Below are positions 1 through 64,000 of a DNA stretch of 64,000 bases, in pieces. The DNA is from Pseudoalteromonas arctica A 37-1-2 (GTDB lineage: Bacteria; Pseudomonadota; Gammaproteobacteria; Enterobacterales; Alteromonadaceae). The notes beneath the pieces are model-generated. The model was not told the DNA's origin and did not search any database. It saw only the letters and a program-made list of their open reading frames with translations. The position numbers and the translations under genes are program-made. The stretch's first letter is position 1. Each line of letters begins with the position of its first letter. Where the stretch lies: positions 3,472,001 through 3,536,000 of the forward strand of contig NZ_CP011025.1 in the NCBI RefSeq assembly GCF_000238395.3, in the 5' to 3' direction.

Positions 1-23
1 TGAGTCGTTACTTCGCTAATTTG

Positions 24-39
24 ATGCTATTAATAGCAT
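24..39. repeat. 16-bp perfect palindrome
   Basis: The sequence atgctattaatagcat equals its own reverse complement. It lies at the left edge of the window, just before the terminator of the binding-protein gene. It could be part of a hairpin ending a gene beyond the edge or a protein site; nothing else supports a function. Confidence 0.4.
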
Positions 40-42
40 GCT

Positions 43-68
43 AAAAAGGAGCTCAGGCTCCTTTTTTT
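43..68 (-). terminator. Rho-independent terminator, probably bidirectional
   Basis: The arms aaaaaggagc and gctccttttt enclose the loop tcag, with T-runs on both strands. It begins five bases past the stop codon of the minus-strand gene ending at 73. It may also serve a plus-strand gene left of the window. Confidence 0.8.
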
Positions 69-72
69 GTGC

Positions 73-882
73 CTAAAAATAAGGGTTATCGAGCTTAATC
101 TCTATCGTTTTGCCTTTTGTATAAGGTAGTGTATTTAAATCCTTTGCGAAGTATTCATTAAATAATGCGTCAAACTCACCGCTTTCCTGCATCATTATTA
201 ATCCCTCTTCAACAGCCTTTGCTAATTCAGGTTTACTCTTAGTCACAAAGTAATAAATACCGGTTGGATAACTTATGTATAAATTAGGCACGATTACTAA
301 ATTACTTTGTTTGTTTTCAATAAGTTCAGAGTTAACCTCAATAAACGAGCGAGGAAAGTAATCTATTCGACCACGGCTCGTTAAAGTGAACATCGCTTGG
401 TAGTTAGTAAGCGGCCTTACATGTAATCCGTTATAGGACATTATTCTTGTATCTGGCCAGTTGTGCCCTTGTACAGCCGAAAACGTAGCTAGCTGCTCAA
501 TATTTTTTACCTTTTTAAAGCGCGCCAAGTTTTGCTTATTAGTTAATAAAGCTCGCTTACCTATATAGCCTTTAAATAGTGGTATTTTTATCGCCAAAGC
601 AAGCGCCTCTCGCTCTGGACTGCTCATACTCCAATACATATCTAATTCGTTATCATCTAGGTTTATTAACTTACGCTTTTGCAGTTCTGATATGGGGGTC
701 ATTCGGATAACACCGGGGTAGTTAACACTTTCAAGTGCGCGTACTAATAACTCATTGAGGTACTCTTCTCGTGCGTTTTGGGTATCTTGCTTTTGAGCAA
801 CATTAATTATTTGCTCTTGCGCCATGAGTGAAAAACTTACAAACAAACTAAATACACTGATAGAAACTTTTATTGGTAACAT
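73..882 (-). CDS. Periplasmic substrate-binding-like protein (SBP family 3 type), orphan
   Basis: This 269-residue protein has a signal peptide over about residues 1-21 (hydrophobic core ending near LMAQ). The rest resembles the family 3 extracellular solute-binding fold of amino-acid ABC transporters: an early lobe, a middle segment with the YWSMSSPEREAL region, and a C-terminal helix ending in FDALFNEYFAKDL, typical of these proteins. No permease or ATPase gene is next to it, so transport is not supported; it may be a sensor or an uncharacterised periplasmic protein. The start is supported by an AGGT-type ribosome site seven bases upstream. Its promoter region faces the IS4 element about 280 bp away. 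Family assignment is moderate; the ligand is unknown. Confidence 0.65.
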   Translation of the reverse strand: MLPIKVSISVFSLFVSFSLMAQEQIINVAQKQDTQNAREEYLNELLVRALESVNYPGVIRMTPISELQKRKLINLDDNELDMYWSMSSPEREALALAIKIPLFKGYIGKRALLTNKQNLARFKKVKNIEQLATFSAVQGHNWPDTRIMSYNGLHVRPLTNYQAMFTLTSRGRIDYFPRSFIEVNSELIENKQSNLVIVPNLYISYPTGIYYFVTKSKPELAKAVEEGLIMMQESGEFDALFNEYFAKDLNTLPYTKGKTIEIKLDNPYF

Positions 883-1162
883 AATAATTACCTGCTTTGT
901 TTAAATTACCTATTATTGGCTGAAAGGCTAAACACTTCTAAAGCATCCCTTGAGCACATGAATAAATAGATAACTAGAGCGATAACACTTGGCTTATTTT
1001 AGCCTCAGTGGCCGGTGTCTTAACCTGTGGCGATTTATATATTATTGCAAAAAGGTCCTACCGATTCACACTACAAAGTTAGCACTGTTTTCGTAAGCTT
1101 GCACTGTTACATCCGCTAATGAAAACTTAGACGCCTGAACAATTAATAAATTGCAGGTATAA
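883..1162. other. Intergenic region left of the IS element
   Basis: About 280 bp without a convincing reading frame. It must contain the promoter of the minus-strand binding-protein gene, but I could not assign -35/-10 boxes with confidence. I see no repeats or RNA gene in it. Confidence 0.5.
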
Positions 1163-1198
1163 AAAAACCGCTCATAGGAGTAACACCGATCAGTTAAG
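1163..1198 (+). repeat. Left terminal inverted repeat of the IS4 element
   Basis: This end pairs with 2596-2632 when that end is read on the minus strand. The two differ at about six positions plus a one-base gap, and share aaaaaccgctc, taacacc and tcagttaag blocks. Confidence 0.75.
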
Positions 1199-1238
1199 GT
1201 ATTTTTGATCGGTTGACCGATCTTTTGGTTGCTTCACA

Positions 1239-1270
1239 ATACCCTTATCATCTTTTGATTATGAGGGTAT
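1239..1270 (+). promoter_or_regulatory. Hairpin covering the transposase ribosome binding site
   Basis: The arms atacccttat (1239-1248) and atgagggtat (1261-1270) form a 10-bp stem with one G-T pair and a 12-base loop. The right arm contains gaggg (1263-1267), the only Shine-Dalgarno-like sequence before the ATG at 1275. A T-run follows. Transcripts entering from outside would fold and hide the site, as described for IS10 and IS50. Three GATC sites (1188, 1207, 1219) lie just upstream, two of them in the inverted repeat gatcggt-tg-accgatc (1207-1222). Confidence 0.6.
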
Positions 1271-1274
1271 TTTT

Positions 1275-2600
1275 ATGCTTAGTCATTGGTTACTTGATAC
1301 GGATATATTCGCCACTCCTGACTCTTTATCTACATTTCAGAAACATATCCCTCTTGAGTGGATTTCTAATGTGCTCGAGCAGACCGATAAAGCAAGTATT
1401 CGCAAACGTAAGTTACCTGCTGAGCTTGTCGTCTGGCTTATCATTGCAATGGGTCTTTTTCGCGACCGCTCTATTAGTGACGTTGTTGAGAAGTTAGATT
1501 TAACACTCACTGATACCCTGGGCGATACGGTTGCTCCAAGTGCTATTCCTCAAGCGAGACAGCGCCTGAGTAGCGACCCCCTCCAAGCCTTATTTCACCT
1601 ATGTGCGGCCCATTGGACACAAGAAGAAGATGCTGATGATACGTGGTATGGACTCCGGTTATTTTCTGTCGATGGAACGCAATTTCGTGCACCTGATACA
1701 CCTGCTCTTGCTGAGCACTTTCACTATATTAAGCACAGTAAAAACCGTCATACAGAATATCCTATTGTACGCCTATGCGCCTTAAGCTCCTTGCGTAGCC
1801 GGTTGATACACCACGTTGCCTTCGGGCCCAGTTATCAAGGTGAGGTGAACTACGCAAAGCAGTTATTTAGTCATGTAAGTGATAACAGTCTAACTATTTT
1901 TGACCGATGTTATCTCAGCGCTGAGCTACTGATTAATTGGCGTAAGCAACACCCACAGTCGCACTGGATGGTCCCGATTAAAAGCAACACGCAATACACC
2001 GTCATTGAATCTTACTCTGAGCATGACTTCAAAGTAGAAATGAGTGTATCTGCGCATGCCAGAAAACAAGACCCTTCGCTTCCTGAGTGCTGGCAGGCCA
2101 GACTGGTTCTTTATCCTGAGCCAATGGGGCCTGGAAAAATAAAAGGTCTGCTGTGCTCTTTGGATGATAAACAGGCTTTTGGTGCGCAGGCCATTCTTGA
2201 TGTCTATTTCGAACGCTGGGAAATTGAAAATAGCTATGGAGAAATAAAACACCAGATGCTTGAGGATAGTATTCTTTTGCGTAGTCAGACTGTGGATGGA
2301 GTCAATCAAGAGTTATGGGGTATATTGCTAGCCTACAATTTAATTCGAGTAGAGATAAGTCGAATAGCCAAAGAGGCTAAAGTCTCCCCGCTGAGAATTA
2401 GTTTTGTCATGGCTTTGCGGGATATACAGGATGAAATACTCTGGTGTGCCATCGCTTCGCCAGGTTCAATTCCAAAGAAATTAAGGGCAATGCGAGAACG
2501 AGTGAAACGTTATATTCTTCCAGAAAAAAGAAAACGGCCCAAAAGTAGGACCGTTCGAATTTCAAAAACTCGGTACACCATTAAGTCAAAGCATGCTTAA
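1275..2600 (+). CDS. IS4-family transposase
   Basis: This 441-residue DDE transposase is close in length to E. coli IS4 InsG (442 residues). The N-terminal IS4 domain shows RKRKLPAELVVW near residue 42. The catalytic residues I place are D133 (FSVDGTQF), D210 (IFDRCYL) and E318 inside the IS4 signature Y-2-R-3-E-6-K (Y311, R314, E318, K325), all present. A Lys/Arg-rich tail follows. It catalyses cut-and-paste movement of the surrounding element. The ATG at 1275 follows a gaggg ribosome site that a hairpin can sequester. No frameshift or stop is seen, so it is probably functional. Confidence 0.93.
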   Translation: MLSHWLLDTDIFATPDSLSTFQKHIPLEWISNVLEQTDKASIRKRKLPAELVVWLIIAMGLFRDRSISDVVEKLDLTLTDTLGDTVAPSAIPQARQRLSSDPLQALFHLCAAHWTQEEDADDTWYGLRLFSVDGTQFRAPDTPALAEHFHYIKHSKNRHTEYPIVRLCALSSLRSRLIHHVAFGPSYQGEVNYAKQLFSHVSDNSLTIFDRCYLSAELLINWRKQHPQSHWMVPIKSNTQYTVIESYSEHDFKVEMSVSAHARKQDPSLPECWQARLVLYPEPMGPGKIKGLLCSLDDKQAFGAQAILDVYFERWEIENSYGEIKHQMLEDSILLRSQTVDGVNQELWGILLAYNLIRVEISRIAKEAKVSPLRISFVMALRDIQDEILWCAIASPGSIPKKLRAMRERVKRYILPEKRKRPKSRTVRISKTRYTIKSKHA

Positions 2601-2632
2601 CTGAATGGTGTTAGCTCATAGGAGCGGTTTTT
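2596..2632 (-). repeat. Right terminal inverted repeat of the IS4 element
   Basis: This is the imperfect inverted counterpart of 1163-1198. It overlaps the last codons of the transposase. The inner edge joins a 10-bp palindrome, aagcatgctt, at 2589-2598. Confidence 0.75.
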
Positions 2633-2648
2633 ATTTAATGAGACTCTA

Positions 2649-3596
2649 CTACGGCATTGCGTCTAGGTCTGCACCTTCTTTTTCAATTACTTCTGGTATT
2701 AAGTCTTCTTTGCTTACGCCCATTGCTATAGCAACAGAACTCGCAACATAAATCGAAGAATAAGTACCAATAAACACACCAAACAGCAATGCAGTTGCAA
2801 AGCCATGAATGGTTTGTCCGCCCCATGCAAACAAAGCAATCAATACTAAAATAGTCGTGATTGAGGTTACAAGTGTACGGTTAAGTGTTTGCGTAAGTGA
2901 AATATCAATAATTTCTACAGTATCGTCAATGCGCACTTTACGGAAGTTTTCACGAATACGGTCAGATACAACAATCGTATCGTTAAGTGAATAACCTATT
3001 ACCGCAAGAATTGCCGCTAATATAGTTAAATCAAACTCTAAACCTAATATCGAAAATAAACCCACAGTAATAATAACATCGTGTAGTAGTGCACCTACCG
3101 CACCCACAGCAAAGCGCCATTCAAAACGAAATGCAACGTAGATTAAGATACAAATAAGTGCAGTTAACATGGCAAGGCCACCCTGCTCTTTTAAGTCTTC
3201 ACCTACACTTGGGCCCACAAACTCAATACGGCGCATTACTACGCTGTCATCAGCTTTTTTAAGCGCATCGATTACTTGGTTACCAATTACTTCAGCTTTA
3301 ACATCACTACCGCGCGGTGCTAAACGAACTAAAATCTCTTGGCTTGAACCAAATAGTTGTACTGATGCATCAGCAAAACCATTATCAGCTAGCGCAGCAC
3401 GTACTTTTTTAAGGTCTGCTGGCTGTGAAAAACCAACTTCTACCGCAGTACCGCCGGTAAAATCTAAACCAAAATTTAGACCTTTAACAAAAACTGATGC
3501 AAACGACGCTAAAATTAATAACGTCGAAAAACCCATAGCCACTTTGCGAAGAGACATGAAACGAAGGGTTCTACTACCCAAACTTAAAATTTGCAT
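2649..3596 (-). CDS. secF: Protein translocase subunit SecF
   Basis: SecF partners with SecD in the inner membrane and uses the proton gradient to pull proteins through SecYEG. At 315 residues it is the usual length. The N-terminal helix ends before the SecF motif NFGLDFTGGTAVEVGF, a short periplasmic domain follows, and then five more membrane helices with the conserved stretch containing VIGYSLNDTIVVSDRIREN. It begins nine bases after secD on the same strand and is the last gene of tgt-yajC-secD-secF. The IS4 element starts 16 bp beyond its stop codon, and no native terminator is visible between them. Confidence 0.97.
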   Translation of the reverse strand: MQILSLGSRTLRFMSLRKVAMGFSTLLILASFASVFVKGLNFGLDFTGGTAVEVGFSQPADLKKVRAALADNGFADASVQLFGSSQEILVRLAPRGSDVKAEVIGNQVIDALKKADDSVVMRRIEFVGPSVGEDLKEQGGLAMLTALICILIYVAFRFEWRFAVGAVGALLHDVIITVGLFSILGLEFDLTILAAILAVIGYSLNDTIVVSDRIRENFRKVRIDDTVEIIDISLTQTLNRTLVTSITTILVLIALFAWGGQTIHGFATALLFGVFIGTYSSIYVASSVAIAMGVSKEDLIPEVIEKEGADLDAMP

Positions 3597-3605
3597 GTCA
3601 GCTCC

Positions 3606-5465
3606 TTAAATCGAAAGTTTATCAATACGTTTACCACCAACAAATAAGTTGATTACCGCACGGGTACCAACAATGGCTGTAAACATTGAAGTTAAAATAC
3701 CAATCGCAAGTGTCACTGCAAAGCCCGCAATCGGACCTGTGCCTACTGCAAACAGTATAATGGCAGCGATTAACGTGGTGATGTTAGCATCAAATATAGT
3801 GCTAAATGCGCTATCGTAACCGAAATGAATCGCTTGTTGAGGGCTGCGGCCATCGGCCAGCTCTTCACGAATACGTTCAAAAATAAGTACGTTAGCATCA
3901 ACTGCCATACCTACGGTTAATACAATACCTGCAATACCAGGTAGCGTAAGTGTCGCGCCTGGAATTAAAGACATAACACCAACAATCAGTACTAAGTTAG
4001 CCGCAAGCGCAAGGTTTGCAACCATACCAAAGCCTTTGTAGTACACAAGCATAAACACAAGTACAAACGCAAAACCAAGTGCAACCGCAGTCATACCCGC
4101 TTCAATATTTTCTTGACCTAAACTTGGACCTACTGTGCGTTCTTCAACAATTTGAATTGGCGCTACAAGCGCACCTGCACGAAGTAGTAAACTTAAGTTA
4201 TGCGCTTCAGCAGGGTTATCGATACCTGTAATACGGAACGAGCGATCAAGGCGAGCTTGAATTGTTGCTACGTTTATTACTTCTTCTACCTTAATAGGTG
4301 GAAGTGCTTTACCGTCTGCATCTTTTTTACCTGATGGTTTATATTCAATAAATACCGTTGCCATACGCTTACCAATAGCACGTTTGGTAAAGGCATTCAT
4401 TTTTGCCCCACCTTTGCTATCTAGCGTAATACTCACTTGCGGGCGTTGGTATTCATCAGCGCCAGATTGCGCGCCAGTTATATGGCTGCCTTCTAGAATA
4501 ATACGCTTTTTAAGTACAACAGGGTAACCGTCGCGGCTCATAATCATTTCAGTACCCGCAGGGATACGACCTTGAGCAGCAGCGCTAATATCAGCGTTTT
4601 CGTCTACTTCACGAAATTCAAGTGTTGCTGTTGCGCCTAAAATTTCTTTAGCGCGTGCTGTGTCTTGAATACCAGGTAGTTGAACAATAATACGCTCAGC
4701 GCCTTGGCGTTGTACGTTAGGTTCTGCAACACCAATTTGGTTGATACGGTTACGAATAATCGTTTCATTTTGCTTGATAGCGTAGTCACGAATTTCTTTG
4801 AGTTTTTGCTCACTCATTGTCGCAAAAAATGCTTTATCGTTACTGCTGTCATCAATGTAGACATTTAGCGGGTAGCGAGTTTCTAAGAAGCTCTCTGCTG
4901 CGTCTTTATCTGCTTCGGTACGCATTTCTACACGCATACGATCGGAGCCTGCTACGCGGCGAACACTACGGTAACGTAGTTTTTCTTCGCGCAGGTCGCT
5001 ACGAAAATCTTGTTCCATTTGCTCAAGCTGGTTATCAACCGCTGTTGCCATGTCGATTTCCATGGTGAAATGTACGCCACCACTTAAATCAAGACCTAGC
5101 TTCATAGGGTTACCACCAACCGCTTTTAACCAAGCTGGTTGAGCAGGTGCCATATTAATAGCGGAAATGTAATCGTCGCTCAGCGAATCACGCAGTAAGT
5201 CATGCGCTTTAAGCTGTTCTTCAACATTTTTTAAACGAACTAAAATTTGCCCATCTTCAAGTATTGTCGATTTAGCGGTTACATTATTTTTTTCAAGGAT
5301 TGCGTTTACTTTGTCTACAACACTGAGATCGACATCAGCGCCTTTAGCACCTGAAACTTGTATAGCCGGATCGCGACCATACAAGTTTGGAGAGGCATAT
5401 AAAAGGCCAATGGCTACCACAGCTAAAACAAGTAAATACTTCCAAACTGGAAACTTGTTTAACAC
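3606..5465 (-). CDS. secD: Protein translocase subunit SecD
   Basis: This is the larger proton-driven subunit of the SecDF complex (619 residues; E. coli 615). It has an N-terminal helix, a large periplasmic region beginning with the conserved [13 protein letters not shown] motif, and a C-terminal six-helix half with [20 protein letters not shown] and the ending [10 protein letters not shown], nearly as in E. coli. The start is GTG at 5465, supported by AAGGA seven bases upstream; no in-frame ATG gives a better fit. It is 19 bp from yajC and nine from secF, so co-transcription is expected. Confidence 0.98.
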
Positions 5466-5484
5466 GGGGTCGTCCTTATTATTT

Positions 5485-5820
5485 TTATAGCGACTTCATT
5501 GTGCCTTTTGGCAATACTGCAGATACTGCAGATTTTTGTACTGTTACTTCTGCCTGCTCGTTTAAAGAGATAACGATGAAATCTTTCTCTTCAGAAATCT
5601 TCACAATTTTACCCACTAAACCGCCTTGGGTAAGTACTTCATCGCCTTTGGCCATCATACTCATTAAGCTTTTGTGCTCTTTAACGCGCTTAGCTTGCGG
5701 GCGGTAGATTAAAAAGTAAAAAACCAAACCGAAAATAGCTAACATTATTAGCATTTCCCAACCACCGCTTGCCGCAGGTTGACCAGCTGCTGCGTGTGCA
5801 TTTGAAATAAATAAACTCAT
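5485..5820 (-). CDS. yajC: Sec translocon accessory subunit YajC
   Basis: A single-span inner-membrane protein associated with the SecDF complex. At 111 residues it has the normal length. One membrane helix (about residues 20-42, ending [11 protein letters not shown]) is followed by a basic cytosolic part with the conserved [13 protein letters not shown] stretch. It sits between tgt and secD, the gene order found in most gammaproteobacteria, with 25 and 19 bp gaps. Confidence 0.96.
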
Positions 5821-5845
5821 GATACTTCCTCTTTAATTTTAAAGT

Positions 5846-7042
<1,197 letters not shown>

Positions 7043-7093
7043 TCATTAATACTATTAGCTGCGATAAATTCAGGTTTGCTTATTATGCTAAAC

Positions 7094-7123
7094 AAAAACC
7101 CCAGCTTCGTTGCTGGGGTTTTT
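7094..7123 (-). terminator. Bidirectional terminator between queA and tgt
   Basis: A 12-bp stem (aaaaaccccagc with gctggggttttt) surrounds a six-base loop, with T-runs both ways. It lies 34 bp past the queA stop codon. It should uncouple tgt-secDF transcription from queA. Confidence 0.85.
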
Positions 7124-7156
7124 AGTGTTTTTTACTGAGTATTAAATAATAAATGG

Positions 7157-8188
7157 TTACTTACGTGTTAAAAACATCGCATCACCGTAACTAAAAAATC
7201 GGTACTTTTGTTCAATTGCCGTATTGTATGCACCCATAATATTGTCTTGTCCGCTAAAAGCGCTGACTAACATTATAAGCGTTGATTCTGGTAAGTGAAA
7301 ATTAGTGACCATGGCGTCAACAACATTAAATTGGTAACCCGGAAAAATAAATATATCGGTATCACCAAAATACGTATCTAATTTGCCGCCGTGAACTTTA
7401 GCTGCCGACTCTAATGAGCGTACTGAAGTTGTGCCAACCGCAATTACGCGCCCGCCACTTGCTTTGGTTTGTGCAACGGCAGCAACTACATCATCGGGTA
7501 CTTCAATATACTCGGAATGCATTACATGCTCATCAACACTATCCACTCGTACTGGCTGAAAAGTTCCTGCACCAACGTGTAAAGTAACAAAGGCCATGTT
7601 TACACCTTTATCTTTTAGTGCCGTCATTAACTTATCGTCAAAATGTAAGCCCGCTGTTGGCGCAGCAACTGCACCTGGCTTTTCTCCATAAACAGTTTGG
7701 TAACGCTCGCGATCAGCTTCGGTATCAGGTCGGTCAATATAAGGAGGCAGTGGCATATGACCAATATCATTAAGTATATCTAGCACATTTTGGCTATGAT
7801 CAAACTCAAGCTCAAATAATGTATCGTGGCGTGCAACCATTATTGCCTTGGCTTTGCCCTCTAAAATAACTTCGTTACCAACCTTAAGCGACTTGCTCGC
7901 GCGTACGTGCGCAAGTACGCGATGTTCATCTAGCACTCGCTCTACAAGCACTTCAACTTTGCCGCCAGAGGCTTTTTGACCAAACATACGTGCTGGAATT
8001 ACGCGTGTATTGTTAAAGACTAACAAATCGCCTTCGTTTACTAAATCAAGTATGTCGCTAAACACTTTATGTTCTAGAGTTCCGCTTGGGCCATCTAAAG
8101 TAAGTAAACGGCTGCTAGTTCTGTCCGCTTTAGGAAAACGAGCTATTAATTCATCAGGTAAGTCAAAGCTAAAGTCAGCCACGCGCAT
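7157..8188 (-). CDS. queA: tRNA preQ1(34) S-adenosylmethionine ribosyltransferase-isomerase
   Basis: QueA adds the cyclopentane ring precursor from S-adenosylmethionine to preQ1 in tRNA, the step after TGT. The 343-residue protein starts [19 protein letters not shown], typical of the family, and carries [20 protein letters not shown] and the C-terminal [18 protein letters not shown] block. It lies directly upstream of tgt on the same strand, but a strong terminator separates them. The promoter should lie in the interval shared with the divergent GGDEF-EAL gene (8189-8375). Confidence 0.97.
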
Positions 8189-8375
8189 AATTAGTAATCC
8201 ACATCATTTAAAATCGCGCCAAGTGTATATGTATCGGATATTAAGCTCAAGAAATCAGCCAAACTTATAATATCTTGTTTGCGTGTTTCTCATTAAATTT
8301 TCTTGTTCTTATGGTTAAATGTCACTATTCTTGTTCGGCTGAATTATTATAAGTTACATTAGGGGTGTTCAACAC

Positions 8376-10907
8376 GTGCCAAACCAGCTTAAATTGCTAA
8401 TATTAAACGCAAGTAGTGCTGAACGTCGCGCGATTAAAGGCACTTTAGATAGCTTAAATGTATTTACCTTTATTGATGCGCAAGATAGCCAACAAGCTTT
8501 AAAGCTTTTAAAACAACACCCTGTTGATATTATAATAACGGGCATTAATGTTGGAAAAATTGACGGCTGGCGCTTTTCGAGGATGATCCGCTCAGGATTA
8601 TTAAAAACACCAAAAAACACCCCAATTTTACTTATTCCGCCAATTTACTGTGAGCGTATTGCCGAAACAACAGCCAGAAGCTACGGAATAGATGCTGTAC
8701 TGCCGTTTGAACATAAAGACATGCTTCCTCAAGTGCTTGCGAATGTTTTATCTACGCACTTAGAAAAAAGTAGCCGACTAAATTTATTGCTATTAGAGCC
8801 GCTTCAAAATACGGCCGACAAAATTAGTGAACAGTTAAAGTTAAACTTTGCTATTACTCACGTTACCTCAGCCAAAGCAGCACTAAACGCTTACAACCAA
8901 CAGCAGTTTTCAATTGTGCTACTCGATGCCACTACATCAAGTGCAGAGAGCTCGAGTGTACTCGTTGAAGAAATCCTACAGCACAATTCTAAACAAGCTA
9001 TTGTTACGATTATAGAAAGTGATGATGCTGATTACGCTGAGCAGCTTTTGCTGTCTGGTGTTACCGATTTTATTAGAGCCCCATACGACCCTTCATTTTT
9101 AAATAAAGTGTGTGACCACGCCGCACGACGTGAAGATTTTATGGTGAGTTATGCTGAGTTTGCTTACAAAGTAGAGCAGCTAAGCGTGAGCGAAGTGCGT
9201 TACAAAGAGTTATTTTCGGCTCATCAGCGTATTTTATTGCATTTGAATACGGTTGTTTTAGAGCTTGATCAGCAAGGGCATATTCGTTTTATTAACCCTG
9301 CATGGGAGGCATTGAGCGGTTTTGGTGTTAAATCATCGCTACAAACCCCATTAAGCGCTTATTGTAATAACGAAGATAAAGGAAGACTAAATTATACTAT
9401 TAATGACATTTTACATGGTGGCGAGCAACAGCAACAAATAGAAGTAAAGCTCACCCATAAAAATGGCAATTTAATTTGGGTCGAATGCAGATTACAGCTA
9501 ATCAAAAATAGTCGTAATAACGCGACCATAACTGCCACTATCGACAACATACATGAACGTAAACAAGCAGAGATCCAACTACGTCATTTAGCACACCATG
9601 ACCCACTAACTGGTTTACATAACCGTTATTACTTTGATCAACAGCTTAATAAAATATGCCAAGATAAATACACGTATGATGGTATAGAGCATGCTGTTAT
9701 TTATATTGACCTCGATCACTTTAAAATAATAAACGACAGCAAAGGTCACCACCAAGGTGACATAGTATTAAAAGAAGTGGCGCAATTATTTAAAGCAAAT
9801 ATTGGCGAAGACCATTTGGTGTGCCGAATAGGCGGCGATGAGTTTGCAGTCATACTTACCGATATGAATTTACTGGATGCACACCTTATTGCTGAAGGTG
9901 TGTGCAGCGCAATAGAAAAACATGCTTTTAAATCAGAAGATCAGATATACACAATTAGCTGCTCTATCGGTTTAACTCAAATTACGACACAAAACAATGA
10001 TCCTAATGAATGTTTAAAACAAGCCGATATTGCTTTGTATATTGCCAAAAATTTAGGGCGTAACTTAGTACATTGCTACTCAAAAGAGGACGCTCAAAAC
10101 AATACGCTTCAAACTGGGCTCGAATGGGGTCACGAAATTCGCCAAGCATTGCAGCAAGATAATATTGAACTGCATTACCAACCTATTTGGGATTTTAAAG
10201 AGTGTAAAGTTGCTTATTTTGAAGCGCTCTTACGCTTAAAACTCAAAGGTGAACTTGTGTACCCAAATCAATTTATTCCCTCTTTAGAGATGCTTAACGA
10301 CACATTTTTGATGGATCAATGCGTTATACGTAATGCCGTTGCTTGTGTGTCTAAGCACCCAGAGTTAAACCAAGTTGCTATTAATTTGTCAGCACAATCA
10401 TTCTTAGATGAACGCTTATTGCCATTAATTGAATCAAACCTTGAAAAGTATAACGTGCCCCCTTCGCGGATAATTTTTGAAATAACTGAATCAGCAAGTA
10501 TTAACAACTTAAAAGCGACTCGTAAAATGATTGAGAAGCTTAATAGCTTAGGCTGTCATTTTTCTATTGACGATTTTGGAACTGGCTTTAGTACATTTAA
10601 CTATTTAAAGCAGCTTCCGGCACAGCATGTAAAAATTGATGGCTCATTTGTAAGCGACATGCTTAATGACCCTATAGACTTAGCGTTAGTAAAAGCAATA
10701 AATGACATTAGTCGGTCTCTCGGTAAGCTTTCTGTAGCTGAGTACGTTGAAAACGAAAAGATATTTTTTGCACTAAAAGAGATAGGTGTTGATTATGGAC
10801 AAGGCTACTTTATTGCACGCCCAGTACCTGTTGAAAAAGTAAAAAGTGAACTTGAAAAAATTTCAAAAAATAAAACGTTTTACCAACAACAAGCTAGCCC
10901 AAAATAA
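8376..10907 (+). CDS. Double-receiver PAS-GGDEF-EAL c-di-GMP protein
   Basis: This 843-residue soluble protein has two receiver-like domains (about 1-125 and 130-255), a PAS domain (about 275-400), GGDEF (about 405-570) and EAL (about 585-835). In the first receiver the phospho-acceptor Asp is Gly56 (IIITGINV) and the acidic pair is missing; the second keeps a candidate Asp in IVLLDATTSS. The GGDEF signature RIGGDEF (486-490) is intact. EAL residues are largely intact: EALLR at 616, DDFGTGFST, and AEYVE where AEGVE is usual. It may both make and degrade c-di-GMP. The start is GTG at 8376 behind an aggggtg ribosome site. It is a single gene, divergent from queA. Confidence 0.88.
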   Translation: MPNQLKLLILNASSAERRAIKGTLDSLNVFTFIDAQDSQQALKLLKQHPVDIIITGINVGKIDGWRFSRMIRSGLLKTPKNTPILLIPPIYCERIAETTARSYGIDAVLPFEHKDMLPQVLANVLSTHLEKSSRLNLLLLEPLQNTADKISEQLKLNFAITHVTSAKAALNAYNQQQFSIVLLDATTSSAESSSVLVEEILQHNSKQAIVTIIESDDADYAEQLLLSGVTDFIRAPYDPSFLNKVCDHAARREDFMVSYAEFAYKVEQLSVSEVRYKELFSAHQRILLHLNTVVLELDQQGHIRFINPAWEALSGFGVKSSLQTPLSAYCNNEDKGRLNYTINDILHGGEQQQQIEVKLTHKNGNLIWVECRLQLIKNSRNNATITATIDNIHERKQAEIQLRHLAHHDPLTGLHNRYYFDQQLNKICQDKYTYDGIEHAVIYIDLDHFKIINDSKGHHQGDIVLKEVAQLFKANIGEDHLVCRIGGDEFAVILTDMNLLDAHLIAEGVCSAIEKHAFKSEDQIYTISCSIGLTQITTQNNDPNECLKQADIALYIAKNLGRNLVHCYSKEDAQNNTLQTGLEWGHEIRQALQQDNIELHYQPIWDFKECKVAYFEALLRLKLKGELVYPNQFIPSLEMLNDTFLMDQCVIRNAVACVSKHPELNQVAINLSAQSFLDERLLPLIESNLEKYNVPPSRIIFEITESASINNLKATRKMIEKLNSLGCHFSIDDFGTGFSTFNYLKQLPAQHVKIDGSFVSDMLNDPIDLALVKAINDISRSLGKLSVAEYVENEKIFFALKEIGVDYGQGYFIARPVPVEKVKSELEKISKNKTFYQQQASPK

Positions 10908-11088
10908 ACAAAATTAAACAATTTGTTACTACCAATATTACCTTTCTTGCCTATACTTTCAGTATCAAATAAAAAATGTCGCGCGTTTTAATGCATTTCA
11001 CTTTAAAAACATGACATTACCTTTTGGCGGCGTAGTACTGATATTTATAGTGGGTTTCAAAGCTATTTAAGCTTTTAAGGAGAAAGGT

Positions 11089-11301
11089 ATGACACAGCTA
11101 GTTATGTTATTACTGATTATACATTTTGCAATCGCGTATCAGTGTTATCGTTACGCAAATATTAAAGGCTACCCAGTTAAGGTTTTTACTGTATTAGGTT
11201 GCGTGCCTTACTTTAACTTGGTGGTATGGATTTATTTACTATTTTTACCCGAACTTGAGCCTTTTGAAAGCCATCTTCAAAATCAAAAGCAGCCTTTATA
11301 G
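11089..11301 (+). CDS. Small membrane protein, unknown function
   Basis: A 70-residue protein with two hydrophobic segments (about residues 4-20 and 33-53) and a polar tail. I do not recognise a family. It is supported as real by a strong ribosome site (aaggag, with aaagg closer to the ATG) and a terminator that overlaps its stop codon. The 180 bp before it follow the c-di-GMP gene, so it could be a separate unit. Without homologues it stays hypothetical. Confidence 0.6.
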   Translation: MTQLVMLLLIIHFAIAYQCYRYANIKGYPVKVFTVLGCVPYFNLVVWIYLLFLPELEPFESHLQNQKQPL

Positions 11302-11309
11302 GCTGCTTT
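11286..11309 (+). terminator. Hairpin terminator overlapping the small-protein stop codon
   Basis: A 9-bp stem, aaagcagcc with ggctgcttt, closes a six-base loop, followed by a short T-rich tail. It lies between convergent genes and could serve both, including the oxyR-type gene ending at 11326. Confidence 0.6.
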
Positions 11310-11325
11310 CATTCATTTCCTATTC

Positions 11326-12246
11326 TTATTTAGAAAAATCTAAACTACATTGGCGCTTTAAAAATATCTCAAGCTGTTGACTAAATAACTTAAAGTCGCG
11401 GATCCGCCCCGTAGTTTTACGCCACAATATGCCAATATCTCTATATGCATCGCTTTGTGATGGTGTCGCCACCATATTTTTATTATCTAAAATTCCGGCG
11501 TTAATCGCCATTTGTGGTAAAAAAGTCACCCCGAGCTGATGCTCAACCATACTCAATAATGTATGCAAGCTTGCTGCTTCAAATGGGTTAATACAACTAG
11601 CACGGTTTAAATGACATGCACTAAGCGCATGGCCTGTCATACAGTGCTCACGCTCGAGTAAGAATACGCTAGCCTCTGGTAATAGATTAAAGTCGACTAC
11701 GCCCTTTGCAGCGCTGTAGTCCTTATGGTGCACTAAACTAAACTGATCTTTTGCCAATACTTGTGTATGAAATTTATCGGTTTCGTATGGCAGTGCAAGT
11801 AGCGCTAAATCAATATGCCCATGCTCAAGTTTATCCAGTAGCTTATCACTCGTATCTTCTATTAATACCAGCTCTAAATCACAAAAGGTTTCTTTACAAA
11901 AGTGATACAGAGGAGCCGCTATAAAGCTAGCAATTGTAGGTATAACACCCACCGTTAATTTACCACTCAGTGGTGTTAAAAAGCTTTTAGTGAGCTCTTT
12001 TAAACTAATTGTATCGTTAATTATTTTACGAGAGCGCTCAACAACCTCTTCACCAATACTGGTAAACATAAGGCTGCGATTTTCGCGTTCAATAAGCTGG
12101 CAACCCAACGTTTCTTCAAGATTTTGAATAGCACTGCTTAAAGTAGATTGCCCAATAAAACAGGCACTGGCAGCTCTGCCAAAGTGCTGATGTTGATGAA
12201 CAGCTAATAAATACTGTAGCTGTTTGATACTTGGAAGATTGGTCAT
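11326..12246 (-). CDS. oxyR: LysR-family regulator of OxyR type
   Basis: A 306-residue LysR protein with an N-terminal winged helix-turn-helix (HFGRAASACFIGQSTLSSAI) and a substrate-type C-terminal domain. C202 and C211 are nine residues apart in EHCMTGHALSAC, matching the redox pair C199/C208 of E. coli OxyR within the same GHC context. It therefore probably senses peroxide by disulfide formation. I chose the ATG at 12246, preceded by ggaaag. The alternative ATG at 12279 would put its first codons inside a terminator hairpin. No catalase or peroxiredoxin gene is adjacent. Confidence 0.85.
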   Translation of the reverse strand: MTNLPSIKQLQYLLAVHQHQHFGRAASACFIGQSTLSSAIQNLEETLGCQLIERENRSLMFTSIGEEVVERSRKIINDTISLKELTKSFLTPLSGKLTVGVIPTIASFIAAPLYHFCKETFCDLELVLIEDTSDKLLDKLEHGHIDLALLALPYETDKFHTQVLAKDQFSLVHHKDYSAAKGVVDFNLLPEASVFLLEREHCMTGHALSACHLNRASCINPFEAASLHTLLSMVEHQLGVTFLPQMAINAGILDNKNMVATPSQSDAYRDIGILWRKTTGRIRDFKLFSQQLEIFLKRQCSLDFSK

Positions 12247-12263
12247 TTTTTCTTTCCACAAAT

Positions 12264-12299
12264 AAAAAGACCCCAACACCTAGGGCATTGAGATCTTTT
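12264..12299 (-). terminator. Strong terminator after the Pit gene
   Basis: Read on the minus strand, aaaagatctcaatgcc pairs with ggtgttggggtctttt around a three-base loop, a 16-bp stem that includes four G-T pairs, followed by a T-run. The G-T pairs stabilise the minus-strand RNA only, so it terminates the DUF47-Pit transcript before the oxyR-type gene. Confidence 0.8.
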
Positions 12300-12328
12300 C
12301 AAGCTAAAAGTCTTTGAGTACTTTTTTG

Positions 12329-13597
12329 TTAAACCCCAAATGCGGTTCTTAGTACGTAGAAAATAACAATAGCAAGGGCAGCGCCAACTGGCAATGTAAT
12401 TACCCAAGAAACTACAATGTTTCTGATAACACCCATGTTAAGTGCACCAATTCCACGTGCCATACCTACACCTAATACCGCACCTACTAAGGTTTGAGTA
12501 GTAGAGATTGGCATACCAGTACCTGATGCAATAACAACGGTAGAAGCAGCGGCTAGTTCAGCAGCAAAACCACGACTAGGCGTTAAATGTGTAATGCCTT
12601 CACCAATCGTTTTAATTACTTTTTTGCCCAAAATAGCAAGACCCGCAACAATACCAAAACCACCTAGAGGTAGAATCCACCAAGCAATAGCCGCTTTTTT
12701 AGCAATTTCACCATTGTTTTCAACAATATTTACAACAGCAGCTAGTGGACCGATTGCATTAGCAACATCGTTAGAACCATGTGCAAAGGCCATACAACAT
12801 GCTGTTAATACCATAAGAACAGCAAACACTTTTTCAACATTGTTGAATTGCATTTGTTTATCTGCTTTTGGATCGATATTTAAACGAGAAATAGCAATTT
12901 TACCAATTATAGCAACGACAACTGCTACAGCTATTGCTAAGGCGTACCCTTCGGCTGCACCTAAATCAACACCAACATGCTTTAAGCCTTTTTTAATTGT
13001 AACCAAGGCCATTATAAAACCGGCTAAACCCATATAAAGTGGTACATAGCGTTTAGCATTTTTTAGTGGTGCATCTGTATTAAAAATAAGTTTTTGTGCA
13101 CTCATAAATATTAAGTATGCAATAAAGCCTGATATGGCGGGCGTTATAATCCAACTACCAACAATACCACCTACTTTATCCCATTGAATCGCCTCAGTAC
13201 CAACAGCAACTAACGCAAAACCAATGATTGCACCAATGATTGAGTGAGTCGTTGATACTGGCCAACCCAAGAACGAGGCCATTAATAACCAAGCACCCGC
13301 TGCAAATAAAGACGAAATCATACCCAGAACCATAAGTTCAGGAATGTCTGCAAATGGTGCGGCATCGATAATTCCTTTACGAATTGTTGATGTAACCTCA
13401 CCACCTGCTAAGTAAGCGCCTGCAAATTCAAAAATCATCGCTATAAAAATAGCTTGTTTGATTGTTAGCGCTTTTGAACCTACAGATGTACCCATGGCGT
13501 TCGCTACGTCGTTCGCGCCAATACCATAAGCCATAAAAAAGCCGACTGCTGCGGCAATTAAAATTAATACCGTGCCGTAAGATGCAATGATATCCAT
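12329..13597 (-). CDS. Low-affinity inorganic phosphate transporter, PiT family
   Basis: This is a phosphate/cation symporter of the inner membrane. The 422-residue protein carries the two PiT signature repeats: GANDVANAMGTSVGSKAL near residue 27 and GSNDVANAIGPLAAVV near residue 273, each starting a half of the inverted-repeat fold. About ten to eleven membrane helices are visible. It lies 39 bp downstream of a DUF47 gene, the usual Pit accessory arrangement, and is followed by a strong terminator. Together with the Pst operon just upstream, both phosphate uptake systems sit side by side. Confidence 0.95.
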   Translation of the reverse strand: MDIIASYGTVLILIAAAVGFFMAYGIGANDVANAMGTSVGSKALTIKQAIFIAMIFEFAGAYLAGGEVTSTIRKGIIDAAPFADIPELMVLGMISSLFAAGAWLLMASFLGWPVSTTHSIIGAIIGFALVAVGTEAIQWDKVGGIVGSWIITPAISGFIAYLIFMSAQKLIFNTDAPLKNAKRYVPLYMGLAGFIMALVTIKKGLKHVGVDLGAAEGYALAIAVAVVVAIIGKIAISRLNIDPKADKQMQFNNVEKVFAVLMVLTACCMAFAHGSNDVANAIGPLAAVVNIVENNGEIAKKAAIAWWILPLGGFGIVAGLAILGKKVIKTIGEGITHLTPSRGFAAELAAASTVVIASGTGMPISTTQTLVGAVLGVGMARGIGALNMGVIRNIVVSWVITLPVGAALAIVIFYVLRTAFGV

Positions 13598-13636
13598 TGT
13601 AAAACCTTAATCTTTCGTGTTTGAACTGATTTTAAA

Positions 13637-14314
13637 TTAACGAGCTAACATCAGCTCAAGACGTGATCCTACGCGCTCTGCAATATCTGCAAGCTCGCCA
13701 ACCCATTCAATGATTTTGTACAAAAACATAACATCAATTGGATTTAACTCACCCTCTACATCACGTAGCTGGCGGCGTACTTTTATCTGCATTTCGTCCG
13801 TGTCTTGTTCTATGGCATCCAATTCAACTAACATTTTTTCTACTAAGGTGACTTCTCGACCTTTAAAACCCGTTTCTAGCAATTCTTCTAATTCGTTAAT
13901 TGCTTTAGATGCTTGTTTAGTCGCATCTACACAACGGGTTAAGTAAGCTAAGAAATCAGCTTGCATAACTTTTGGAATGGTCATTTCACGACCAATCACT
14001 CGCCCTGCAATATCTTTTGCTTTATTGGCAATTTTATCTTGTTGAGTTACTAGTTCGAGAAGATCTGTACGCTCTACCGGCATGAATAAACCACGCGGTA
14101 ATTGTAAACGTATATCTCTTTTCATATCATCAGCTTCACGTTCTAAATTGCGAATAGTGATGCGAAGCTCTTCTGCTTGTACCCACTCTTCTTTAAATAC
14201 GTGATTAAAAAAAGGTATCAAAGCTTTACTTGCTTGATGAACCTTCTTGATGTGTTCTTCCATTGGTTTGATAGGAGATTTTGCAAATACTCCTAAAAAC
14301 GCGTTTGTAGGCAT
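13637..14314 (-). CDS. DUF47/TIGR00153 PhoU-like protein, Pit accessory
   Basis: A 225-residue all-helical protein related to PhoU (DUF47 family), commonly encoded before PiT transporters and thought to modulate them. The start at 14314 (MPTNAFLGVF) has an aaaggg ribosome site; an upstream TTG at 14332 would overlap that site and is rejected. The MFLYKIIEWVGELADIAERVG segment near the C-terminus is typical of the family. It is co-directional with the Pit gene 39 bp downstream. Confidence 0.9.
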   Translation of the reverse strand: MPTNAFLGVFAKSPIKPMEEHIKKVHQASKALIPFFNHVFKEEWVQAEELRITIRNLEREADDMKRDIRLQLPRGLFMPVERTDLLELVTQQDKIANKAKDIAGRVIGREMTIPKVMQADFLAYLTRCVDATKQASKAINELEELLETGFKGREVTLVEKMLVELDAIEQDTDEMQIKVRRQLRDVEGELNPIDVMFLYKIIEWVGELADIAERVGSRLELMLAR

Positions 14315-14354
14315 AACTGACCCTTTAATCAAATTGATATGCTTTGCAGCATGA

Positions 14355-14382
14355 ATTTTACAGTATTAACCAAGATTGTGAA
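14355..14382 (-). promoter_or_regulatory. Possible sigma-70 promoter of the DUF47-Pit pair
   Basis: On the minus strand ttcaca (-35) and taaaat (-10) are separated by 16 bp, about 40 bp before the DUF47 start codon. No Pho box is seen here, unlike at pstC. The assignment rests on sequence alone. Confidence 0.4.
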
Positions 14383-14464
14383 CGCTTTTTATTACTTCAC
14401 TAAAGCTTGCAATACACAAAGCGACACTAAGCCGCTTTAATAGAAAAGCATGATGGGTAAAAAA

Positions 14465-15166
14465 TCATAGTGATTTTTCTATATCTTCTTGAGATGTATG
14501 GCGAATATCTTTGCCATTAACAAAATAAATAATGTATTCAGCAATGTTCTGACAGCGATCACCAATACGCTCTAATGAGCGAACAGACCAGACTAAGTCC
14601 ATGATTTTAGGTATTGAGCGTGGATCTTCCATCATGTAAGTCATTATTTGACGTGTGATGGCTTCATATTCGCGGTCAACCTTTGCATCTTCTTTATGTA
14701 CTTGAAATGCACGTTGCACATCCATACGGGCAAATGCATCTAGTACGTCGTGTAGCATTTTTAAAACCTGGCGGCCCATGTTTTCAATATTTACTAATAA
14801 ATCTTGCTGATCTTTGGTAAATGAGTCTAGTGCAACTTTAGCAATTCGCTCAGCTTCATCGCCAATACGTTCTAAATCAGCAATTGTTTTAGCAATTGCA
14901 ATCACTAAACGCAGGTCACTTGCTGCAGGCTGACGACGAGCAATAATACGCGTACACTCTTCATCAATGCTTACTTCCATTGCATTCACTTTATAATCGT
15001 TCTGACGTACCTTTTGAGCAAGCTCTGCATCGTTACGACTCACCGCATCAAGCGCACTGTTTAACTGCTGCTCAACTAAGCCACCCATACTTAATACATG
15101 ATTACGTACATTTTCTAGTTCTTGGTTAAAACGCCCAGAAATATGTTTATTAATATTATGTTCCAT
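14465..15166 (-). CDS. phoU: Phosphate signalling complex protein PhoU
   Basis: PhoU links the Pst transporter to the PhoR kinase and keeps the Pho regulon off when phosphate is plentiful. The 233-residue protein (E. coli 241) has the two three-helix repeats with metal-binding signatures AKTIADLERIGDEAERIAK and VWSVRSLERIGDRCQNIAEY. It starts 46 bp after pstB and is the last gene of the pst unit. The 150 bp downstream contain an imperfect hairpin (aaagcg with cgcttt, 14418-14439) that may act as a weak terminator. Confidence 0.97.
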   Translation of the reverse strand: MEHNINKHISGRFNQELENVRNHVLSMGGLVEQQLNSALDAVSRNDAELAQKVRQNDYKVNAMEVSIDEECTRIIARRQPAASDLRLVIAIAKTIADLERIGDEAERIAKVALDSFTKDQQDLLVNIENMGRQVLKMLHDVLDAFARMDVQRAFQVHKEDAKVDREYEAITRQIMTYMMEDPRSIPKIMDLVWSVRSLERIGDRCQNIAEYIIYFVNGKDIRHTSQEDIEKSL

Positions 15167-15212
15167 AGTTACCTTCTCTCTTAATCTTGCACAACACGCT
15201 ACAACGGGCTAA

Positions 15213-16040
15213 TTAACCGTAACGACCGGTAATATAATCTTCGGTCTTTTTCTTCGTTGGTGTAGTAAATAAGGTATTTGTGTCTGAGTACTCAATCAAT
15301 TCGCCCATATACATAAAGGCTGTTTGATCAGATACACGTGCTGCTTGTTGCATGTTATGTGTAACAATAACAACGGTAAATTGGTTTTTTAAATCGTTTA
15401 TTAGCTCTTCGATTACCAAAGTAGAAATAGGGTCAAGTGCTGATGTAGGTTCATCTAATAAAAGAACTTCTGGCTCAATTGCAATTGAGCGAGCAATCAC
15501 TAAACGCTGTTGCTGACCACCCGATAAGCCAAACGCGCTATCGTGTAATCTATCTTTTACTTCATCCCATAAAGCAGCACCACGAAGTGATTGCTCTACC
15601 ACTTCGTCTAACTTACGCTTCTCTTTAATGCCTTGTAAGCGTAGGCCATAAACCACATTTTCATAAATTGATTTAGGAAATGGGTTAGGACGCTGAAACA
15701 CCATACCTACATTACGACGAAGTGCTGCTACATCTACGCTCTTATCGTAAATATTTTGACCGTGAAGTAATATTTCACCTTCAATACGACAAATATCTAC
15801 CAAATCGTTCATGCGGTTAATACAACGTAATAGAGTTGATTTACCACAGCCCGATGGTCCTATAAACGCAGTTACTTGGCCTTTTGGAATGTTCATATTT
15901 ACTTTATTAAGCGCTTGCTTATCACCGTAGTAAAGATCGAGATCTTTAATCTCTAGCGCTTTTTGGTCATCCGTTAAATTTTCTAGGTCTAACTTCTGGC
16001 CTATATTAGCTTGGTTTACTTTTGGAGCGACTGTAATCAT
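15213..16040 (-). CDS. pstB: Phosphate ABC transporter ATP-binding protein PstB
   Basis: The ATPase of the high-affinity phosphate importer. It is 275 residues long, with an N-terminal extension of about 25 residues compared with E. coli. Walker A (GPSGCGKST), the Q-loop (VFQRPNPFP), signature LSGGQQQR, Walker B ([12 protein letters not shown]) and the switch histidine (VTHNMQQ) are all present. It lies between pstA and phoU on the same strand with short gaps. Confidence 0.98.
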
Positions 16041-16067
16041 TTTTGTTACCTATAAAATCTTTACTAA

Positions 16068-17717
16068 TTAGTGTTCAAGCGATCTGTACTTTTCACGTAA
16101 ATGGTTACGTATACCAATGGCCGTTATGTTTAGGGTAATAATCACCGACACCAATAAAAAGGCCGTTGCGTATACCAGCGGGCGTGCCGCTTCAACATTA
16201 GGGCTTTGGAAGCCAACATCGTATATATGAAAGCCTAAGTGCATGAACTTTCTATCTAAGTGAAAATACGGGAAGTTGCCATCAAGTGGTAATGTAGGGG
16301 CCATTTTTACAACGCCTACTAGCATTAACGGTGCAACTTCACCTGCAGCACGTGCAACTGCCAGTATTAAACCTGTCATAATTGCAGGGCTTGCCATTGG
16401 AATAATTATGCGCCATAACGTTTCAACTTTTGTTGCGCCAAGCGCTAGTGAACCATCACGTACGGTACTTGGAATACGAGATAAACCTTCTTCAGTCGAT
16501 ACAATAACAACTGGCAGCGTTAGTATGGCGAGCGTTAATGCAGACCACATTACACCTGGCGTACCAAATACTGGCGTTGGCGACGATTCTGGATAAAATA
16601 ATTGGTCTAAGCTACCACCTAACATGTATACAAAAAAGCCGAGGCCAAATACACCGTATACAATTGAAGGAACACCGGCCAAGTTAATCACTGCGATACG
16701 AATCATTTTAGTGATTGCATTTTTTGCGGCGTACTCGTGTAAGTAAATTGCAGCAACAACGCCAAACGGCGTCACAATTACAGCCATCAGCATAACCATA
16801 AATACAGTACCAAATATAGCAGGGAAAACACCGCCTTCTGTATTTGCTTCACGTGGATCATCGGATACAAACTTACCTAGTTGCACAAAGTAGTGGCCTA
16901 GCTTTGCAAAAAAGCCCATATCGTTTGGAAACCAAACATCAAGTACTTGATACATAGGAATTGTAACAACTTCACCGCGCATATCTTTTACAGTTACGTG
17001 GTCACGTTTAGCTTGTTTGCGTAGTGCAAATAAATCTTTTTCAAGTACACCATACTCTGCACGTAATTCAGCACGTGCTTGAGCAAGCTCAGCAACACGT
17101 TCATCAGTGAGAGCGTTATCAAGTAAGTAGCCTTTTTCTTTTAAACGTAAGCGTTCAAGTGCGTAGTTAATATGCCCAATGTCGCCATTTTGCAAATCAA
17201 GTGCTTCGTCGTTCAAATCAACCGCACGCTCAACAAGCTCATGTAGTGCTTCTATTTTGTCGCCATTAACCGGTTGACCGTCTTTAATAACGTTTTGCAC
17301 ATAACCATAAAAGTTACCGTTTTTACTACGCTCAAATACTGCAAGCGCCGCTGGTGCTGTTTTATTTGTTATGTCGGTTTCTAATATCCAACGAAAATCT
17401 AAATCTACATATTCGCGGTTACCTGTTTTAATAAGTAAGCGCTCTATTTCTTCTTTTTCAAACCCGCTAACATCAATACCTGTCGCGGCTAAACGCGTTT
17501 TTGGTACTAATTCACGGTCGTAAACTTCGCCAATAACGGTTTGCTTTGCAATCGACCCTTCAAGTTCAAACTGTACAACTTCTGAAGGCCAGAAAAAGCT
17601 TAACCCTTTCCAGGCTATCATTGCTAATAAGCCTAAAACTGAAATCAAACTGATGCTCACTGCACCACCGGTCATCCAAATCCAAGGAGAACCAGACTTA
17701 AACCACTGCTTTACCAT
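16068..17717 (-). CDS. pstA: Phosphate ABC transporter permease PstA with a large periplasmic insert
   Basis: An inner-membrane permease of the Pst importer. At 549 residues it is almost twice as long as E. coli PstA (296). Helix 1 (about 15-40) is followed by a roughly 250-residue extracytoplasmic segment with a charged, coiled-coil-like stretch (about 165-245). Then comes the normal permease core from about 295, including the EAA-type loop STVRDGSLALGATKVETL and a stretch AAGEVAPLMLVGV. It lies 15 bp after pstC. Long PstA proteins of this kind are known by annotation in marine gammaproteobacteria; the role of the insert is not known to me. Confidence 0.93.
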   Translation of the reverse strand: MVKQWFKSGSPWIWMTGGAVSISLISVLGLLAMIAWKGLSFFWPSEVVQFELEGSIAKQTVIGEVYDRELVPKTRLAATGIDVSGFEKEEIERLLIKTGNREYVDLDFRWILETDITNKTAPAALAVFERSKNGNFYGYVQNVIKDGQPVNGDKIEALHELVERAVDLNDEALDLQNGDIGHINYALERLRLKEKGYLLDNALTDERVAELAQARAELRAEYGVLEKDLFALRKQAKRDHVTVKDMRGEVVTIPMYQVLDVWFPNDMGFFAKLGHYFVQLGKFVSDDPREANTEGGVFPAIFGTVFMVMLMAVIVTPFGVVAAIYLHEYAAKNAITKMIRIAVINLAGVPSIVYGVFGLGFFVYMLGGSLDQLFYPESSPTPVFGTPGVMWSALTLAILTLPVVIVSTEEGLSRIPSTVRDGSLALGATKVETLWRIIIPMASPAIMTGLILAVARAAGEVAPLMLVGVVKMAPTLPLDGNFPYFHLDRKFMHLGFHIYDVGFQSPNVEAARPLVYATAFLLVSVIITLNITAIGIRNHLREKYRSLEH

Positions 17718-17732
17718 GTCATGTCTCTCCGC

Positions 17733-19967
17733 TTACATTGAGCTGTATTTTTCACGCAGTTGCTGGCGAACAAACTCAGCGACTGTGTTAAAAATGAATG
17801 TGAATATGAATAATACAAAGGCCGCTAAGAACAATATTCTATAGTGCGAACTACCTACTTCTGACTCTGGCATTTCAACTGCAATATTTGCTGCAAGCGT
17901 ACGCATACCTTGGAAAATGCTCCAATCCATAATCGGTGTATTACCGGTTGCCATAAGTACAATCATGGTTTCGCCAACTGCTCGGCCAAGCCCCATCATT
18001 ACCGCAGAGAAAATACCTGGGCTTGCTGTTAGTAACACAACACGTATTAGTGTTTGCCACTGCGTCGCACCTAATGCTAATGAGCCATTTGATAAATGCT
18101 TTGGAACACTAAATACCGCGTCTTCTGCAATTGAGAATATAGTAGGAATAACCGCAAAACCCATCGCAATACCTACAACAAGCGAGTTACGTTGATCGAA
18201 TGTCATACCTAGCTCATTTGTTAAGTACTGACGCACATTGCCGTCAAACATCCAAAGTTCAACAAATTCGCTCATAGCAAACGAAAACCAACCAATAAGT
18301 AAAACGACCGGAATAAGGATGATTGAATGCGAACCATCAGGAATTCTATGGCGTATTTTTGTTGGTAATTTAGTCCAGGCTAAACCTGTCGCTAACATAC
18401 CTAAAGGTAATAATATGAGTAACCCAACAATGGCAGGTAAGTGCTCTTCTATTAATGGGGCTAACCAAAGACCCGCTAAAAAACCTAAAATAACCGTTGG
18501 TAATGCTTCCATTATTTCTACGGTAGGCTTAACCACTTTACGTAATTTGCTCGACATAAAGTATGCCGTGTAAATAGCCGCCGAAAGCGCGATTGGTACA
18601 GCAAACAACATCGCATAAAGTGCTGCTTTTAATGTACCGAACGAAATTGGCACAAGTGAAAACTTAGATTCAAAGTCGTCACTGGCTGATGTTGACTGCC
18701 AAATATAACCTGGCTCTGGGTAACCTTCGTACCACACTTCTTGCCAAAGTGCTGACCAAGTAACTTCTGGGTGCTCGTTATGAATGTCTAATACTGTTAG
18801 CTTATTATCCGCTAAAATTAACGCAGCATTTGAACGTGGTGCAATTGCAAAGTTTTCTATTGCGCCTTCACTTACTTTTCCCTGCCAAAGTTTTGCTTCG
18901 CTGGTTGTGTAGTACACACCTAGCTCACCATTATCGCCGGTAGTAAAAAAAGTACGACGGTAAAACTCAGTAAATACATTTAATTTACTTTGCTTAGTTG
19001 TTTCAAATGAGCGAATTTTTTGATATTCACGGCCTGTGTCAGTGTTTACTTCAAACCACTGCGAAACCTCACCGTTATCATTAGCAAGCATGAGTGAATT
19101 TGCGCCCGCTAGCAGTTGTGCAGATACAATATTTGCATTTTCTTCGTTAGCCGAAAGCAACTGAATTTGCTCTACATCACTTGGGTCACGCGTATCGTAT
19201 ACATACACTTGATTAGCAGAACGTACAAAAGTACGTGTTGTATCTGGCGACATTAATAATTCGTCTACACGTCCATTAACATCAAGTTCTGTACGCTCAA
19301 CAACCCACTCTACTTCACCGGTAAACATATTCTCTTCAGCAATAAAGCTGCTAAATAATACACGCTTATCTTCTGTAAGAGCTACAACCGCTGTTTTGTC
19401 TTCATAGTGACTAAATGCAAAGCGTTTAATAGCTGCACCTTGTTCATCTACTTCTAAAGCCATTTCCCCTAGAGGAAAACCTAAGCGAGGTGTTAATTTA
19501 CGCTCGTTATTTGGAAAGGTAACTAAAAATTTAGGTGCAACAACCATTACGGTGCCATCTTCTAAACCAAACGCATAATGCCCTTGAAAAGGCGCGCTTG
19601 TTGCAAAGCTTGTTGCATCACTTGGTAAATCTGCATTAAGTGTTTTGAGTTTTTTACCAAAACTACCTGACTCAACACTGTAAAAATCAACCTGACCTTG
19701 CTGACTTAGTAAATAAGCAACTTCAGTTTGCTCTTCTACACCTAAGCCTGCTATTTGCTGTGAATTAGCAACATGAAAGCTATCGCGTTTTTCTACTTTT
19801 GCTGATTCAAAAATTGGCTGTACTACATAAAGAAGGTAAAAGAATATTAATAGCAGTGCTACCAATACCATTATCCCACCTGCGGTTATGCCAAACTTGG
19901 CAAACCGATCTTTAAATAGACGGCTTCGATCCGTATTAAAAGTCGGCTTATTCGGATTTGAAGTCAT
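17733..19967 (-). CDS. pstC: Phosphate ABC transporter permease PstC with a propeller-like periplasmic domain
   Basis: This partner permease of PstA is 744 residues long, against 319 in E. coli. After helix 1 (about 25-52) comes an extracytoplasmic region of about 370 residues. It is built from repeated short beta-rich units such as GQVDFYSVESG, LEDGTVMVVAP, NQVYVYDTRDP, NDNGEVSQWF, DNGELGVYY and NKLTVLDI, which resemble beta-propeller blades. The canonical permease core starts near residue 455 and includes the EAA loop HLSNGSLALGATQWQTL. The ATG at 19967 follows AAGGG; a TTG one codon earlier is rejected. It is the first gene of pstCAB-phoU behind a Pho box. No pstS is in the window. Confidence 0.93.
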   Translation of the reverse strand: MTSNPNKPTFNTDRSRLFKDRFAKFGITAGGIMVLVALLLIFFYLLYVVQPIFESAKVEKRDSFHVANSQQIAGLGVEEQTEVAYLLSQQGQVDFYSVESGSFGKKLKTLNADLPSDATSFATSAPFQGHYAFGLEDGTVMVVAPKFLVTFPNNERKLTPRLGFPLGEMALEVDEQGAAIKRFAFSHYEDKTAVVALTEDKRVLFSSFIAEENMFTGEVEWVVERTELDVNGRVDELLMSPDTTRTFVRSANQVYVYDTRDPSDVEQIQLLSANEENANIVSAQLLAGANSLMLANDNGEVSQWFEVNTDTGREYQKIRSFETTKQSKLNVFTEFYRRTFFTTGDNGELGVYYTTSEAKLWQGKVSEGAIENFAIAPRSNAALILADNKLTVLDIHNEHPEVTWSALWQEVWYEGYPEPGYIWQSTSASDDFESKFSLVPISFGTLKAALYAMLFAVPIALSAAIYTAYFMSSKLRKVVKPTVEIMEALPTVILGFLAGLWLAPLIEEHLPAIVGLLILLPLGMLATGLAWTKLPTKIRHRIPDGSHSIILIPVVLLIGWFSFAMSEFVELWMFDGNVRQYLTNELGMTFDQRNSLVVGIAMGFAVIPTIFSIAEDAVFSVPKHLSNGSLALGATQWQTLIRVVLLTASPGIFSAVMMGLGRAVGETMIVLMATGNTPIMDWSIFQGMRTLAANIAVEMPESEVGSSHYRILFLAAFVLFIFTFIFNTVAEFVRQQLREKYSSM

Positions 19968-19998
19968 CAAAACACCCTTAAATCTTAACGTTGCATAA

Positions 19999-20032
19999 AT
20001 TATATTTCATCAAGATGACAGTAATGTTACAG
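19999..20032 (-). promoter_or_regulatory. Pho box and -10 element of the pstC operon
   Basis: On the minus strand ctgtaac and ctgtcat (20032-20026 and 20021-20015) are direct 7-mers separated by four A/T bases, the classic PhoB site. Ten bases on is a perfect tataat (20004-19999), the expected spacing for a PhoB-activated promoter whose -35 is replaced by the box. Transcription would start near 19992, about 25 bp before the pstC ATG. Confidence 0.85.
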
Positions 20033-20348
20033 CAGTAATAATAAGCACTCTAAAACAGTTTTAAATAAAACTAACGAGGGAAAAGTCTAAATTAGCTTCA
20101 AATAGGTGATTTATAAGTGAACTAAATTATAAAATAATTGGACAAAGTATTTATCGAGGTCAATACTAAAAGAGTACTTAGTAAATAATAATGACTATTA
20201 ATACTGCGTATAGTCAACACAACTATATCCATTTTTTTAATTTATAATCAAAGATTTATAAAAAAGTGCAACAACACACAATTTAAATTAGACAACATAC
20301 TTAATGCCTATGCATTTACTTTCTTTGGGCTTAAAAAGAGAATTATTT
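20033..20348. other. AT-rich interval between pstC and the gcvR-like gene
   Basis: About 315 bp, strongly AT-rich, without a supported reading frame. It must hold the promoter of the plus-strand ACT-domain gene. I see no riboswitch-like structure or strong repeat. Confidence 0.5.
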
Positions 20349-20855
20349 ATGAAGCAGTTGGTTATAACTATTTTAGGGAAAGATCGCCCTGGTTTAGTAC
20401 AGAGCATCTCATCAGTCGTATTACAAAATCATGGCAACTGGCTTAGTAGTAACTTAAGCCATTTATTAGGTCATTTTGCAGGTATTATTCAACTTGAAGT
20501 TGCTGAGGAGCATTTTCAATCATTACAAAGTGCTTTAAATAAGTTACCTAAGTTAGACGTTCGTATTGAAACCGGAAACACAGAGATTGAACCATCAACA
20601 CTAGAGCAAATTAATCTAGTTATAACAGGTAACGACCGTCCTGGTATTGTTCAAGAACTGGCAAGTGTAATACGTCATAAAGGCGCTAATATTACTCACT
20701 TAAATTCAAGACAACAAAGTGCACCTAATTGGGGAGTGCCTATTTTTAGCGCTGTTGCTACCGTTACTTTGCCAAATGGTATGGATAAAGACGAAGTTAT
20801 TGAAGCATTGGAATCAATTACAAGTGATTTAATTGTAGATACGGAAGAAGTTTAA
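20349..20855 (+). CDS. gcvR: ACT-domain protein, GcvR-like
   Basis: A 168-residue protein of two tandem ACT domains, each opening with a ligand-loop motif: ILGKDRPGLVQ (about 7-17) and ITGNDRPGIVQ (about 93-103). This is the organisation of GcvR, the glycine cleavage system accessory repressor, which binds glycine and GcvA. I chose the ATG at 20349; the upstream ATG at 20304 would add 15 unconserved residues. The specific GcvR role is inferred, since many gammaproteobacteria have several double-ACT proteins and no gcv genes are nearby. Confidence 0.75.
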   Translation: MKQLVITILGKDRPGLVQSISSVVLQNHGNWLSSNLSHLLGHFAGIIQLEVAEEHFQSLQSALNKLPKLDVRIETGNTEIEPSTLEQINLVITGNDRPGIVQELASVIRHKGANITHLNSRQQSAPNWGVPIFSAVATVTLPNGMDKDEVIEALESITSDLIVDTEEV

Positions 20856-20863
20856 CCTCCATT

Positions 20864-20891
20864 TATGCGTGCCATACAACTGACACGCATA
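20864..20891 (+). terminator. Hairpin just after the gcvR-like gene
   Basis: An 8-bp stem (tatgcgtg with cacgcata) with a 12-base loop starts nine bases past the stop codon. The T-tract after it is poor, so it may only stabilise the RNA end. Confidence 0.35.
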
Positions 20892-20939
20892 CCATTTTAG
20901 TCCATCAAAATGCTCTGCAGATTATTTAACGCAGACATA

Positions 20940-20968
20940 AAATAAGCCGATGCAAGCATCAGCTATTT
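20940..20968 (+). terminator. Terminator-like hairpin of the gcvR-like gene
   Basis: An inner stem gatgc/gcatc around aa extends outward, after one mismatch and a bulge, through gc and A/T pairs into a T-rich tail. It is about 85 bp past the stop codon. Confidence 0.45.
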
Positions 20969-20991
20969 TAAATAATCACCTTAAAGCTAAT

Positions 20992-21023
20992 AAGAGCGAG
21001 ATAAACTCAGTAATCCCGCTCTT
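20992..21023. terminator. Possible bidirectional terminator between convergent genes
   Basis: A stem aagagcg/cgctctt with an 18-base loop is followed by tttat on the plus strand and tta on the other. It lies eight bases beyond the stop of the minus-strand gene ending at 21032. Confidence 0.45.
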
Positions 21024-21031
21024 TTATAAAG

Positions 21032-21487
21032 CTACATATCCATATGACGATTAGTACTTTGCATGATTTGCTTTATACCTTGCTTTTCAAGCTCTAGTAT
21101 TTGTTGAAGCTTTTCTTGCCCACTTTGAGTTTCGGCGCGTTCAAGTAAGTATTCATATAACTCAATCACTTTTTGATGTTGCTGTGCTAAATAGCCTTGG
21201 ATGACTTCTTCATCGAATTGCTGATCTTTACTAATGTCTTCAAAAGTAATTAGCTCAGGATTTTTAGCAAAGTATTCATAACTGTACGTATCGAGCGTAT
21301 TTATTTCAGTTATCGCTTTAAACCCGACTAAATCTTCGGCGAGTTTTTTTTCGTAATTTAGGTAGTAGTCCACCAGCATTGCATTATGTTCATCGAGTAA
21401 ATCCTTTACGCTATAAAAATTAGCCGCCATTTGCGTATGAAACAAAACGGTCCAATCGTATACCTCTTTAATTGTTTTAACTTGCAT
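21032..21487 (-). CDS. Hypothetical helical protein
   Basis: I do not recognise this 151-residue protein. It is predicted by eye to be mostly alpha-helical and acidic, without signal peptide or membrane segment. A long C-terminal helix pair is rich in E, Q, K and L, and it ends RHMDM. The layout loosely recalls ferritin-like four-helix proteins, but no clear metal-ligand ExxH pair is visible. I chose the ATG at 21487 because AAGGA lies six bases upstream; the ATG at 21493 would directly abut that site. It is a single gene between the gcvR-like gene and the copper efflux operon. Confidence 0.7.
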   Translation of the reverse strand: MQVKTIKEVYDWTVLFHTQMAANFYSVKDLLDEHNAMLVDYYLNYEKKLAEDLVGFKAITEINTLDTYSYEYFAKNPELITFEDISKDQQFDEEVIQGYLAQQHQKVIELYEYLLERAETQSGQEKLQQILELEKQGIKQIMQSTNRHMDM

Positions 21488-21637
21488 GTGCATTCCTTAC
21501 TTAGTTGACTGTATAGGTAATACACTGCGTAAAGCGTGCCAATTAAAAAGCTATTTAAAAACAGTTAGTTAATTTAAACATGAGTAATAACTCGCTATTT
21601 AATAGAACAACTTACAAATTATAGGTAATTTTTATAG

Positions 21638-21666
21638 AGCAATGCGTGAGTAGTAACAGCATTGCT
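21638..21666 (-). terminator. Hairpin downstream of the cusA-like gene
   Basis: An 8-bp stem (agcaatgc with gcattgct) has a 13-base loop. It lies 22 bp past the cusA stop codon. The following tract is A/T-rich but lacks a clean T-run. Confidence 0.45.
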
Positions 21667-21687
21667 TTATCGTCTTGTTGTTTTATA

Positions 21688-24600
21688 TTATTTAAGTCCT
21701 TGTTTGCGCCACAGCAAGTAAACAGCAGGAATAACAAGTAAGGTGAGTACAATTGCACTGCCCATACCGCCAACCATAGGCGCTGCTATTCGGCTCATTA
21801 CTTCGCTTCCGGTGCCTGTACCATAAAGTACAGGTAATAAACCGATAATAATTGTCGCGACAGTCATCATAACCGGGCGTACTCGAAGCCCTGCTCCTTC
21901 AATAATAGCTTGCTGTAATTGCACTAAGCTAAGCGGTTTTCCGGCTTGCTCTGCTTCGAGGCATTTTTCTTGATAGGCTTGGTTTAAATACACCAACATA
22001 ATGACCCCTATTTCTACCGCAACACCGGCTAAGGCAATAAAGCCCACACCTACTGCAACTGAAAAGTTAAAGCCCTCTAAATACATTAGCCATACGCCAC
22101 CAATCATTGCCAGTGGCAACGTAGCCATAATAATAGTGACCTCAGCAAAGCTTCTAAAATTAAGGTAAAGCAATACAATAATAATCGCTAATGTAAGAGG
22201 TAATACATAAGTCAGTTTGTCTTTAGCGCGCTGCATGTATTCATACTGCCCAGCCCACGTAATTGAGTAGCCAGCAGGTAGTATTAGGTCTTTATCGAGC
22301 ACTTGCTGAGCGTGCTCAACGTAAGTACCAATATCAACGCCATCTATATCAATAAAACTCCAACCGTTTAAACGTGCATTTTCGCTTTTTATACCAGGCG
22401 GTCCATCTTCAATAAATACATCGGCTACATCACCAAGTGCTATACGCTGCCCTGTAGGAGTTACAATAGGTAACAACATTAACTCTTCTGGCGAGTCTCT
22501 ATATGCTTGCGGATAACGTAAATTAACAGGGTAACGCTCTTGCCCCTCTACAGTTTGTGTTACGTTTGTACCACCTATTGCAGTAGATACAACTTGCTGT
22601 ACGTCGCTAATGTTTAAGCTATAACGCGCGGCTTTTTCACGATTTATATCTACTTTTATATAACGTCCACCGGCTACTCGCTCTGAGTAAACCGATGCGG
22701 TGCCTTGAACATCTTTTAAAAGCACTTCTATTTGTTGACCAATTTTTTGAATTTCACTCAACTTTGGTCCCGCAACTTTAATGCCCACGGGAGTTTTAAT
22801 ACCGGTTGCGAGCATATCAATACGTGTTTTAATTGGCATTACCCACGCATTCGTCAACCCCGGAAACTTAACCAAACCGTCGAGTTCTTTTTTAAGTTTT
22901 TCAAGAGTCATACCCTCGCGCCATTCGTCTTTTGGCTTTAGCTGAATAAACGTCTCTATCATTGTAAGAGGTGCAGGATCTGTTGCAGTTTCTGCTCGCC
23001 CAACTTTACCAAATACTGTTTTAACCTCGGGTACTGTGGCAATTAACTTGTCGGTTTGCTGTAGTATTTCGCGCGCTTTACCTACCGATAAACCAGGATA
23101 CGTTGTGGGCATATACATTAAGTCGCCCTCATCAAGTGGCGGAATAAATTCACTGCCTATTTTGTTTACTGGATAAAAGCCAATAACAGAAACAACCACC
23201 GCGAGTACCAATGTCATTTTTGGAAATTTAAGCACCCAGTTAAGTAGTGGACGATACGCTGCGACGAGTAATCGGTTAACTGGATTTTTTTGCTCCGAAA
23301 TGACTTTACCTCTAATAAAGTAACCCATTAATACCGGCACTAAGGTAATCGCAAGCCCAGCAGACGCTGCCATAGCATAGGTTTTAGTGTAAGCCAGTGG
23401 CGCAAACATACGTCCTTCTTGCGCTTCTAAAATAAATACCGGCATAAAGCTGACGGTAATAATTAATAAACTAAAAAATAATGCAGGACCCACTTCACTC
23501 GCCGATTTAGCCACAACTTCCCAGCGATTTTCGTTGGTAAGGGGCGTTTTTTCCATATGTTTGTGCATATTTTCAATCATGACGATAGCGCCGTCGGTCA
23601 TTGCGCCTATCGCTATTGCAATTCCTCCTAAAGACATAATATTGGCGTTAATCCCCTGCCAATACATAATTATAAATGCCGTTAAAATTCCAAGCGGTAA
23701 TGTAATAATCGCCACCAGCGATGAGCGCACATGAAACAAAAACACCACACACACTAAGGCAACTACAATAAGCTCTTCAATTAGCTTACTTGTTAAATTA
23801 TCTACCGCGTTATTTATTAAGTTGGAGCGATCGTACACAGGGACTATCTCAACGCCCTCTGGCAATCCCTTTTTAAGCGATTCTAATTTTGCTTTTACGA
23901 GCTCAATGGTTTTTTGTGCATTTTCGCCATAGCGCATAATAACAATGCCGCCGGTTACCTCGCCTTCACCATTCAGTTCTGCAATACCACGGCGCATTTG
24001 CGGTCCGACTCTAATATCGGCTACATCACGTAATTGCAGCGCAGTACCGTTGGCGTTTACACCAAGCGGAATAGCTTCCAAGTCGGCAACACTCTTAATG
24101 TAGCCTGTGCTTGTTACCATGTATTCTGCTTCAGCCATTTCAACTACTGAGGCGCCCATCTCTTGGTTGCCTTGTTGAATAGCGGTTTGAATGAGGCTAA
24201 GCGGGATACCATAAGCACGTAATTTATCGGGCTCTACATTGACTTGGTATTGCTTAACCATGCCACCAACAGCAGCCACTTCAGATACACCGGGCACAGT
24301 TTGTAGCTCAAACTTTAAAAACCAATCTTGTAAGCTTCGTAGCTGACTAATATCGTGTTTATTTGTTTTATCAATTAGTGCGTATAAGTAAATCCAACCT
24401 ACGCCTGTTGCATCAGGGCCAAGCTCTGGCGTAGCGCTATCGGGTAATCTACTCGCTACTTGGCTTAGGTATTCTTGTACTCGGCTACGCGCCCAATACA
24501 AATCGGTTTTTTCGTCAAAAATAACGTAAACGTACGAGTCTCCAAAAAACGAAAAACCCCTTACAGTTTGTGCACCCGGCACAGAAAGCATTGCTGTGGT

Positions 24601-24807
24601 GAGCGGAAATGTAACTTGGTCTTGCACTACTTGCGGCGCTTGCCCCGGGTAAGTGGTTTTTATAATGACCTGAACATCAGATAAGTCAGGCAAGGCATCC
24701 ACTGGAGTATTTTTTACAGCAAACAACCCTCCACCCAGTAAAATTAATGTAAGCAACAACACAAAAAAGCGATTGCTAACAGACCAGCGAATAATGGCAG
24801 TTATCAT
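21688..24807 (-). CDS. cusA: Cu(I)/Ag(I) efflux RND pump, CusA-like
   Basis: This is the inner-membrane proton-driven pump of a tripartite heavy-metal efflux system. The 1039-residue protein (E. coli CusA 1047) starts MITAIIRWSVSNRF and carries the family motif PDALPDLSDVQVIIKT. It also has the charged transmembrane segment AIGAMTDGAIVMIENMHKH, with the Asp and Glu of heavy-metal RND pumps, and a periplasmic methionine-containing cleft region (VMPIKTRIDMLATGI). CzcA-type pumps for Zn/Co/Cd are related. Copper or silver is preferred here because of the strong CusA resemblance and the CusB/CusF features of the partner gene. It follows the cusB-like gene by eight bases. Confidence 0.92.
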   Translation of the reverse strand: MITAIIRWSVSNRFFVLLLTLILLGGGLFAVKNTPVDALPDLSDVQVIIKTTYPGQAPQVVQDQVTFPLTTAMLSVPGAQTVRGFSFFGDSYVYVIFDEKTDLYWARSRVQEYLSQVASRLPDSATPELGPDATGVGWIYLYALIDKTNKHDISQLRSLQDWFLKFELQTVPGVSEVAAVGGMVKQYQVNVEPDKLRAYGIPLSLIQTAIQQGNQEMGASVVEMAEAEYMVTSTGYIKSVADLEAIPLGVNANGTALQLRDVADIRVGPQMRRGIAELNGEGEVTGGIVIMRYGENAQKTIELVKAKLESLKKGLPEGVEIVPVYDRSNLINNAVDNLTSKLIEELIVVALVCVVFLFHVRSSLVAIITLPLGILTAFIIMYWQGINANIMSLGGIAIAIGAMTDGAIVMIENMHKHMEKTPLTNENRWEVVAKSASEVGPALFFSLLIITVSFMPVFILEAQEGRMFAPLAYTKTYAMAASAGLAITLVPVLMGYFIRGKVISEQKNPVNRLLVAAYRPLLNWVLKFPKMTLVLAVVVSVIGFYPVNKIGSEFIPPLDEGDLMYMPTTYPGLSVGKAREILQQTDKLIATVPEVKTVFGKVGRAETATDPAPLTMIETFIQLKPKDEWREGMTLEKLKKELDGLVKFPGLTNAWVMPIKTRIDMLATGIKTPVGIKVAGPKLSEIQKIGQQIEVLLKDVQGTASVYSERVAGGRYIKVDINREKAARYSLNISDVQQVVSTAIGGTNVTQTVEGQERYPVNLRYPQAYRDSPEELMLLPIVTPTGQRIALGDVADVFIEDGPPGIKSENARLNGWSFIDIDGVDIGTYVEHAQQVLDKDLILPAGYSITWAGQYEYMQRAKDKLTYVLPLTLAIIIVLLYLNFRSFAEVTIIMATLPLAMIGGVWLMYLEGFNFSVAVGVGFIALAGVAVEIGVIMLVYLNQAYQEKCLEAEQAGKPLSLVQLQQAIIEGAGLRVRPVMMTVATIIIGLLPVLYGTGTGSEVMSRIAAPMVGGMGSAIVLTLLVIPAVYLLWRKQGLK

Positions 24808-24815
24808 AATGGCTC

Positions 24816-26369
24816 CTAGTGAGAACTATGTTGCATAGTAGAATGATCAATCGGCTCTGCGTTTTGCGCTTTAGTAATTACAAATTCATCGTTAATAATG
24901 CTAAAAGTAAAATTAATATACTGGGCATTTTCAAACTTAGTAACATCAATATCTGGCGCTAATACAAAGTCCATTGTGGCGGGTTCTCGATTCCATTTTT
25001 CAATGGCTTCTCGGCTAATATTAATAATGCGATTTTGTATATCTATGGCATTAATAGTGCCGTTAACCGTGGCGTTTTGTGGCTGCATATCCATGTTCAT
25101 ATTTGAGTCTGAACCAGAATCCGAACTCATACCTGAGCTAATACTAGAACTAGGCATTTCCATTCGTTTAAAGTCGGAGCTTTTACTCGATTCAGAGTCT
25201 ATTAAAAATTGCGCTGAAGTCACTACCGTGTCACCTGTCATTACACCTGACAAAATGACCGCTTCATTACTATTAATTTGCCCAACTTCAACTTCTATTG
25301 ATTTAAAACGACCCTCACCTAATGCAATAACCACGCGGTTTTGATGCTGCGTGCGGATTACCGCTTCTTTAGGGACTGTAAATTGCGCCTTACTCGCTTT
25401 AGCGTGAATGCTCACTTGTGCAAACATATTTGGTTTTAACCGATGATCTGCATTTTCAAACCTAAGCCTTACACGCAGAGTCCGGTTTTTAGCATCAAGC
25501 GCGGGGTAAATGTAATCAACCTTACCTTCCCACTTTTGACCTTTTAAGTAATCAAGCGTCATTGTAACGGGCAACCCAACACTCACTTGTTCTGATTGGC
25601 GCTCGAACACTTCCGCCTCTACCCAAATTTCATCAAGCTGGGCAATACTCATCATTGATGTGCCTGGTTTAACGTAAAAGCCTTCTCGTACTGTTAGCTC
25701 ATCTACCACACCACTTTGCTTTGCGTAAAAAGTAATATTTTGCATTATCTTTTTATTTTTTTGTAAGCGCTCGATAAATCCATCAGACACATTTAACGAC
25801 TCTAAACGCGCCTTTGCAGCGCGAATTAACACGGTATTATTACGATTAACTGCCAATAAAAGCTCTTCCTGTGCGTTCACCAATTGTGGTGAATACAATG
25901 TATATAAAGGCTCACCGGCTTTAACTTCTGCGCCTTGTGCTTTAACATATAAACTTTCAATCCAGCCTTCTACACGCGGATGAATGTGAATAAGTTGGTC
26001 TTGGTTATATTGCACATAACCCACAGTATTTATATCGCTGTGAAGTGTTTTAAGCTCTACTTTGGCAGTTCTTACACCAAAGTTATTAACTACTGCAGGC
26101 GAAATAGTTACAGCACCTGGTCCATCCTGAGCGTTGCTAGCGTTTTCATACACAGGTACTAAATCCATTCCCATTGGCGAAAGCCCTGGCGCGTCACGCC
26201 TGTAATTACTATCCATAGGGGCTACCCAATATAAGGGCTGTTTGTCAGCGATTTGTTGTTCATTCATTGCCGAGTTGCTAGGTAAAAACTGCATTACTAA
26301 GCCGCCTATTAACCCAAAGGCGCCTGCGCCAACTAAGGCGGCAACAAGTAACTTTAAATTAGTATTCAT
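24816..26369 (-). CDS. cusB: CusB-like membrane fusion protein with a C-terminal CusF domain
   Basis: This 517-residue periplasmic adaptor joins the pump to the outer-membrane channel. In order: a membrane anchor (about 8-29), a heavy-metal-binding domain (YWVAPMDSNYRRDAPG then MGMDLVP, about 47-75), barrel-sandwich and hairpin parts, a Ser/Met/Asp linker (about 400-430, with NMNMDM), and a CusF-type domain (about 435-505). Aligned by eye with E. coli CusF, His36 becomes Arg, Trp44 Arg and Met47 Ala, and only Met49 (in ATMDF) remains. The fused domain is thus probably weak or changed in copper binding. The start codon overlaps the end of the upstream cusC-like gene by 11 bp. Confidence 0.9.
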   Translation of the reverse strand: MNTNLKLLVAALVGAGAFGLIGGLVMQFLPSNSAMNEQQIADKQPLYWVAPMDSNYRRDAPGLSPMGMDLVPVYENASNAQDGPGAVTISPAVVNNFGVRTAKVELKTLHSDINTVGYVQYNQDQLIHIHPRVEGWIESLYVKAQGAEVKAGEPLYTLYSPQLVNAQEELLLAVNRNNTVLIRAAKARLESLNVSDGFIERLQKNKKIMQNITFYAKQSGVVDELTVREGFYVKPGTSMMSIAQLDEIWVEAEVFERQSEQVSVGLPVTMTLDYLKGQKWEGKVDYIYPALDAKNRTLRVRLRFENADHRLKPNMFAQVSIHAKASKAQFTVPKEAVIRTQHQNRVVIALGEGRFKSIEVEVGQINSNEAVILSGVMTGDTVVTSAQFLIDSESSKSSDFKRMEMPSSSISSGMSSDSGSDSNMNMDMQPQNATVNGTINAIDIQNRIINISREAIEKWNREPATMDFVLAPDIDVTKFENAQYINFTFSIINDEFVITKAQNAEPIDHSTMQHSSH

Positions 26370-27726
26370 TGTGTAATTCTCCAGTTTGCTCGCTCATTAC
26401 TTGGGGGTCTAAGCTACTTGCATAATAATTAAGGCGGGCGGTAATAATATGTTGATCTACTTGAATATTCAGTGCATCAATTTTGGCATTAAGTTCACCA
26501 ATGCGCGCGCGCATCACGTCAGAAAAATCCCCGTCGTCGCGTGTATAAGCATTAAGTGTTGCTTGAGATTGCTCTGACATTTGCGGTAATAACGTATTTT
26601 GATAAAGCGCATCGCGTTTTTGCAAGCGAGCGAGTTGGCTAAACTCCTTAAAGTACATGCCTTTGAGTTTTTGAAGCGCCACCAGCTTTTGTGTTTTAGT
26701 AGCTTCTGCACTAGCAATAGCCGATTTAACCTGTTGATCTTGTCTGTTATCAGTAAACAATGGCAAATCAATACTAAACCCTACAGAGAGTAAATCAGCT
26801 CGCGACTCACCCATCGGGGTATCATCTCGGTAACCATAACCCACATTAACGCCCATTTGAGGTTTGTAGCTTTGCTTAGCGAGCGCAACTTCGGTTTGCT
26901 TTGCCGTTACGGTTTTATCTATCGCAATAATTGCGGGATGCGCCATAAGCAACTGTATTAGCTCATCAAATTCAAGGCTCGCAAAATCAACCAGCCCTGC
27001 GGTTTTAGTAAACTCAGTATTTAAAGGCTGCATAAGCATATTCATAGGTAACCACTGTGCTAAACGGTTTTTAGCACTTTCAAATTGCTGCTCAAGCATA
27101 ACCAGCTTATCTTCCAGACGGGTGAGTTCTAATTGCGCACGAATAATATCTTGCTGACGTGTTTTACCTAAGGTGCTTGCGTAGCTTGCTTCGGTAATGT
27201 CAATAAGTTGAGTAAATAGCCCTTTATCTTGCTCAATTAAAGCAATACTTCGCTGAGCACGATACGCGTTTAACCACGACTCAATCACAATTGCTTTTAC
27301 TTGTGCTAAGCGATCGGCGCGCTGCCAAGGGTATTGTTGAGCAGACTGTGCTAATGCTTTTTGTCTAAGCGCTAAACTATTCCCTCGGCTAAACTTTTGG
27401 CTCAAATCAACTTTAAGCTGCGTCATCCCTTCTTGATCAAACGCATAACCGTTAGTAGGTAAGTTGAGTAAGCCAACCGTTAAAACAGGATAGGGTAAGG
27501 TGCCTGCAGCAATGCTTTGCGCTATTGCTGCATCTTCTTGGTAGCCACTCGCTTTTAGCCATGGCTCATGCGTTAGCGCATAATTAAGCGCTTGCGTTAA
27601 GCTAAGCGTTTGCTCATTACTAGTTTGCTTTAGTATTTCGGTATTTAGGTTATTTTGCGCATTAACAGCGGTGCTAAATAACACAACACTACATAATACG
27701 ACTTTAATACTTACAGCGTGGTTCAT
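26359..27726 (-). CDS. cusC: TolC-family outer-membrane efflux protein, CusC-like
   Basis: The outer-membrane channel component of the metal efflux system (455 residues). A signal peptide ends near STAVNAQ. Two outer-membrane-efflux repeats follow, with long helices such as QSANATLNAY-like heptads near the C-terminus. No lipobox is seen, so it is not lipidated like E. coli CusC. I chose the ATG at 27726 because ggagc precedes it; the ATG at 27738 has no ribosome site. It overlaps cusB by 11 bp, indicating coupling. The cusC symbol follows context; sequence alone says TolC family. Confidence 0.85.
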   Translation of the reverse strand: MNHAVSIKVVLCSVVLFSTAVNAQNNLNTEILKQTSNEQTLSLTQALNYALTHEPWLKASGYQEDAAIAQSIAAGTLPYPVLTVGLLNLPTNGYAFDQEGMTQLKVDLSQKFSRGNSLALRQKALAQSAQQYPWQRADRLAQVKAIVIESWLNAYRAQRSIALIEQDKGLFTQLIDITEASYASTLGKTRQQDIIRAQLELTRLEDKLVMLEQQFESAKNRLAQWLPMNMLMQPLNTEFTKTAGLVDFASLEFDELIQLLMAHPAIIAIDKTVTAKQTEVALAKQSYKPQMGVNVGYGYRDDTPMGESRADLLSVGFSIDLPLFTDNRQDQQVKSAIASAEATKTQKLVALQKLKGMYFKEFSQLARLQKRDALYQNTLLPQMSEQSQATLNAYTRDDGDFSDVMRARIGELNAKIDALNIQVDQHIITARLNYYASSLDPQVMSEQTGELHNEY

Positions 27727-27838
27727 CACCTGCTCCATCTAAAAATAAAAGAAAATCTTAAATTAGGAAGCAAAAAAGGTGTTTAGGAGTTACCAATAAG
27801 CGGGGTTACCGCAATTTTTACATACACCTATCCTGCTA

Positions 27839-28231
27839 TTAAGCAGACATAGGAGGGCGATAGAGTGAACGAGGTATATTAATTTGTGTAGTAAATACAC
27901 GTACATTTACTTTTTCAGATTCAAGTAAAGTAACGCTAAATAAAGTATCAACATTAAGCATTGAGTTAGCAGCGCAGCCACTCATAGGGCATTTACAGTC
28001 ATTTTGTGGCGTACTTTCGTCGTCGCAACAATCCATCTGCATCATATTTTCAGACATGCTAACGACAGCTGTTGCATCACTACTTTGTGTCATTGGCATT
28101 TGGGCATGCGTTGCTGTTTTAGTTGGCATATGTGGCATTTCGCATACCATAGCTACAGACGCAACTGCCTGACCCACAAAAGTGAGCAGTAAAGTTATCA
28201 TGAGTAAACTAGAGTAAAAACGTTGCAACAT
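27839..28231 (-). CDS. Met/His/Cys-rich periplasmic protein, putative copper-binding (CopL-like)
   Basis: A 130-residue protein with a signal peptide (residues 1-24, ending GQAVAS). The mature part is rich in metal ligands: MPHMPTK, HAQMPM, MMQMDCCDD and DCKCPMSGC. It ends in a short basic tail, SLYRPPMSA. It is the first gene of the copper efflux operon, 112 bp ahead of the cusC-like gene. It resembles small CopL-type proteins seen at copper loci, but the similarity is mainly in composition and I would not assign a name. A periplasmic copper chaperone or buffer is the simplest inference. Confidence 0.65.
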   Translation of the reverse strand: MLQRFYSSLLMITLLLTFVGQAVASVAMVCEMPHMPTKTATHAQMPMTQSSDATAVVSMSENMMQMDCCDDESTPQNDCKCPMSGCAANSMLNVDTLFSVTLLESEKVNVRVFTTQINIPRSLYRPPMSA

Positions 28232-28257
28232 TATGCCTTTTAATAAACTTTAAAATG

Positions 28258-28286
28258 ATTGTAAGGTAACCTAACGGCAACCACAA
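28258..28286 (-). promoter_or_regulatory. Putative promoter of the copper efflux operon with a pseudo-palindrome
   Basis: On the minus strand ttgtgg and tacaat are spaced 17 bp, ending 27 bp before the ATG. The spacer and -10 carry gttaggttaccttac (28261-28275), a near-palindrome with six of seven pairs matched. Its place suits a metalloregulator operator, but it is neither a clear CueR nor a clear CusR site. Confidence 0.45.
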
Positions 28287-28295
28287 ATACTTTAA

Positions 28296-28910
28296 TTATG
28301 TAGACTGCGGTTTATCAGGTGTTTTAATTAAGTTACTCGCGATAATTGCAAATATACAATATGCGCTAAAATACCAAAACCCTTCACCAAATTGTGCATT
28401 CATAACAAGTAGCTCACCACTTTTACCATGGGCGTTACCTGCTAAGTAAGTCACTATTAATGCAATAACAAATACATCAACCATGCTCCACTTACTTAAT
28501 GCACAAATAACCAGACCGAGCTTTTGCTTAAACCCATTCAAAGGTAGGCAACAATAAAGCAATTGTAATAGCAGCTTCAAGCTTGGAATAACAATAGAAA
28601 ACAACCCCACTAAAGCGGCTACAAATAAATTATTATTGCTAGCAAGCTCTTTAACTGTGCCTAAAATACTTTGTGTTTTGTTATAGGCGCTAATCTCACC
28701 TTCTAACTTATCAAGCCCTAGCATGTTCGAGAACATCATTAGCATACTGCGAGTTCGACCATCGCCCTCTTCAGCCAGCATTTCAATACCCGCTTGCGCT
28801 AGTTTTGATTTATCTATGTTGCCCTCTATTGTTAATACTGGTTTTGTAATACCAGGAAACAATAAACAAAGAGCAACCACTACACTTATAACCGACAACC
28901 AATTACGCAT
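28296..28910 (-). CDS. PqiA-domain inner-membrane protein
   Basis: A 204-residue protein with about four membrane helices (near 4-22, 93-118, 132-158 and 172-194) and the paraquat-inducible protein A signature LSKWSMVDVFVIALIVTYL. E. coli PqiA has two such units and zinc-ribbon cysteines; this protein is a single half without them. PqiA/LetA proteins work with MCE proteins in lipid transport between membranes, but no MCE gene is adjacent. Its start lies two bases past the stop of the EAL-HDOD gene, so the two are probably co-transcribed. Confidence 0.8.
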   Translation of the reverse strand: MRNWLSVISVVVALCLLFPGITKPVLTIEGNIDKSKLAQAGIEMLAEEGDGRTRSMLMMFSNMLGLDKLEGEISAYNKTQSILGTVKELASNNNLFVAALVGLFSIVIPSLKLLLQLLYCCLPLNGFKQKLGLVICALSKWSMVDVFVIALIVTYLAGNAHGKSGELLVMNAQFGEGFWYFSAYCIFAIIASNLIKTPDKPQST

Positions 28911-28912
28911 AT

Positions 28913-30178
28913 TTATTCTGCTATTGCCTCAATAATATCGTCACTGTATAAAACAGCATCCAGTAAAAAATTAAATATATCGCCAATGTGTAGCTCTGAG
29001 TTTATGTTGGCCAAATGGACCATAGCTTCATCTACATTATCTAATTCAAATTCTTTTATAAGCGATAAACAGTTTCCTAAAATGCCGCTCTCTAATAGTA
29101 ACGCATCAGATATAGCTGCATCTAAGGTAAACTCTTTAACTATGTCTTTTAAATCAGCATCTAAAATGGCATCAAGCACCGAGAACAAACCCACTAGATA
29201 CCCTTGCTCGGTCAGCTTTTTATTATTTTGCTCTAAAATAAGCGACATAAATTGAGCCCGCGTTAAAGCAAGCTTAGTTAATTCGGTTGGTTTTTCGACC
29301 CCCAACTCACTAATTGCTAATACACGAACAAATTGCCTTATTGTATCTTCACCTAAATAAATAACCGCTTGTGAAATAGACGTAATGACTAAATTTGCTT
29401 TTCCTGAACGCGCGTTAGCCAGCTTTAAAACCCTGGCTGTTATGGCTACATCTCTGGCCACTCGTTGATGAACTTCTTTAAAGCAAAGTTTTTGTTTTGC
29501 TGTAAAACGCAATAGATCAAAAACAGTTAACTTTGAAGGCTCTACACCTTTATACGTAATCATTTCTGGGCGAGAGAAAAAGAACCCCTGAAATAAATCA
29601 CAGCCTGCCAATTTTAATATATTAAATTGTTCATGCGTCTCTATTCGTTCAACAATTATTTTTGCATGTGGATTTGCGCGTTTTATTTTTTTAATGCGCA
29701 TATTGGTTTTAATAACCGGATCATCTATCTCAATTTTTATGTAATCAACATGTGCTAATAGTGGCTCCCATTTTGGATCGCCATCGTAATCATCAAGTGC
29801 AAAAACATACCCTTCTTTTTTAAGTTCTTGCACACGCTCAGCAACCGCAGGAATATTGCCCGTGCGCTCTACTATTTCAATAACACTATTTTCTGGCAAT
29901 AAAAGTTTGGGAAAGTTATCGAGAATAGTTTCTGATGACAAGTTTATAAAAGCTAAATGATGCGCGGTAAGTCTATCTAAACCTACCAACATTAATGCAT
30001 TAAAAAACAGGCGGCTTGTCGCATGCACATCAGAAGTGCCCACAGGAAACGCATTGTTGGCTGAGTCTCGATAAAGCAGTTCGTACGAGAAAACATTCTG
30101 GTCTATATCAAAAATAGGTTGCCGCGCGACAAACTGAGTTATTTTTTGTACCTCATCAGGTATGTTATTTAATTTCAC
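28913..30178 (-). CDS. EAL-HDOD signalling protein (YuxH family)
   Basis: A 421-residue cytosolic protein with an N-terminal EAL domain (about 10-200) and a C-terminal HDOD domain (about 205-400). The EAL part is degenerate: the signature is ELLYR, and the catalytic loop DDFGTG reads DDYDGDPKW, so c-di-GMP hydrolysis is unlikely. HDOD domains occur in regulators of motility and c-di-GMP-linked outputs such as CdgJ in Vibrio. It is the first gene of a two-gene unit with the PqiA-domain protein. Confidence 0.88.
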   Translation of the reverse strand: MKLNNIPDEVQKITQFVARQPIFDIDQNVFSYELLYRDSANNAFPVGTSDVHATSRLFFNALMLVGLDRLTAHHLAFINLSSETILDNFPKLLLPENSVIEIVERTGNIPAVAERVQELKKEGYVFALDDYDGDPKWEPLLAHVDYIKIEIDDPVIKTNMRIKKIKRANPHAKIIVERIETHEQFNILKLAGCDLFQGFFFSRPEMITYKGVEPSKLTVFDLLRFTAKQKLCFKEVHQRVARDVAITARVLKLANARSGKANLVITSISQAVIYLGEDTIRQFVRVLAISELGVEKPTELTKLALTRAQFMSLILEQNNKKLTEQGYLVGLFSVLDAILDADLKDIVKEFTLDAAISDALLLESGILGNCLSLIKEFELDNVDEAMVHLANINSELHIGDIFNFLLDAVLYSDDIIEAIAE

Positions 30179-30328
30179 TTGGCTCTAAACCTATAAATAA
30201 GAGATGGCAAAACAGCCAATAATATGTGTACTTTAATGCAACTCGCATAAGATAAACATAGTCGTCATTGCAAAAATGTTAAAATTACACAACACTAATA
30301 TAAAAATATTAATATAAAAGGTGGAGAT

Positions 30329-31078
30329 TTGGCTAACTTTATTCGGTTATTAGTACTGAGCCCTCTGCTATTTGTATTTTTTAGCTATGCCAGCATTAAC
30401 CCTACTCCCCTCAAATACAATGTTAGCGCGTCAGGTAGTCATTATCCATATTATACAAATGATCCAGAAAAGCCTGGTGTATTACCCGAAATTATTGAAA
30501 AAGCACTCGATGATGCAAATATTGCAGCTTCTCATATCGACCTACCCACAAAGCGTATTACCAAATATTTACAAGATGAAATAATCGATTTTGATGTTAT
30601 TTCATTAGAATGGCTCCCAAAGGATGAGAGAAATGACTCTCGTTATGTTTTTTCAGAGCCCCTTATTTATGCCACAGAAATGATTGTTACCTTGCCTCAA
30701 AATGCCCAGAACTGGCAAAACGCTGATAGCTTAAAGGGCAAAAATATAGGAACGGTACTAGGTTACTATTACTTTAATGACAACACCTTTGAGCGTGTTG
30801 ACTTTCCATCCGAGAAAGAACTTATGACCGCTCTATCAAGAAACCGTGTAGAAGCAGCGCTAATAGGTAAGTTAACTGCGCTCTATTGGGCAGAGCAGTT
30901 AGAGATAAACATTGCCTTTGGCGCACAGCATTCCCATGGTTTTTTAAGAATTCGCTTATTGAGCAAACATAAAGAATTATTGCCCCAAATAAACCTAGCA
31001 ATTAAAAACCTTCACGCTCAAGGATATATAAAAAGTATTGAAGATAAGTATATGAGTAATATACCCACACAAAATTAA
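30329..31078 (+). CDS. Periplasmic substrate-binding-like protein (SBP family 3 type), orphan, TTG start
   Basis: A 249-residue protein with a signal peptide (about 1-21, ending FFSYAS) followed by a family 3 solute-binding fold. Features include GVLPEIIEKALDDANI, the second-lobe segment LKGKNIGTVLGYYY, and the closing helix of the family near IEDKYM. The start is TTG at 30329, with aaagg seven bases upstream; no ATG fits before the conserved region. There are no transporter genes nearby. Together with the protein at 73-882 this makes two orphan binding-type proteins in the window. The role is unknown. Confidence 0.7.
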   Translation: MANFIRLLVLSPLLFVFFSYASINPTPLKYNVSASGSHYPYYTNDPEKPGVLPEIIEKALDDANIAASHIDLPTKRITKYLQDEIIDFDVISLEWLPKDERNDSRYVFSEPLIYATEMIVTLPQNAQNWQNADSLKGKNIGTVLGYYYFNDNTFERVDFPSEKELMTALSRNRVEAALIGKLTALYWAEQLEINIAFGAQHSHGFLRIRLLSKHKELLPQINLAIKNLHAQGYIKSIEDKYMSNIPTQN

Positions 31079-31156
31079 GGGACTAATGGCGCAGAGCTCG
31101 TGTTTTGGAGTATAATAGCAGCAAATGTTAACTCGACCAGAATCAGAAATAGCCCC

Positions 31157-31723
31157 ATGAGTATTGAAAAAGCCTTAATCGAACGTAGTAATAATCAATG
31201 TGAATTGTGTGCAGCCACCGAGAACTTATCTGTTTATGAAGTACCACCGGTAACTGAAACCCACTCAGATAAATGTATTTACACGTGTCAAACATGTAAA
31301 GATCAAATCGAGAATAACAGCGAAATAACGCCTACACATTGGCACTGTTTAAACGATAGCATGTGGAGCCAAACTCCTGCAGTACAAGTTGTAGCTTACA
31401 GAATGCTTTCGCGTTTAGCGCCTGATAATGGCTGGGCACAAGATGCGCTAGACATGATTTACCTTGAAGAAGACACGCTAACCTGGGCTAAAAAAGCACT
31501 TGCCGAAGATGACGATTTAAAGCATGTAGATAGCAACGGTGTAGTACTTCAAGCAGGCGATACTGTTACCCTAATTAAAGACTTAGACGTTAAAGGCAGT
31601 AGCCTTACCGCTAAACGTGGAACAGCTGTTCGTAATATTGGCCTAACCAGCAACCCTGAACATATTGAAGGGCGAGTTGACGGCCAGCGCATTGTTATTT
31701 TAACTAAGTTTGTTAAAAAATAA
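31157..31723 (+). CDS. PhnA-domain zinc-ribbon protein
   Basis: A 188-residue protein with an N-terminal zinc ribbon (CELC at about 15-18, then CIYTCQTC at about 41-48) and a C-terminal PhnA domain containing LQAGDTVTLIKDLDVKGSS and the ending KTKFVKK-like basic tail. Despite the name, this family is not shown to act in phosphonate breakdown. I chose the ATG at 31157 (MSIEKALIERS); the upstream ATG at 31100 adds unconserved residues. It is followed by a clean terminator and looks monocistronic. Confidence 0.85.
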   Translation: MSIEKALIERSNNQCELCAATENLSVYEVPPVTETHSDKCIYTCQTCKDQIENNSEITPTHWHCLNDSMWSQTPAVQVVAYRMLSRLAPDNGWAQDALDMIYLEEDTLTWAKKALAEDDDLKHVDSNGVVLQAGDTVTLIKDLDVKGSSLTAKRGTAVRNIGLTSNPEHIEGRVDGQRIVILTKFVKK

Positions 31724-31742
31724 TCGTTTGTTTTTAATTATT

Positions 31743-31766
31743 AAAGGCGCTAATGCGCCTTTTTTT
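31743..31766 (+). terminator. Rho-independent terminator of the PhnA-domain gene
   Basis: An 8-bp stem, aaaggcgc with gcgccttt, encloses taat and is followed by a long T-run. It starts 19 bp past the stop codon. Confidence 0.9.
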
Positions 31767-31844
31767 ATGTTTAAAATAAGTTAAGGAATGATTAAGTAAC
31801 TAGGTAATACACTAAGGACATAATATTGAGTAAGGATAACCAAC

Positions 31845-32663
31845 ATGGAAAAGCATCAAGCAGTATCTTCGCGTAAAAAGGCAGTTGCAGGGATTGGCTT
31901 ATTGGCGCTTAGCGCTTTTGCAGTAACTGGCTGCGGTGAGCAAACTAAATCGACTGAAAACACAGAAATTGCAGAAGCAATAACCAGCCTAACTATCCAA
32001 GCTAGCTACAAAGATCGCAGTATGCTTCGCCCTGGCTCGCAATTAATAGTTACGCTTTCCAATGTATCTAAAATGGATGTAAAAGCCGATATAATCACAC
32101 AAGAAGTGATTGATGTAACCCAAGCCCCGCCATTTACCGTTGAGCTAATTTATGATGCCAGCAAAATTAGCGATAAACATCGCTATAGCCTAAGCGCCAG
32201 AATTATAAATAAAGACAAAGTGCTTTACACAAGTACAACAAATCATGACCCGTTTGCAGAATCACAGTTAACTACCCCCTATAAAATTGAGCTTTCAAAA
32301 GTGTCGACTCAAAAACCCGATGTAACACTCACAAATACTTACTGGAAAGCAATAACAATAAATGCTCAAACTGTGAATGTTACAACTAAAGAACCATTCA
32401 TTCAGTTCAATAAAGACCACCGCGTTAATGGCTTTTTAGGCTGTAATAATTTTAGCGGAAGCTATAGTACCGAGCAGCAAACAATTACACTTAGTCAGCT
32501 AGCAAGTACAAAAAAGATGTGCTCGGATAATATGAGCCAAGAAGCGACTATGTCTGACGTACTTAGCAAAACTTCAAAGTGGGAAATAACAGGTGAATCA
32601 CTAAAACTTAAAAACAGTCGCGGTAATACACTTGCTACTTTTAGTGCGGTTTATTTTAATTAA
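31845..32663 (+). CDS. Lipoprotein with YbaY-type and META (HslJ-like) domains
   Basis: A 272-residue lipoprotein. The lipobox VTGC puts the lipidated cysteine at 30, after a long basic N-region. Residues about 45-150 match the YbaY/YscW-type beta domain (SQLIVTLSNVS, then the APPFTVELIYD and YSLSARI strands). Residues about 155-270 form a META domain (NTYWKAITI, GFLGCNNFSGSY, KKMC), as in heat-shock protein HslJ. Such proteins are envelope-associated and of unclear function; HslJ is linked to novobiocin tolerance. It is a single gene with its own terminator. Confidence 0.82.
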   Translation: MEKHQAVSSRKKAVAGIGLLALSAFAVTGCGEQTKSTENTEIAEAITSLTIQASYKDRSMLRPGSQLIVTLSNVSKMDVKADIITQEVIDVTQAPPFTVELIYDASKISDKHRYSLSARIINKDKVLYTSTTNHDPFAESQLTTPYKIELSKVSTQKPDVTLTNTYWKAITINAQTVNVTTKEPFIQFNKDHRVNGFLGCNNFSGSYSTEQQTITLSQLASTKKMCSDNMSQEATMSDVLSKTSKWEITGESLKLKNSRGNTLATFSAVYFN

Positions 32664-32717
32664 TATTTAGCTCCCTTATATAAATATTACCTAACACATT
32701 CGTATTGGTTTTAAATA

Positions 32718-32743
32718 AAATGCCCAGCAAAGCTGGGCATTTT
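32718..32743. terminator. Bidirectional terminator between convergent genes
   Basis: An 11-bp stem (aaatgcccagc with gctgggcattt) encloses a three-base loop, with T-rich tails on both strands. It serves the META lipoprotein gene and, from the other side, rlmJ. Confidence 0.88.
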
Positions 32744-32770
32744 ATTATTCGTTATAAGCGCTATTTAAAG

Positions 32771-33610
32771 TTACTCATCAACGAGTTGTTCACTTCTGTA
32801 AAAACCACTTGGCTCACTTAACAAACTAACAAGTTCAGGCATTATTGCATCCATTGTTTGCTTTAGCTTCCATGGAGGATTAATTACAATCATGCCCGAT
32901 GCTGTCATACCGTGTACATCAGTATCGGCTTCAGTGCCTAATTCAAATAACTGAATGTTGCGCATTCCTGAATCAATTAAGCCCTGCTCCATATTATCAA
33001 TGCGTTCTCTATCAACAACCGGATACCAAATCATGTAAGTACCTGTAGCAAAACGCTGATGAGCTTTAACTAAGGTTTTTACAACCGTTTCGTAGTCATC
33101 TTTAATTTCGTATGGAGGGTCAATTAACACACACGCTCTGCGAGATGCTGGTGGTAATAAACCAACTAAACCTGCAAAACCATCCTCTCCACGTACACGA
33201 ATAGATCGCTTACCTTGCATGTTTTCTTCAAGTAATAATAAATCGCGAGGGTGCAGTTCAAAAAACCAACCCTTATCTTGGCGGCGTAAGTAGTGCTCTG
33301 CAATTTTTGGTGAACCTGGATAAAACGCAAGTTCGTCAGTGTCGTTAAATGACTTAATTAATTCAATGTATTCATTAAGCTCAGCATGCTCACTTTTATG
33401 ATGCCAAAGTTTTTCAATACCATCTTGATACTCTTGCGTTTTTTGCGCATCGGCAGCTGCAAGTTCAAAAAAGCCAGCACCTGAATGTGTGTCTATATAA
33501 TCAAGCGGTTTATCTTTAATTGTTTGATAATTTAGCACTTGTGCCAGTACTAAGTGTTTAAGTACATCGGCAGGATTACCCGCATGAAATGAGTGTCTGT
33601 AACTAAGCAT
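32771..33610 (-). CDS. rlmJ: 23S rRNA (adenine(2030)-N6)-methyltransferase
   Basis: RlmJ methylates A2030 of 23S rRNA with S-adenosylmethionine. The 279-residue protein starts MLSYRHSFHAGNPADVLKH, diagnostic of the family. It has THSGAGFFEL for cofactor binding and the N6-adenine methylase motif DPPYE. It is monocistronic and divergent from the coiled-coil/zapA pair. Confidence 0.95.
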   Translation of the reverse strand: MLSYRHSFHAGNPADVLKHLVLAQVLNYQTIKDKPLDYIDTHSGAGFFELAAADAQKTQEYQDGIEKLWHHKSEHAELNEYIELIKSFNDTDELAFYPGSPKIAEHYLRRQDKGWFFELHPRDLLLLEENMQGKRSIRVRGEDGFAGLVGLLPPASRRACVLIDPPYEIKDDYETVVKTLVKAHQRFATGTYMIWYPVVDRERIDNMEQGLIDSGMRNIQLFELGTEADTDVHGMTASGMIVINPPWKLKQTMDAIMPELVSLLSEPSGFYRSEQLVDE

Positions 33611-33848
33611 TATTTATTTTCGCCATACGCAATTTAATATCGTAAGTGAACCATAAGCACTAGGCTTTGGCAACTTACACCAAGATAAGAGAGTGTTTAA
33701 GTGAACCATTTCTGAATGAAAAAGCCCATATGCTGAATTATCCCTTAACGCAAAAGAAAAATCAGCTAAAACCACCGTAAATGCTGGCAAATCAACACAC
33801 TTTGCTTTACATTTGCATGACATTAATTACAGTTATATGAGCGCCTTT

Positions 33849-34079
33849 ATGAATAACACTACTCTTCAACAACTCGAACAACTGATCGATTCTTTAATCG
33901 AACGTAATAACCAATTACAAACAGATGTTGTTACTTTAAAAGAACAGAACACTAAACTAAGCGATGACAACGAATTGCTACAACTTGAAGCTTTAGAAAA
34001 TGAAGAAAAGCAAAAAGATGCCAGCACTACTTTATCTGGTCTTCTTGATAAGTTACAAAGCGCACAACAGGCTAGCTAA
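33849..34079 (+). CDS. Short coiled-coil protein (TIGR02449 type), upstream of zapA
   Basis: A 76-residue protein made almost entirely of one coiled coil (LEQLIDSLIERNNQL through LQLEALENEEKQ). It resembles the TIGR02449 family encoded directly before zapA in gammaproteobacteria, and by composition the division protein ZapB. The start is uncertain: ATGs at 33813, 33837 and 33849 are in frame and none has a good ribosome site; I chose 33849 from the family length. Its stop overlaps the zapA start (TAATG), so translation is probably coupled. Confidence 0.78.
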   Translation: MNNTTLQQLEQLIDSLIERNNQLQTDVVTLKEQNTKLSDDNELLQLEALENEEKQKDASTTLSGLLDKLQSAQQAS

Positions 34080-34384
34080 TGTCTGAGCTGCAAAACCAGC
34101 GGGTCACTGTTGAGTTGCTAGGTAAAGAGCAGCAATTTGCTTGCCCTGAAGGGCAGGAAGATGCATTAATAGCAGCAGCTAAAAATCTAAATGACTTAGT
34201 TGAGCAAATGAAGCAACGCTCAACCGTTAGAAACGATCAAAAAGCCCTACTAATGGCAGCATTAAACTTAAGCCACGAATTGCTAGAAGCAAAAACACAG
34301 GCTACAGTTGAGCAACAGCATCAAGACCAAATGATTGATAAACTCAGTCAGCATTTGGCAAATGACCCCAAACACCAAAAATAA
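34079..34384 (+). CDS. zapA: Cell division protein ZapA
   Basis: ZapA binds and bundles FtsZ filaments at the division ring. The 101-residue protein (E. coli 109) has the N-terminal VTVELLGKEQQFACPEG domain, the conserved ALLMAALNLSHELL helix and a C-terminal coiled coil. Its ATG overlaps the stop codon of the preceding gene. In E. coli a 6S RNA gene follows zapA; here only about 60 bp and a terminator follow, so that RNA is not at this place. Confidence 0.93.
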   Translation: MSELQNQRVTVELLGKEQQFACPEGQEDALIAAAKNLNDLVEQMKQRSTVRNDQKALLMAALNLSHELLEAKTQATVEQQHQDQMIDKLSQHLANDPKHQK

Positions 34385-34405
34385 AAAGCGCATACTGCGC
34401 TTTTT
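34383..34405 (+). terminator. Terminator of the zapA unit
   Basis: A 9-bp stem (aaaaagcgc with gcgcttttt) encloses a five-base loop. It begins within the zapA stop region. Confidence 0.85.
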
Positions 34406-34447
34406 GTTTATTATTAAAGTAATTAAACATCAGCGTAGAGATAATAA

Positions 34448-35470
34448 ATGAAGTTAAAACTTTCAAACATAGCCTCTTTATGTAAGCACTTACTATTAGC
34501 ATGCACTTTATTATCAATAGTACCTAGCACCTATGCTGCCGTCACTTGGAATACAATAAACCCTCATATTCAGTTTTTAAAGCAACAAGACAAGCTTCGC
34601 TTTTACGACTCTAACCAAGTATTAATTGAAGGCGAAAAATGTGCCCTACTTGTTGATACGAGCGCCAATTTTGCTGCAGTTGAACAACTTGCTGAAGATT
34701 TAAAGAAACGCCTTAAAACACCCTTATGCTATTTAGTGGCTACCCACTACCATGACGATCACTTGCTAGGTATGGCGGTTATGCAAAATTTTTATCCTGA
34801 TGCCAAGCTCATTGTTCATCAGCAGGTAAATAAAAATTTTAACCTTTATCAAACAGCATATACCGACAAACTAGACACCTATGAAAAGAGCATTGAGCTG
34901 AGCTACCAACGATTAGCGAATGTGCCCAAAGAAGAGCAAGCTAAATGGCGAAATAAGTTAGAGCTTGCAAAAAAACGACTTTTTCGCTGGCAAGAATATC
35001 AACTTGGCGAACCGAAAATAACAATAGATAATCGTAAAACTATCGACCTTGGTGGTTTTGAGGTAACGCTTGAGCCGCAGCAAGCCCATACTAACGGTGA
35101 TTTAACTATTACTACCAATAATGGCAGTGTGCTGATTGGTGGCGATATCGTTGACTGGCTTCCTTACCCTGGACACGGTGAACTTAAAAGTTGGCAAACG
35201 TTGCTTAAGCAATATATTAACGACGAAAAGCTCACTATTATTTTACCTGGGCACGGCGGCACATTAACAAAAGAGCAGCTGAAACAGCCACTATCATTTT
35301 TAACAGCCATAACAGAGCACGTTAAAAACAATAAAGATCAAAGTATTGAGCAGTTAATGCTATCGTTTCCTGAATCAGTTATTGAGCCTTATAAACAAGA
35401 AGCGCTTAATATAAAATCGAGCAACTTCTTTTTACAAGCTGGCCTAAATCGCGCAAAAAGCGCAGAATAA
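34448..35470 (+). CDS. Exported metallo-beta-lactamase-fold hydrolase
   Basis: A 340-residue protein with a signal peptide (about 1-30, ending PSTYA). All metal motifs of the MBL fold are visible: THYHDDH (H100, H102, D104, H105), a histidine in QQAHTNGD, an aspartate in GGDIVDW and a histidine in LPGHGG. A zinc enzyme active in the periplasm is therefore likely. The region between the first and second motifs carries an extra helical insert of about 60 residues rich in K/E/Q. It could be a lactamase-like, lactonase-like or other hydrolase; the substrate cannot be told. The gene stands alone, 47 bp before mltD. Confidence 0.85.
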   Translation: MKLKLSNIASLCKHLLLACTLLSIVPSTYAAVTWNTINPHIQFLKQQDKLRFYDSNQVLIEGEKCALLVDTSANFAAVEQLAEDLKKRLKTPLCYLVATHYHDDHLLGMAVMQNFYPDAKLIVHQQVNKNFNLYQTAYTDKLDTYEKSIELSYQRLANVPKEEQAKWRNKLELAKKRLFRWQEYQLGEPKITIDNRKTIDLGGFEVTLEPQQAHTNGDLTITTNNGSVLIGGDIVDWLPYPGHGELKSWQTLLKQYINDEKLTIILPGHGGTLTKEQLKQPLSFLTAITEHVKNNKDQSIEQLMLSFPESVIEPYKQEALNIKSSNFFLQAGLNRAKSAE

Positions 35471-35516
35471 CTCAACACAACGGATTGTGTTAAAATAATA
35501 AAAGGAATTTACAAAA

Positions 35517-36998
35517 GTGATCACTATGCGCAGTTTGGTTTTATGTTGTTTGGGTATTTTGTTATTTGGTTGTCAATCAACGGAGCAAGAACCACAAGAA
35601 GCTCCACAAATATTTACTCATTTTGAGCCTGACTATTATACTTATGATATTGACGAGGAAGTAGCTCAAACGCCCCAAGTTAGTGAGCACGTTACGCCAC
35701 TTCAATTCAAAAAAACAATCGTAAAAAAGCGCCCACCAAAAACCACCGATCTGTGGGTGCATATAGCCAACAATCTACACTTTACGGTTTATCAAAATCG
35801 CGCGTTAAAAAAGCGTATCAGCTGGTACGCAAAGCAACCTAACTACTTGCAAACTGTGAGTAAACGCGCAGCGCCTTACCTGTATCATATCGTAAAAAAA
35901 ATTGAGCAAAAGCAACTACCTATGGAGCTCGCTTTACTACCATTTGTAGAAAGCGATTTTAGACCAACGATAGCCTCATCACAGCAAGCTGTTGGTGTTT
36001 GGCAGTTAGTTGGCGCAACAGCGCATCACTTTGGAGTTAAGTCAGACCAATGGTACGACGGGCGCCAAGACGTACTTGCTTCAACCGATGCAGCGCTTGA
36101 TTACTTAAGCTACTTACATAAACGCTTTGATGGTAATTGGCTACATGCTTTGGCTGCTTATAACAGTGGTGAGGGCCGCGTTAAACGCGCAATCGAAAAA
36201 AACAAAAAGCGCGGTAAAAGCACCGATTACTGGTCACTCAGTCTGCCAAAAGAAACCGCCGACTACGTACCCAAGTTACTCGCTTTAAGCTATTTAGTTA
36301 AGCACCCACAAAAGGGCATTAAACGCCCAAAGCTTGCATATAAGCCATTTACAACACAGATGAATATAGGCCAGCAGTTCGACTTTTCAGTCATCGCTAA
36401 GCTCTCTGGTATAGGTTCAAAGCAGTTACACGCGATTAATCAGGGATATTTAAAAAATCAAAGCTCACCTAACGGGCCGCATACTTTACTGCTGCCTATA
36501 GGGCAAGAGGCCTTATTAAAAAGTCAGTTTTTTAAATCAAACTTTGCTGGAGAGTACATCGTTAAACAAAACGACACGCTTTACGGTATTGCTAGACGTT
36601 TTAGTATGTCGGTAAAAGCTTTAAAACAACTTAATAACAAAAATAATAATTTAATAGGCGTTGGAGAAAAGTTATTAGTTGGACAACCTAAAACCCTGCC
36701 AAGCACATTAACAGTTGATTACAAAATTAGCCCTTATTTAGAACACCAAGAGATTGCGATTCCCACCATTGAAATAGATTACGAAGTTAAGTCGGGCGAT
36801 AGCCTTTGGAGTATAAGTCAGCTTTACGATGTACCCCATAGCGACTTGGCAAAATGGAACAAACTCTCTGCATCGAGCATTTTAAAGCCTGGTACTCAAT
36901 TAGTACTGTTTATACCACAGGCTGAAAAGCAAAAAGCAGCCCCAACAAAAAAAGATTTTCTGCTAAATTTACAAAAAACACTAAATCAGCCACGTTAA
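35517..36998 (+). CDS. mltD: Membrane-bound lytic murein transglycosylase D
   Basis: MltD cleaves peptidoglycan glycan strands to 1,6-anhydro ends. The 493-residue lipoprotein (lipobox LFGC, Cys19) has an SLT catalytic domain (about 125-270) with the catalytic Glu145 in FVESDF and the conserved AAYNSGEGRVKRAI, followed by two LysM domains (about 343-386 and 422-468) that bind peptidoglycan. The start is GTG at 35517, ten bases after AAGGA; the in-frame ATG at 35526 is 19 bases away and less well placed. It is separated from slyD by 66 bp. Confidence 0.93.
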   Translation: MITMRSLVLCCLGILLFGCQSTEQEPQEAPQIFTHFEPDYYTYDIDEEVAQTPQVSEHVTPLQFKKTIVKKRPPKTTDLWVHIANNLHFTVYQNRALKKRISWYAKQPNYLQTVSKRAAPYLYHIVKKIEQKQLPMELALLPFVESDFRPTIASSQQAVGVWQLVGATAHHFGVKSDQWYDGRQDVLASTDAALDYLSYLHKRFDGNWLHALAAYNSGEGRVKRAIEKNKKRGKSTDYWSLSLPKETADYVPKLLALSYLVKHPQKGIKRPKLAYKPFTTQMNIGQQFDFSVIAKLSGIGSKQLHAINQGYLKNQSSPNGPHTLLLPIGQEALLKSQFFKSNFAGEYIVKQNDTLYGIARRFSMSVKALKQLNNKNNNLIGVGEKLLVGQPKTLPSTLTVDYKISPYLEHQEIAIPTIEIDYEVKSGDSLWSISQLYDVPHSDLAKWNKLSASSILKPGTQLVLFIPQAEKQKAAPTKKDFLLNLQKTLNQPR

Positions 36999-37064
36999 GT
37001 TTATAAACAAGTATATTTCGCGTAAAATTGCGCCCTAACATAGTTATTATTTTAAGAGACAAGC

Positions 37065-37553
37065 ATGCAAATTAGCAAAAATTCAGCAGTTGAATTTCAT
37101 TACACCCTTAGCGAAGCGGGCGAGCAAATTGAAAGTAGCACAAACGAAGCGCCACTTACTTACATTCATGGCAGCGAAGGTATGCTTCCTGGTTTAGAAA
37201 AAGCACTTGAAGGCAAAGAAGCTGGCGAAAAATTTAGTGTAACTCTAGAGCCAAGTGAATCATACGGCGAGCGTGTTGATGACTTAATTCAGCGTATCCC
37301 GCTTAAGCATCTACAAGGCGATGTTAAAGTATGGAAACCAGGTATGACAGCAATGGTTAGCTCTAACCAAGGTCGTCATCAGGTTACTATTGTTAAGGTT
37401 GGTCGTTTTAACGCAGATTGTGATTTAAACCACCCATTTGCTGGTAAAACGCTAACGTTTGACGTTGAAGTTATATCAGTACGTGAAGCAACAAGTGAAG
37501 AAGTTTCTCACGGACACGTGCACGCTGAAGGCGGCTGTGGTCACTCTCACTAG
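37065..37553 (+). CDS. slyD: FKBP-type peptidyl-prolyl isomerase SlyD
   Basis: A cytosolic prolyl isomerase and chaperone. At 162 residues it is shorter than E. coli SlyD (196). The FKBP part opens FHYTLSEAGEQIESS and has the conserved LPGLEKALEGKEAGEKF, and the insert-in-flap domain follows. The tail HGHVHAEGGCGHSH is a short metal-binding sequence, as in nickel-handling SlyD but reduced. It is followed by the SDR gene after 21 bp, so the two may be co-transcribed. Confidence 0.93.
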   Translation: MQISKNSAVEFHYTLSEAGEQIESSTNEAPLTYIHGSEGMLPGLEKALEGKEAGEKFSVTLEPSESYGERVDDLIQRIPLKHLQGDVKVWKPGMTAMVSSNQGRHQVTIVKVGRFNADCDLNHPFAGKTLTFDVEVISVREATSEEVSHGHVHAEGGCGHSH

Positions 37554-37574
37554 TTAGCAATAAAGGAAGTAAGT

Positions 37575-38303
37575 ATGTCTAAAGTTGCAGTCGTTACAGG
37601 TGGTACAAAAGGTATTGGCTTAGCCGTAGTTAAGCGTTTGCTAAACAACGGCTATGAAGTACATAACCTTGATATAGAGCTGAGCGAAATCGGTATATTT
37701 CATCAGTGTGATGTAAGTGATGTATCGGCGGTACAAAGCTGTATCAACGCTATCTGTGAACAAAGCAAACGTATTGATGTACTTGTTTCTAATGCTGGAA
37801 AACACTTAAGCGCAAATATAGAAAGCACCGACGAGCAAACTCTCGATGCACTTTTTGCGCTTAATGTTAAAGGCGCTTATGCCGCAATACAAAGCGTATT
37901 GCCAAGCATGAAAGCGCAAAATGGCGGCGCTATTATATTAGTCGCTTCCGATCAGGCAATTATAGGTAAGCAAAACTCTTTTGCGTATAACCTAACAAAA
38001 CATGCCCTTGCCTCAATGGCTAAAACAACAGCGCTTGATTATGCGGGTTTTAATATTAGAGCAAATGCGGTATGCCCTGGCACAATAGAAACCCCGCTAT
38101 TTCATAACGCGATAGATGCGTACTGCGCAAAAAGTGGCGCAAACAAAGCTGAAATAGTTGCCGAGGAAGCAAGTCTTCAACCGCTTAACCGATTAGGTCA
38201 AGCCGATGAGGTTGCTGCCCTTGTGAGCTTTTTAGCAAGCGACGATGCCAGCTTTATTACTGGCAGCCTACAAAGCATTGACGGTGGCTACACTGCCCAA
38301 TGA
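37575..38303 (+). CDS. Short-chain dehydrogenase/reductase (SDR)
   Basis: A 242-residue NAD(P)-dependent oxidoreductase of the classical SDR type. It has the cofactor motif TGGTKGIG (8-15), the NAG motif (VSNAGK), catalytic Ser125, Tyr138 and Lys142 (YNLTK), and the PG motif at AVCPGTIETP. The end SLQSIDGGYTAQ is typical. The Asp in the second strand (LDIE) suggests NAD preference. It lies ten bases before an amidohydrolase of the sugar-lactonase type. A sugar or sugar-alcohol dehydrogenase role is plausible from this context but not shown. Confidence 0.9.
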   Translation: MSKVAVVTGGTKGIGLAVVKRLLNNGYEVHNLDIELSEIGIFHQCDVSDVSAVQSCINAICEQSKRIDVLVSNAGKHLSANIESTDEQTLDALFALNVKGAYAAIQSVLPSMKAQNGGAIILVASDQAIIGKQNSFAYNLTKHALASMAKTTALDYAGFNIRANAVCPGTIETPLFHNAIDAYCAKSGANKAEIVAEEASLQPLNRLGQADEVAALVSFLASDDASFITGSLQSIDGGYTAQ

Positions 38304-38313
38304 GTAATCTGCA

Positions 38314-39153
38314 ATGAGCCTAAAAATTATTGACCCACACGTACACTTTTTTAATTTAGTAGAAGGTCAATACTCATGGCTACAAGGCGCTAACCCACCA
38401 GTGTGGCCAAATTTAGAAAAAATAAAACAGCCAGTAAGTGCACAGCAACTTGTTAAAGGTACTGACTTTGAGCTAGTAGGGCTTGTTCATATAGAAGCCG
38501 GGTTTGATAACACCTCCCCTATTAACGAGCTAAACTGGCTAGACTCGCATTTAAAAAGCCTTTCATTTAAGGCTATTAGTTACAACCAAATTGACTCATC
38601 GGCTGATCAGTTTATAAACTCGTTAGAAGCTTTAGCTCATCTGAGTTTGTGTGGCATTAGAGATATAACCGAAGGTACTGACGCAAAGCGTTTATTAGAT
38701 GCTAATAGTTTTAAAAACCTAACAATATTATCAGATACCCAACTGCATTTTGAAGCTCAATTTGATATTGAAAATAGCGAAATAACCAAACAAATAGCTT
38801 ACTACGCTAAGCAGCTACCGCAGCTTCAAATTATAATTAATCATGCAGGACTGCCAAGTAATTTAAATGACTGGCAACAAGGTGCTGAGTTACTTGCTCA
38901 GCATGACAACATAGCAATTAAATTCTCTGGTTTTGAATTACTACAACTCACCAGCGAGCAACAAGCAGCGTGTTTTAGTTTTCTTTTTAATCACTTTGGC
39001 CAGCAGCGTATTATGTTTGCTAGCAACTTCCCTGTGTGCCAAATAAATACAAGCTACAACAATCTATGGCACTGCCATAAGGCGTTATGCTCAAACGATA
39101 AGACATGGCATGACCTTAGCTATAAAAACGCTAAGCACTACTACCAAGTGTAA
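38314..39153 (+). CDS. Amidohydrolase-fold enzyme, sugar-lactonase-like (COG3618 type)
   Basis: A 279-residue TIM-barrel protein of the amidohydrolase-2 family. It has DPHVHFF and YSWL near the start, HIEAGF, INHAGLP and ASNFPV, matching the pattern of L-fuconolactonase/L-rhamnonolactonase relatives. Those enzymes open the lactone made by a sugar dehydrogenase. It follows the SDR gene by ten bases, which fits that pair of steps. The usual GSDWP Asp reads Asn (SNFP), a variant common in this branch. Substrate unknown. Confidence 0.82.
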   Translation: MSLKIIDPHVHFFNLVEGQYSWLQGANPPVWPNLEKIKQPVSAQQLVKGTDFELVGLVHIEAGFDNTSPINELNWLDSHLKSLSFKAISYNQIDSSADQFINSLEALAHLSLCGIRDITEGTDAKRLLDANSFKNLTILSDTQLHFEAQFDIENSEITKQIAYYAKQLPQLQIIINHAGLPSNLNDWQQGAELLAQHDNIAIKFSGFELLQLTSEQQAACFSFLFNHFGQQRIMFASNFPVCQINTSYNNLWHCHKALCSNDKTWHDLSYKNAKHYYQV

Positions 39154-39202
39154 GTAAAACTAGTTATATTAAACTCTCTTTTTGTGATAATACGGCCAAT
39201 TT

Positions 39203-39574
39203 ATGAAAATGTACTTTTTACTAATCGTTGTATTTTCAGCGCTTCTTCTCAATGGCTGCATATCTCAAAACCCAGACCCGACACCTAAGCTGCAACATGC
39301 CCTACTGGCAAAGCCAAATAAAACAGCCGTTAGCAAAGCAATTAAAACACTTGTACATATACAAGAGACTCAATTAGCTGATGATGTATTTACTACCAGC
39401 AGCACAGTAACCCTTAGCAATGTGGATGGTAATAATATTATCGACACGCAAAGTCGCAATACACCCGATCAGTTTGAATTGATGATTAAAGGCAAGCAAT
39501 GCTACATACGCCATCTCGATAGCAAAGCAACTATTGAACTTAAAGACGTGGAATGTAAAATCAACGAGTTATAA
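39203..39574 (+). CDS. Small lipoprotein, unknown function
   Basis: A 123-residue protein with a clear lipoprotein signal (MKMYFLLIVVF, lipobox LNGC, Cys19). The mature domain is short and polar, with two cysteines near the end (KQCYIRH and VECKI) that could form a disulfide. No family is recognised. It follows the amidohydrolase gene by about 50 bp and ends before a strong terminator. Confidence 0.7.
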   Translation: MKMYFLLIVVFSALLLNGCISQNPDPTPKLQHALLAKPNKTAVSKAIKTLVHIQETQLADDVFTTSSTVTLSNVDGNNIIDTQSRNTPDQFELMIKGKQCYIRHLDSKATIELKDVECKINEL

Positions 39575-39600
39575 CAAGCTTTACCTCCCCCCGAACAAGT

Positions 39601-39637
39601 AAAAGCCGGTAAGTGACTAATCACTTACCGGCTTTTT
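39601..39637. terminator. Long bidirectional terminator
   Basis: A 16-bp stem (aaaagccggtaagtga and its complement) encloses the loop ctaa, with T-runs both ways. It separates the convergent plus-strand lipoprotein and minus-strand enolase-family genes. Confidence 0.92.
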
Positions 39638-39669
39638 AATGCATAACCTAAAGTTAGGTTAAAAGGCTA

Positions 39670-40845
39670 TTATTTTATTTCTACGCGTTGAGAACGCATA
39701 ACAATCTCATCGTTTAATTCAATACCTAACCCAGGCTCTTCTGATACTTCAAAGAAACCATTTTTAGGTTGTGGGTCTTGTAAACATAACTCGCGGTTCC
39801 ACTTTTTAATCGCATAAGTATGGTGCTCATGAATCAAAAAGTTAGGGATAGCCGTTTCTAAGTGCAGTGATGCTGCCGTTGCAACAGGCCCGCCACATAC
39901 GTGAGCTTGAATACGCACATCAAAAATATCAGCGTAATCACACACTTTTTTGGTTTCGGTAAAACCACCACATAAACCAATATCAGGTTGTAGAACATCA
40001 ATACTTTGATCTTCTAAATACGGGCGCACACCCCAGCGATTATACAAACGTTCACCACCAGCAATTGGCACATTAACTTTATCTGCTACTTTTGCATGTA
40101 ATGAGTGGTTTAGGTAGTTAACTGGCTCTTCAAAGTACATACAGTCAAATTCTTCTGCAATTTCACCCAACTGAATGGCTGTTGTCACGCCCGGTAAACT
40201 GTGGCATTCAAAAATAATATCCACTTCGTCGCCTACTGCTTCGCGAATAGCTTGCATACGTGCACGGTATAGCTTCATTTCAGTGCGTGAGATTATTTTT
40301 GTACGGTCGTAATAAGTATTGCCGTCTTTATCGTACTGAATTGGGTCTACTTTTACTGCATCGTAACCTTCGGCCATCGCCTTTAAAGCCGCTTCTGCAT
40401 ATTCTTGCGGTTGTACTAGCGCTTTAAATTCGCTATCCCAGTCAAACTGTAATTGCGATGCGTACGTACGTAGTTTGTCGTTAACCTTACCGCCTAATAA
40501 CTGGTATACAGGTAAACCAAGCGCTTTACCTTTTATATCCCAAAGTGCGGTATCAATTGCGCTCATTGCAGCATATACAACTGGTCCGCCGCCTAAACCC
40601 CAAAAGCTCTCACGTAACATACGTGACCATAGTTTTTCTGTTTGAAAAGGGTCGTGGCCGATTAAAAAGGCGTCGGCCATTTCTTTAATCATAGCCGCTG
40701 CAGCACTGTGACCTAAATCGTATGCAAGGCCCGCTTCGCCAACACCACTAATACCTTCGTCAGTATGAATACGTACAAACACAGGTGTCCAAGAAGGTCT
40801 ATCAGGACAGTGAATATCAAATACTTCAACGCGATTTACTTTCAT
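39670..40845 (-). CDS. Mandelate racemase/enolase superfamily enzyme, probable sugar-acid dehydratase
   Basis: A 391-residue enzyme with an N-terminal capping domain (SWTPVFVRIHTDEGISGVGEAG) and a C-terminal barrel. Candidate metal ligands are the glutamates in FECHSLPG, YFEEPV and AGGERLY. A His-Asp pair is visible as QAHVCGGP and LQPDIG, and a Lys in AVKVDP. This pattern fits galactonate/RspA-like dehydratases, which remove water from sugar acids. It follows the class II aldolase/adducin gene by 26 bp on the same strand. The exact substrate cannot be read from sequence. Confidence 0.88.
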   Translation of the reverse strand: MKVNRVEVFDIHCPDRPSWTPVFVRIHTDEGISGVGEAGLAYDLGHSAAAAMIKEMADAFLIGHDPFQTEKLWSRMLRESFWGLGGGPVVYAAMSAIDTALWDIKGKALGLPVYQLLGGKVNDKLRTYASQLQFDWDSEFKALVQPQEYAEAALKAMAEGYDAVKVDPIQYDKDGNTYYDRTKIISRTEMKLYRARMQAIREAVGDEVDIIFECHSLPGVTTAIQLGEIAEEFDCMYFEEPVNYLNHSLHAKVADKVNVPIAGGERLYNRWGVRPYLEDQSIDVLQPDIGLCGGFTETKKVCDYADIFDVRIQAHVCGGPVATAASLHLETAIPNFLIHEHHTYAIKKWNRELCLQDPQPKNGFFEVSEEPGLGIELNDEIVMRSQRVEIK

Positions 40846-40871
40846 TAAAATTCCTTATTAACCGCTATGGG

Positions 40872-41639
40872 TTATTTTGCAAAACTAGGGTCAAGTCGAT
40901 ACGCTTTACGTAACATCGCAGGCCACGCAAGTTGCCCGCCAGTGCTGCCACTGTGTACTACGTTTGCTTGATTATAAATATTGTCGATTATAGGTTGCGG
41001 TACTTCAATCACCTCTTGCGAGCTTGATTGTAGCGCTAATTGAATTTCACACGCTCGCTGTAAATCATAAAAGCGCATAAACGCATCGCCTACCGTTGGC
41101 CCTACTGTTAAGCCACCATGATTTACCAATAACATATGGTTAGTACTGCCCAAATCATCTTGCAGCACTTTTCGCTCGTCGTCGTTTACTGCAAGCCCTT
41201 CGTAACCATGATAAGAAAGCGATGGCAGTGAAAACATTGAATATTGGCTAAGCGGTAATAAACCATTTTTTTGTGTAGCGACTGCGATTGTTTCTTTAGT
41301 ATGAAGGTGAATAACACAATGAGCGTCTTCGCGTACCTCATGAATCGCACTATGAATAGTAAAACCAGCTGGATTAATACTAAATGGCGTATCGTCAATA
41401 ATGTTACCGTCTAAGTCGACCTTCACTAAATTAGAGGCAGTTACTTCATCAAAGGTTAAACCAAAGGCATTCACTAAGTAGTGGTCAGTGCCAGGCAAAC
41501 GTGCTGATAAATGCGTATAGATTAAATCCCCCCAACGAAAGTGCTCAACCAGTCTATAACATGCGGCTAAATCAACACGAAGTTGCCACTCTTGTGCCGA
41601 TACTTTATTTTTTAAATCGAGTTGGGGTAAATCAAACAT
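40872..41639 (-). CDS. Class II aldolase/adducin family protein
   Basis: A 255-residue protein with the AraD/FucA fold. Likely zinc histidines are in VIHLHTKETIAV and in NHGGLTVG. The FucA catalytic glutamate (context SSE) is replaced by the adducin-like NPAGFTIHSAIH, so aldol cleavage of a sugar phosphate is uncertain. I chose the ATG at 41639 (MFDLPQLDLKNK); the upstream ATG at 41663 lacks support. It precedes the enolase-superfamily gene, and the pair converges with the SDR-lactonase pair. Confidence 0.85.
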   Translation of the reverse strand: MFDLPQLDLKNKVSAQEWQLRVDLAACYRLVEHFRWGDLIYTHLSARLPGTDHYLVNAFGLTFDEVTASNLVKVDLDGNIIDDTPFSINPAGFTIHSAIHEVREDAHCVIHLHTKETIAVATQKNGLLPLSQYSMFSLPSLSYHGYEGLAVNDDERKVLQDDLGSTNHMLLVNHGGLTVGPTVGDAFMRFYDLQRACEIQLALQSSSQEVIEVPQPIIDNIYNQANVVHSGSTGGQLAWPAMLRKAYRLDPSFAK

Positions 41640-41730
41640 AATAAGCCTTTTAAAAACGTACATTATTAACCTGTACGAACAGATGTTTAGAAGTCTAAAG
41701 CAGTCTCTATTTTATAGCAAACACCAAACA

Positions 41731-41758
41731 AAACAGCCACACTATTGTGTGGCTGTTT
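41731..41758 (-). terminator. Terminator of the cytochrome c gene
   Basis: A 12-bp stem (aaacagccacac with gtgtggctgttt) encloses tatt, with a T-rich tail on the minus strand. It lies about 47 bp past the cytochrome stop codon. Confidence 0.8.
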
Positions 41759-41804
41759 GTAAAACTAAAATACCAATTGCATTAAAATGGTATAGCTGCG
41801 TAAA

Positions 41805-42128
41805 TTATTTTACGTTAGCTAGGTAATCTGCAATTGCTTCAAACTCTTCATCAGTTACCGTTGCAACCATTGCTTTCATAGCCATGGTCATACCGTTATT
41901 ACGTGCACCTGACTTAATATCTTTCATTTGCGCTACTAAATAGTCTTTGTTTTGACCGTTTAGTTTAGGGTACATACCCATAATTGGTGCTTTACCTTCA
42001 GCGCCATGACAAGTTTGACAATTCTTAGCTGTATAAAGTGCAGCGCCATCGGCAGCAGCTGCATTAAACGAGAAGCTTGCGGCTAAAGTAATGCCCGCGA
42101 CTAATAGTAGTGTTTTCATCTTGCTCAT
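41805..42128 (-). CDS. Periplasmic class I cytochrome c (c553-like)
   Basis: A 107-residue protein with a signal peptide (about 1-26, ending NAAAADG). One haem site CQTCH (C37, C40, H41) and a Met-rich C-terminal half (MTMAMKAM) supply the likely axial Met. It would carry electrons in the periplasm to a terminal oxidase or reductase. It is monocistronic, with its own terminator. An in-frame ATG three codons later is possible, but the upstream one has an agaag ribosome site. Confidence 0.93.
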   Translation of the reverse strand: MSKMKTLLLVAGITLAASFSFNAAAADGAALYTAKNCQTCHGAEGKAPIMGMYPKLNGQNKDYLVAQMKDIKSGARNNGMTMAMKAMVATVTDEEFEAIADYLANVK

Positions 42129-42311
42129 TGTATTTACTCTTCTTTTTTGACGGTTAGAAAAACTGTTCTATTGATTGTAGTAAACAATCAAATAAAAAGC
42201 ATACGTACGAAACGACGCTAGACGATCAACTTAACCAAAAACCGCTAACTCGTTTCTGTCTCACTTTTATATACTTTATCAAATAAAAATGAGCTTACCC
42301 TTAATGGACTA

Positions 42312-42851
42312 TTACCACACTATATCATCTGGTACTTCAAAGTCTGCGTACGGGTCATCTTCATCTTTTGGTTTGTTTTCTGGCTCTACATGAAAAACAA
42401 TATACTTTTCGTCAACTTCGGCCACTTTGCGTGCTGGTTCGTCGTCTAATACGTAAAATTGCCCTTCTAGTACACAAATAGCTAAACGACCGCCCGATAA
42501 CGCTTTTTGCGTTTTCTCGTTCACATCGATATTTTTTACTTTGTTTTGATAAGTAAAATTAAATGTGCGCTCACCACGAATAGCGTCTTGGTTGTGGTGC
42601 TCTAAAATTTGTTTAACACGCGCTTCTTGTTCGCGCTGCTTTAAGCTCACTTGGCGTGTTTGGTTAAGCTCTTCAGCTTTTTTTTGCTGCTCTAGCTTGG
42701 TTTGTTGAATATGCTTTTGCAGATCACTTGGGTTGCTAGTAGCCCCTTTCTTTTGCTTTTTTTGTTGCTTACGCTTTTCTGATTTAGCAACTTTAGCATT
42801 ATGCGATGTTGTTAATCCTGCTTGAAGCAATTGGTCTTGTAATGAACCCAT
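42312..42851 (-). CDS. DUF2058 protein, YaiL-like
   Basis: A 179-residue cytosolic protein that begins MGSLQDQLLQAGL, the hallmark of the DUF2058/YaiL family. A strongly basic stretch (KSEKRKQQKKQKKG, about 23-36) and a long charged helix follow, then a conserved C-terminal domain (FNFTYQNKVKNIDV to the end DDPYADFEVPDDIVW). It is annotated as nucleoprotein or polynucleotide-associated in E. coli; the function is not established. A single gene. Confidence 0.88.
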   Translation of the reverse strand: MGSLQDQLLQAGLTTSHNAKVAKSEKRKQQKKQKKGATSNPSDLQKHIQQTKLEQQKKAEELNQTRQVSLKQREQEARVKQILEHHNQDAIRGERTFNFTYQNKVKNIDVNEKTQKALSGGRLAICVLEGQFYVLDDEPARKVAEVDEKYIVFHVEPENKPKDEDDPYADFEVPDDIVW

Positions 42852-43049
42852 GGCTTTGTTCCACTAAAAACTAATATTATCGCTATTTTAATCACCAACG
42901 AGTTCAAATAACAGCGCTATCGACATTAATCTAGCAAACTAGTTAAAACAAACCATGATATAGCGCAATGACTATGGTTTTAATTATGAATTAAAAGCAA
43001 TTTTTAATACAATACCACGCAACCAATCAGCAAATGCACAAGCCATATA

Positions 43050-44198
43050 ATGCGTTTACCTCATCTACTCGTTTGCTCGGTATTTATATTTTTTGTGCTT
43101 TATGCACCGCAACCCCTACTTAGCCTTTTTGCGAGCGAATTTAATGTAGCACCTGCGGTAGCTGGCAGCTTAATGACTGCAACTATGCTGCCCTTAGCCA
43201 TTGCCCCGCTCGTTTATGGTTTATTTTTAGCAAAAATAAATCCACTACTTATATTACGTATTGCAATGGTGCTTTTAGGCCTTAGCTGCTTACTTTTTAT
43301 TTATGTACCTAGCTTTGAGCTTTTATTATTAGTCAGATTTTTACAAGGTTTAACACTCCCTGCAGCTTTAACAGCAATGACTAGCTATATAGGTATGAGC
43401 TATAGCGCTGATACACTTCAAAAAAATATGACCCTATATATTGGTAGCAGTATAGTTGGTGGTTACTTTGGTCGTGTGCTCGCAGCTTTGTTTAGCGACT
43501 TATGGAATTGGCAGAGCTTTTATTACGTAATTGCTTTTATGCTTATTTGCTTAGCTTTGACAATTAAGCATTCTCGCTTTACAAACCCAGCTACACCGTC
43601 GCAGCTCTCCCCTCTGGATTACATTAAACAACTTAAAGAAGGCGCTATTCTTAAAGTGTACGGTGCCGTCTTTTGTATGTTTTTTTGTTTTGCTGCATTA
43701 CTTAATTACTTACCGTTTATATTACAAAACACGTTTTTAATTACCAATACTCGTGACATAGGTTTAGTTTACAGTGGTTATTTAGTTGGTGCCCTCGCCT
43801 CTATTGCTGCACCTTGGTTACTTAAAAAAGTCCCTTCGCCTTGGCATTTATTAACTGCGGTATTTAGTTTTTATAGTGTGAGTATTATTTTATTAATGAG
43901 CCACCAGCTTAGCTTATTTTTAATCGCATTTACTTTGTTTTGTGGTGCTATGTTTGTGATTCATTCAACTGCCGCACCGCTCGTTAATAAAATAAGTAAA
44001 GCCCCGCCAAGCGTAACCAATGGCGGATATGTATCGTTTTATTACAGTGGTGGGGCATTAGGGTCGTTATTACCCGGTGTGGTATACCAACATCATGGGC
44101 AAACAGCGTTTATGTTTACGCTGCTCGCGGTTTGCTTATGCGGTTTATCGTTAATTATGTGGGCTTATTTTGAGGGTAAAAATACAACGCGCGGTTGA
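43050..44198 (+). CDS. MFS transporter
   Basis: A 382-residue major facilitator protein with about twelve helices. It has the usual long central loop (about 178-195) and a conserved RFLQGLTLPAALTAM in helix 4, as in YnfM-like drug or metabolite exporters. It ends 34 bp inside the convergent YbaK-domain gene. Substrate unknown; a small-molecule exporter is the best guess from the family. Confidence 0.9.
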   Translation: MRLPHLLVCSVFIFFVLYAPQPLLSLFASEFNVAPAVAGSLMTATMLPLAIAPLVYGLFLAKINPLLILRIAMVLLGLSCLLFIYVPSFELLLLVRFLQGLTLPAALTAMTSYIGMSYSADTLQKNMTLYIGSSIVGGYFGRVLAALFSDLWNWQSFYYVIAFMLICLALTIKHSRFTNPATPSQLSPLDYIKQLKEGAILKVYGAVFCMFFCFAALLNYLPFILQNTFLITNTRDIGLVYSGYLVGALASIAAPWLLKKVPSPWHLLTAVFSFYSVSIILLMSHQLSLFLIAFTLFCGAMFVIHSTAAPLVNKISKAPPSVTNGGYVSFYYSGGALGSLLPGVVYQHHGQTAFMFTLLAVCLCGLSLIMWAYFEGKNTTRG

Positions 44199-44665
44199 TG
44201 CTTTGTGTGATTAAAAAATGTTTCTAAATCAGCTTTACTAAGCAACCATGTTTGGGTGTTTTCAAACGGATGACAATGAAACAAATCACCACCCCAAATA
44301 TCTTGATCGACCCATAAGCTCACTTCGTTTTGCTTATCATTTAAAAGAGCCAACATAGATACACACCCAGGAGCCACTTTTAAATACGTTGCTAAGCGTT
44401 CACTCGATGCAAACCCTAAACGCGAAAGCCCTTGTTGCTTTGATAGTGCCTTTAAATCGAGTTGCTTATTGTGCGCTGTAATAACTAAAAAGTGTCGCTT
44501 GCCTTCGTTATCGCGTAAAAATAGGTTTTTAAGACGAGTACCTGGACGCTCAATCATAAACTCATCAGCCGCTAAGCTAGTATGTAGCGGCGGATGTTCT
44601 ATTGCATCGTAAGTAATATCTAGGCGCACTAAAAGCTCTGCTAACTTAGTTTTATCAGCCAACAT
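44165..44665 (-). CDS. YbaK/aminoacyl-tRNA deacylase domain protein (ProX/PrdX-like)
   Basis: A 166-residue protein of the YbaK/EbsC family. It has HPPLHTSLAADEF, GTRLKNLFLRD and KRHFLVITAHNKQLDL, matching the free-standing prolyl-tRNA editing proteins that hydrolyse Ala-tRNA(Pro). It is preceded, one base away, by a lipoprotein gene on the same strand. Its 3' end overlaps the MFS gene by 34 bp in convergent orientation. Confidence 0.88.
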   Translation of the reverse strand: MLADKTKLAELLVRLDITYDAIEHPPLHTSLAADEFMIERPGTRLKNLFLRDNEGKRHFLVITAHNKQLDLKALSKQQGLSRLGFASSERLATYLKVAPGCVSMLALLNDKQNEVSLWVDQDIWGGDLFHCHPFENTQTWLLSKADLETFFNHTKHQPRVVFLPSK

Positions 44666-44666
44666 A

Positions 44667-45062
44667 TTACAAGCAACGTCCTCTTAGCTGTACGCTCAAA
44701 TCTCGCCATAAAACATCATTAACTTCATGTTTGTTATCGCAATACTCACGCTCTTTTAGCTCTTGATTTAATAATTCAACTGCTTGATCTTCTAGCTGTA
44801 ACTTTAGAATGCTCGACTCTTCAAAATGCTCTTTCTCTATATACTGCTTAACCTCACCACGGCTTGGTCTATTGTTAGGACCACGGTCTAGGTTAAAGTT
44901 TTCACGATGCTTAGCTTTTACCGAAACAACATAAGCAAAAAGCTTATTGCCTTGCTCATCTTGCTTTTCGTGAAATTGTTTATTATTTATTTCAAAAGGC
45001 GGCTCATCATTTGAGGCACAGCCAGCGAGTAAAACCATAAGCGCTAGAACACATTTTTTCAT
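44667..45062 (-). CDS. Small lipoprotein, unknown function
   Basis: A 131-residue protein with a lipoprotein signal (MKKCVLALMVLLAGCAS, lipid Cys15). The mature part is highly charged and helical (EVKQYIEKEHFEE, LEDQAVELLNQELKEREY), with two cysteines near the end (YC and RGRC) that may pair. No family is recognised. It is encoded directly upstream of the YbaK-domain gene, with a one-base gap. Confidence 0.75.
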   Translation of the reverse strand: MKKCVLALMVLLAGCASNDEPPFEINNKQFHEKQDEQGNKLFAYVVSVKAKHRENFNLDRGPNNRPSRGEVKQYIEKEHFEESSILKLQLEDQAVELLNQELKEREYCDNKHEVNDVLWRDLSVQLRGRCL

Positions 45063-45142
45063 TGTTTTTTATCGTTTTAGTTTTGAATTAAGCCGAGTCT
45101 AACAAAAATTGACGTAAACAGTGAAAATTTACGAAAAAATAC

Positions 45143-45171
45143 TTGACCAATTTTATAAAAAAACTTAAAGT
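45143..45171 (+). promoter_or_regulatory. Promoter of the tRNA-Ala gene
   Basis: ttgacc (-35) and taaagt (-10) are spaced 17 bp, followed by a GC-rich discriminator (cgtcccgc) typical of stringently controlled stable-RNA promoters. The transcript would start near 45178, about 50 bases before the tRNA. Confidence 0.65.
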
Positions 45172-45200
45172 TCGTCCCGCTTGGAACTCAGCAGTCAAGC

Positions 45201-45219
45201 AGTTACATTATATGTAACT
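45201..45219 (+). repeat. Inverted repeat in the tRNA leader
   Basis: agttacat and atgtaact form an 8-bp stem with a three-base loop, nine bases before the tRNA. It could mark the processing site of the leader. Confidence 0.5.
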
Positions 45220-45228
45220 TAGGAATGT

Positions 45229-45304
45229 GGGGCTATAGCTCAGCTGGGAGAGCGCCTGCCTTGCACGCAGGAGGTCAGCAGTTCGATCCTGCTTAGCTCC
45301 ACCA
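45229..45304 (+). tRNA. tRNA-Ala (anticodon UGC)
   Basis: A 76-nt cloverleaf with an acceptor stem ggggcta/tagctcc, an anticodon stem cctgc/gcagg around cttgcac (anticodon tgc), a T-loop gttcgat and an encoded CCA end. This tRNA usually lies inside rRNA operons in gammaproteobacteria; here it stands alone. No terminator is evident in the next 170 bp, and nothing else is seen in 45305-45482. Confidence 0.97.
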
Positions 45305-45482
45305 CTTTCCTACTCCTTTTCAAATTCGCTCTACTCTTCTATTTTTCCATTGTTTTATTATTTTTTGATACCCTACTATTTTAATTTCTCATTCTATATA
45401 ATTTTAAATTTATCCATTCAACTTGTGTCTTTACAAGTTCTTAGCTATACATAATGTCACACATTAGTACTTTAGGCTTAAC

Positions 45483-46745
45483 ATGGACAACCCTAAGCGT
45501 TCGACGCTAAAAAAGCTAGCTGCTATAGGTTTAACAGCTGGTGCAATAACACATGCGCCTTATGTTTTTGCCCGAAAAAAAGTCACATTAAGAGTGCTTG
45601 GTACGCATGTAACACTCCAAGAGGCTATCCGCAAACAAGCGATGAGTGACTTGGGTATTAATATAGAATTTACTCCCGCAGGCAGCGCTGCCGTTTTGCA
45701 AAAGGCATCAATGGACCCTAGCTCCTTTGATTTATACGAACAATGGTCAAACAGCATTAATGTGCTTTGGGATGCAGGTTCTATACAGCCAATAGAAAAA
45801 AAACGACTCACCTACTTTAACGAGATAAATCCACTTACTAAAACGGGAAAATTAACCGAAACTGCAAGTATTGGTGCAGGTGATGCTCCCTATAAATTAT
45901 TAAATGTTCAACCCGATGGCACATTAAGCGCACAAGAAAGCGATCATATTAGCTTTTTACCTTATGTGCATAATGTTGACTCTTTTGGTTACAACACCGA
46001 TTTTATTAAGCCCGGTATAGCATACGAAACCGAAAGCTGGAGTTGGCTGCTTGATGACGAGAACAGAGGTAAAGTAGCTATCGTAAATGCGCCTACCATT
46101 GGACTCTTTGACCTAGCCCTAGCAGCGCAAAGTAAAGGGCTTATAAAATTTAAAAATATAGGTGCGATGACTCGCCCAGAACTTGATAGATTGTTTATTA
46201 TATTACTCGACTTTAAACGCCAAGGTCACTTTAGTGGCTATTGGAACTCGGTTCCTGAGTCGATTGAATTTATGAGAAGTAAGCGAGCCCATATAGAAAG
46301 TATGTTTTCGCCTGCCGTCTCTGCGTTAAACAGCCAAAATATTAATATTCGTTTTGCCGCGCCAAAAGAAGGCTACCGAGGCTGGCATGGTGTTATGTGT
46401 TTATCGTCACAAACACAAAGTAGCGTAAAAGATGCAGCTTACGATTATATGAATTGGTGGCTTTCAGGCTGGCCTGGTGCATTTATTGCTCGCCAAGGTT
46501 ATTACATTAGTAACCCACAACGCTCTAAACTACTCTTATCGCCGGCCGAATGGGATTACTGGTACGGTGGAAAAGCAACAAACATAGACTTATTAAATAC
46601 AAATGGCGACGTAGCTATTAAAGCTGGTGCGCAACGTAATGGTGGTAGTTACTATAAACGCTTTAGCAATGTAGCAGTATGGAATACAGTTATGCCAACC
46701 TATGACTACAGTCTACAAAAATGGTATGAGTTGATTAGCCGATAA
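45483..46745 (+). CDS. PotD-like periplasmic solute-binding protein, sensor partner
   Basis: A 420-residue exported protein with an N-terminal signal (KRSTLKKLAAIGL, ending near PYVFA). The family 1 / spermidine-putrescine binding fold is suggested by DLYEQWSNSINVLWDAGSIQ, LPYVHNVDSFGYNTDF, SWSWLLDDENRGKVAI and GWHGVMCLS, which match PotD segments in order. No ABC transporter genes follow. Its stop codon overlaps the ATG of a hybrid histidine kinase (TAATG), so it most likely presents a ligand to that kinase. A polyamine is a reasonable guess from the PotD fold, not proven. It begins about 180 bp after the tRNA. Confidence 0.85.
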   Translation: MDNPKRSTLKKLAAIGLTAGAITHAPYVFARKKVTLRVLGTHVTLQEAIRKQAMSDLGINIEFTPAGSAAVLQKASMDPSSFDLYEQWSNSINVLWDAGSIQPIEKKRLTYFNEINPLTKTGKLTETASIGAGDAPYKLLNVQPDGTLSAQESDHISFLPYVHNVDSFGYNTDFIKPGIAYETESWSWLLDDENRGKVAIVNAPTIGLFDLALAAQSKGLIKFKNIGAMTRPELDRLFIILLDFKRQGHFSGYWNSVPESIEFMRSKRAHIESMFSPAVSALNSQNINIRFAAPKEGYRGWHGVMCLSSQTQSSVKDAAYDYMNWWLSGWPGAFIARQGYYISNPQRSKLLLSPAEWDYWYGGKATNIDLLNTNGDVAIKAGAQRNGGSYYKRFSNVAVWNTVMPTYDYSLQKWYELISR

Positions 46746-49700
46746 TGATAATAAATTCAATTAAATCAAAAATAATATTAGCTTTGTGTTCGCTGATTGG
46801 ATTACTTCTTTTACAAAGCTATTTGTTTAACTATTCGCAAACGTCCTTACTTAACTTGCAAAAGTCGCAGCATAACGCGCTTATTCAAAGTGAAGCTGTG
46901 AATCACTTAGAAAACGATATTATTTCCCTGCAAGGGCATGCAGTTTCATTTATTGACAATGCAAATGAAAATACGATTACCAAATTTAATTTTTATTTAA
47001 ATAAGGCAAATCTAAATCTCGAGCAGCTAAAAACAAACACTCAAAACCAAACCCCTGAGTATCAAAACTCACTAATACGCCTTGGCGAGTATCTAAATAA
47101 TTACCAAGATACATTTGGCCAAGTTGTCGTAAACAGACAAAAACGCGAACACCTTTACACTACTCAGTTCAAACAGCCTATTGATGACCTACAGGTAACA
47201 ATTAGTGATTTAGAAGGGTCTTCAAACAATGATAATAAAGTTATTTTTAACGATGTTTTACTCACAATAAGTAATTTAAAACACGCAATTATAAGCTATC
47301 TCTATAAACCTAATTTTGATGAAGCACAAAATGTAAAACAAAACTTAAATCACTTACATAAAAAACTAACGAGCACCTCTGTAATAAATGAATCCCTCTC
47401 CAATAAAACAACAAGCTTAAAACAAGCTTATAACCAACTTGTATTACTCACCCGTAGCTACACTTTTTCTGTAAATGTAGTGCTTACAGGCATAGAAAAC
47501 GAATTGCTGTATTTAACTAATGAAATTAAAAACATAGAAAAAAATAAACTAATCAAAACAGAAGAGCTACTAAGTAGCCACTTAACAAAAAATACAGAAC
47601 AGGCAAATATATTTGCCGTTTTAATTATGTTAATCATTTTATTTTTAAGCTATTTTATTTTTAGATCGGTTATAAAACCAATTACTCAGCTCACTTTATT
47701 ACTTAAAGATATGAATAGCGAAAAGCCAGTAACTATTTCAAATAACAGCCAAAATCAAACTGAAATAGCGTCGGTAATAAAAGCAGCTAATGCTTTATAT
47801 TTAAAAAATAAGCAAACCAAAGAGCTACTCAACGAAACCCGCGTATTAAATTCCCAAATGGAAGCAATGAATGCCGACCTGACGAGTGCTATGGAGCAAA
47901 CTGATAAAGCCAATAAAACAAAAATAGATTTTGTAGCCAATATGAGTCATGAACTTCGCACCCCAATGAATGGCATATTAGGTATGTTGCAACTCTTACA
48001 AAGCAGTGAGCTTCCCTCAAGGCAAAAACACTACGCAGATAAAGCTTTTTCAAGTGCTCAAAATTTATTGCAGATTTTAAATAATATTCTGGATTTTTCT
48101 AAACTAGAATCGGAAAAAGTTCAGTTAGAGCAAATCCCTTTTACCTTACATACTATAGTTTCTAACGTTCAAAATTTATTCTCAACAAATGCTAAGCAAA
48201 AAGGCTTGTTATTAAACTTTACTTTACACGTTGATGCAGGGCTTGAACTTATTGGCGACCCAATGCACTTAAGCCAAATAATAAATAACTGTGTAGGTAA
48301 CGCAATTAAGTTTACTGAGCATGGTGAAATATCATTAATTATAGAAGCGACATCTCAACACGAAAAAACAATAAACCTTCGCTTTAGTATAAAAGACACG
48401 GGTATTGGGATGACCGAAGAGCAATCAAAAATTATATTCCAGTCTTTCTCGCAAGGTGATTCAAGCACAACAAGAAAGTATGGTGGGACGGGTTTAGGGC
48501 TCACTATAAGCAAACAATTAACTAAATTGCTAGGCGGAGATATACAAGTAAGGAGCACGATTAATCAAGGTAGCGAGTTTTTCTTTACTCTACCCTTTAC
48601 TTTATCTGAGCAACAAAAGCTTAAAAAACACGCCTTATTAATTAGCCCTGATAATGAGCAAATTAAAAAATTAATGGACTTACTAAGTGATATAAATATA
48701 ACGACAGAAACAACACAAGAACCATTAAGGGCCATTGCAAAAATGTCTCAGCCTAGTAGCCCATTTAGTATTGTAATAATGTCGATAGAAAAAAAAGAGC
48801 TCAACGATAACTTTATTTTACAACAACTGTACGCTCAAAATAAAAACGTTAATGAAAAATTGACACTGATTTTATTAATTACCGATGAAGAGTCTCCTGA
48901 GCCAATTGCAAAAAATGAAAATATAGACATTATAATTATTGGTAATAAAAATAGTGAAGTTGAAATTTTAAGAAAGCTTTCACCAAATAATTTTAAAGAA
49001 AAGCAATTAAAGCCTCACCCTAAATTCTCGGGTTTTAATGCATTAGTTGTTGATGATAATAGAATTAACCAAGAAATAGCCTCCGCCCTTTTAGCAAAAT
49101 TAGATATGACCGTGATCATTGCTGATAATGGACATGATGCATTAGATAAAGTAGAGATAAATGACATCGATATTATTTTTATGGATGTTCAAATGCCAGT
49201 TATGGATGGGCTTGAAGCAACAAGCATATTAAGAGAGCGAGGCTACAAAACTCCCATAATTGCCATTACGGCAGCCGCAGATCCTAATGATAAAAAAGCA
49301 GCGTTTAGAGCGGGTATGGATGACTTTTTAGTAAAACCGATTATTTTTGATGCGCTTTACGAAAGTATAGAAAAGCATCTGCAAAGTAGCGAATCTCTGA
49401 GCACTATAAACCTGCCTTTAGCAAAAGAAAACCTAGAAAACAATGACGAATTGTTAGCTAAATTATTTACTCAGTTTGTCAACGATTACAATGACTTTTC
49501 GATTAAAGCTGATATATTAATCAAAAATGGAGAGTTAGAAAGCTTAATTCGACTAGTACATACACTCAAAGGCTTGGCCGGCACATTAGGCTTTGAGCTA
49601 CTGCAACAAAGTGCGCAAAGTGTTGAGAAAAGCTTAATAGATAAGAAAAGTATTAATTTATCTCATTTTAATGAGCAATTAATACTTACACTTTTTGCTG

Positions 49701-49963
49701 TAAAACAATTTTTGATAGCTTACAGCTTTAAAAAAGAACATATACAGCAACATGAACTAGAAAACGAAGACTCGGTTATTGATAATATATACTCATTAGC
49801 ATTAACGGCTCGCCCCGTACCTAGCAGTTTGATTAGACAGCTAGAAATGAATCAATATGAGAGAGGCCACTCTCTATTTAAGCTCAAAGAAGCAATTGAT
49901 CATTTTAACTACGCGTTAGTAATTGAGCTTATTGATAAGTATAGAAACGATAATAAAAATTAG
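46745..49963 (+). CDS. Hybrid sensor histidine kinase with HPt domain
   Basis: A 1072-residue inner-membrane kinase. In order: TM1 (about 8-26), a helical periplasmic domain (about 30-285), TM2 (288-308), HAMP (about 309-360), HisKA with His402 (NMSHELRTP), and HATPase (NAIKFTEHG near 518, DTGIGM near 552, GGTGLGL near 580). Then come a degenerate receiver without clear acidic residues (about 630-750), a true receiver with Asp814 (FMDVQMPVMDG) and an HPt domain with His939 (LVHTLKGLAG). The layout resembles TorS. It is translated from an ATG overlapping the stop of the PotD-like gene and is followed 59 bp later by its probable response regulator. Confidence 0.93.
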   Translation: MIINSIKSKIILALCSLIGLLLLQSYLFNYSQTSLLNLQKSQHNALIQSEAVNHLENDIISLQGHAVSFIDNANENTITKFNFYLNKANLNLEQLKTNTQNQTPEYQNSLIRLGEYLNNYQDTFGQVVVNRQKREHLYTTQFKQPIDDLQVTISDLEGSSNNDNKVIFNDVLLTISNLKHAIISYLYKPNFDEAQNVKQNLNHLHKKLTSTSVINESLSNKTTSLKQAYNQLVLLTRSYTFSVNVVLTGIENELLYLTNEIKNIEKNKLIKTEELLSSHLTKNTEQANIFAVLIMLIILFLSYFIFRSVIKPITQLTLLLKDMNSEKPVTISNNSQNQTEIASVIKAANALYLKNKQTKELLNETRVLNSQMEAMNADLTSAMEQTDKANKTKIDFVANMSHELRTPMNGILGMLQLLQSSELPSRQKHYADKAFSSAQNLLQILNNILDFSKLESEKVQLEQIPFTLHTIVSNVQNLFSTNAKQKGLLLNFTLHVDAGLELIGDPMHLSQIINNCVGNAIKFTEHGEISLIIEATSQHEKTINLRFSIKDTGIGMTEEQSKIIFQSFSQGDSSTTRKYGGTGLGLTISKQLTKLLGGDIQVRSTINQGSEFFFTLPFTLSEQQKLKKHALLISPDNEQIKKLMDLLSDINITTETTQEPLRAIAKMSQPSSPFSIVIMSIEKKELNDNFILQQLYAQNKNVNEKLTLILLITDEESPEPIAKNENIDIIIIGNKNSEVEILRKLSPNNFKEKQLKPHPKFSGFNALVVDDNRINQEIASALLAKLDMTVIIADNGHDALDKVEINDIDIIFMDVQMPVMDGLEATSILRERGYKTPIIAITAAADPNDKKAAFRAGMDDFLVKPIIFDALYESIEKHLQSSESLSTINLPLAKENLENNDELLAKLFTQFVNDYNDFSIKADILIKNGELESLIRLVHTLKGLAGTLGFELLQQSAQSVEKSLIDKKSINLSHFNEQLILTLFAVKQFLIAYSFKKEHIQQHELENEDSVIDNIYSLALTARPVPSSLIRQLEMNQYERGHSLFKLKEAIDHFNYALVIELIDKYRNDNKN

Positions 49964-50022
49964 GCATAACCACTAACCTGAACTAGATTTAATATTGTAA
50001 AGAACGCAGAGAAGGACAGATA

Positions 50023-52230
50023 GTGCATTCAAATTACCTCGCAAACAGTAATGGATTAACCACAGAGAAAAAACATAAACCTTTAATTCTTATTGTTGAT
50101 GACGAACCTAGTAATTTACACGTATTAGTAGAAGGACTTTTAACTGACTACGATGTACGTATTTCTACTAGTGGTGAGCAGGCTTTGATCTTTATTGAGT
50201 CAACTCGGCCTGACTTGATTTTATTAGACATAATGATGCCTGGCATGGACGGCTACGAAGTATGTAATATACTCAAAGCGAAACAAAATACCAAAGGCAT
50301 CCCCGTCATATTTGTAACTGCGCTTACCGAAGAAGAGTCTGAAGAAAAAGGCTTTGCTATGGGCGCAATTGACTACATACACAAACCTTACAAGCTAGCG
50401 CTCGTTAGAGCACGCATTCGCACTCATATTACCGCTCAAGGCATGCTAGATAGGCTTATCGAAAAAAACTTTGACCTGCACGACAAGCTACTTGAAATAG
50501 AATCACTAATACAAGAGCTAAGCCAGCGTGAAGAAGAATTAAAAGAGCTCTCATCAAAACAAAAATTATTTTATCAAGCCCTAACGGGAACCGCTGATGG
50601 CGTTGTTATTACCGACAGTAACGGAAAAATCATTGCCGTAAACCCTTCATTTTGCCGGATTACAGGTTACTCTGAATCTGACTCCCTGCAAATGCAGTTG
50701 CACGATATTAAACAAAATAACCACCCTAGTATTAGCTTTGATCAAGTATGGCATCATGCAAACCAAGCAGGATATTGGAGTGGAGAGCTAGTAACCAGAC
50801 GAAAAAATGGCGAGCTTTATCCTGAGTTATTAACTCTTAGTATGGTAAGAGGCGAGCAAGATACCAACGTGCACTATATTGGTGTATTTAGTGATATTTC
50901 TAGCGTTAAGATAACGCAAGAAAGAATTCACTACCTCACATGGCATGATGAACTTACAGGTTTGCCCAACCGAAATGGTTTTTTAAAGCAGTTGGAGCAG
51001 CAACTTCAGGTTTGTAGTACCGAAAATAGTTATGCCTATATTTATATTATTGACATAGACAGCTTCCACTCAATAAATGATGGATTAGGCCTACTCGCTG
51101 GCGATAACATTTTAAAAGAATTAACTAAACGAATTCATTCTAAGGTGAATAAAAAAGATGTTATTGCTCGCTTAGGCAGTGATGAATTTGCAGTACTGTG
51201 TACAGTTGAAAAAGGCGTTGGCAGGATCAGAGCCCAAGCTATGGCTGAAAATAAAGCCCAAGAACTGATCATAAGTGTAAACCACCCCTTTGTCGTTGAT
51301 GAACAAGACGTTAGCTTAACAGTAAGTATTGGCACGTATATTTTTCCTCGGGAAGATCAGTGGGAAAGTGCTATAGAAACAATCCGTAACTGTGAGGCGG
51401 CTTGTTACAAAGCAAAAGAAAAAGGCGGTAATAGAGTTACCTTTTTTGATACTTCGTTTGGCGAGCAAGCAAAACGCCGTTTTGAAATAGAGCAAGATTT
51501 ACGTAAAGCAATCTCAAATAATGAGTTATCCCTATATTTACAATCCCAATTTGACCGAAGCCAAACCCTTAAAGGGGCTGAGGTTTTATTAAGATGGGAG
51601 CATCCTCAAAAAGGCTTCATTAGCCCTGGTGAGTTTATATCTATAGCCGAAGAGTCAGATATAATTTATGACTTAGATTGCTGGGTAACTTCAAATGCAC
51701 TTGAAATATTAACGCAACTTAGTAAAACTCACCCTGAGTTAAACCTATCAATTAATGTAAGTGGCAGGCACTTTCATGAAGCGCGTTTTTTAAGCTTTAT
51801 TAGCCAACAAATAAAGCAACATAGCATTAATCCTCAGCAACTCACTATTGAGATAATTGAAGGTACATTGCTTAATCACATGGAAGCGGCTATTGAGGCT
51901 GTTCACTTTATCAAGAAGCTAGGTATTAGGGTATCAATTGATGACTTTGGTACTGGATATTCGAGTTTAACTTACCTTAAACAATTACCCATACAAGAAC
52001 TAAAAATTGACCGTTCTTTTGTATTGGAAGCACCGACTGATAATAACGATAAGCTAATTATTGATATGATTGTAAGCTTAGGCCGTTTATTTGAACTCGA
52101 GATAGTTGCTGAAGGTGTAGAGAACCAGTCCCACTTTGATTTATTGCAAGAATATCCAGAAGTTATTCTTCAAGGCTATTATTTACACAGGCCTGAACCT
52201 GCAAGCGACTGGCTTGAAAAACTAAATTAA
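50023..52230 (+). CDS. Response regulator with PAS, degenerate GGDEF and EAL domains
   Basis: A 735-residue protein with a receiver (Asp69 in LLDIMMPGMDG, and VDDEPS, intact), a coiled linker, PAS (about 185-300), GGDEF (about 305-470) and EAL (about 485-730). The GGDEF signature reads GSDEF (385-389), so cyclase activity is doubtful. The EAL domain keeps EVLLRW (520-525), INVSGRHF, DDFGTGYSS and VAEGVE, consistent with a working c-di-GMP phosphodiesterase. The start is GTG at 50023 with AAGGA six bases upstream. It is the output gene of the PotD-like/hybrid kinase locus and ends before a shared terminator. Confidence 0.92.
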   Translation: MHSNYLANSNGLTTEKKHKPLILIVDDEPSNLHVLVEGLLTDYDVRISTSGEQALIFIESTRPDLILLDIMMPGMDGYEVCNILKAKQNTKGIPVIFVTALTEEESEEKGFAMGAIDYIHKPYKLALVRARIRTHITAQGMLDRLIEKNFDLHDKLLEIESLIQELSQREEELKELSSKQKLFYQALTGTADGVVITDSNGKIIAVNPSFCRITGYSESDSLQMQLHDIKQNNHPSISFDQVWHHANQAGYWSGELVTRRKNGELYPELLTLSMVRGEQDTNVHYIGVFSDISSVKITQERIHYLTWHDELTGLPNRNGFLKQLEQQLQVCSTENSYAYIYIIDIDSFHSINDGLGLLAGDNILKELTKRIHSKVNKKDVIARLGSDEFAVLCTVEKGVGRIRAQAMAENKAQELIISVNHPFVVDEQDVSLTVSIGTYIFPREDQWESAIETIRNCEAACYKAKEKGGNRVTFFDTSFGEQAKRRFEIEQDLRKAISNNELSLYLQSQFDRSQTLKGAEVLLRWEHPQKGFISPGEFISIAEESDIIYDLDCWVTSNALEILTQLSKTHPELNLSINVSGRHFHEARFLSFISQQIKQHSINPQQLTIEIIEGTLLNHMEAAIEAVHFIKKLGIRVSIDDFGTGYSSLTYLKQLPIQELKIDRSFVLEAPTDNNDKLIIDMIVSLGRLFELEIVAEGVENQSHFDLLQEYPEVILQGYYLHRPEPASDWLEKLN

Positions 52231-52253
52231 TTACAGAGTAGTCTGAAAAAACA

Positions 52254-52285
52254 AAAAAGCCGAGTATTTCCATACTCGGCTTTTT
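52254..52285. terminator. Bidirectional terminator between the signalling operon and proA
   Basis: A 14-bp stem (aaaaagccgagtat with atactcggcttttt) encloses ttcc, with T-runs on both strands. Confidence 0.92.
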
Positions 52286-52306
52286 AATGAAATTAAGCTT
52301 TAGCGG

Positions 52307-53554
52307 TTACTCGCGAACTTGGCCTTCACCATTCACTAAGTACTTCTCAGTAGTCAGTGACTCAAGTCCCATAGGGCCGTATGCATGAAGCTTAGAAGTT
52401 GCTATACCAATCTCTGCGCCTAGACCCAGCTGTGAGCCATCAGAAAAGCGAGATGATGTATTAACCATCACTACAGAAGCATCGACACTACGCTGGAATA
52501 ACTCTGCAGCGGCTGCGTTTTTAGTGCAAATTACTTCAGTGTGGTTTGATCCAAACTGTGCAATGTGTTCAACCGCTGCCGTAAAGTTTGGTACAACGCG
52601 AATAGCGATTTCTAGGTCTAGATATTCTTCACCAAATTCGTTATCGGCTAACACAGTTGCATTATCAAAGTATTTAGCTGCAAAGCTGTCAGCATTTATT
52701 TTTACACCTTCTTGGCGTAATACAACTGCGCACAGATTTAAAAACTCATCTGCAACATCTTGATGAACTACTAAGCCCTCAAGTGCATTACAAACACCGG
52801 TACGCTGCGTTTTACCGTTAAGTAGTAAGTTAAGCGCAATTTCTAGGTCTGCATCTTTATCTACATATAGATGACAAACGCCTTTGTAATGCTGAATTAC
52901 TGGAATCGTACTGTTTTCAGTAACAAAGTTAATTAAGCCTTCACCGCCACGTGGAATTATTAAGTCAATGCTTTCACGTTGCTGCATTAATTCCATTAAT
53001 AGTGCACGATCTGGATCTGGAATCACTGAAATAAGTGATACTGGTAAGTTATGCTTTTCAAGTACGCTGTGCATTACACTTGCGATAGCTTGCGAACTTT
53101 TAAGTGCTTCTTTACCGCCACGTAAAATTACGCCATTACCTGATTTAAAACATAATGCGCCAGCGTCTGCTGTTACATTTGGGCGTGCTTCGTAAATCAT
53201 ACATACAACGCCAAGAGGTACGCGCATTTTACGAATTTTAATGCCATTTGGACGCTCTGTAATATCACGTAGCTGACCAACAGGATCGTCCAGGCTTACG
53301 ATTACTTCAATACCTTCTGCCATTGCTTCAATACGCTCATCGTTTAGCGTTAAGCGGTCGATCATTGAGGCTGCTAAGTTATTGTCGCGTGCTGCGCTTA
53401 GGTCACTTTCGTTTTCTTTGATTATAAATGCTTTTTGCTCTCTTAATGCCGCTGCCATTTCAACTAGTACTTGATTTTTAGTCTCGGTATCGAGTAAAGC
53501 AAGTGTATGGGCAGCTTTAGCTGTCTGGCGTGAAATGTCCGTAATTAAACTCAT
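52307..53554 (-). CDS. proA: Gamma-glutamyl phosphate reductase
   Basis: ProA reduces gamma-glutamyl phosphate to glutamate semialdehyde, the second step of proline synthesis, using NADPH. The 415-residue enzyme (E. coli 417) has IYEARPNVTADAGALCFKSGN, PRGGEGLINFV and the catalytic Cys in RTGVCNALEGLVVH. It overlaps the end of proB by four bases, the standard proBA operon. Confidence 0.98.
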   Translation of the reverse strand: MSLITDISRQTAKAAHTLALLDTETKNQVLVEMAAALREQKAFIIKENESDLSAARDNNLAASMIDRLTLNDERIEAMAEGIEVIVSLDDPVGQLRDITERPNGIKIRKMRVPLGVVCMIYEARPNVTADAGALCFKSGNGVILRGGKEALKSSQAIASVMHSVLEKHNLPVSLISVIPDPDRALLMELMQQRESIDLIIPRGGEGLINFVTENSTIPVIQHYKGVCHLYVDKDADLEIALNLLLNGKTQRTGVCNALEGLVVHQDVADEFLNLCAVVLRQEGVKINADSFAAKYFDNATVLADNEFGEEYLDLEIAIRVVPNFTAAVEHIAQFGSNHTEVICTKNAAAAELFQRSVDASVVMVNTSSRFSDGSQLGLGAEIGIATSKLHAYGPMGLESLTTEKYLVNGEGQVRE

Positions 53555-54657
53555 GACTTCTCCAATAATGCGATATGTTTTTCAGATATAACTGGTCCAA
53601 TTGAATCCTGCATTTTTTCGCTGAATTCACTCTGTTCGTTGTCTGCAATAAAGTTTAACAAACAGCTACTATAATTTGCGGTCGCTTTAGCTAAACGCGT
53701 ACCGTCTTCACTACGTACTAAAATGGTATCACCAACAGCAAATTCACCATGGACTTCCATGATTTCATCACCGCGAATACATCCACTTTCACCTTCAAGG
53801 GATTCATCAAATGATCCATCAACAACAACTTCACCTTGCTCATTTGCTGTGTGTGTCATCCAATGTACAGAATCTTGCATCGGCTTTTCGTACGGTAAAA
53901 ATACGCTACCAGGATTTTCCCCAGCTAGCAGTTTCGTAAATGTTTCTTCTTTAAAGCCGTTTATAATATAAGTCGCGATACCATGTGACGTTGCTTTTTC
54001 TGCCGCTTCTATTTTGGTTTTCATGCCACCAGTACCAACAGCACTTGTAGCACATCCTGCCATAGCATAAATAGATTCATCAATTGATTTTATTTCAGGC
54101 AGTAACACCGCATCATCATGTAAGTTAGGGTTTTTATCATATAACCCATCAACGTCTGAGAATATTAATAAAGCATCGGCATCGGCTGCTGCTGCGACCA
54201 TTGCTGATAAGTTGTCGTTATCACCCACTCTTAAGTCGTCGGTAGTTACAGCATCATTTTCATTAATGATAGGAAAAACACCATGCTCAAGCAAAGTAAA
54301 CACTGTTTCGCGAATACTTTGGTAACGCTCGCGGTCACGTAAATCGCCGTGCGTTAATAATAGTTGCGCAGATGGAAAGTCAAAAAAGCGGTCCCACATG
54401 GCGATCATTTCTGTTTGGCCTGCTGCTGCCATTGCTTTTTTCATCACCACAGAGCGAGGTTTGTCTGATGGGAATAAATGCGCTCCAGCCGCTACAGAAC
54501 CCGATGATACTAAAATCACCTCGATTCCACGGGCACGACAACGAACAATGAACTGTGCGATGGTTAATATGTAACGCGAACGGCAGCCATCTTGATCTGG
54601 TGCAATTAATGCACTACCTACTTTAAGTACGATACGTCGCCAATTTAACTTTTGCAT
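53551..54657 (-). CDS. proB: Glutamate 5-kinase
   Basis: ProB phosphorylates glutamate to begin proline synthesis and is normally inhibited by proline. The 368-residue protein (E. coli 367) has an amino-acid kinase domain (VLKVGSALI, VSSGSVAAG, NENDAVTT, GTGGMKTKIEAA) and a C-terminal PUA domain (about 280-368). It is the first gene of the operon, and its stop overlaps proA. The ribosome site before the ATG is weak. Confidence 0.97.
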   Translation of the reverse strand: MQKLNWRRIVLKVGSALIAPDQDGCRSRYILTIAQFIVRCRARGIEVILVSSGSVAAGAHLFPSDKPRSVVMKKAMAAAGQTEMIAMWDRFFDFPSAQLLLTHGDLRDRERYQSIRETVFTLLEHGVFPIINENDAVTTDDLRVGDNDNLSAMVAAAADADALLIFSDVDGLYDKNPNLHDDAVLLPEIKSIDESIYAMAGCATSAVGTGGMKTKIEAAEKATSHGIATYIINGFKEETFTKLLAGENPGSVFLPYEKPMQDSVHWMTHTANEQGEVVVDGSFDESLEGESGCIRGDEIMEVHGEFAVGDTILVRSEDGTRLAKATANYSSCLLNFIADNEQSEFSEKMQDSIGPVISEKHIALLEKS

Positions 54658-55527
54658 AAATGCTCAACTTTCCATTTTATCTGCGCTCATCTTAATTAGA
54701 CGAGCTAAAACTAAGTAGCTAGGTTTAAAACATAGCTTCGAATTTTTCTTTTCATTTAGGCAACACTTTTTTACACACACGCAAAAACCATATCTAAAAC
54801 AAGAAGCTTAGATTTGAGGTTAAGTAAAAGTAGCAACAACCCAATAATATTGAGCAGCACTAATCAAAAAATTTAAAAGTGTTGTTTATGCATCGCTGTA
54901 AAAAGCTGTGTGTGGCTTTTTTATTAACAACATACATAGAGCCTCTAAAGTCTGATACACCAACAGATAGGGTGAAGACCAAAGGACCGAGATTTAACCG
55001 CCACGATGGGGGGCTAAATATTGAAAGTAATAGTTCAACTCAAACCTTTATTTACTTAAATAATTAAATAAACTTGTTTGGCAAAACCATACCAAGAATT
55101 CGGCAAATGATATTTTGTAATGCTCTAATACTAGAAACATCACTAACACATGATTATAAAGATTAAAAATGACGTTAAGATTAACAAGCCTGTTTTATCT
55201 TCAATAAACTTCGTTAGATGACTAATTATTAGAACACGAAGTATAATACACCAAATACCCCTTTAAAATCAAGGTTAAAATTCGAACTAAGTTAATACGA
55301 AACACTCATACCGTTTATATTGTTATTAAAATTCAATAAATTAAACAATTAATACACTTTAAAATAAGGTGGCTAAGTCCTCGCTAAATAATTTAAGCCT
55401 ACTAATCTTTTATAAGCAGCTAAAATTGATTAGTAATATTTGAGTTTCCGGTGTATACCCCTGTATTAATAATTAACAAAAGTTATACTTTCTAAACATA
55501 TCGTCATAAATAAGGAATTCTTAATCT
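54658..55527. other. 870-bp AT-rich region without a supported gene
   Basis: This interval lies between the divergent proB and antiporter genes. It holds both promoters but is much longer than needed. The longest plus-strand frame (54879-55067, 62 codons) has no good ribosome site and no recognisable similarity. A weak hairpin with a T-run (aaaaagc with gcttttt, 54900-54921) lies inside that frame. I could not identify an RNA gene or mobile-element remnant, but a decayed gene or small RNA is possible. Confidence 0.5.
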
Positions 55528-57375
55528 ATGTCAGCAATTTACATAGCCGGTATCGCACTTTGCTCTGTGCTTGCCCAATGGGTCGCGTGGGCTTTTAGAG
55601 TACCCGCTATTCTTTTTTTATTGCTTACTGGTCTTTTACTTGGACCATTTAGTGGTGTTTTAGACCCTGATGCACTTTTAGGTGATTTACTGTTTCCGGT
55701 AGTATCACTAAGCGTTGCCATCATTTTATTTGAAGGTTCCTTAACTCTGCATTTCAGAGAATTAAAAGGGATAGGAAAAGTTGTAAGGAATCTCTGCTCA
55801 ATCGGTATGCTTACTACCTGTATTATTATTAGCCTAAGTGCCTACTGGTTGCTTGAGCTTAACTGGCGTGTTGCTGCGGTACTAGGCGCAGTACTCGTTG
55901 TTACTGGCCCTACCGTTATAGCACCGCTATTAAACTCAATGCGCCCAACACAAGATATAGACCGCATACTTCGTTGGGAAGGTATTGTAATAGATCCAAT
56001 TGGCGCATTATTTGCTGTATTGGTATTTGAAGCTGTAATGCTTGTAGGCCAAGGCGAAGTATTTAGTCATACTATTATTGCTTTAGTTAAAACCCTAGGT
56101 GTTGGTTTAAGTATTGGTGTTGCCGCAGGTTGGCTAACAACCCTATTAATGCGTCGCGAGTGGCTGCCATTCGAATTACATAAGTTTGGAATTTTAGCAC
56201 TAGTCCTTATTAGTTTTTCTGTATCAAATTATTTAAGCCATGAATCAGGCTTATTAGCAGTAACTGTATTTGGTATTTGGCTTGCGAACCAAGATGATTT
56301 AGAAATAGATTCTGTACTTGAGTTTAAAGAAGACTTGTCGATGATTTTGATATCGACGCTGTTTATTTTACTTGCAGCACGTTTACAGCTTTCTGATTTG
56401 ATGATGCTCGACAGCGATGTATTTATATTTTTAGCTATTGTGCTTTTTGTTGCACGCCCACTGTGCATTGCTATTTCGACCTTTGGTACTGACTTACCAA
56501 TGAAGTCTCGCTTGGTACTTGCCTGGATTGCTCCACGCGGTATAGTTGCCGCAGCCGTTGGGTCGGTATTTGCACTAAGTATGATGGAAGCTGGCGTTGC
56601 TGATGCTGAAAAGATGGTGCCACTTATATTTACGGTGATCATCATTACGGTTGTGCTGCAAAGCTTAACAGCCATCCCTGTTGCAAAGCTATTAGGTGTA
56701 CGCCAACCATCGCCAAACACAATATTAATTATTGGTGCAAACCATGTATCACGTGCAATTGGACGTGGCTTACAAGAGCAGAATATTCCGGTTCACCTCT
56801 CAGACCCTGCATGGGAAAACTGCAGAATGGCACGTATGGATGGCTTAGCTTGTTATTATGGTAACCCGCAATCAGAGCATGCTGAACGCTACTTACCTCT
56901 AACAACTATTCGCAGTGTCTTAGCGCTATCGCCAAACCGTCATCATAATGCGCTAGGCGTTCAATACTTTTCGCATTTACTTAATGAAAAAAATGTATTT
57001 TCGCTTCGCTCATCAACGTCGCATGCTAAAGCAAATAAAGACAGCGCAACGTTTTTATCTAGACAAATATTGTTTGGCGACGAAGGCTCATACGCTCGTT
57101 TGAGCAGTATCATAGCTAAAGGCGGTAAGGTTAGTTCAACACGTATCTCGGATGAGTTTAGCTGGGAGCAATACCTAGAAATGAACCCTGAGGCTATCCC
57201 TTTGTTTATTCTTAAAGGTGATAAAGACAGCGACGACGATACGCCAATTAAGCTAAGACCGTTTACAATCAACATGGAAAAACCGCCGCAAGAAGGCGAG
57301 CGTGTTGTTGCATTACAGCCGCCTAAAATGTCGGTCTTAAAAGACCCGCAAACAAAGGCTAAAGAAGAAAGTTAA
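55528..57375 (+). CDS. Cation/proton antiporter (CPA1 type) with degenerate TrkA-N-like domain
   Basis: A 615-residue inner-membrane protein. About twelve to thirteen helices cover residues 1-395, with LFEGSLTLHF, TGPTVIAPLL and the conserved WEGIVIDPIGALFA, which includes the Asp of sodium or potassium/proton exchangers. A Rossmann-like C-terminal domain starts at ILIIGANHVSRAIGRGL (about 405). Its nucleotide loop reads GANHVS instead of GxGxxG, so NAD binding may be lost. The acidic tail is unusual. It probably exports Na+ or K+ for pH and salt control. The ATG is 11 bases past AAGGA, a long spacing. Confidence 0.88.
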   Translation: MSAIYIAGIALCSVLAQWVAWAFRVPAILFLLLTGLLLGPFSGVLDPDALLGDLLFPVVSLSVAIILFEGSLTLHFRELKGIGKVVRNLCSIGMLTTCIIISLSAYWLLELNWRVAAVLGAVLVVTGPTVIAPLLNSMRPTQDIDRILRWEGIVIDPIGALFAVLVFEAVMLVGQGEVFSHTIIALVKTLGVGLSIGVAAGWLTTLLMRREWLPFELHKFGILALVLISFSVSNYLSHESGLLAVTVFGIWLANQDDLEIDSVLEFKEDLSMILISTLFILLAARLQLSDLMMLDSDVFIFLAIVLFVARPLCIAISTFGTDLPMKSRLVLAWIAPRGIVAAAVGSVFALSMMEAGVADAEKMVPLIFTVIIITVVLQSLTAIPVAKLLGVRQPSPNTILIIGANHVSRAIGRGLQEQNIPVHLSDPAWENCRMARMDGLACYYGNPQSEHAERYLPLTTIRSVLALSPNRHHNALGVQYFSHLLNEKNVFSLRSSTSHAKANKDSATFLSRQILFGDEGSYARLSSIIAKGGKVSSTRISDEFSWEQYLEMNPEAIPLFILKGDKDSDDDTPIKLRPFTINMEKPPQEGERVVALQPPKMSVLKDPQTKAKEES

Positions 57376-57401
57376 ACACTTTTACTACCTGTAAAAACTC
57401 A

Positions 57402-57430
57402 AAAACCCTAACTTAAAAAGTTAGGGTTTT
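57402..57430. terminator. Bidirectional terminator between the antiporter gene and motX
   Basis: A 13-bp stem (aaaaccctaactt with aagttagggtttt) encloses a three-base loop, with T-rich tails both ways. Confidence 0.9.
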
Positions 57431-57445
57431 GTTTTTTAAGAGCCA

Positions 57446-58084
57446 TTAAATAGGAAGGCGAGCTCGCGCAACCACACTATCTGGCATTTTTTGCGCTAAC
57501 TTAGTCAGCGCTCGCTCAATTTTTTTATGAGTCGCTTTATCTGCCACCATAGAATTAAATAGCCAACGGTATGCATCTTCAAAATCACGCGGGCTGCCAT
57601 AGCCATCATTAAATAATTTAACCAAACGTAGTTGTGCTTTTAAATTGCCTTGCGACGACGCTTCACGCAAATACGTAATTGCCATTGCTTTATCTTGCTG
57701 AACTAAACGCCCGGTGTCGTAGTAACGCCCTAGCTGCTCTAGCGCTGCCGCTAAGCCTTGTTCAGCCGCTTTTCGCATGTAATACACACCTAACTCTACA
57801 TTACGATCCACGCACACGTTATAAGCCAGCATATCGCCGTATAAAAATTGATAAGACGGCAATGCCATTTTATTGGCTCGTGCTTCTATATCTTGCACTA
57901 ACTGGCAATCATCTGCCTTCACCCGCGCTAAATGCGTATTTTTATTTATTAACGCAATTAGCTCAGATTCTGTATACAGCGGTACAGCAGCAGGGCTTTC
58001 TGTAGCTAAGCTGTTGGTTGCTATAAATAAAGACAGCGGAATTAACGAAAGCCTTAATACGCAATTACGGTAAAATAAACGCAT
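57446..58084 (-). CDS. motX: Sodium-type flagellar motor protein MotX
   Basis: MotX with MotY forms the periplasmic T ring needed to assemble PomAB stators of sodium-driven polar flagella. The 212-residue exported protein has a signal peptide (ending SLATES). It then matches Vibrio MotX from PLYTESELIALINKN through DDCQLVQDIEARAN, YGDMLAYNVCVDR and Sel1-like repeats (MRKAAEQGLAAALEQLGRYYDTG) to YGSPRDFEDAYRWLF. I chose the ATG at 58084; a GTG at 58093 is also in frame. It lies just downstream of purA, with a terminator between them. Confidence 0.92.
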   Translation of the reverse strand: MRLFYRNCVLRLSLIPLSLFIATNSLATESPAAVPLYTESELIALINKNTHLARVKADDCQLVQDIEARANKMALPSYQFLYGDMLAYNVCVDRNVELGVYYMRKAAEQGLAAALEQLGRYYDTGRLVQQDKAMAITYLREASSQGNLKAQLRLVKLFNDGYGSPRDFEDAYRWLFNSMVADKATHKKIERALTKLAQKMPDSVVARARLPI

Positions 58085-58153
58085 GCTCACCACTTATAAA
58101 AATAAACTTATTAAAATATATACAAAGATCGTTCCAAGGTGAATTTTAGATAC

Positions 58154-58182
58154 AAAAAAAGCTGCACTAGGCAGCTTTTTTT
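58154..58182 (-). terminator. Terminator of purA
   Basis: A 12-bp stem (aaaaaaagctgc with gcagcttttttt) encloses a five-base loop. It lies 14 bp past the purA stop codon and before motX. Confidence 0.88.
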
Positions 58183-58195
58183 AATCTAATGGTAA

Positions 58196-59530
<1,335 letters not shown>

Positions 59531-59670
59531 TTAGGACGAGATTTTACCAGAAAACTAAAGTAAAGATCACCCCTGTTCAGCTTATTTTTTCTGCGCGCAT
59601 TTGTTATATCCAAATATTAGCTAATAACCACATAAATAACAGTGATTTAAAGCACTAGACTGTGTTTAAC

Positions 59671-59698
59671 AAAAAGCCCCGCAAATGCGAGGCTTTTT
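59671..59698 (-). terminator. Terminator of the hfl operon
   Basis: A 12-bp stem (aaaaagcctcgc with gcggggcttttt on the minus strand) closes a four-base loop with one G-T pair. It lies 26 bp past hflC. Confidence 0.88.
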
Positions 59699-59723
59699 AA
59701 CTTTTAAATAATTAACGTAAAGC

Positions 59724-60602
59724 CTATTGAGCTTTAGCGCCTTTCATATATTGGAAGAAGTCGCTATCTGGTGAAAGCACCATAACGTCTTGCTTATTTT
59801 TAAAAGTCTTTTTGTAAGCCTCAAGCGAACGCACAAAACTAAAGAACTCAGGGTCTTTGTTATACGCGCTTGCATAGATGCCTGCGGCATCAGCATCGCC
59901 TTGACCACGTACAGAACGCGCATTACGCTCTGCATCGGCAAGCATTACTGTTACACGGCGGTCAACACCCGCACGAATAGTCTCGGCTTTTTCCTGACCT
60001 TCAGAACGATGCTCTTTTGCAACAGCAGTACGCTCAGCGCGCATACGTTGGTAAATAGAGCTACTCACTTCTTGTGGTAGGTTGATTTGCTTAACACGTA
60101 CGTCTAGTACTTCAATACCTAGCTCACGTGCACTTTCAGAAGCTTGTACTAACGCTTCTTCCATCAACTCGCTACGCTCACCCGATACAATTTCGCGAAT
60201 TGTACGTGTACCAAAGTTTGTACGAAGACCATTATTTACTTTTTGTTTAAGTAGCGTTTCAGCATATTGCTTATCGCCACGGGCACGTAAGTAAAAAGCG
60301 CTAAAGTCATTAACACGCCATTTTACAAACGAATCAACAATTAAGTCTTTTTTCTCACTAGTAACAAAGCGGTCCGGCGCACCATCTAGCGTTTGAATAC
60401 GTGCATCAATACGACGTACTTGGCTAAAAAATGGCACCTTAAATTGTAGGCCTGGGCCATATACAATCGCTTGATCGTCGCTGTCTTTTTGTACTTTACT
60501 GAATAACATTACAATTGCTTTTTGCCCTTCAGGTACAACAAATACCGATGAGAAAGACATAACAATGGCAGCTAATAGTATTACTAAACTAAAGTTTTTC
60601 AT
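59724..60602 (-). CDS. hflC: FtsH protease regulator HflC
   Basis: HflC pairs with HflK in a large membrane-anchored periplasmic complex that encloses and modulates the FtsH protease. The 292-residue SPFH/prohibitin-family protein has an N-terminal anchor (about 5-22), the SPFH domain (QAIVMLFSKVQ through VKWRVNDFSAFY) and a coiled C-terminal part ending in a TolA-like MVLSPDSDFFQYM. Its start lies five bases after hflK. Confidence 0.96.
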   Translation of the reverse strand: MKNFSLVILLAAIVMSFSSVFVVPEGQKAIVMLFSKVQKDSDDQAIVYGPGLQFKVPFFSQVRRIDARIQTLDGAPDRFVTSEKKDLIVDSFVKWRVNDFSAFYLRARGDKQYAETLLKQKVNNGLRTNFGTRTIREIVSGERSELMEEALVQASESARELGIEVLDVRVKQINLPQEVSSSIYQRMRAERTAVAKEHRSEGQEKAETIRAGVDRRVTVMLADAERNARSVRGQGDADAAGIYASAYNKDPEFFSFVRSLEAYKKTFKNKQDVMVLSPDSDFFQYMKGAKAQ

Positions 60603-60607
60603 TATGA

Positions 60608-61777
60608 TTATCTCCCATCATTGAAGCGGTCGTTGTTAAAGCGGTCATTGCCACTATTAACAGAGCTATTGCGCGACGTATTTACTTTATTGCGTAAATC
60701 TTGAATATCACTAGAGCTTGGAAGTGCAACACGTGTTGCTGTCCCTTGCTTATCCATGATCTTATCAAGTGGTAAATAAAGCATGTTATTACCGCCTTTA
60801 ACATCAACCAATATTTTAGAACTACTCCCTAACACTTCTTCCATTGCATCAATGTATAAGCGCTCACGAGTAACTTCTTTAGCTGCTTGATATTCAGGTA
60901 GTAGCTTTTCAAAACGAGCTACTTCACCTTGTGCTTCTAATGTAATACGCTCTTGGTAACCTTCCGCTTCTTGAGTCATACGCGTTACTTGACCACGAGC
61001 ACGCGGTTCAATTTCACGAGCATATGCTTCCGCTTCACGAATGAAACGTTCTTCATCTTCTTGTGCAGCAATCGCATCATCAAATGCATCTTTAACTTCA
61101 GTTGGCGGACGAGAGTCTTTAAAGTTCACGTCAGTAACAATTAAACCTAAGTTATATGGTTCGATAATCTTATTAAGCTCATCCCATGTATTTTGACGAA
61201 CAACCTCACGGCCATTAGTTAATACTTGGTCCATTTTTGCATGACCCACAACGTAACGTAGTGCACTATCTAGTGCTTCTTCTAAGCTACTATCAGCGTT
61301 AGTTACGCTAAATTCATAAAGGTATGGGTCAATAACACGGTATTGCACCTGAAACTCAACGCTCACTACGTTTTCGTCTTCAGTAAGCATAAAACCAGAA
61401 GCCGATAATGAACGAACTGCTTCAATATCTACTGGGATTACCGTTTCAATAAACGTCATTTTCCAACGCAGACCAGGATCAGCAATTCGGTCATATTTAC
61501 CAAATTGAAGAACCACACCACGCTCGGCTTCTTTAACCGTATAAATACCACTTAACGCCCATACAATAACGGCGATAATAAGTATGAATGAAATACCGGC
61601 TCCGCCAAGTCCACCGCCGCTACCATTGCCGGATTTTTTCCCGCCAAATAAGCCGCCGAACTTGTTACTAAACTTGCGGAACACCTCGTCTAAATCAGGT
61701 GGGCCTTGATCACGTCCGCCTTTATTATTCCACGGATCTTTGTCATTGCCATTATTACCCGGTTCATTCCAGGCCAT
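60608..61777 (-). CDS. hflK: FtsH protease regulator HflK
   Basis: The HflC partner (389 residues; E. coli 419). A Gly/Asn/Asp-rich cytosolic N-terminus (MAWNEPGNNGNDKDPWNNKGG) and a membrane helix (about 63-80) precede the SPFH domain (AERGVVLQFGKYD, VQYRVIDPY). A long coiled coil follows, with an Asn/Arg/Ser-rich tail. The ATG has ggag upstream. The preceding hflX gene is 100 bp away on the same strand. Confidence 0.96.
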   Translation of the reverse strand: MAWNEPGNNGNDKDPWNNKGGRDQGPPDLDEVFRKFSNKFGGLFGGKKSGNGSGGGLGGAGISFILIIAVIVWALSGIYTVKEAERGVVLQFGKYDRIADPGLRWKMTFIETVIPVDIEAVRSLSASGFMLTEDENVVSVEFQVQYRVIDPYLYEFSVTNADSSLEEALDSALRYVVGHAKMDQVLTNGREVVRQNTWDELNKIIEPYNLGLIVTDVNFKDSRPPTEVKDAFDDAIAAQEDEERFIREAEAYAREIEPRARGQVTRMTQEAEGYQERITLEAQGEVARFEKLLPEYQAAKEVTRERLYIDAMEEVLGSSSKILVDVKGGNNMLYLPLDKIMDKQGTATRVALPSSSDIQDLRNKVNTSRNSSVNSGNDRFNNDRFNDGR

Positions 61778-61877
61778 AGCTATACTCCATTGTTATCTAA
61801 ATAAATTAGGAAATTGTGTTAAATCTAACAAATCTACCGCGTTTCTCATACAAAAACCGACATTAAAACGTCAATTT

Positions 61878-63167
61878 TTAATTACGGTTGATAAAACCAG
61901 CAATTTCAGGACCAAATTCTTTAATTAAACGATTCCACTCAACCATTGGCATTCTAACATCTAACAGCCAATTACCTTGCTCATCAAAGCGTTCTTCATG
62001 TACTGCATTTAAACTAAACAATGCAGCCCTTAGGCGACCATACAATGGCGTAAGAAATAATGTTTCGTTAAACATCTTCTTAGCAAGCAGTTCACTAATA
62101 GCCTCACTAAGTAATTCACACCCTTCACCAGTCTGAGCGCTAAGCCATACTCTTATAGGTTGGCCTTCGTCATCTCGATCAATACGTGGGCTTACGTTAT
62201 CCAGCGCATCAATTTTATTATAAATTAATAGCTGTGGTACTTCATCGGCTTCAATTTCTTTAAGCACCGATTGTACTTGTTCAATATTTTCTTGAAGACG
62301 AGAGTCTGCTGCGTCAATTACATGTAACTGTAAATCAGCTTCACGAGTTTCAGTTAGCGTTGCTTTAAAAGCAGCAACTAAGTCGTGCGGTAAATGACGA
62401 ATAAAGCCCACTGTATCAGCTAAGATAACAGGACCAACATCACCTAATTCAAGCTTACGTAGAGTCGGGTCAAGCGTTGCAAACAACTGATCGGCCGCGT
62501 ATACATCTGAATTCGTAATTCGATTAAATAATGTAGATTTACCCGCATTGGTATAGCCAACTAACGATACCGTAGGTATTTCGTTACGAGTGCGAGCTCG
62601 CCTACCTTGTTCGCGTTGCACTGCTACTTTAGCTAAACGCGCACGGATATTTTGAATTCGGGCACGAAGTAATCGTCTATCTGTTTCAAGTTGGGTTTCA
62701 CCAGGTCCACGTAAACCAATCCCGCCTTTTTGGCGTTCAAGATGGGTCCAGCCCCGAATTAATCGAGTCGACATATGGCGAAGTTGTGCCAATTCAACCT
62801 GCAGCTTACCCTCATGGGTACGTGCACGTTGGGCAAAAATATCAAGAATTAGCGTCGTTCTATCAAGCACACGACACTGACAAACACGCTCTAAATTACG
62901 CTCTTGTGACGGCCTGAGTTGATGATTGAAAATTACGACATCTGCATTGTGGATTTTGACAATCTCAGCTATTTCTTCTGCTTTACCGGTACCGACGAAT
63001 AGTTTCGGATGTGGTGCTTGACGGCTGCCTTGCACAACCGCCAAACTACTAACACCAGCAGAAGATACCAACATTTCTAATTCATGAAGATCTTCACGAT
63101 CCCCTTCTTTAGGTAAGTCGATATGAACTAAAATTGCCTGTTCGCCGGATTCATAGCGGTCAAACAA
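61878..63167 (-). CDS. hflX: Ribosome-associated GTPase HflX
   Basis: HflX splits stalled 70S ribosomes, particularly under heat stress. The 429-residue protein (E. coli 426) has the N-terminal HflX domain with QLRPSQERNLE and the GLRGPGETQLE linker, then a GTPase domain with GYTNAGKST, LADTVGFI and NKID. The start follows AGGAG. It is 15 bp after hfq in the conserved miaA-hfq-hflX-hflK-hflC order. Confidence 0.97.
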   Translation of the reverse strand: MFDRYESGEQAILVHIDLPKEGDREDLHELEMLVSSAGVSSLAVVQGSRQAPHPKLFVGTGKAEEIAEIVKIHNADVVIFNHQLRPSQERNLERVCQCRVLDRTTLILDIFAQRARTHEGKLQVELAQLRHMSTRLIRGWTHLERQKGGIGLRGPGETQLETDRRLLRARIQNIRARLAKVAVQREQGRRARTRNEIPTVSLVGYTNAGKSTLFNRITNSDVYAADQLFATLDPTLRKLELGDVGPVILADTVGFIRHLPHDLVAAFKATLTETREADLQLHVIDAADSRLQENIEQVQSVLKEIEADEVPQLLIYNKIDALDNVSPRIDRDDEGQPIRVWLSAQTGEGCELLSEAISELLAKKMFNETLFLTPLYGRLRAALFSLNAVHEERFDEQGNWLLDVRMPMVEWNRLIKEFGPEIAGFINRN

Positions 63168-63182
63168 ACATTATGCTCCTAA

Positions 63183-63446
63183 TTAAAAGTTACCAGCTTC
63201 TGGTTCTTCAGTGTCTTCACTCCCTTGAACTGCTTGGAAGTTAACTGCGCGAGCAGGGACAACTGTTGAAATTGCATGCTTATAAACCATTTGATTTACG
63301 GTGTTCTCTAGTAAAATAACAAATTGGTCAAATGACTGAATTTTGCCTTGTAATTTTATGCCATTTACCAAAAAGATTGATACTGGAATGCGCTCACGTC
63401 GTAGTGCATTCAAAAATGGGTCTTGTAACGATTGGCCTTTTGCCAT
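63183..63446 (-). CDS. hfq: RNA chaperone Hfq
   Basis: Hfq forms a hexamer that pairs small RNAs with messengers. The 87-residue protein has the Sm1 ([25 protein letters not shown] segment) and Sm2 ([13 protein letters not shown]) motifs with normal RNA-binding residues. Its acidic C-terminal tail is about 20 residues, shorter than the 102-residue E. coli protein. The ATG has aagga upstream. Confidence 0.97.
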
Positions 63447-63524
63447 GTTATTGTTCCTTCGTTCTAGGTGTTATTATAATTAAGTGGCTGAACTTATTTG
63501 ATAAAAAACAATATTCAACTACTA

Positions 63525-64000
63525 CTAGCTTAGCGAACTTACTACACGATGCAAGTTTTCTTCGTCACCCGTTGTTAACCAAGTAACATCAGGCCAGCTA
63601 CGAAGCCACGTTAACTGACGTTTTGCCAATTGACGTGTTGCTGCGATGCCACGAAAAACCATTTCATCATGGCTTGTTTCACCCGCAAGGTAATCCCACA
63701 TTTGTCTATAACCAACACAACGAATAGAAGGCATATTGGGGTGTAAATCCTTACGTAGATATAGGGTCGAAACTTCATTTTCAAACCCCTGATCAATCAT
63801 TATTTTAAACCTTTCTTCAATTCGGCGATGTAATTCGCTACGTTCTTGCGGTGCAATCGCAAATTGATGAAAAGTATAAGGTAAAGCCGGCTGTTTTTGC
63901 TTTTGCAACTCAGTCATGGTCTTACCAGTTAACCTGTAAACCTCTAAAGCTCGATTAATTCTTTGTGAGTCATTCTCACTTATTTTTTCGGCTGCTTTTG
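63525..64000 (-). CDS. miaA: tRNA dimethylallyltransferase MiaA, 5' part missing at window edge
   Basis: MiaA adds a dimethylallyl group to A37 of tRNAs reading UNN codons. Only the C-terminal part is in the window: the frame stays open to base 64000 with [24 protein letters not shown], which matches MiaA, so the ATG at 63917 is internal and not the start. [18 protein letters not shown] and [14 protein letters not shown] are diagnostic. It lies 78 bp upstream of hfq, as in E. coli. Confidence 0.95.

Follow-up and report, generated by a model that had tools for sequence, protein, structure and literature searches.

A transporter-free, PotD-like binding protein encoded beside a hybrid histidine kinase and an EAL-domain regulator in Pseudoalteromonas arctica

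We analyzed a 64,000-nucleotide stretch of the Pseudoalteromonas arctica A 37-1-2 genome (the window; contig NZ_CP011025.1, positions 3,472,001 to 3,536,000). Positions 45483..52230 encode, in order and all on the + strand, a solute-binding protein (SBP), a hybrid histidine kinase and a REC-PAS-GSDEF-EAL response regulator; the existence and domain make-up of the three genes are as described in an earlier note on this DNA. Promoter-like sites are at the level expected by chance (26, compared with 24.4 in shuffled sequences). The features are as follows:

45483..46745, + strand: SBP gene (420 aa), encoding a PotD/YdcS-fold solute-binding protein without a transporter
45483..45575, + strand: putative Tat-like export signal, SBP residues 1-31 (PKRSTLKKLA..., matched by a loose pattern)
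46745..49963, + strand: hybrid histidine kinase gene (1072 aa), sharing one base with the stop codon of the SBP gene
46832..47596, + strand: periplasmic sensor region of the kinase (about residues 30-284), flanked by two membrane helices according to hydropathy and presumably helical
47921..48115, + strand: HisKA domain with His402
48254..48601, + strand: HATPase_c domain
48641..49024, + strand: stretch between the HATPase and REC domains (residues 633-760), without a Pfam match and read as a degenerate receiver
49043..49369, + strand: receiver (REC) domain with Asp814
49517..49645, + strand: HPt domain with His939
50023..52230, + strand: response regulator gene (735 aa), GTG start
50086..50418, + strand: regulator REC domain with Asp69, kept in 12/12 regulators
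50596..50901, + strand: PAS domain
50941..51435, + strand: GGDEF domain with the site GSDEF, without the RxxD inhibitory site
51493..52194, + strand: EAL domain with the motif EVL
52254..52285, no strand assigned (the program gave the - strand): predicted terminator-like hairpin of 14 pairs, between the regulator gene and the convergent proA

Structure modeling indicates that the SBP is a member of the PotD/PotF/YdcS family by fold. The model, built from alignment A2 (pLDDT 90.7) and replacing a poor one from the shallow alignment A1 (pLDDT 53.5), has YdcS, PotD, V. cholerae PotD1 and PotF as its best structural matches. The sequence match to PotF is weak, and the PotF equivalog NF007962 scores 27.8 bits on the SBP, far from its curated cut-off of 636.

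The wider family comprises 137 SBP genes, of which 102 have a histidine kinase as the next gene, 25 are importer-linked and 10 are in other settings or at contig ends (L150 and L151, with no SBP of usable length, and L152, with a cut SBP, were left out of the counts; L147 is a broken copy). The kinase is on the strand of the SBP in 102/102 cases, with gaps of -182 to 147 bases. Permease matches were found at none of the 102 kinase-linked loci, and kinase matches at none of the 25 importer-linked loci. The Tat-like pattern occurs in an RR or KR form in 100 of the 102 kinase-linked relatives (a raw count with a loose pattern and no chance control) and, as an RR-type pattern near the N-terminus by the same loose definition, in all 25 importer-linked SBPs. 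Phylogenetic analysis of 75 of the 137 SBPs, including 41 of the 102 kinase-linked proteins, by a quick method without bootstrap and with long branches flagged (above all L219), revealed a branch of support 94 that parts importer-linked from kinase-linked SBPs; L146 was left out for a spurious ORF. The window SBP falls on the kinase-linked side. Grouping with true transporter components, which the earlier note had named as a finding against its own reading, was not what we found, as the importer-linked relatives lie across this branch. Four rows of the kinase group are not labeled as kinase-linked: Pfam kinase domains occur downstream of L203 and, split over ORFs, of L208, a truncated ORF at L079 matches the sensor, and the locus of L121 is cut by a contig end.

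Given that the SBP belongs to a kinase-linked group, with kinase adjacency in 102 of 137 cases and no permease match at those 102 loci, we consider it highly likely to be a receptor subunit of the kinase, working like TorT-TorS or LuxP-LuxQ. The existence of 25 importer-linked homologue loci might suggest instead that the SBP belongs to an ABC importer whose permease is encoded elsewhere, its place beside the kinase being incidental. The genome encodes one SBP of this family and 12 PF00528 (permease) matches, and the two best-fitting of these 12 places each come with an SBP of their own: the best match to an importer-clade permease (26% identity, E 4.6e-7) is in an operon that includes its own SBP, as does the setting of a fused permease. 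On these grounds, together with the missing permease matches at kinase-linked loci, we rejected an orphan importer component as very improbable and retain the proposal of the earlier note that a transporter-free SBP feeds the kinase. The fold also raises the possibility of a polyamine receptor, that is, an NspS-like SBP sensing polyamines and signaling via a kinase rather than directly to a GGDEF-EAL protein; the earlier note had offered a polyamine as a testable guess. In addition to the structural matches and the weak match to PotF, the EVL motif of the regulator is also found in V. cholerae MbaA, according to passages of PMC8666671, PMC9993111, PMC8967002 and PMC6321045, which jointly provide our background on PotF residues, NspS-MbaA and SBP-kinase receptors. 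The same passages report that W37 is 100% conserved among 250 PotF hits and that the four acids D39, E185, D247 and D278 are at least 96% conserved. In the window SBP, PotF W37, D39, E185, D247 and D278 correspond to T41, V43, A214, A278 and G303, residues that are constant or nearly so across this protein and 22 homologues. The mapping, obtained by two alignment methods with E185 as the least secure position, is based on sequence and profile alignments because the structure comparison had no residue-level output; it covered the window SBP with its 22 homologues (69-80% identity), 8 L143-like and 47 L212-like proteins from a protein database, without gene context. In E. coli PotD the residue corresponding to D247 is S, so that this loss alone would not exclude a polyamine. 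As the amine-binding carboxylates are replaced by V, A, A and G in both alignments, we dropped polyamine as the leading ligand idea; a polyamine receptor appears quite unlikely, and the ligand is probably some other kind of compound. Thus, of the resemblance to PotD and PotF that the earlier note wished to see modeled, the fold is shared but the amine-binding residues are not kept.

Database names for the SBP often read spermidine/putrescine transport or ABC transporter protein. These names likely mislead, as both the amine-binding residues and the transporter have been lost.

The importer-linked SBPs of the L143 clade are homologous to the window SBP (29-39% identity over most of the length) but are found beside ABC permeases. 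An Asp/Glu/hydantoin racemase gene is present in 17 of the 25 importer-linked loci, and the L143 locus also contains hydantoinase A/B and LamB_YcsF/carboxyltransferase genes. As a lead only, these relatives point to a small nitrogen-containing ligand, of the lactam, hydantoin or ureide kind. The racemase gene is absent from all 102 kinase-linked loci, so nothing beside kinase-linked SBPs supports a hydantoin-type ligand, and the window-like SBPs and the 8 L143-like sequences examined have different residues at the pocket-equivalent positions 42, 88, 90 and 275. A lactam- or hydantoin-type ligand is thus a tentative idea from relatives, possible but rather doubtful.

The sensor region of the kinase has no Pfam match and is followed by a HAMP-like stretch (about residues 307-352). 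A profile of 31 sensor regions matched mostly HAMP structures and a few others, none of them named TorS, LuxQ or LytS, in a comparison made at the sequence level. The kinase core gives matches to the TorS and LuxQ profiles, and TorS-type kinases have the domain order HisKA-HATPase-REC-HPt. The best NCBIfam match is BarA (420 bits over residues 287-970, far below the 890-bit cut-off). We read residues 633-760 as a degenerate receiver, a position that presumably matches BarA-type kinases; this stretch is missing from the kinases of loci L066, L069 and L071. HisKA, REC and HPt are all present in the window kinase, as needed for the His402-Asp814-His939-Asp69 relay proposed in the earlier note. 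However, at L069, L071, L238 and L239 (4/21 genomes) the receiver is missing and the HPt motif is altered; among the other 17, kinases not read individually were judged by gap length only. Because these four of the 21 kinases have no receiver domain, a four-step phosphorelay is not general among the orthologues, and the relay is weakened as a reading. L069 shares 80% identity with the locus in the SBP, about 40% in the kinase and 76% in the regulator. The kinase evolves much faster than the neighboring genes; this would not be expected of a close partner and counts against the receptor reading given below.

In the regulator, residues E520, N578, E610, D640, D641, K661, E697, E700 and Q717, predicted to provide the metal and catalytic sites of an EAL phosphodiesterase, are kept in 12/12 proteins. 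As judged from its residues, the GSDEF site departs from the GG(D/E)EF site of diguanylate cyclases, and a regulatory role is more likely for this domain than cyclase activity. The DibA profile matches residues 172-729 with 482 bits (cut-off 980). Like DibA and RocR-type EAL phosphodiesterases, the regulator keeps the EAL residues, but unlike them it has its own REC domain and a fixed linkage to an SBP-kinase pair. We identified it in 21 of 108 Pseudoalteromonas genomes (E 1e-150), in all 21 just downstream of the SBP and on the same strand, with SBP-regulator gaps of 2561-3537 bases. An SBP with 78% identity or more is encoded in exactly these 21 genomes. The regulator's tie to the SBP-kinase pair, with an intact EAL site, is therefore upheld; the three-gene order that the earlier note had wanted sought in other genomes accompanies every regulator found but was seen in one Pseudoalteromonas clade only, and no third gene of this kind was seen at SBP-kinase loci outside it.

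We conclude that the adjacent regulator is likely the output of the SBP-kinase pair and that its net activity is probably that of a phosphodiesterase. Alternatively, the kinase may signal mainly to other regulators, the EAL protein being a minor or unrelated co-inherited gene, as 69 of the 80 named kinase-linked loci are without this regulator and the best NCBIfam match is to a BarA-type hybrid kinase, a type that often acts on regulators encoded elsewhere. Given that 21/21 regulators accompany the SBP, with no match at E 1e-150 in the remaining 87 genomes (best 10 of roughly 100-210 candidates scored per genome), this seems an improbable account. It is also unlikely that the GSDEF domain has cyclase activity and the regulator is bifunctional, in which case the switch, like MbaA, might produce c-di-GMP in addition to degrading it. 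MbaA is described in the above passages as having both activities with the variant site SGDEF, and L070, alone of the 12 regulators, keeps a canonical GGDEF; in the other 11 the site is non-canonical with the second glycine changed, and L066 also has E to A within the motif.

Taken together, an SBP exported by a Tat-type signal would bind a small periplasmic molecule and, in its free or its ligand-bound state, contact the periplasmic domain of the adjacent kinase; we infer this contact because the two genes are so often neighbors and a transporter is absent. The kinase would then alter its autophosphorylation and phosphorylate the regulator at Asp69, probably via its own REC and HPt domains in this genome and probably directly in some relatives. 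Phosphorylation may alter the EAL domain, with the GSDEF domain in a regulatory part, such that c-di-GMP would be hydrolyzed at a rate governed by the ligand. This three-part receptor, in which binding, contact, phosphotransfer and hydrolysis would all take part, is on balance a probable explanation. If true, an extracellular chemical signal would reach c-di-GMP hydrolysis through a dedicated SBP and kinase.

The locus is a variant on known SBP-kinase receptors, and the SBP family is little studied; among the matches listed in open-licence literature (titles and abstract beginnings) we found no description of this locus. In TorT-TorS (TMAO), LuxP-LuxQ (AI-2) and XylFII-LytS (xylose), as the cited passages describe, a periplasmic binding protein is the ligand-binding subunit of a sensor kinase. 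The locus resembles these systems in having the SBP gene beside the kinase gene without a cognate permease, and differs in the PotD/PotF/YdcS fold and in having the gene of an EAL regulator next to the pair. NspS-MbaA of V. cholerae and S. meliloti, from the same passages, controls c-di-GMP through a PotD-like SBP whose gene overlaps the next gene and which contacts a membrane GGDEF-EAL protein directly; in V. cholerae MbaA the motif reads EVL rather than EAL. The overlap and the EVL motif are shared, whereas here the next gene encodes a histidine kinase, no membrane GGDEF-EAL protein, the signal would pass via kinase and regulator, and the amine-binding residues, as compared with PotF and PotD, are not kept. 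The window kinase is also paired with a different regulator from that of BarA, which is not known to have a binding-protein partner.

The SBP-kinase pair occurs in many marine bacteria, and its ligand could accordingly serve as a broad environmental signal for cells to attach or disperse. We further considered a wider scheme, in which SBP-kinase receptors with a Tat-exported SBP and no transporter would form a large class, present in marine Gammaproteobacteria and elsewhere, that is related to the SBP of a lactam/hydantoin-type importer, senses such a compound and was wired several times independently to c-di-GMP enzymes; it would control c-di-GMP breakdown in Pseudoalteromonas, with the relay shortened in some members by receiver loss. 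This broad scheme is speculative and rather doubtful. GGDEF/EAL genes near kinase-linked SBPs make up 28/480 within three genes and 11/691 further away, or 17/428 and 11/603 without the three-gene clade; the enrichment is treated as weak because the rows are related and the counts raw, without a significance test. The kinases that lack the receiver provide a natural experiment on the shortening of a phosphorelay.

The following features lie in the window, where we found all three genes as the earlier note had placed them.

45229-45304: tRNA-Ala gene, upstream of the three-gene locus
45483-46745, + strand: PotD/YdcS-fold solute-binding protein (SBP), 420 aa
46745-49963, + strand: hybrid histidine kinase, 1072 aa
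50023-52230, + strand: REC-PAS-GSDEF-EAL response regulator, 735 aa

The overlap described previously is confirmed as a single base common to the SBP stop and the kinase start (TAATG), and the regulator begins with GTG, 59 bases past the kinase stop. A terminator-like hairpin sets the regulator off from a convergent proA. Many Pseudoalteromonas-named proteins have 97-98% identity to the window SBP. Across 108 genomes of the genus, the SBP was detected in 51 (E 1e-50) and the regulator in 21 (E 1e-150), the latter being exactly those whose SBP is at least 78% identical to that of the window. The regulator lies downstream of the SBP on the same strand in all 21, across a gap of 2561-3537 bases with room for one kinase. 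The linkage proposed earlier is kept in all 21 of these genomes. Among the best 80 named loci, 11 have the three-gene order (L061-L071), every one of them from Pseudoalteromonas.

We compiled 137 SBP genes encoding at least 370 residues each from named genome contigs (the 80 best of 255 loci) and further genomes. The next gene matched the window kinase core in 102, always on the strand of the SBP, and no permease match was detected in the DNA analysed at these 102 loci. ABC permeases occur within three genes of 25 SBPs; the remaining 10 have other neighbours or a contig end. In a tree of 75 of the 137 genes, the permease-linked SBPs fall to one side of a branch with support of 94. The kinase-linked group comprises 45 rows, 41 with a histidine kinase label; of the others, Pfam detects kinase domains downstream of the SBP in L203 and L208, L079 has a cut kinase-like ORF after the SBP, and L121 is truncated by the end of its contig. 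A third group consists of leaderless SBP-like proteins. Pfam identified HisKA and HATPase_c in all of the 52 kinases scanned (from the 102 kinase-linked loci, outside the three-gene clade), a receiver in 47 and HPt in three.

A loose export pattern (RR or KR, any two residues, then L/F/I/V/M, within residues 1-75; no chance control) is present in 100/102 kinase-linked SBPs (61 RR and 39 KR, the window SBP having KR) and in 25/25 importer-linked SBPs, which suggests that both are exported by Tat. The ORF starts of the two exceptions, L201 and L204, are probably placed too far upstream.

The amine-binding residues of PotF, as given in PMC8666671, were mapped by profile-profile alignment and MAFFT, which agreed: W37 to T41, S38 to H42, D39 to V43, W244 to F275, D247 to A278, E185 to A214, F276 to W301 and D278 to G303. 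On these alignments, all four amine-holding acids (D39, E185, D247, D278) are lost from the SBP; PotD retains an acid at three of the four positions (E, E and D) but has S at the remaining one. T41, V43 and G303 are invariant across the 23 sequences compared (the window SBP plus 22 homologues at 69-80% identity), and alanine occupies position 214 in 22/23 and position 278 in 21/23. The suggested polyamine ligand is thus not upheld, as PotF/PotD-type amine-binding residues are absent.

T41, V43, W301 and G303 are common to window-like SBPs, eight proteins resembling the SBP of importer locus L143 (L143-like) and 47 resembling the leaderless protein of L212 (L212-like), whereas window-like and L143-like SBPs diverge at positions 42, 88, 90 and 275; the ligands of these two may therefore be related, though not necessarily identical. 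Importer-linked loci usually have the order ATPase, SBP, permeases, and 17/25 contain an Asp/Glu/hydantoin racemase. L143 additionally has hydantoinase A and B, LamB_YcsF and carboxyltransferase genes, a gene set known as 5-oxoprolinase PxpABC. The SBP relatives of importers L143, L141, L144 and L213-L229 often carry spermidine/putrescine names, and the adjoining racemase in most, with hydantoinase and oxoprolinase-type genes in L143, suggests that this substrate name is wrong. Leaderless relatives have amidase, allantoinase-like deacetylase, MFS transporter, SDR and CobW-type GTPase neighbours, and apparently retain the SBP fold in the cytoplasm; proteins related to them carry Pantoea, Pseudomonas and other names. 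Four of them (391-406 aa) lie in operons with the amidase, deacetylase and GTPase:

L209:8139-9314, leaderless SBP-like protein
L210:8487-9662, leaderless SBP-like protein
L212:7642-8838, leaderless SBP-like protein
L219:10527-11747, leaderless SBP-like protein

Together, the importer and leaderless neighbours suggest a chemistry of lactams, hydantoins or ureides, a lead only, since none of the 102 kinase-linked loci has a racemase or hydantoinase; two have a PuuE-like match. At L147:5247-11402, an SBP in broken pieces adjoins amidase, cyclase-family and racemase genes.

The proposed relay residues His402, Asp814, His939 and Asp69 are all present, each within its proper motif, so that the window kinase and regulator hold all four stations. 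The four-step relay does not extend to the whole clade, however: in 4/21 genomes (L069, L071, L238, L239) the HATPase domain leads directly into HPt and the receiver is lost. The HPt of these kinases retains its histidine, but the HxxKG lysine is T, V or I. Because of these changes, the HisKA histidine may pass phosphate directly to the regulator, at least in the receiver-less relatives. The L066 kinase (same contig as L243) lacks only the stretch linking HATPase to REC; the kinases of the clade judged by gap length alone have room for a receiver. The four receiver-less loci appear to capture a shortening of the relay within one clade. The kinase at 46745-49963 diverges much faster than its flanking genes (L069 identities: SBP 80%, kinase about 40%, regulator 76%).

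In all 12 regulators examined, E520, N578, E610, D640, D641, K661, E697, E700 and Q717 are invariant; these are the EAL residues taken as key, in part from the literature. The middle residue of the EAL triplet is V or I; V. cholerae MbaA likewise has EVL, and phosphodiesterase activity is reported for it. The second G of the cyclase motif is S in 11/12 (GSDEF in the window), one of which also has E changed to A. The arginine of the RxxD inhibitory site, located by its usual spacing, is missing in 12/12. The degenerate GGDEF and largely complete EAL described earlier are thus borne out, and given the constant EAL residues and altered cyclase and RxxD sites we read the regulator as a putative phosphodiesterase with a regulatory GGDEF-like domain. 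Two more EAL-domain matches lie in the window (10134-10823 and 29567-29968), among 35 genome-wide.

We propose that the SBP and kinase work in a mode like that of TorT-TorS, LuxP-LuxQ and XylFII-LytS. NspS-MbaA likewise reaches c-di-GMP as second messenger; the three-gene locus is nevertheless not NspS-MbaA, because its gene arrangement differs and its SBP, as judged against PotF and PotD, lacks ligand residues of their type. We class the locus as a putative new variety of binding-protein-assisted sensor kinase, and found no report of it in the open-licence papers searched.

A GGDEF or EAL gene lies within three genes in 26/102 kinase-linked loci, 11 of them from the three-gene clade; excluding that clade, the enrichment is modest (17/428 near genes versus 11/603 far). 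L148 has the order SBP, kinase, REC, REC-PAS-GGDEF-EAL; L193 and L201 have a GGDEF gene downstream; and L125 and L242 have REC-PAS-GGDEF-EAL and REC-GGDEF genes upstream (in part from BLAST alone). At the latter two loci (L242:2448-12568, L125:6876-16997), Pseudoalteromonas has another type of SBP-kinase pair, with these two genes and a second hybrid kinase around it, and some genomes (G1055, G1109) contain both SBP types.
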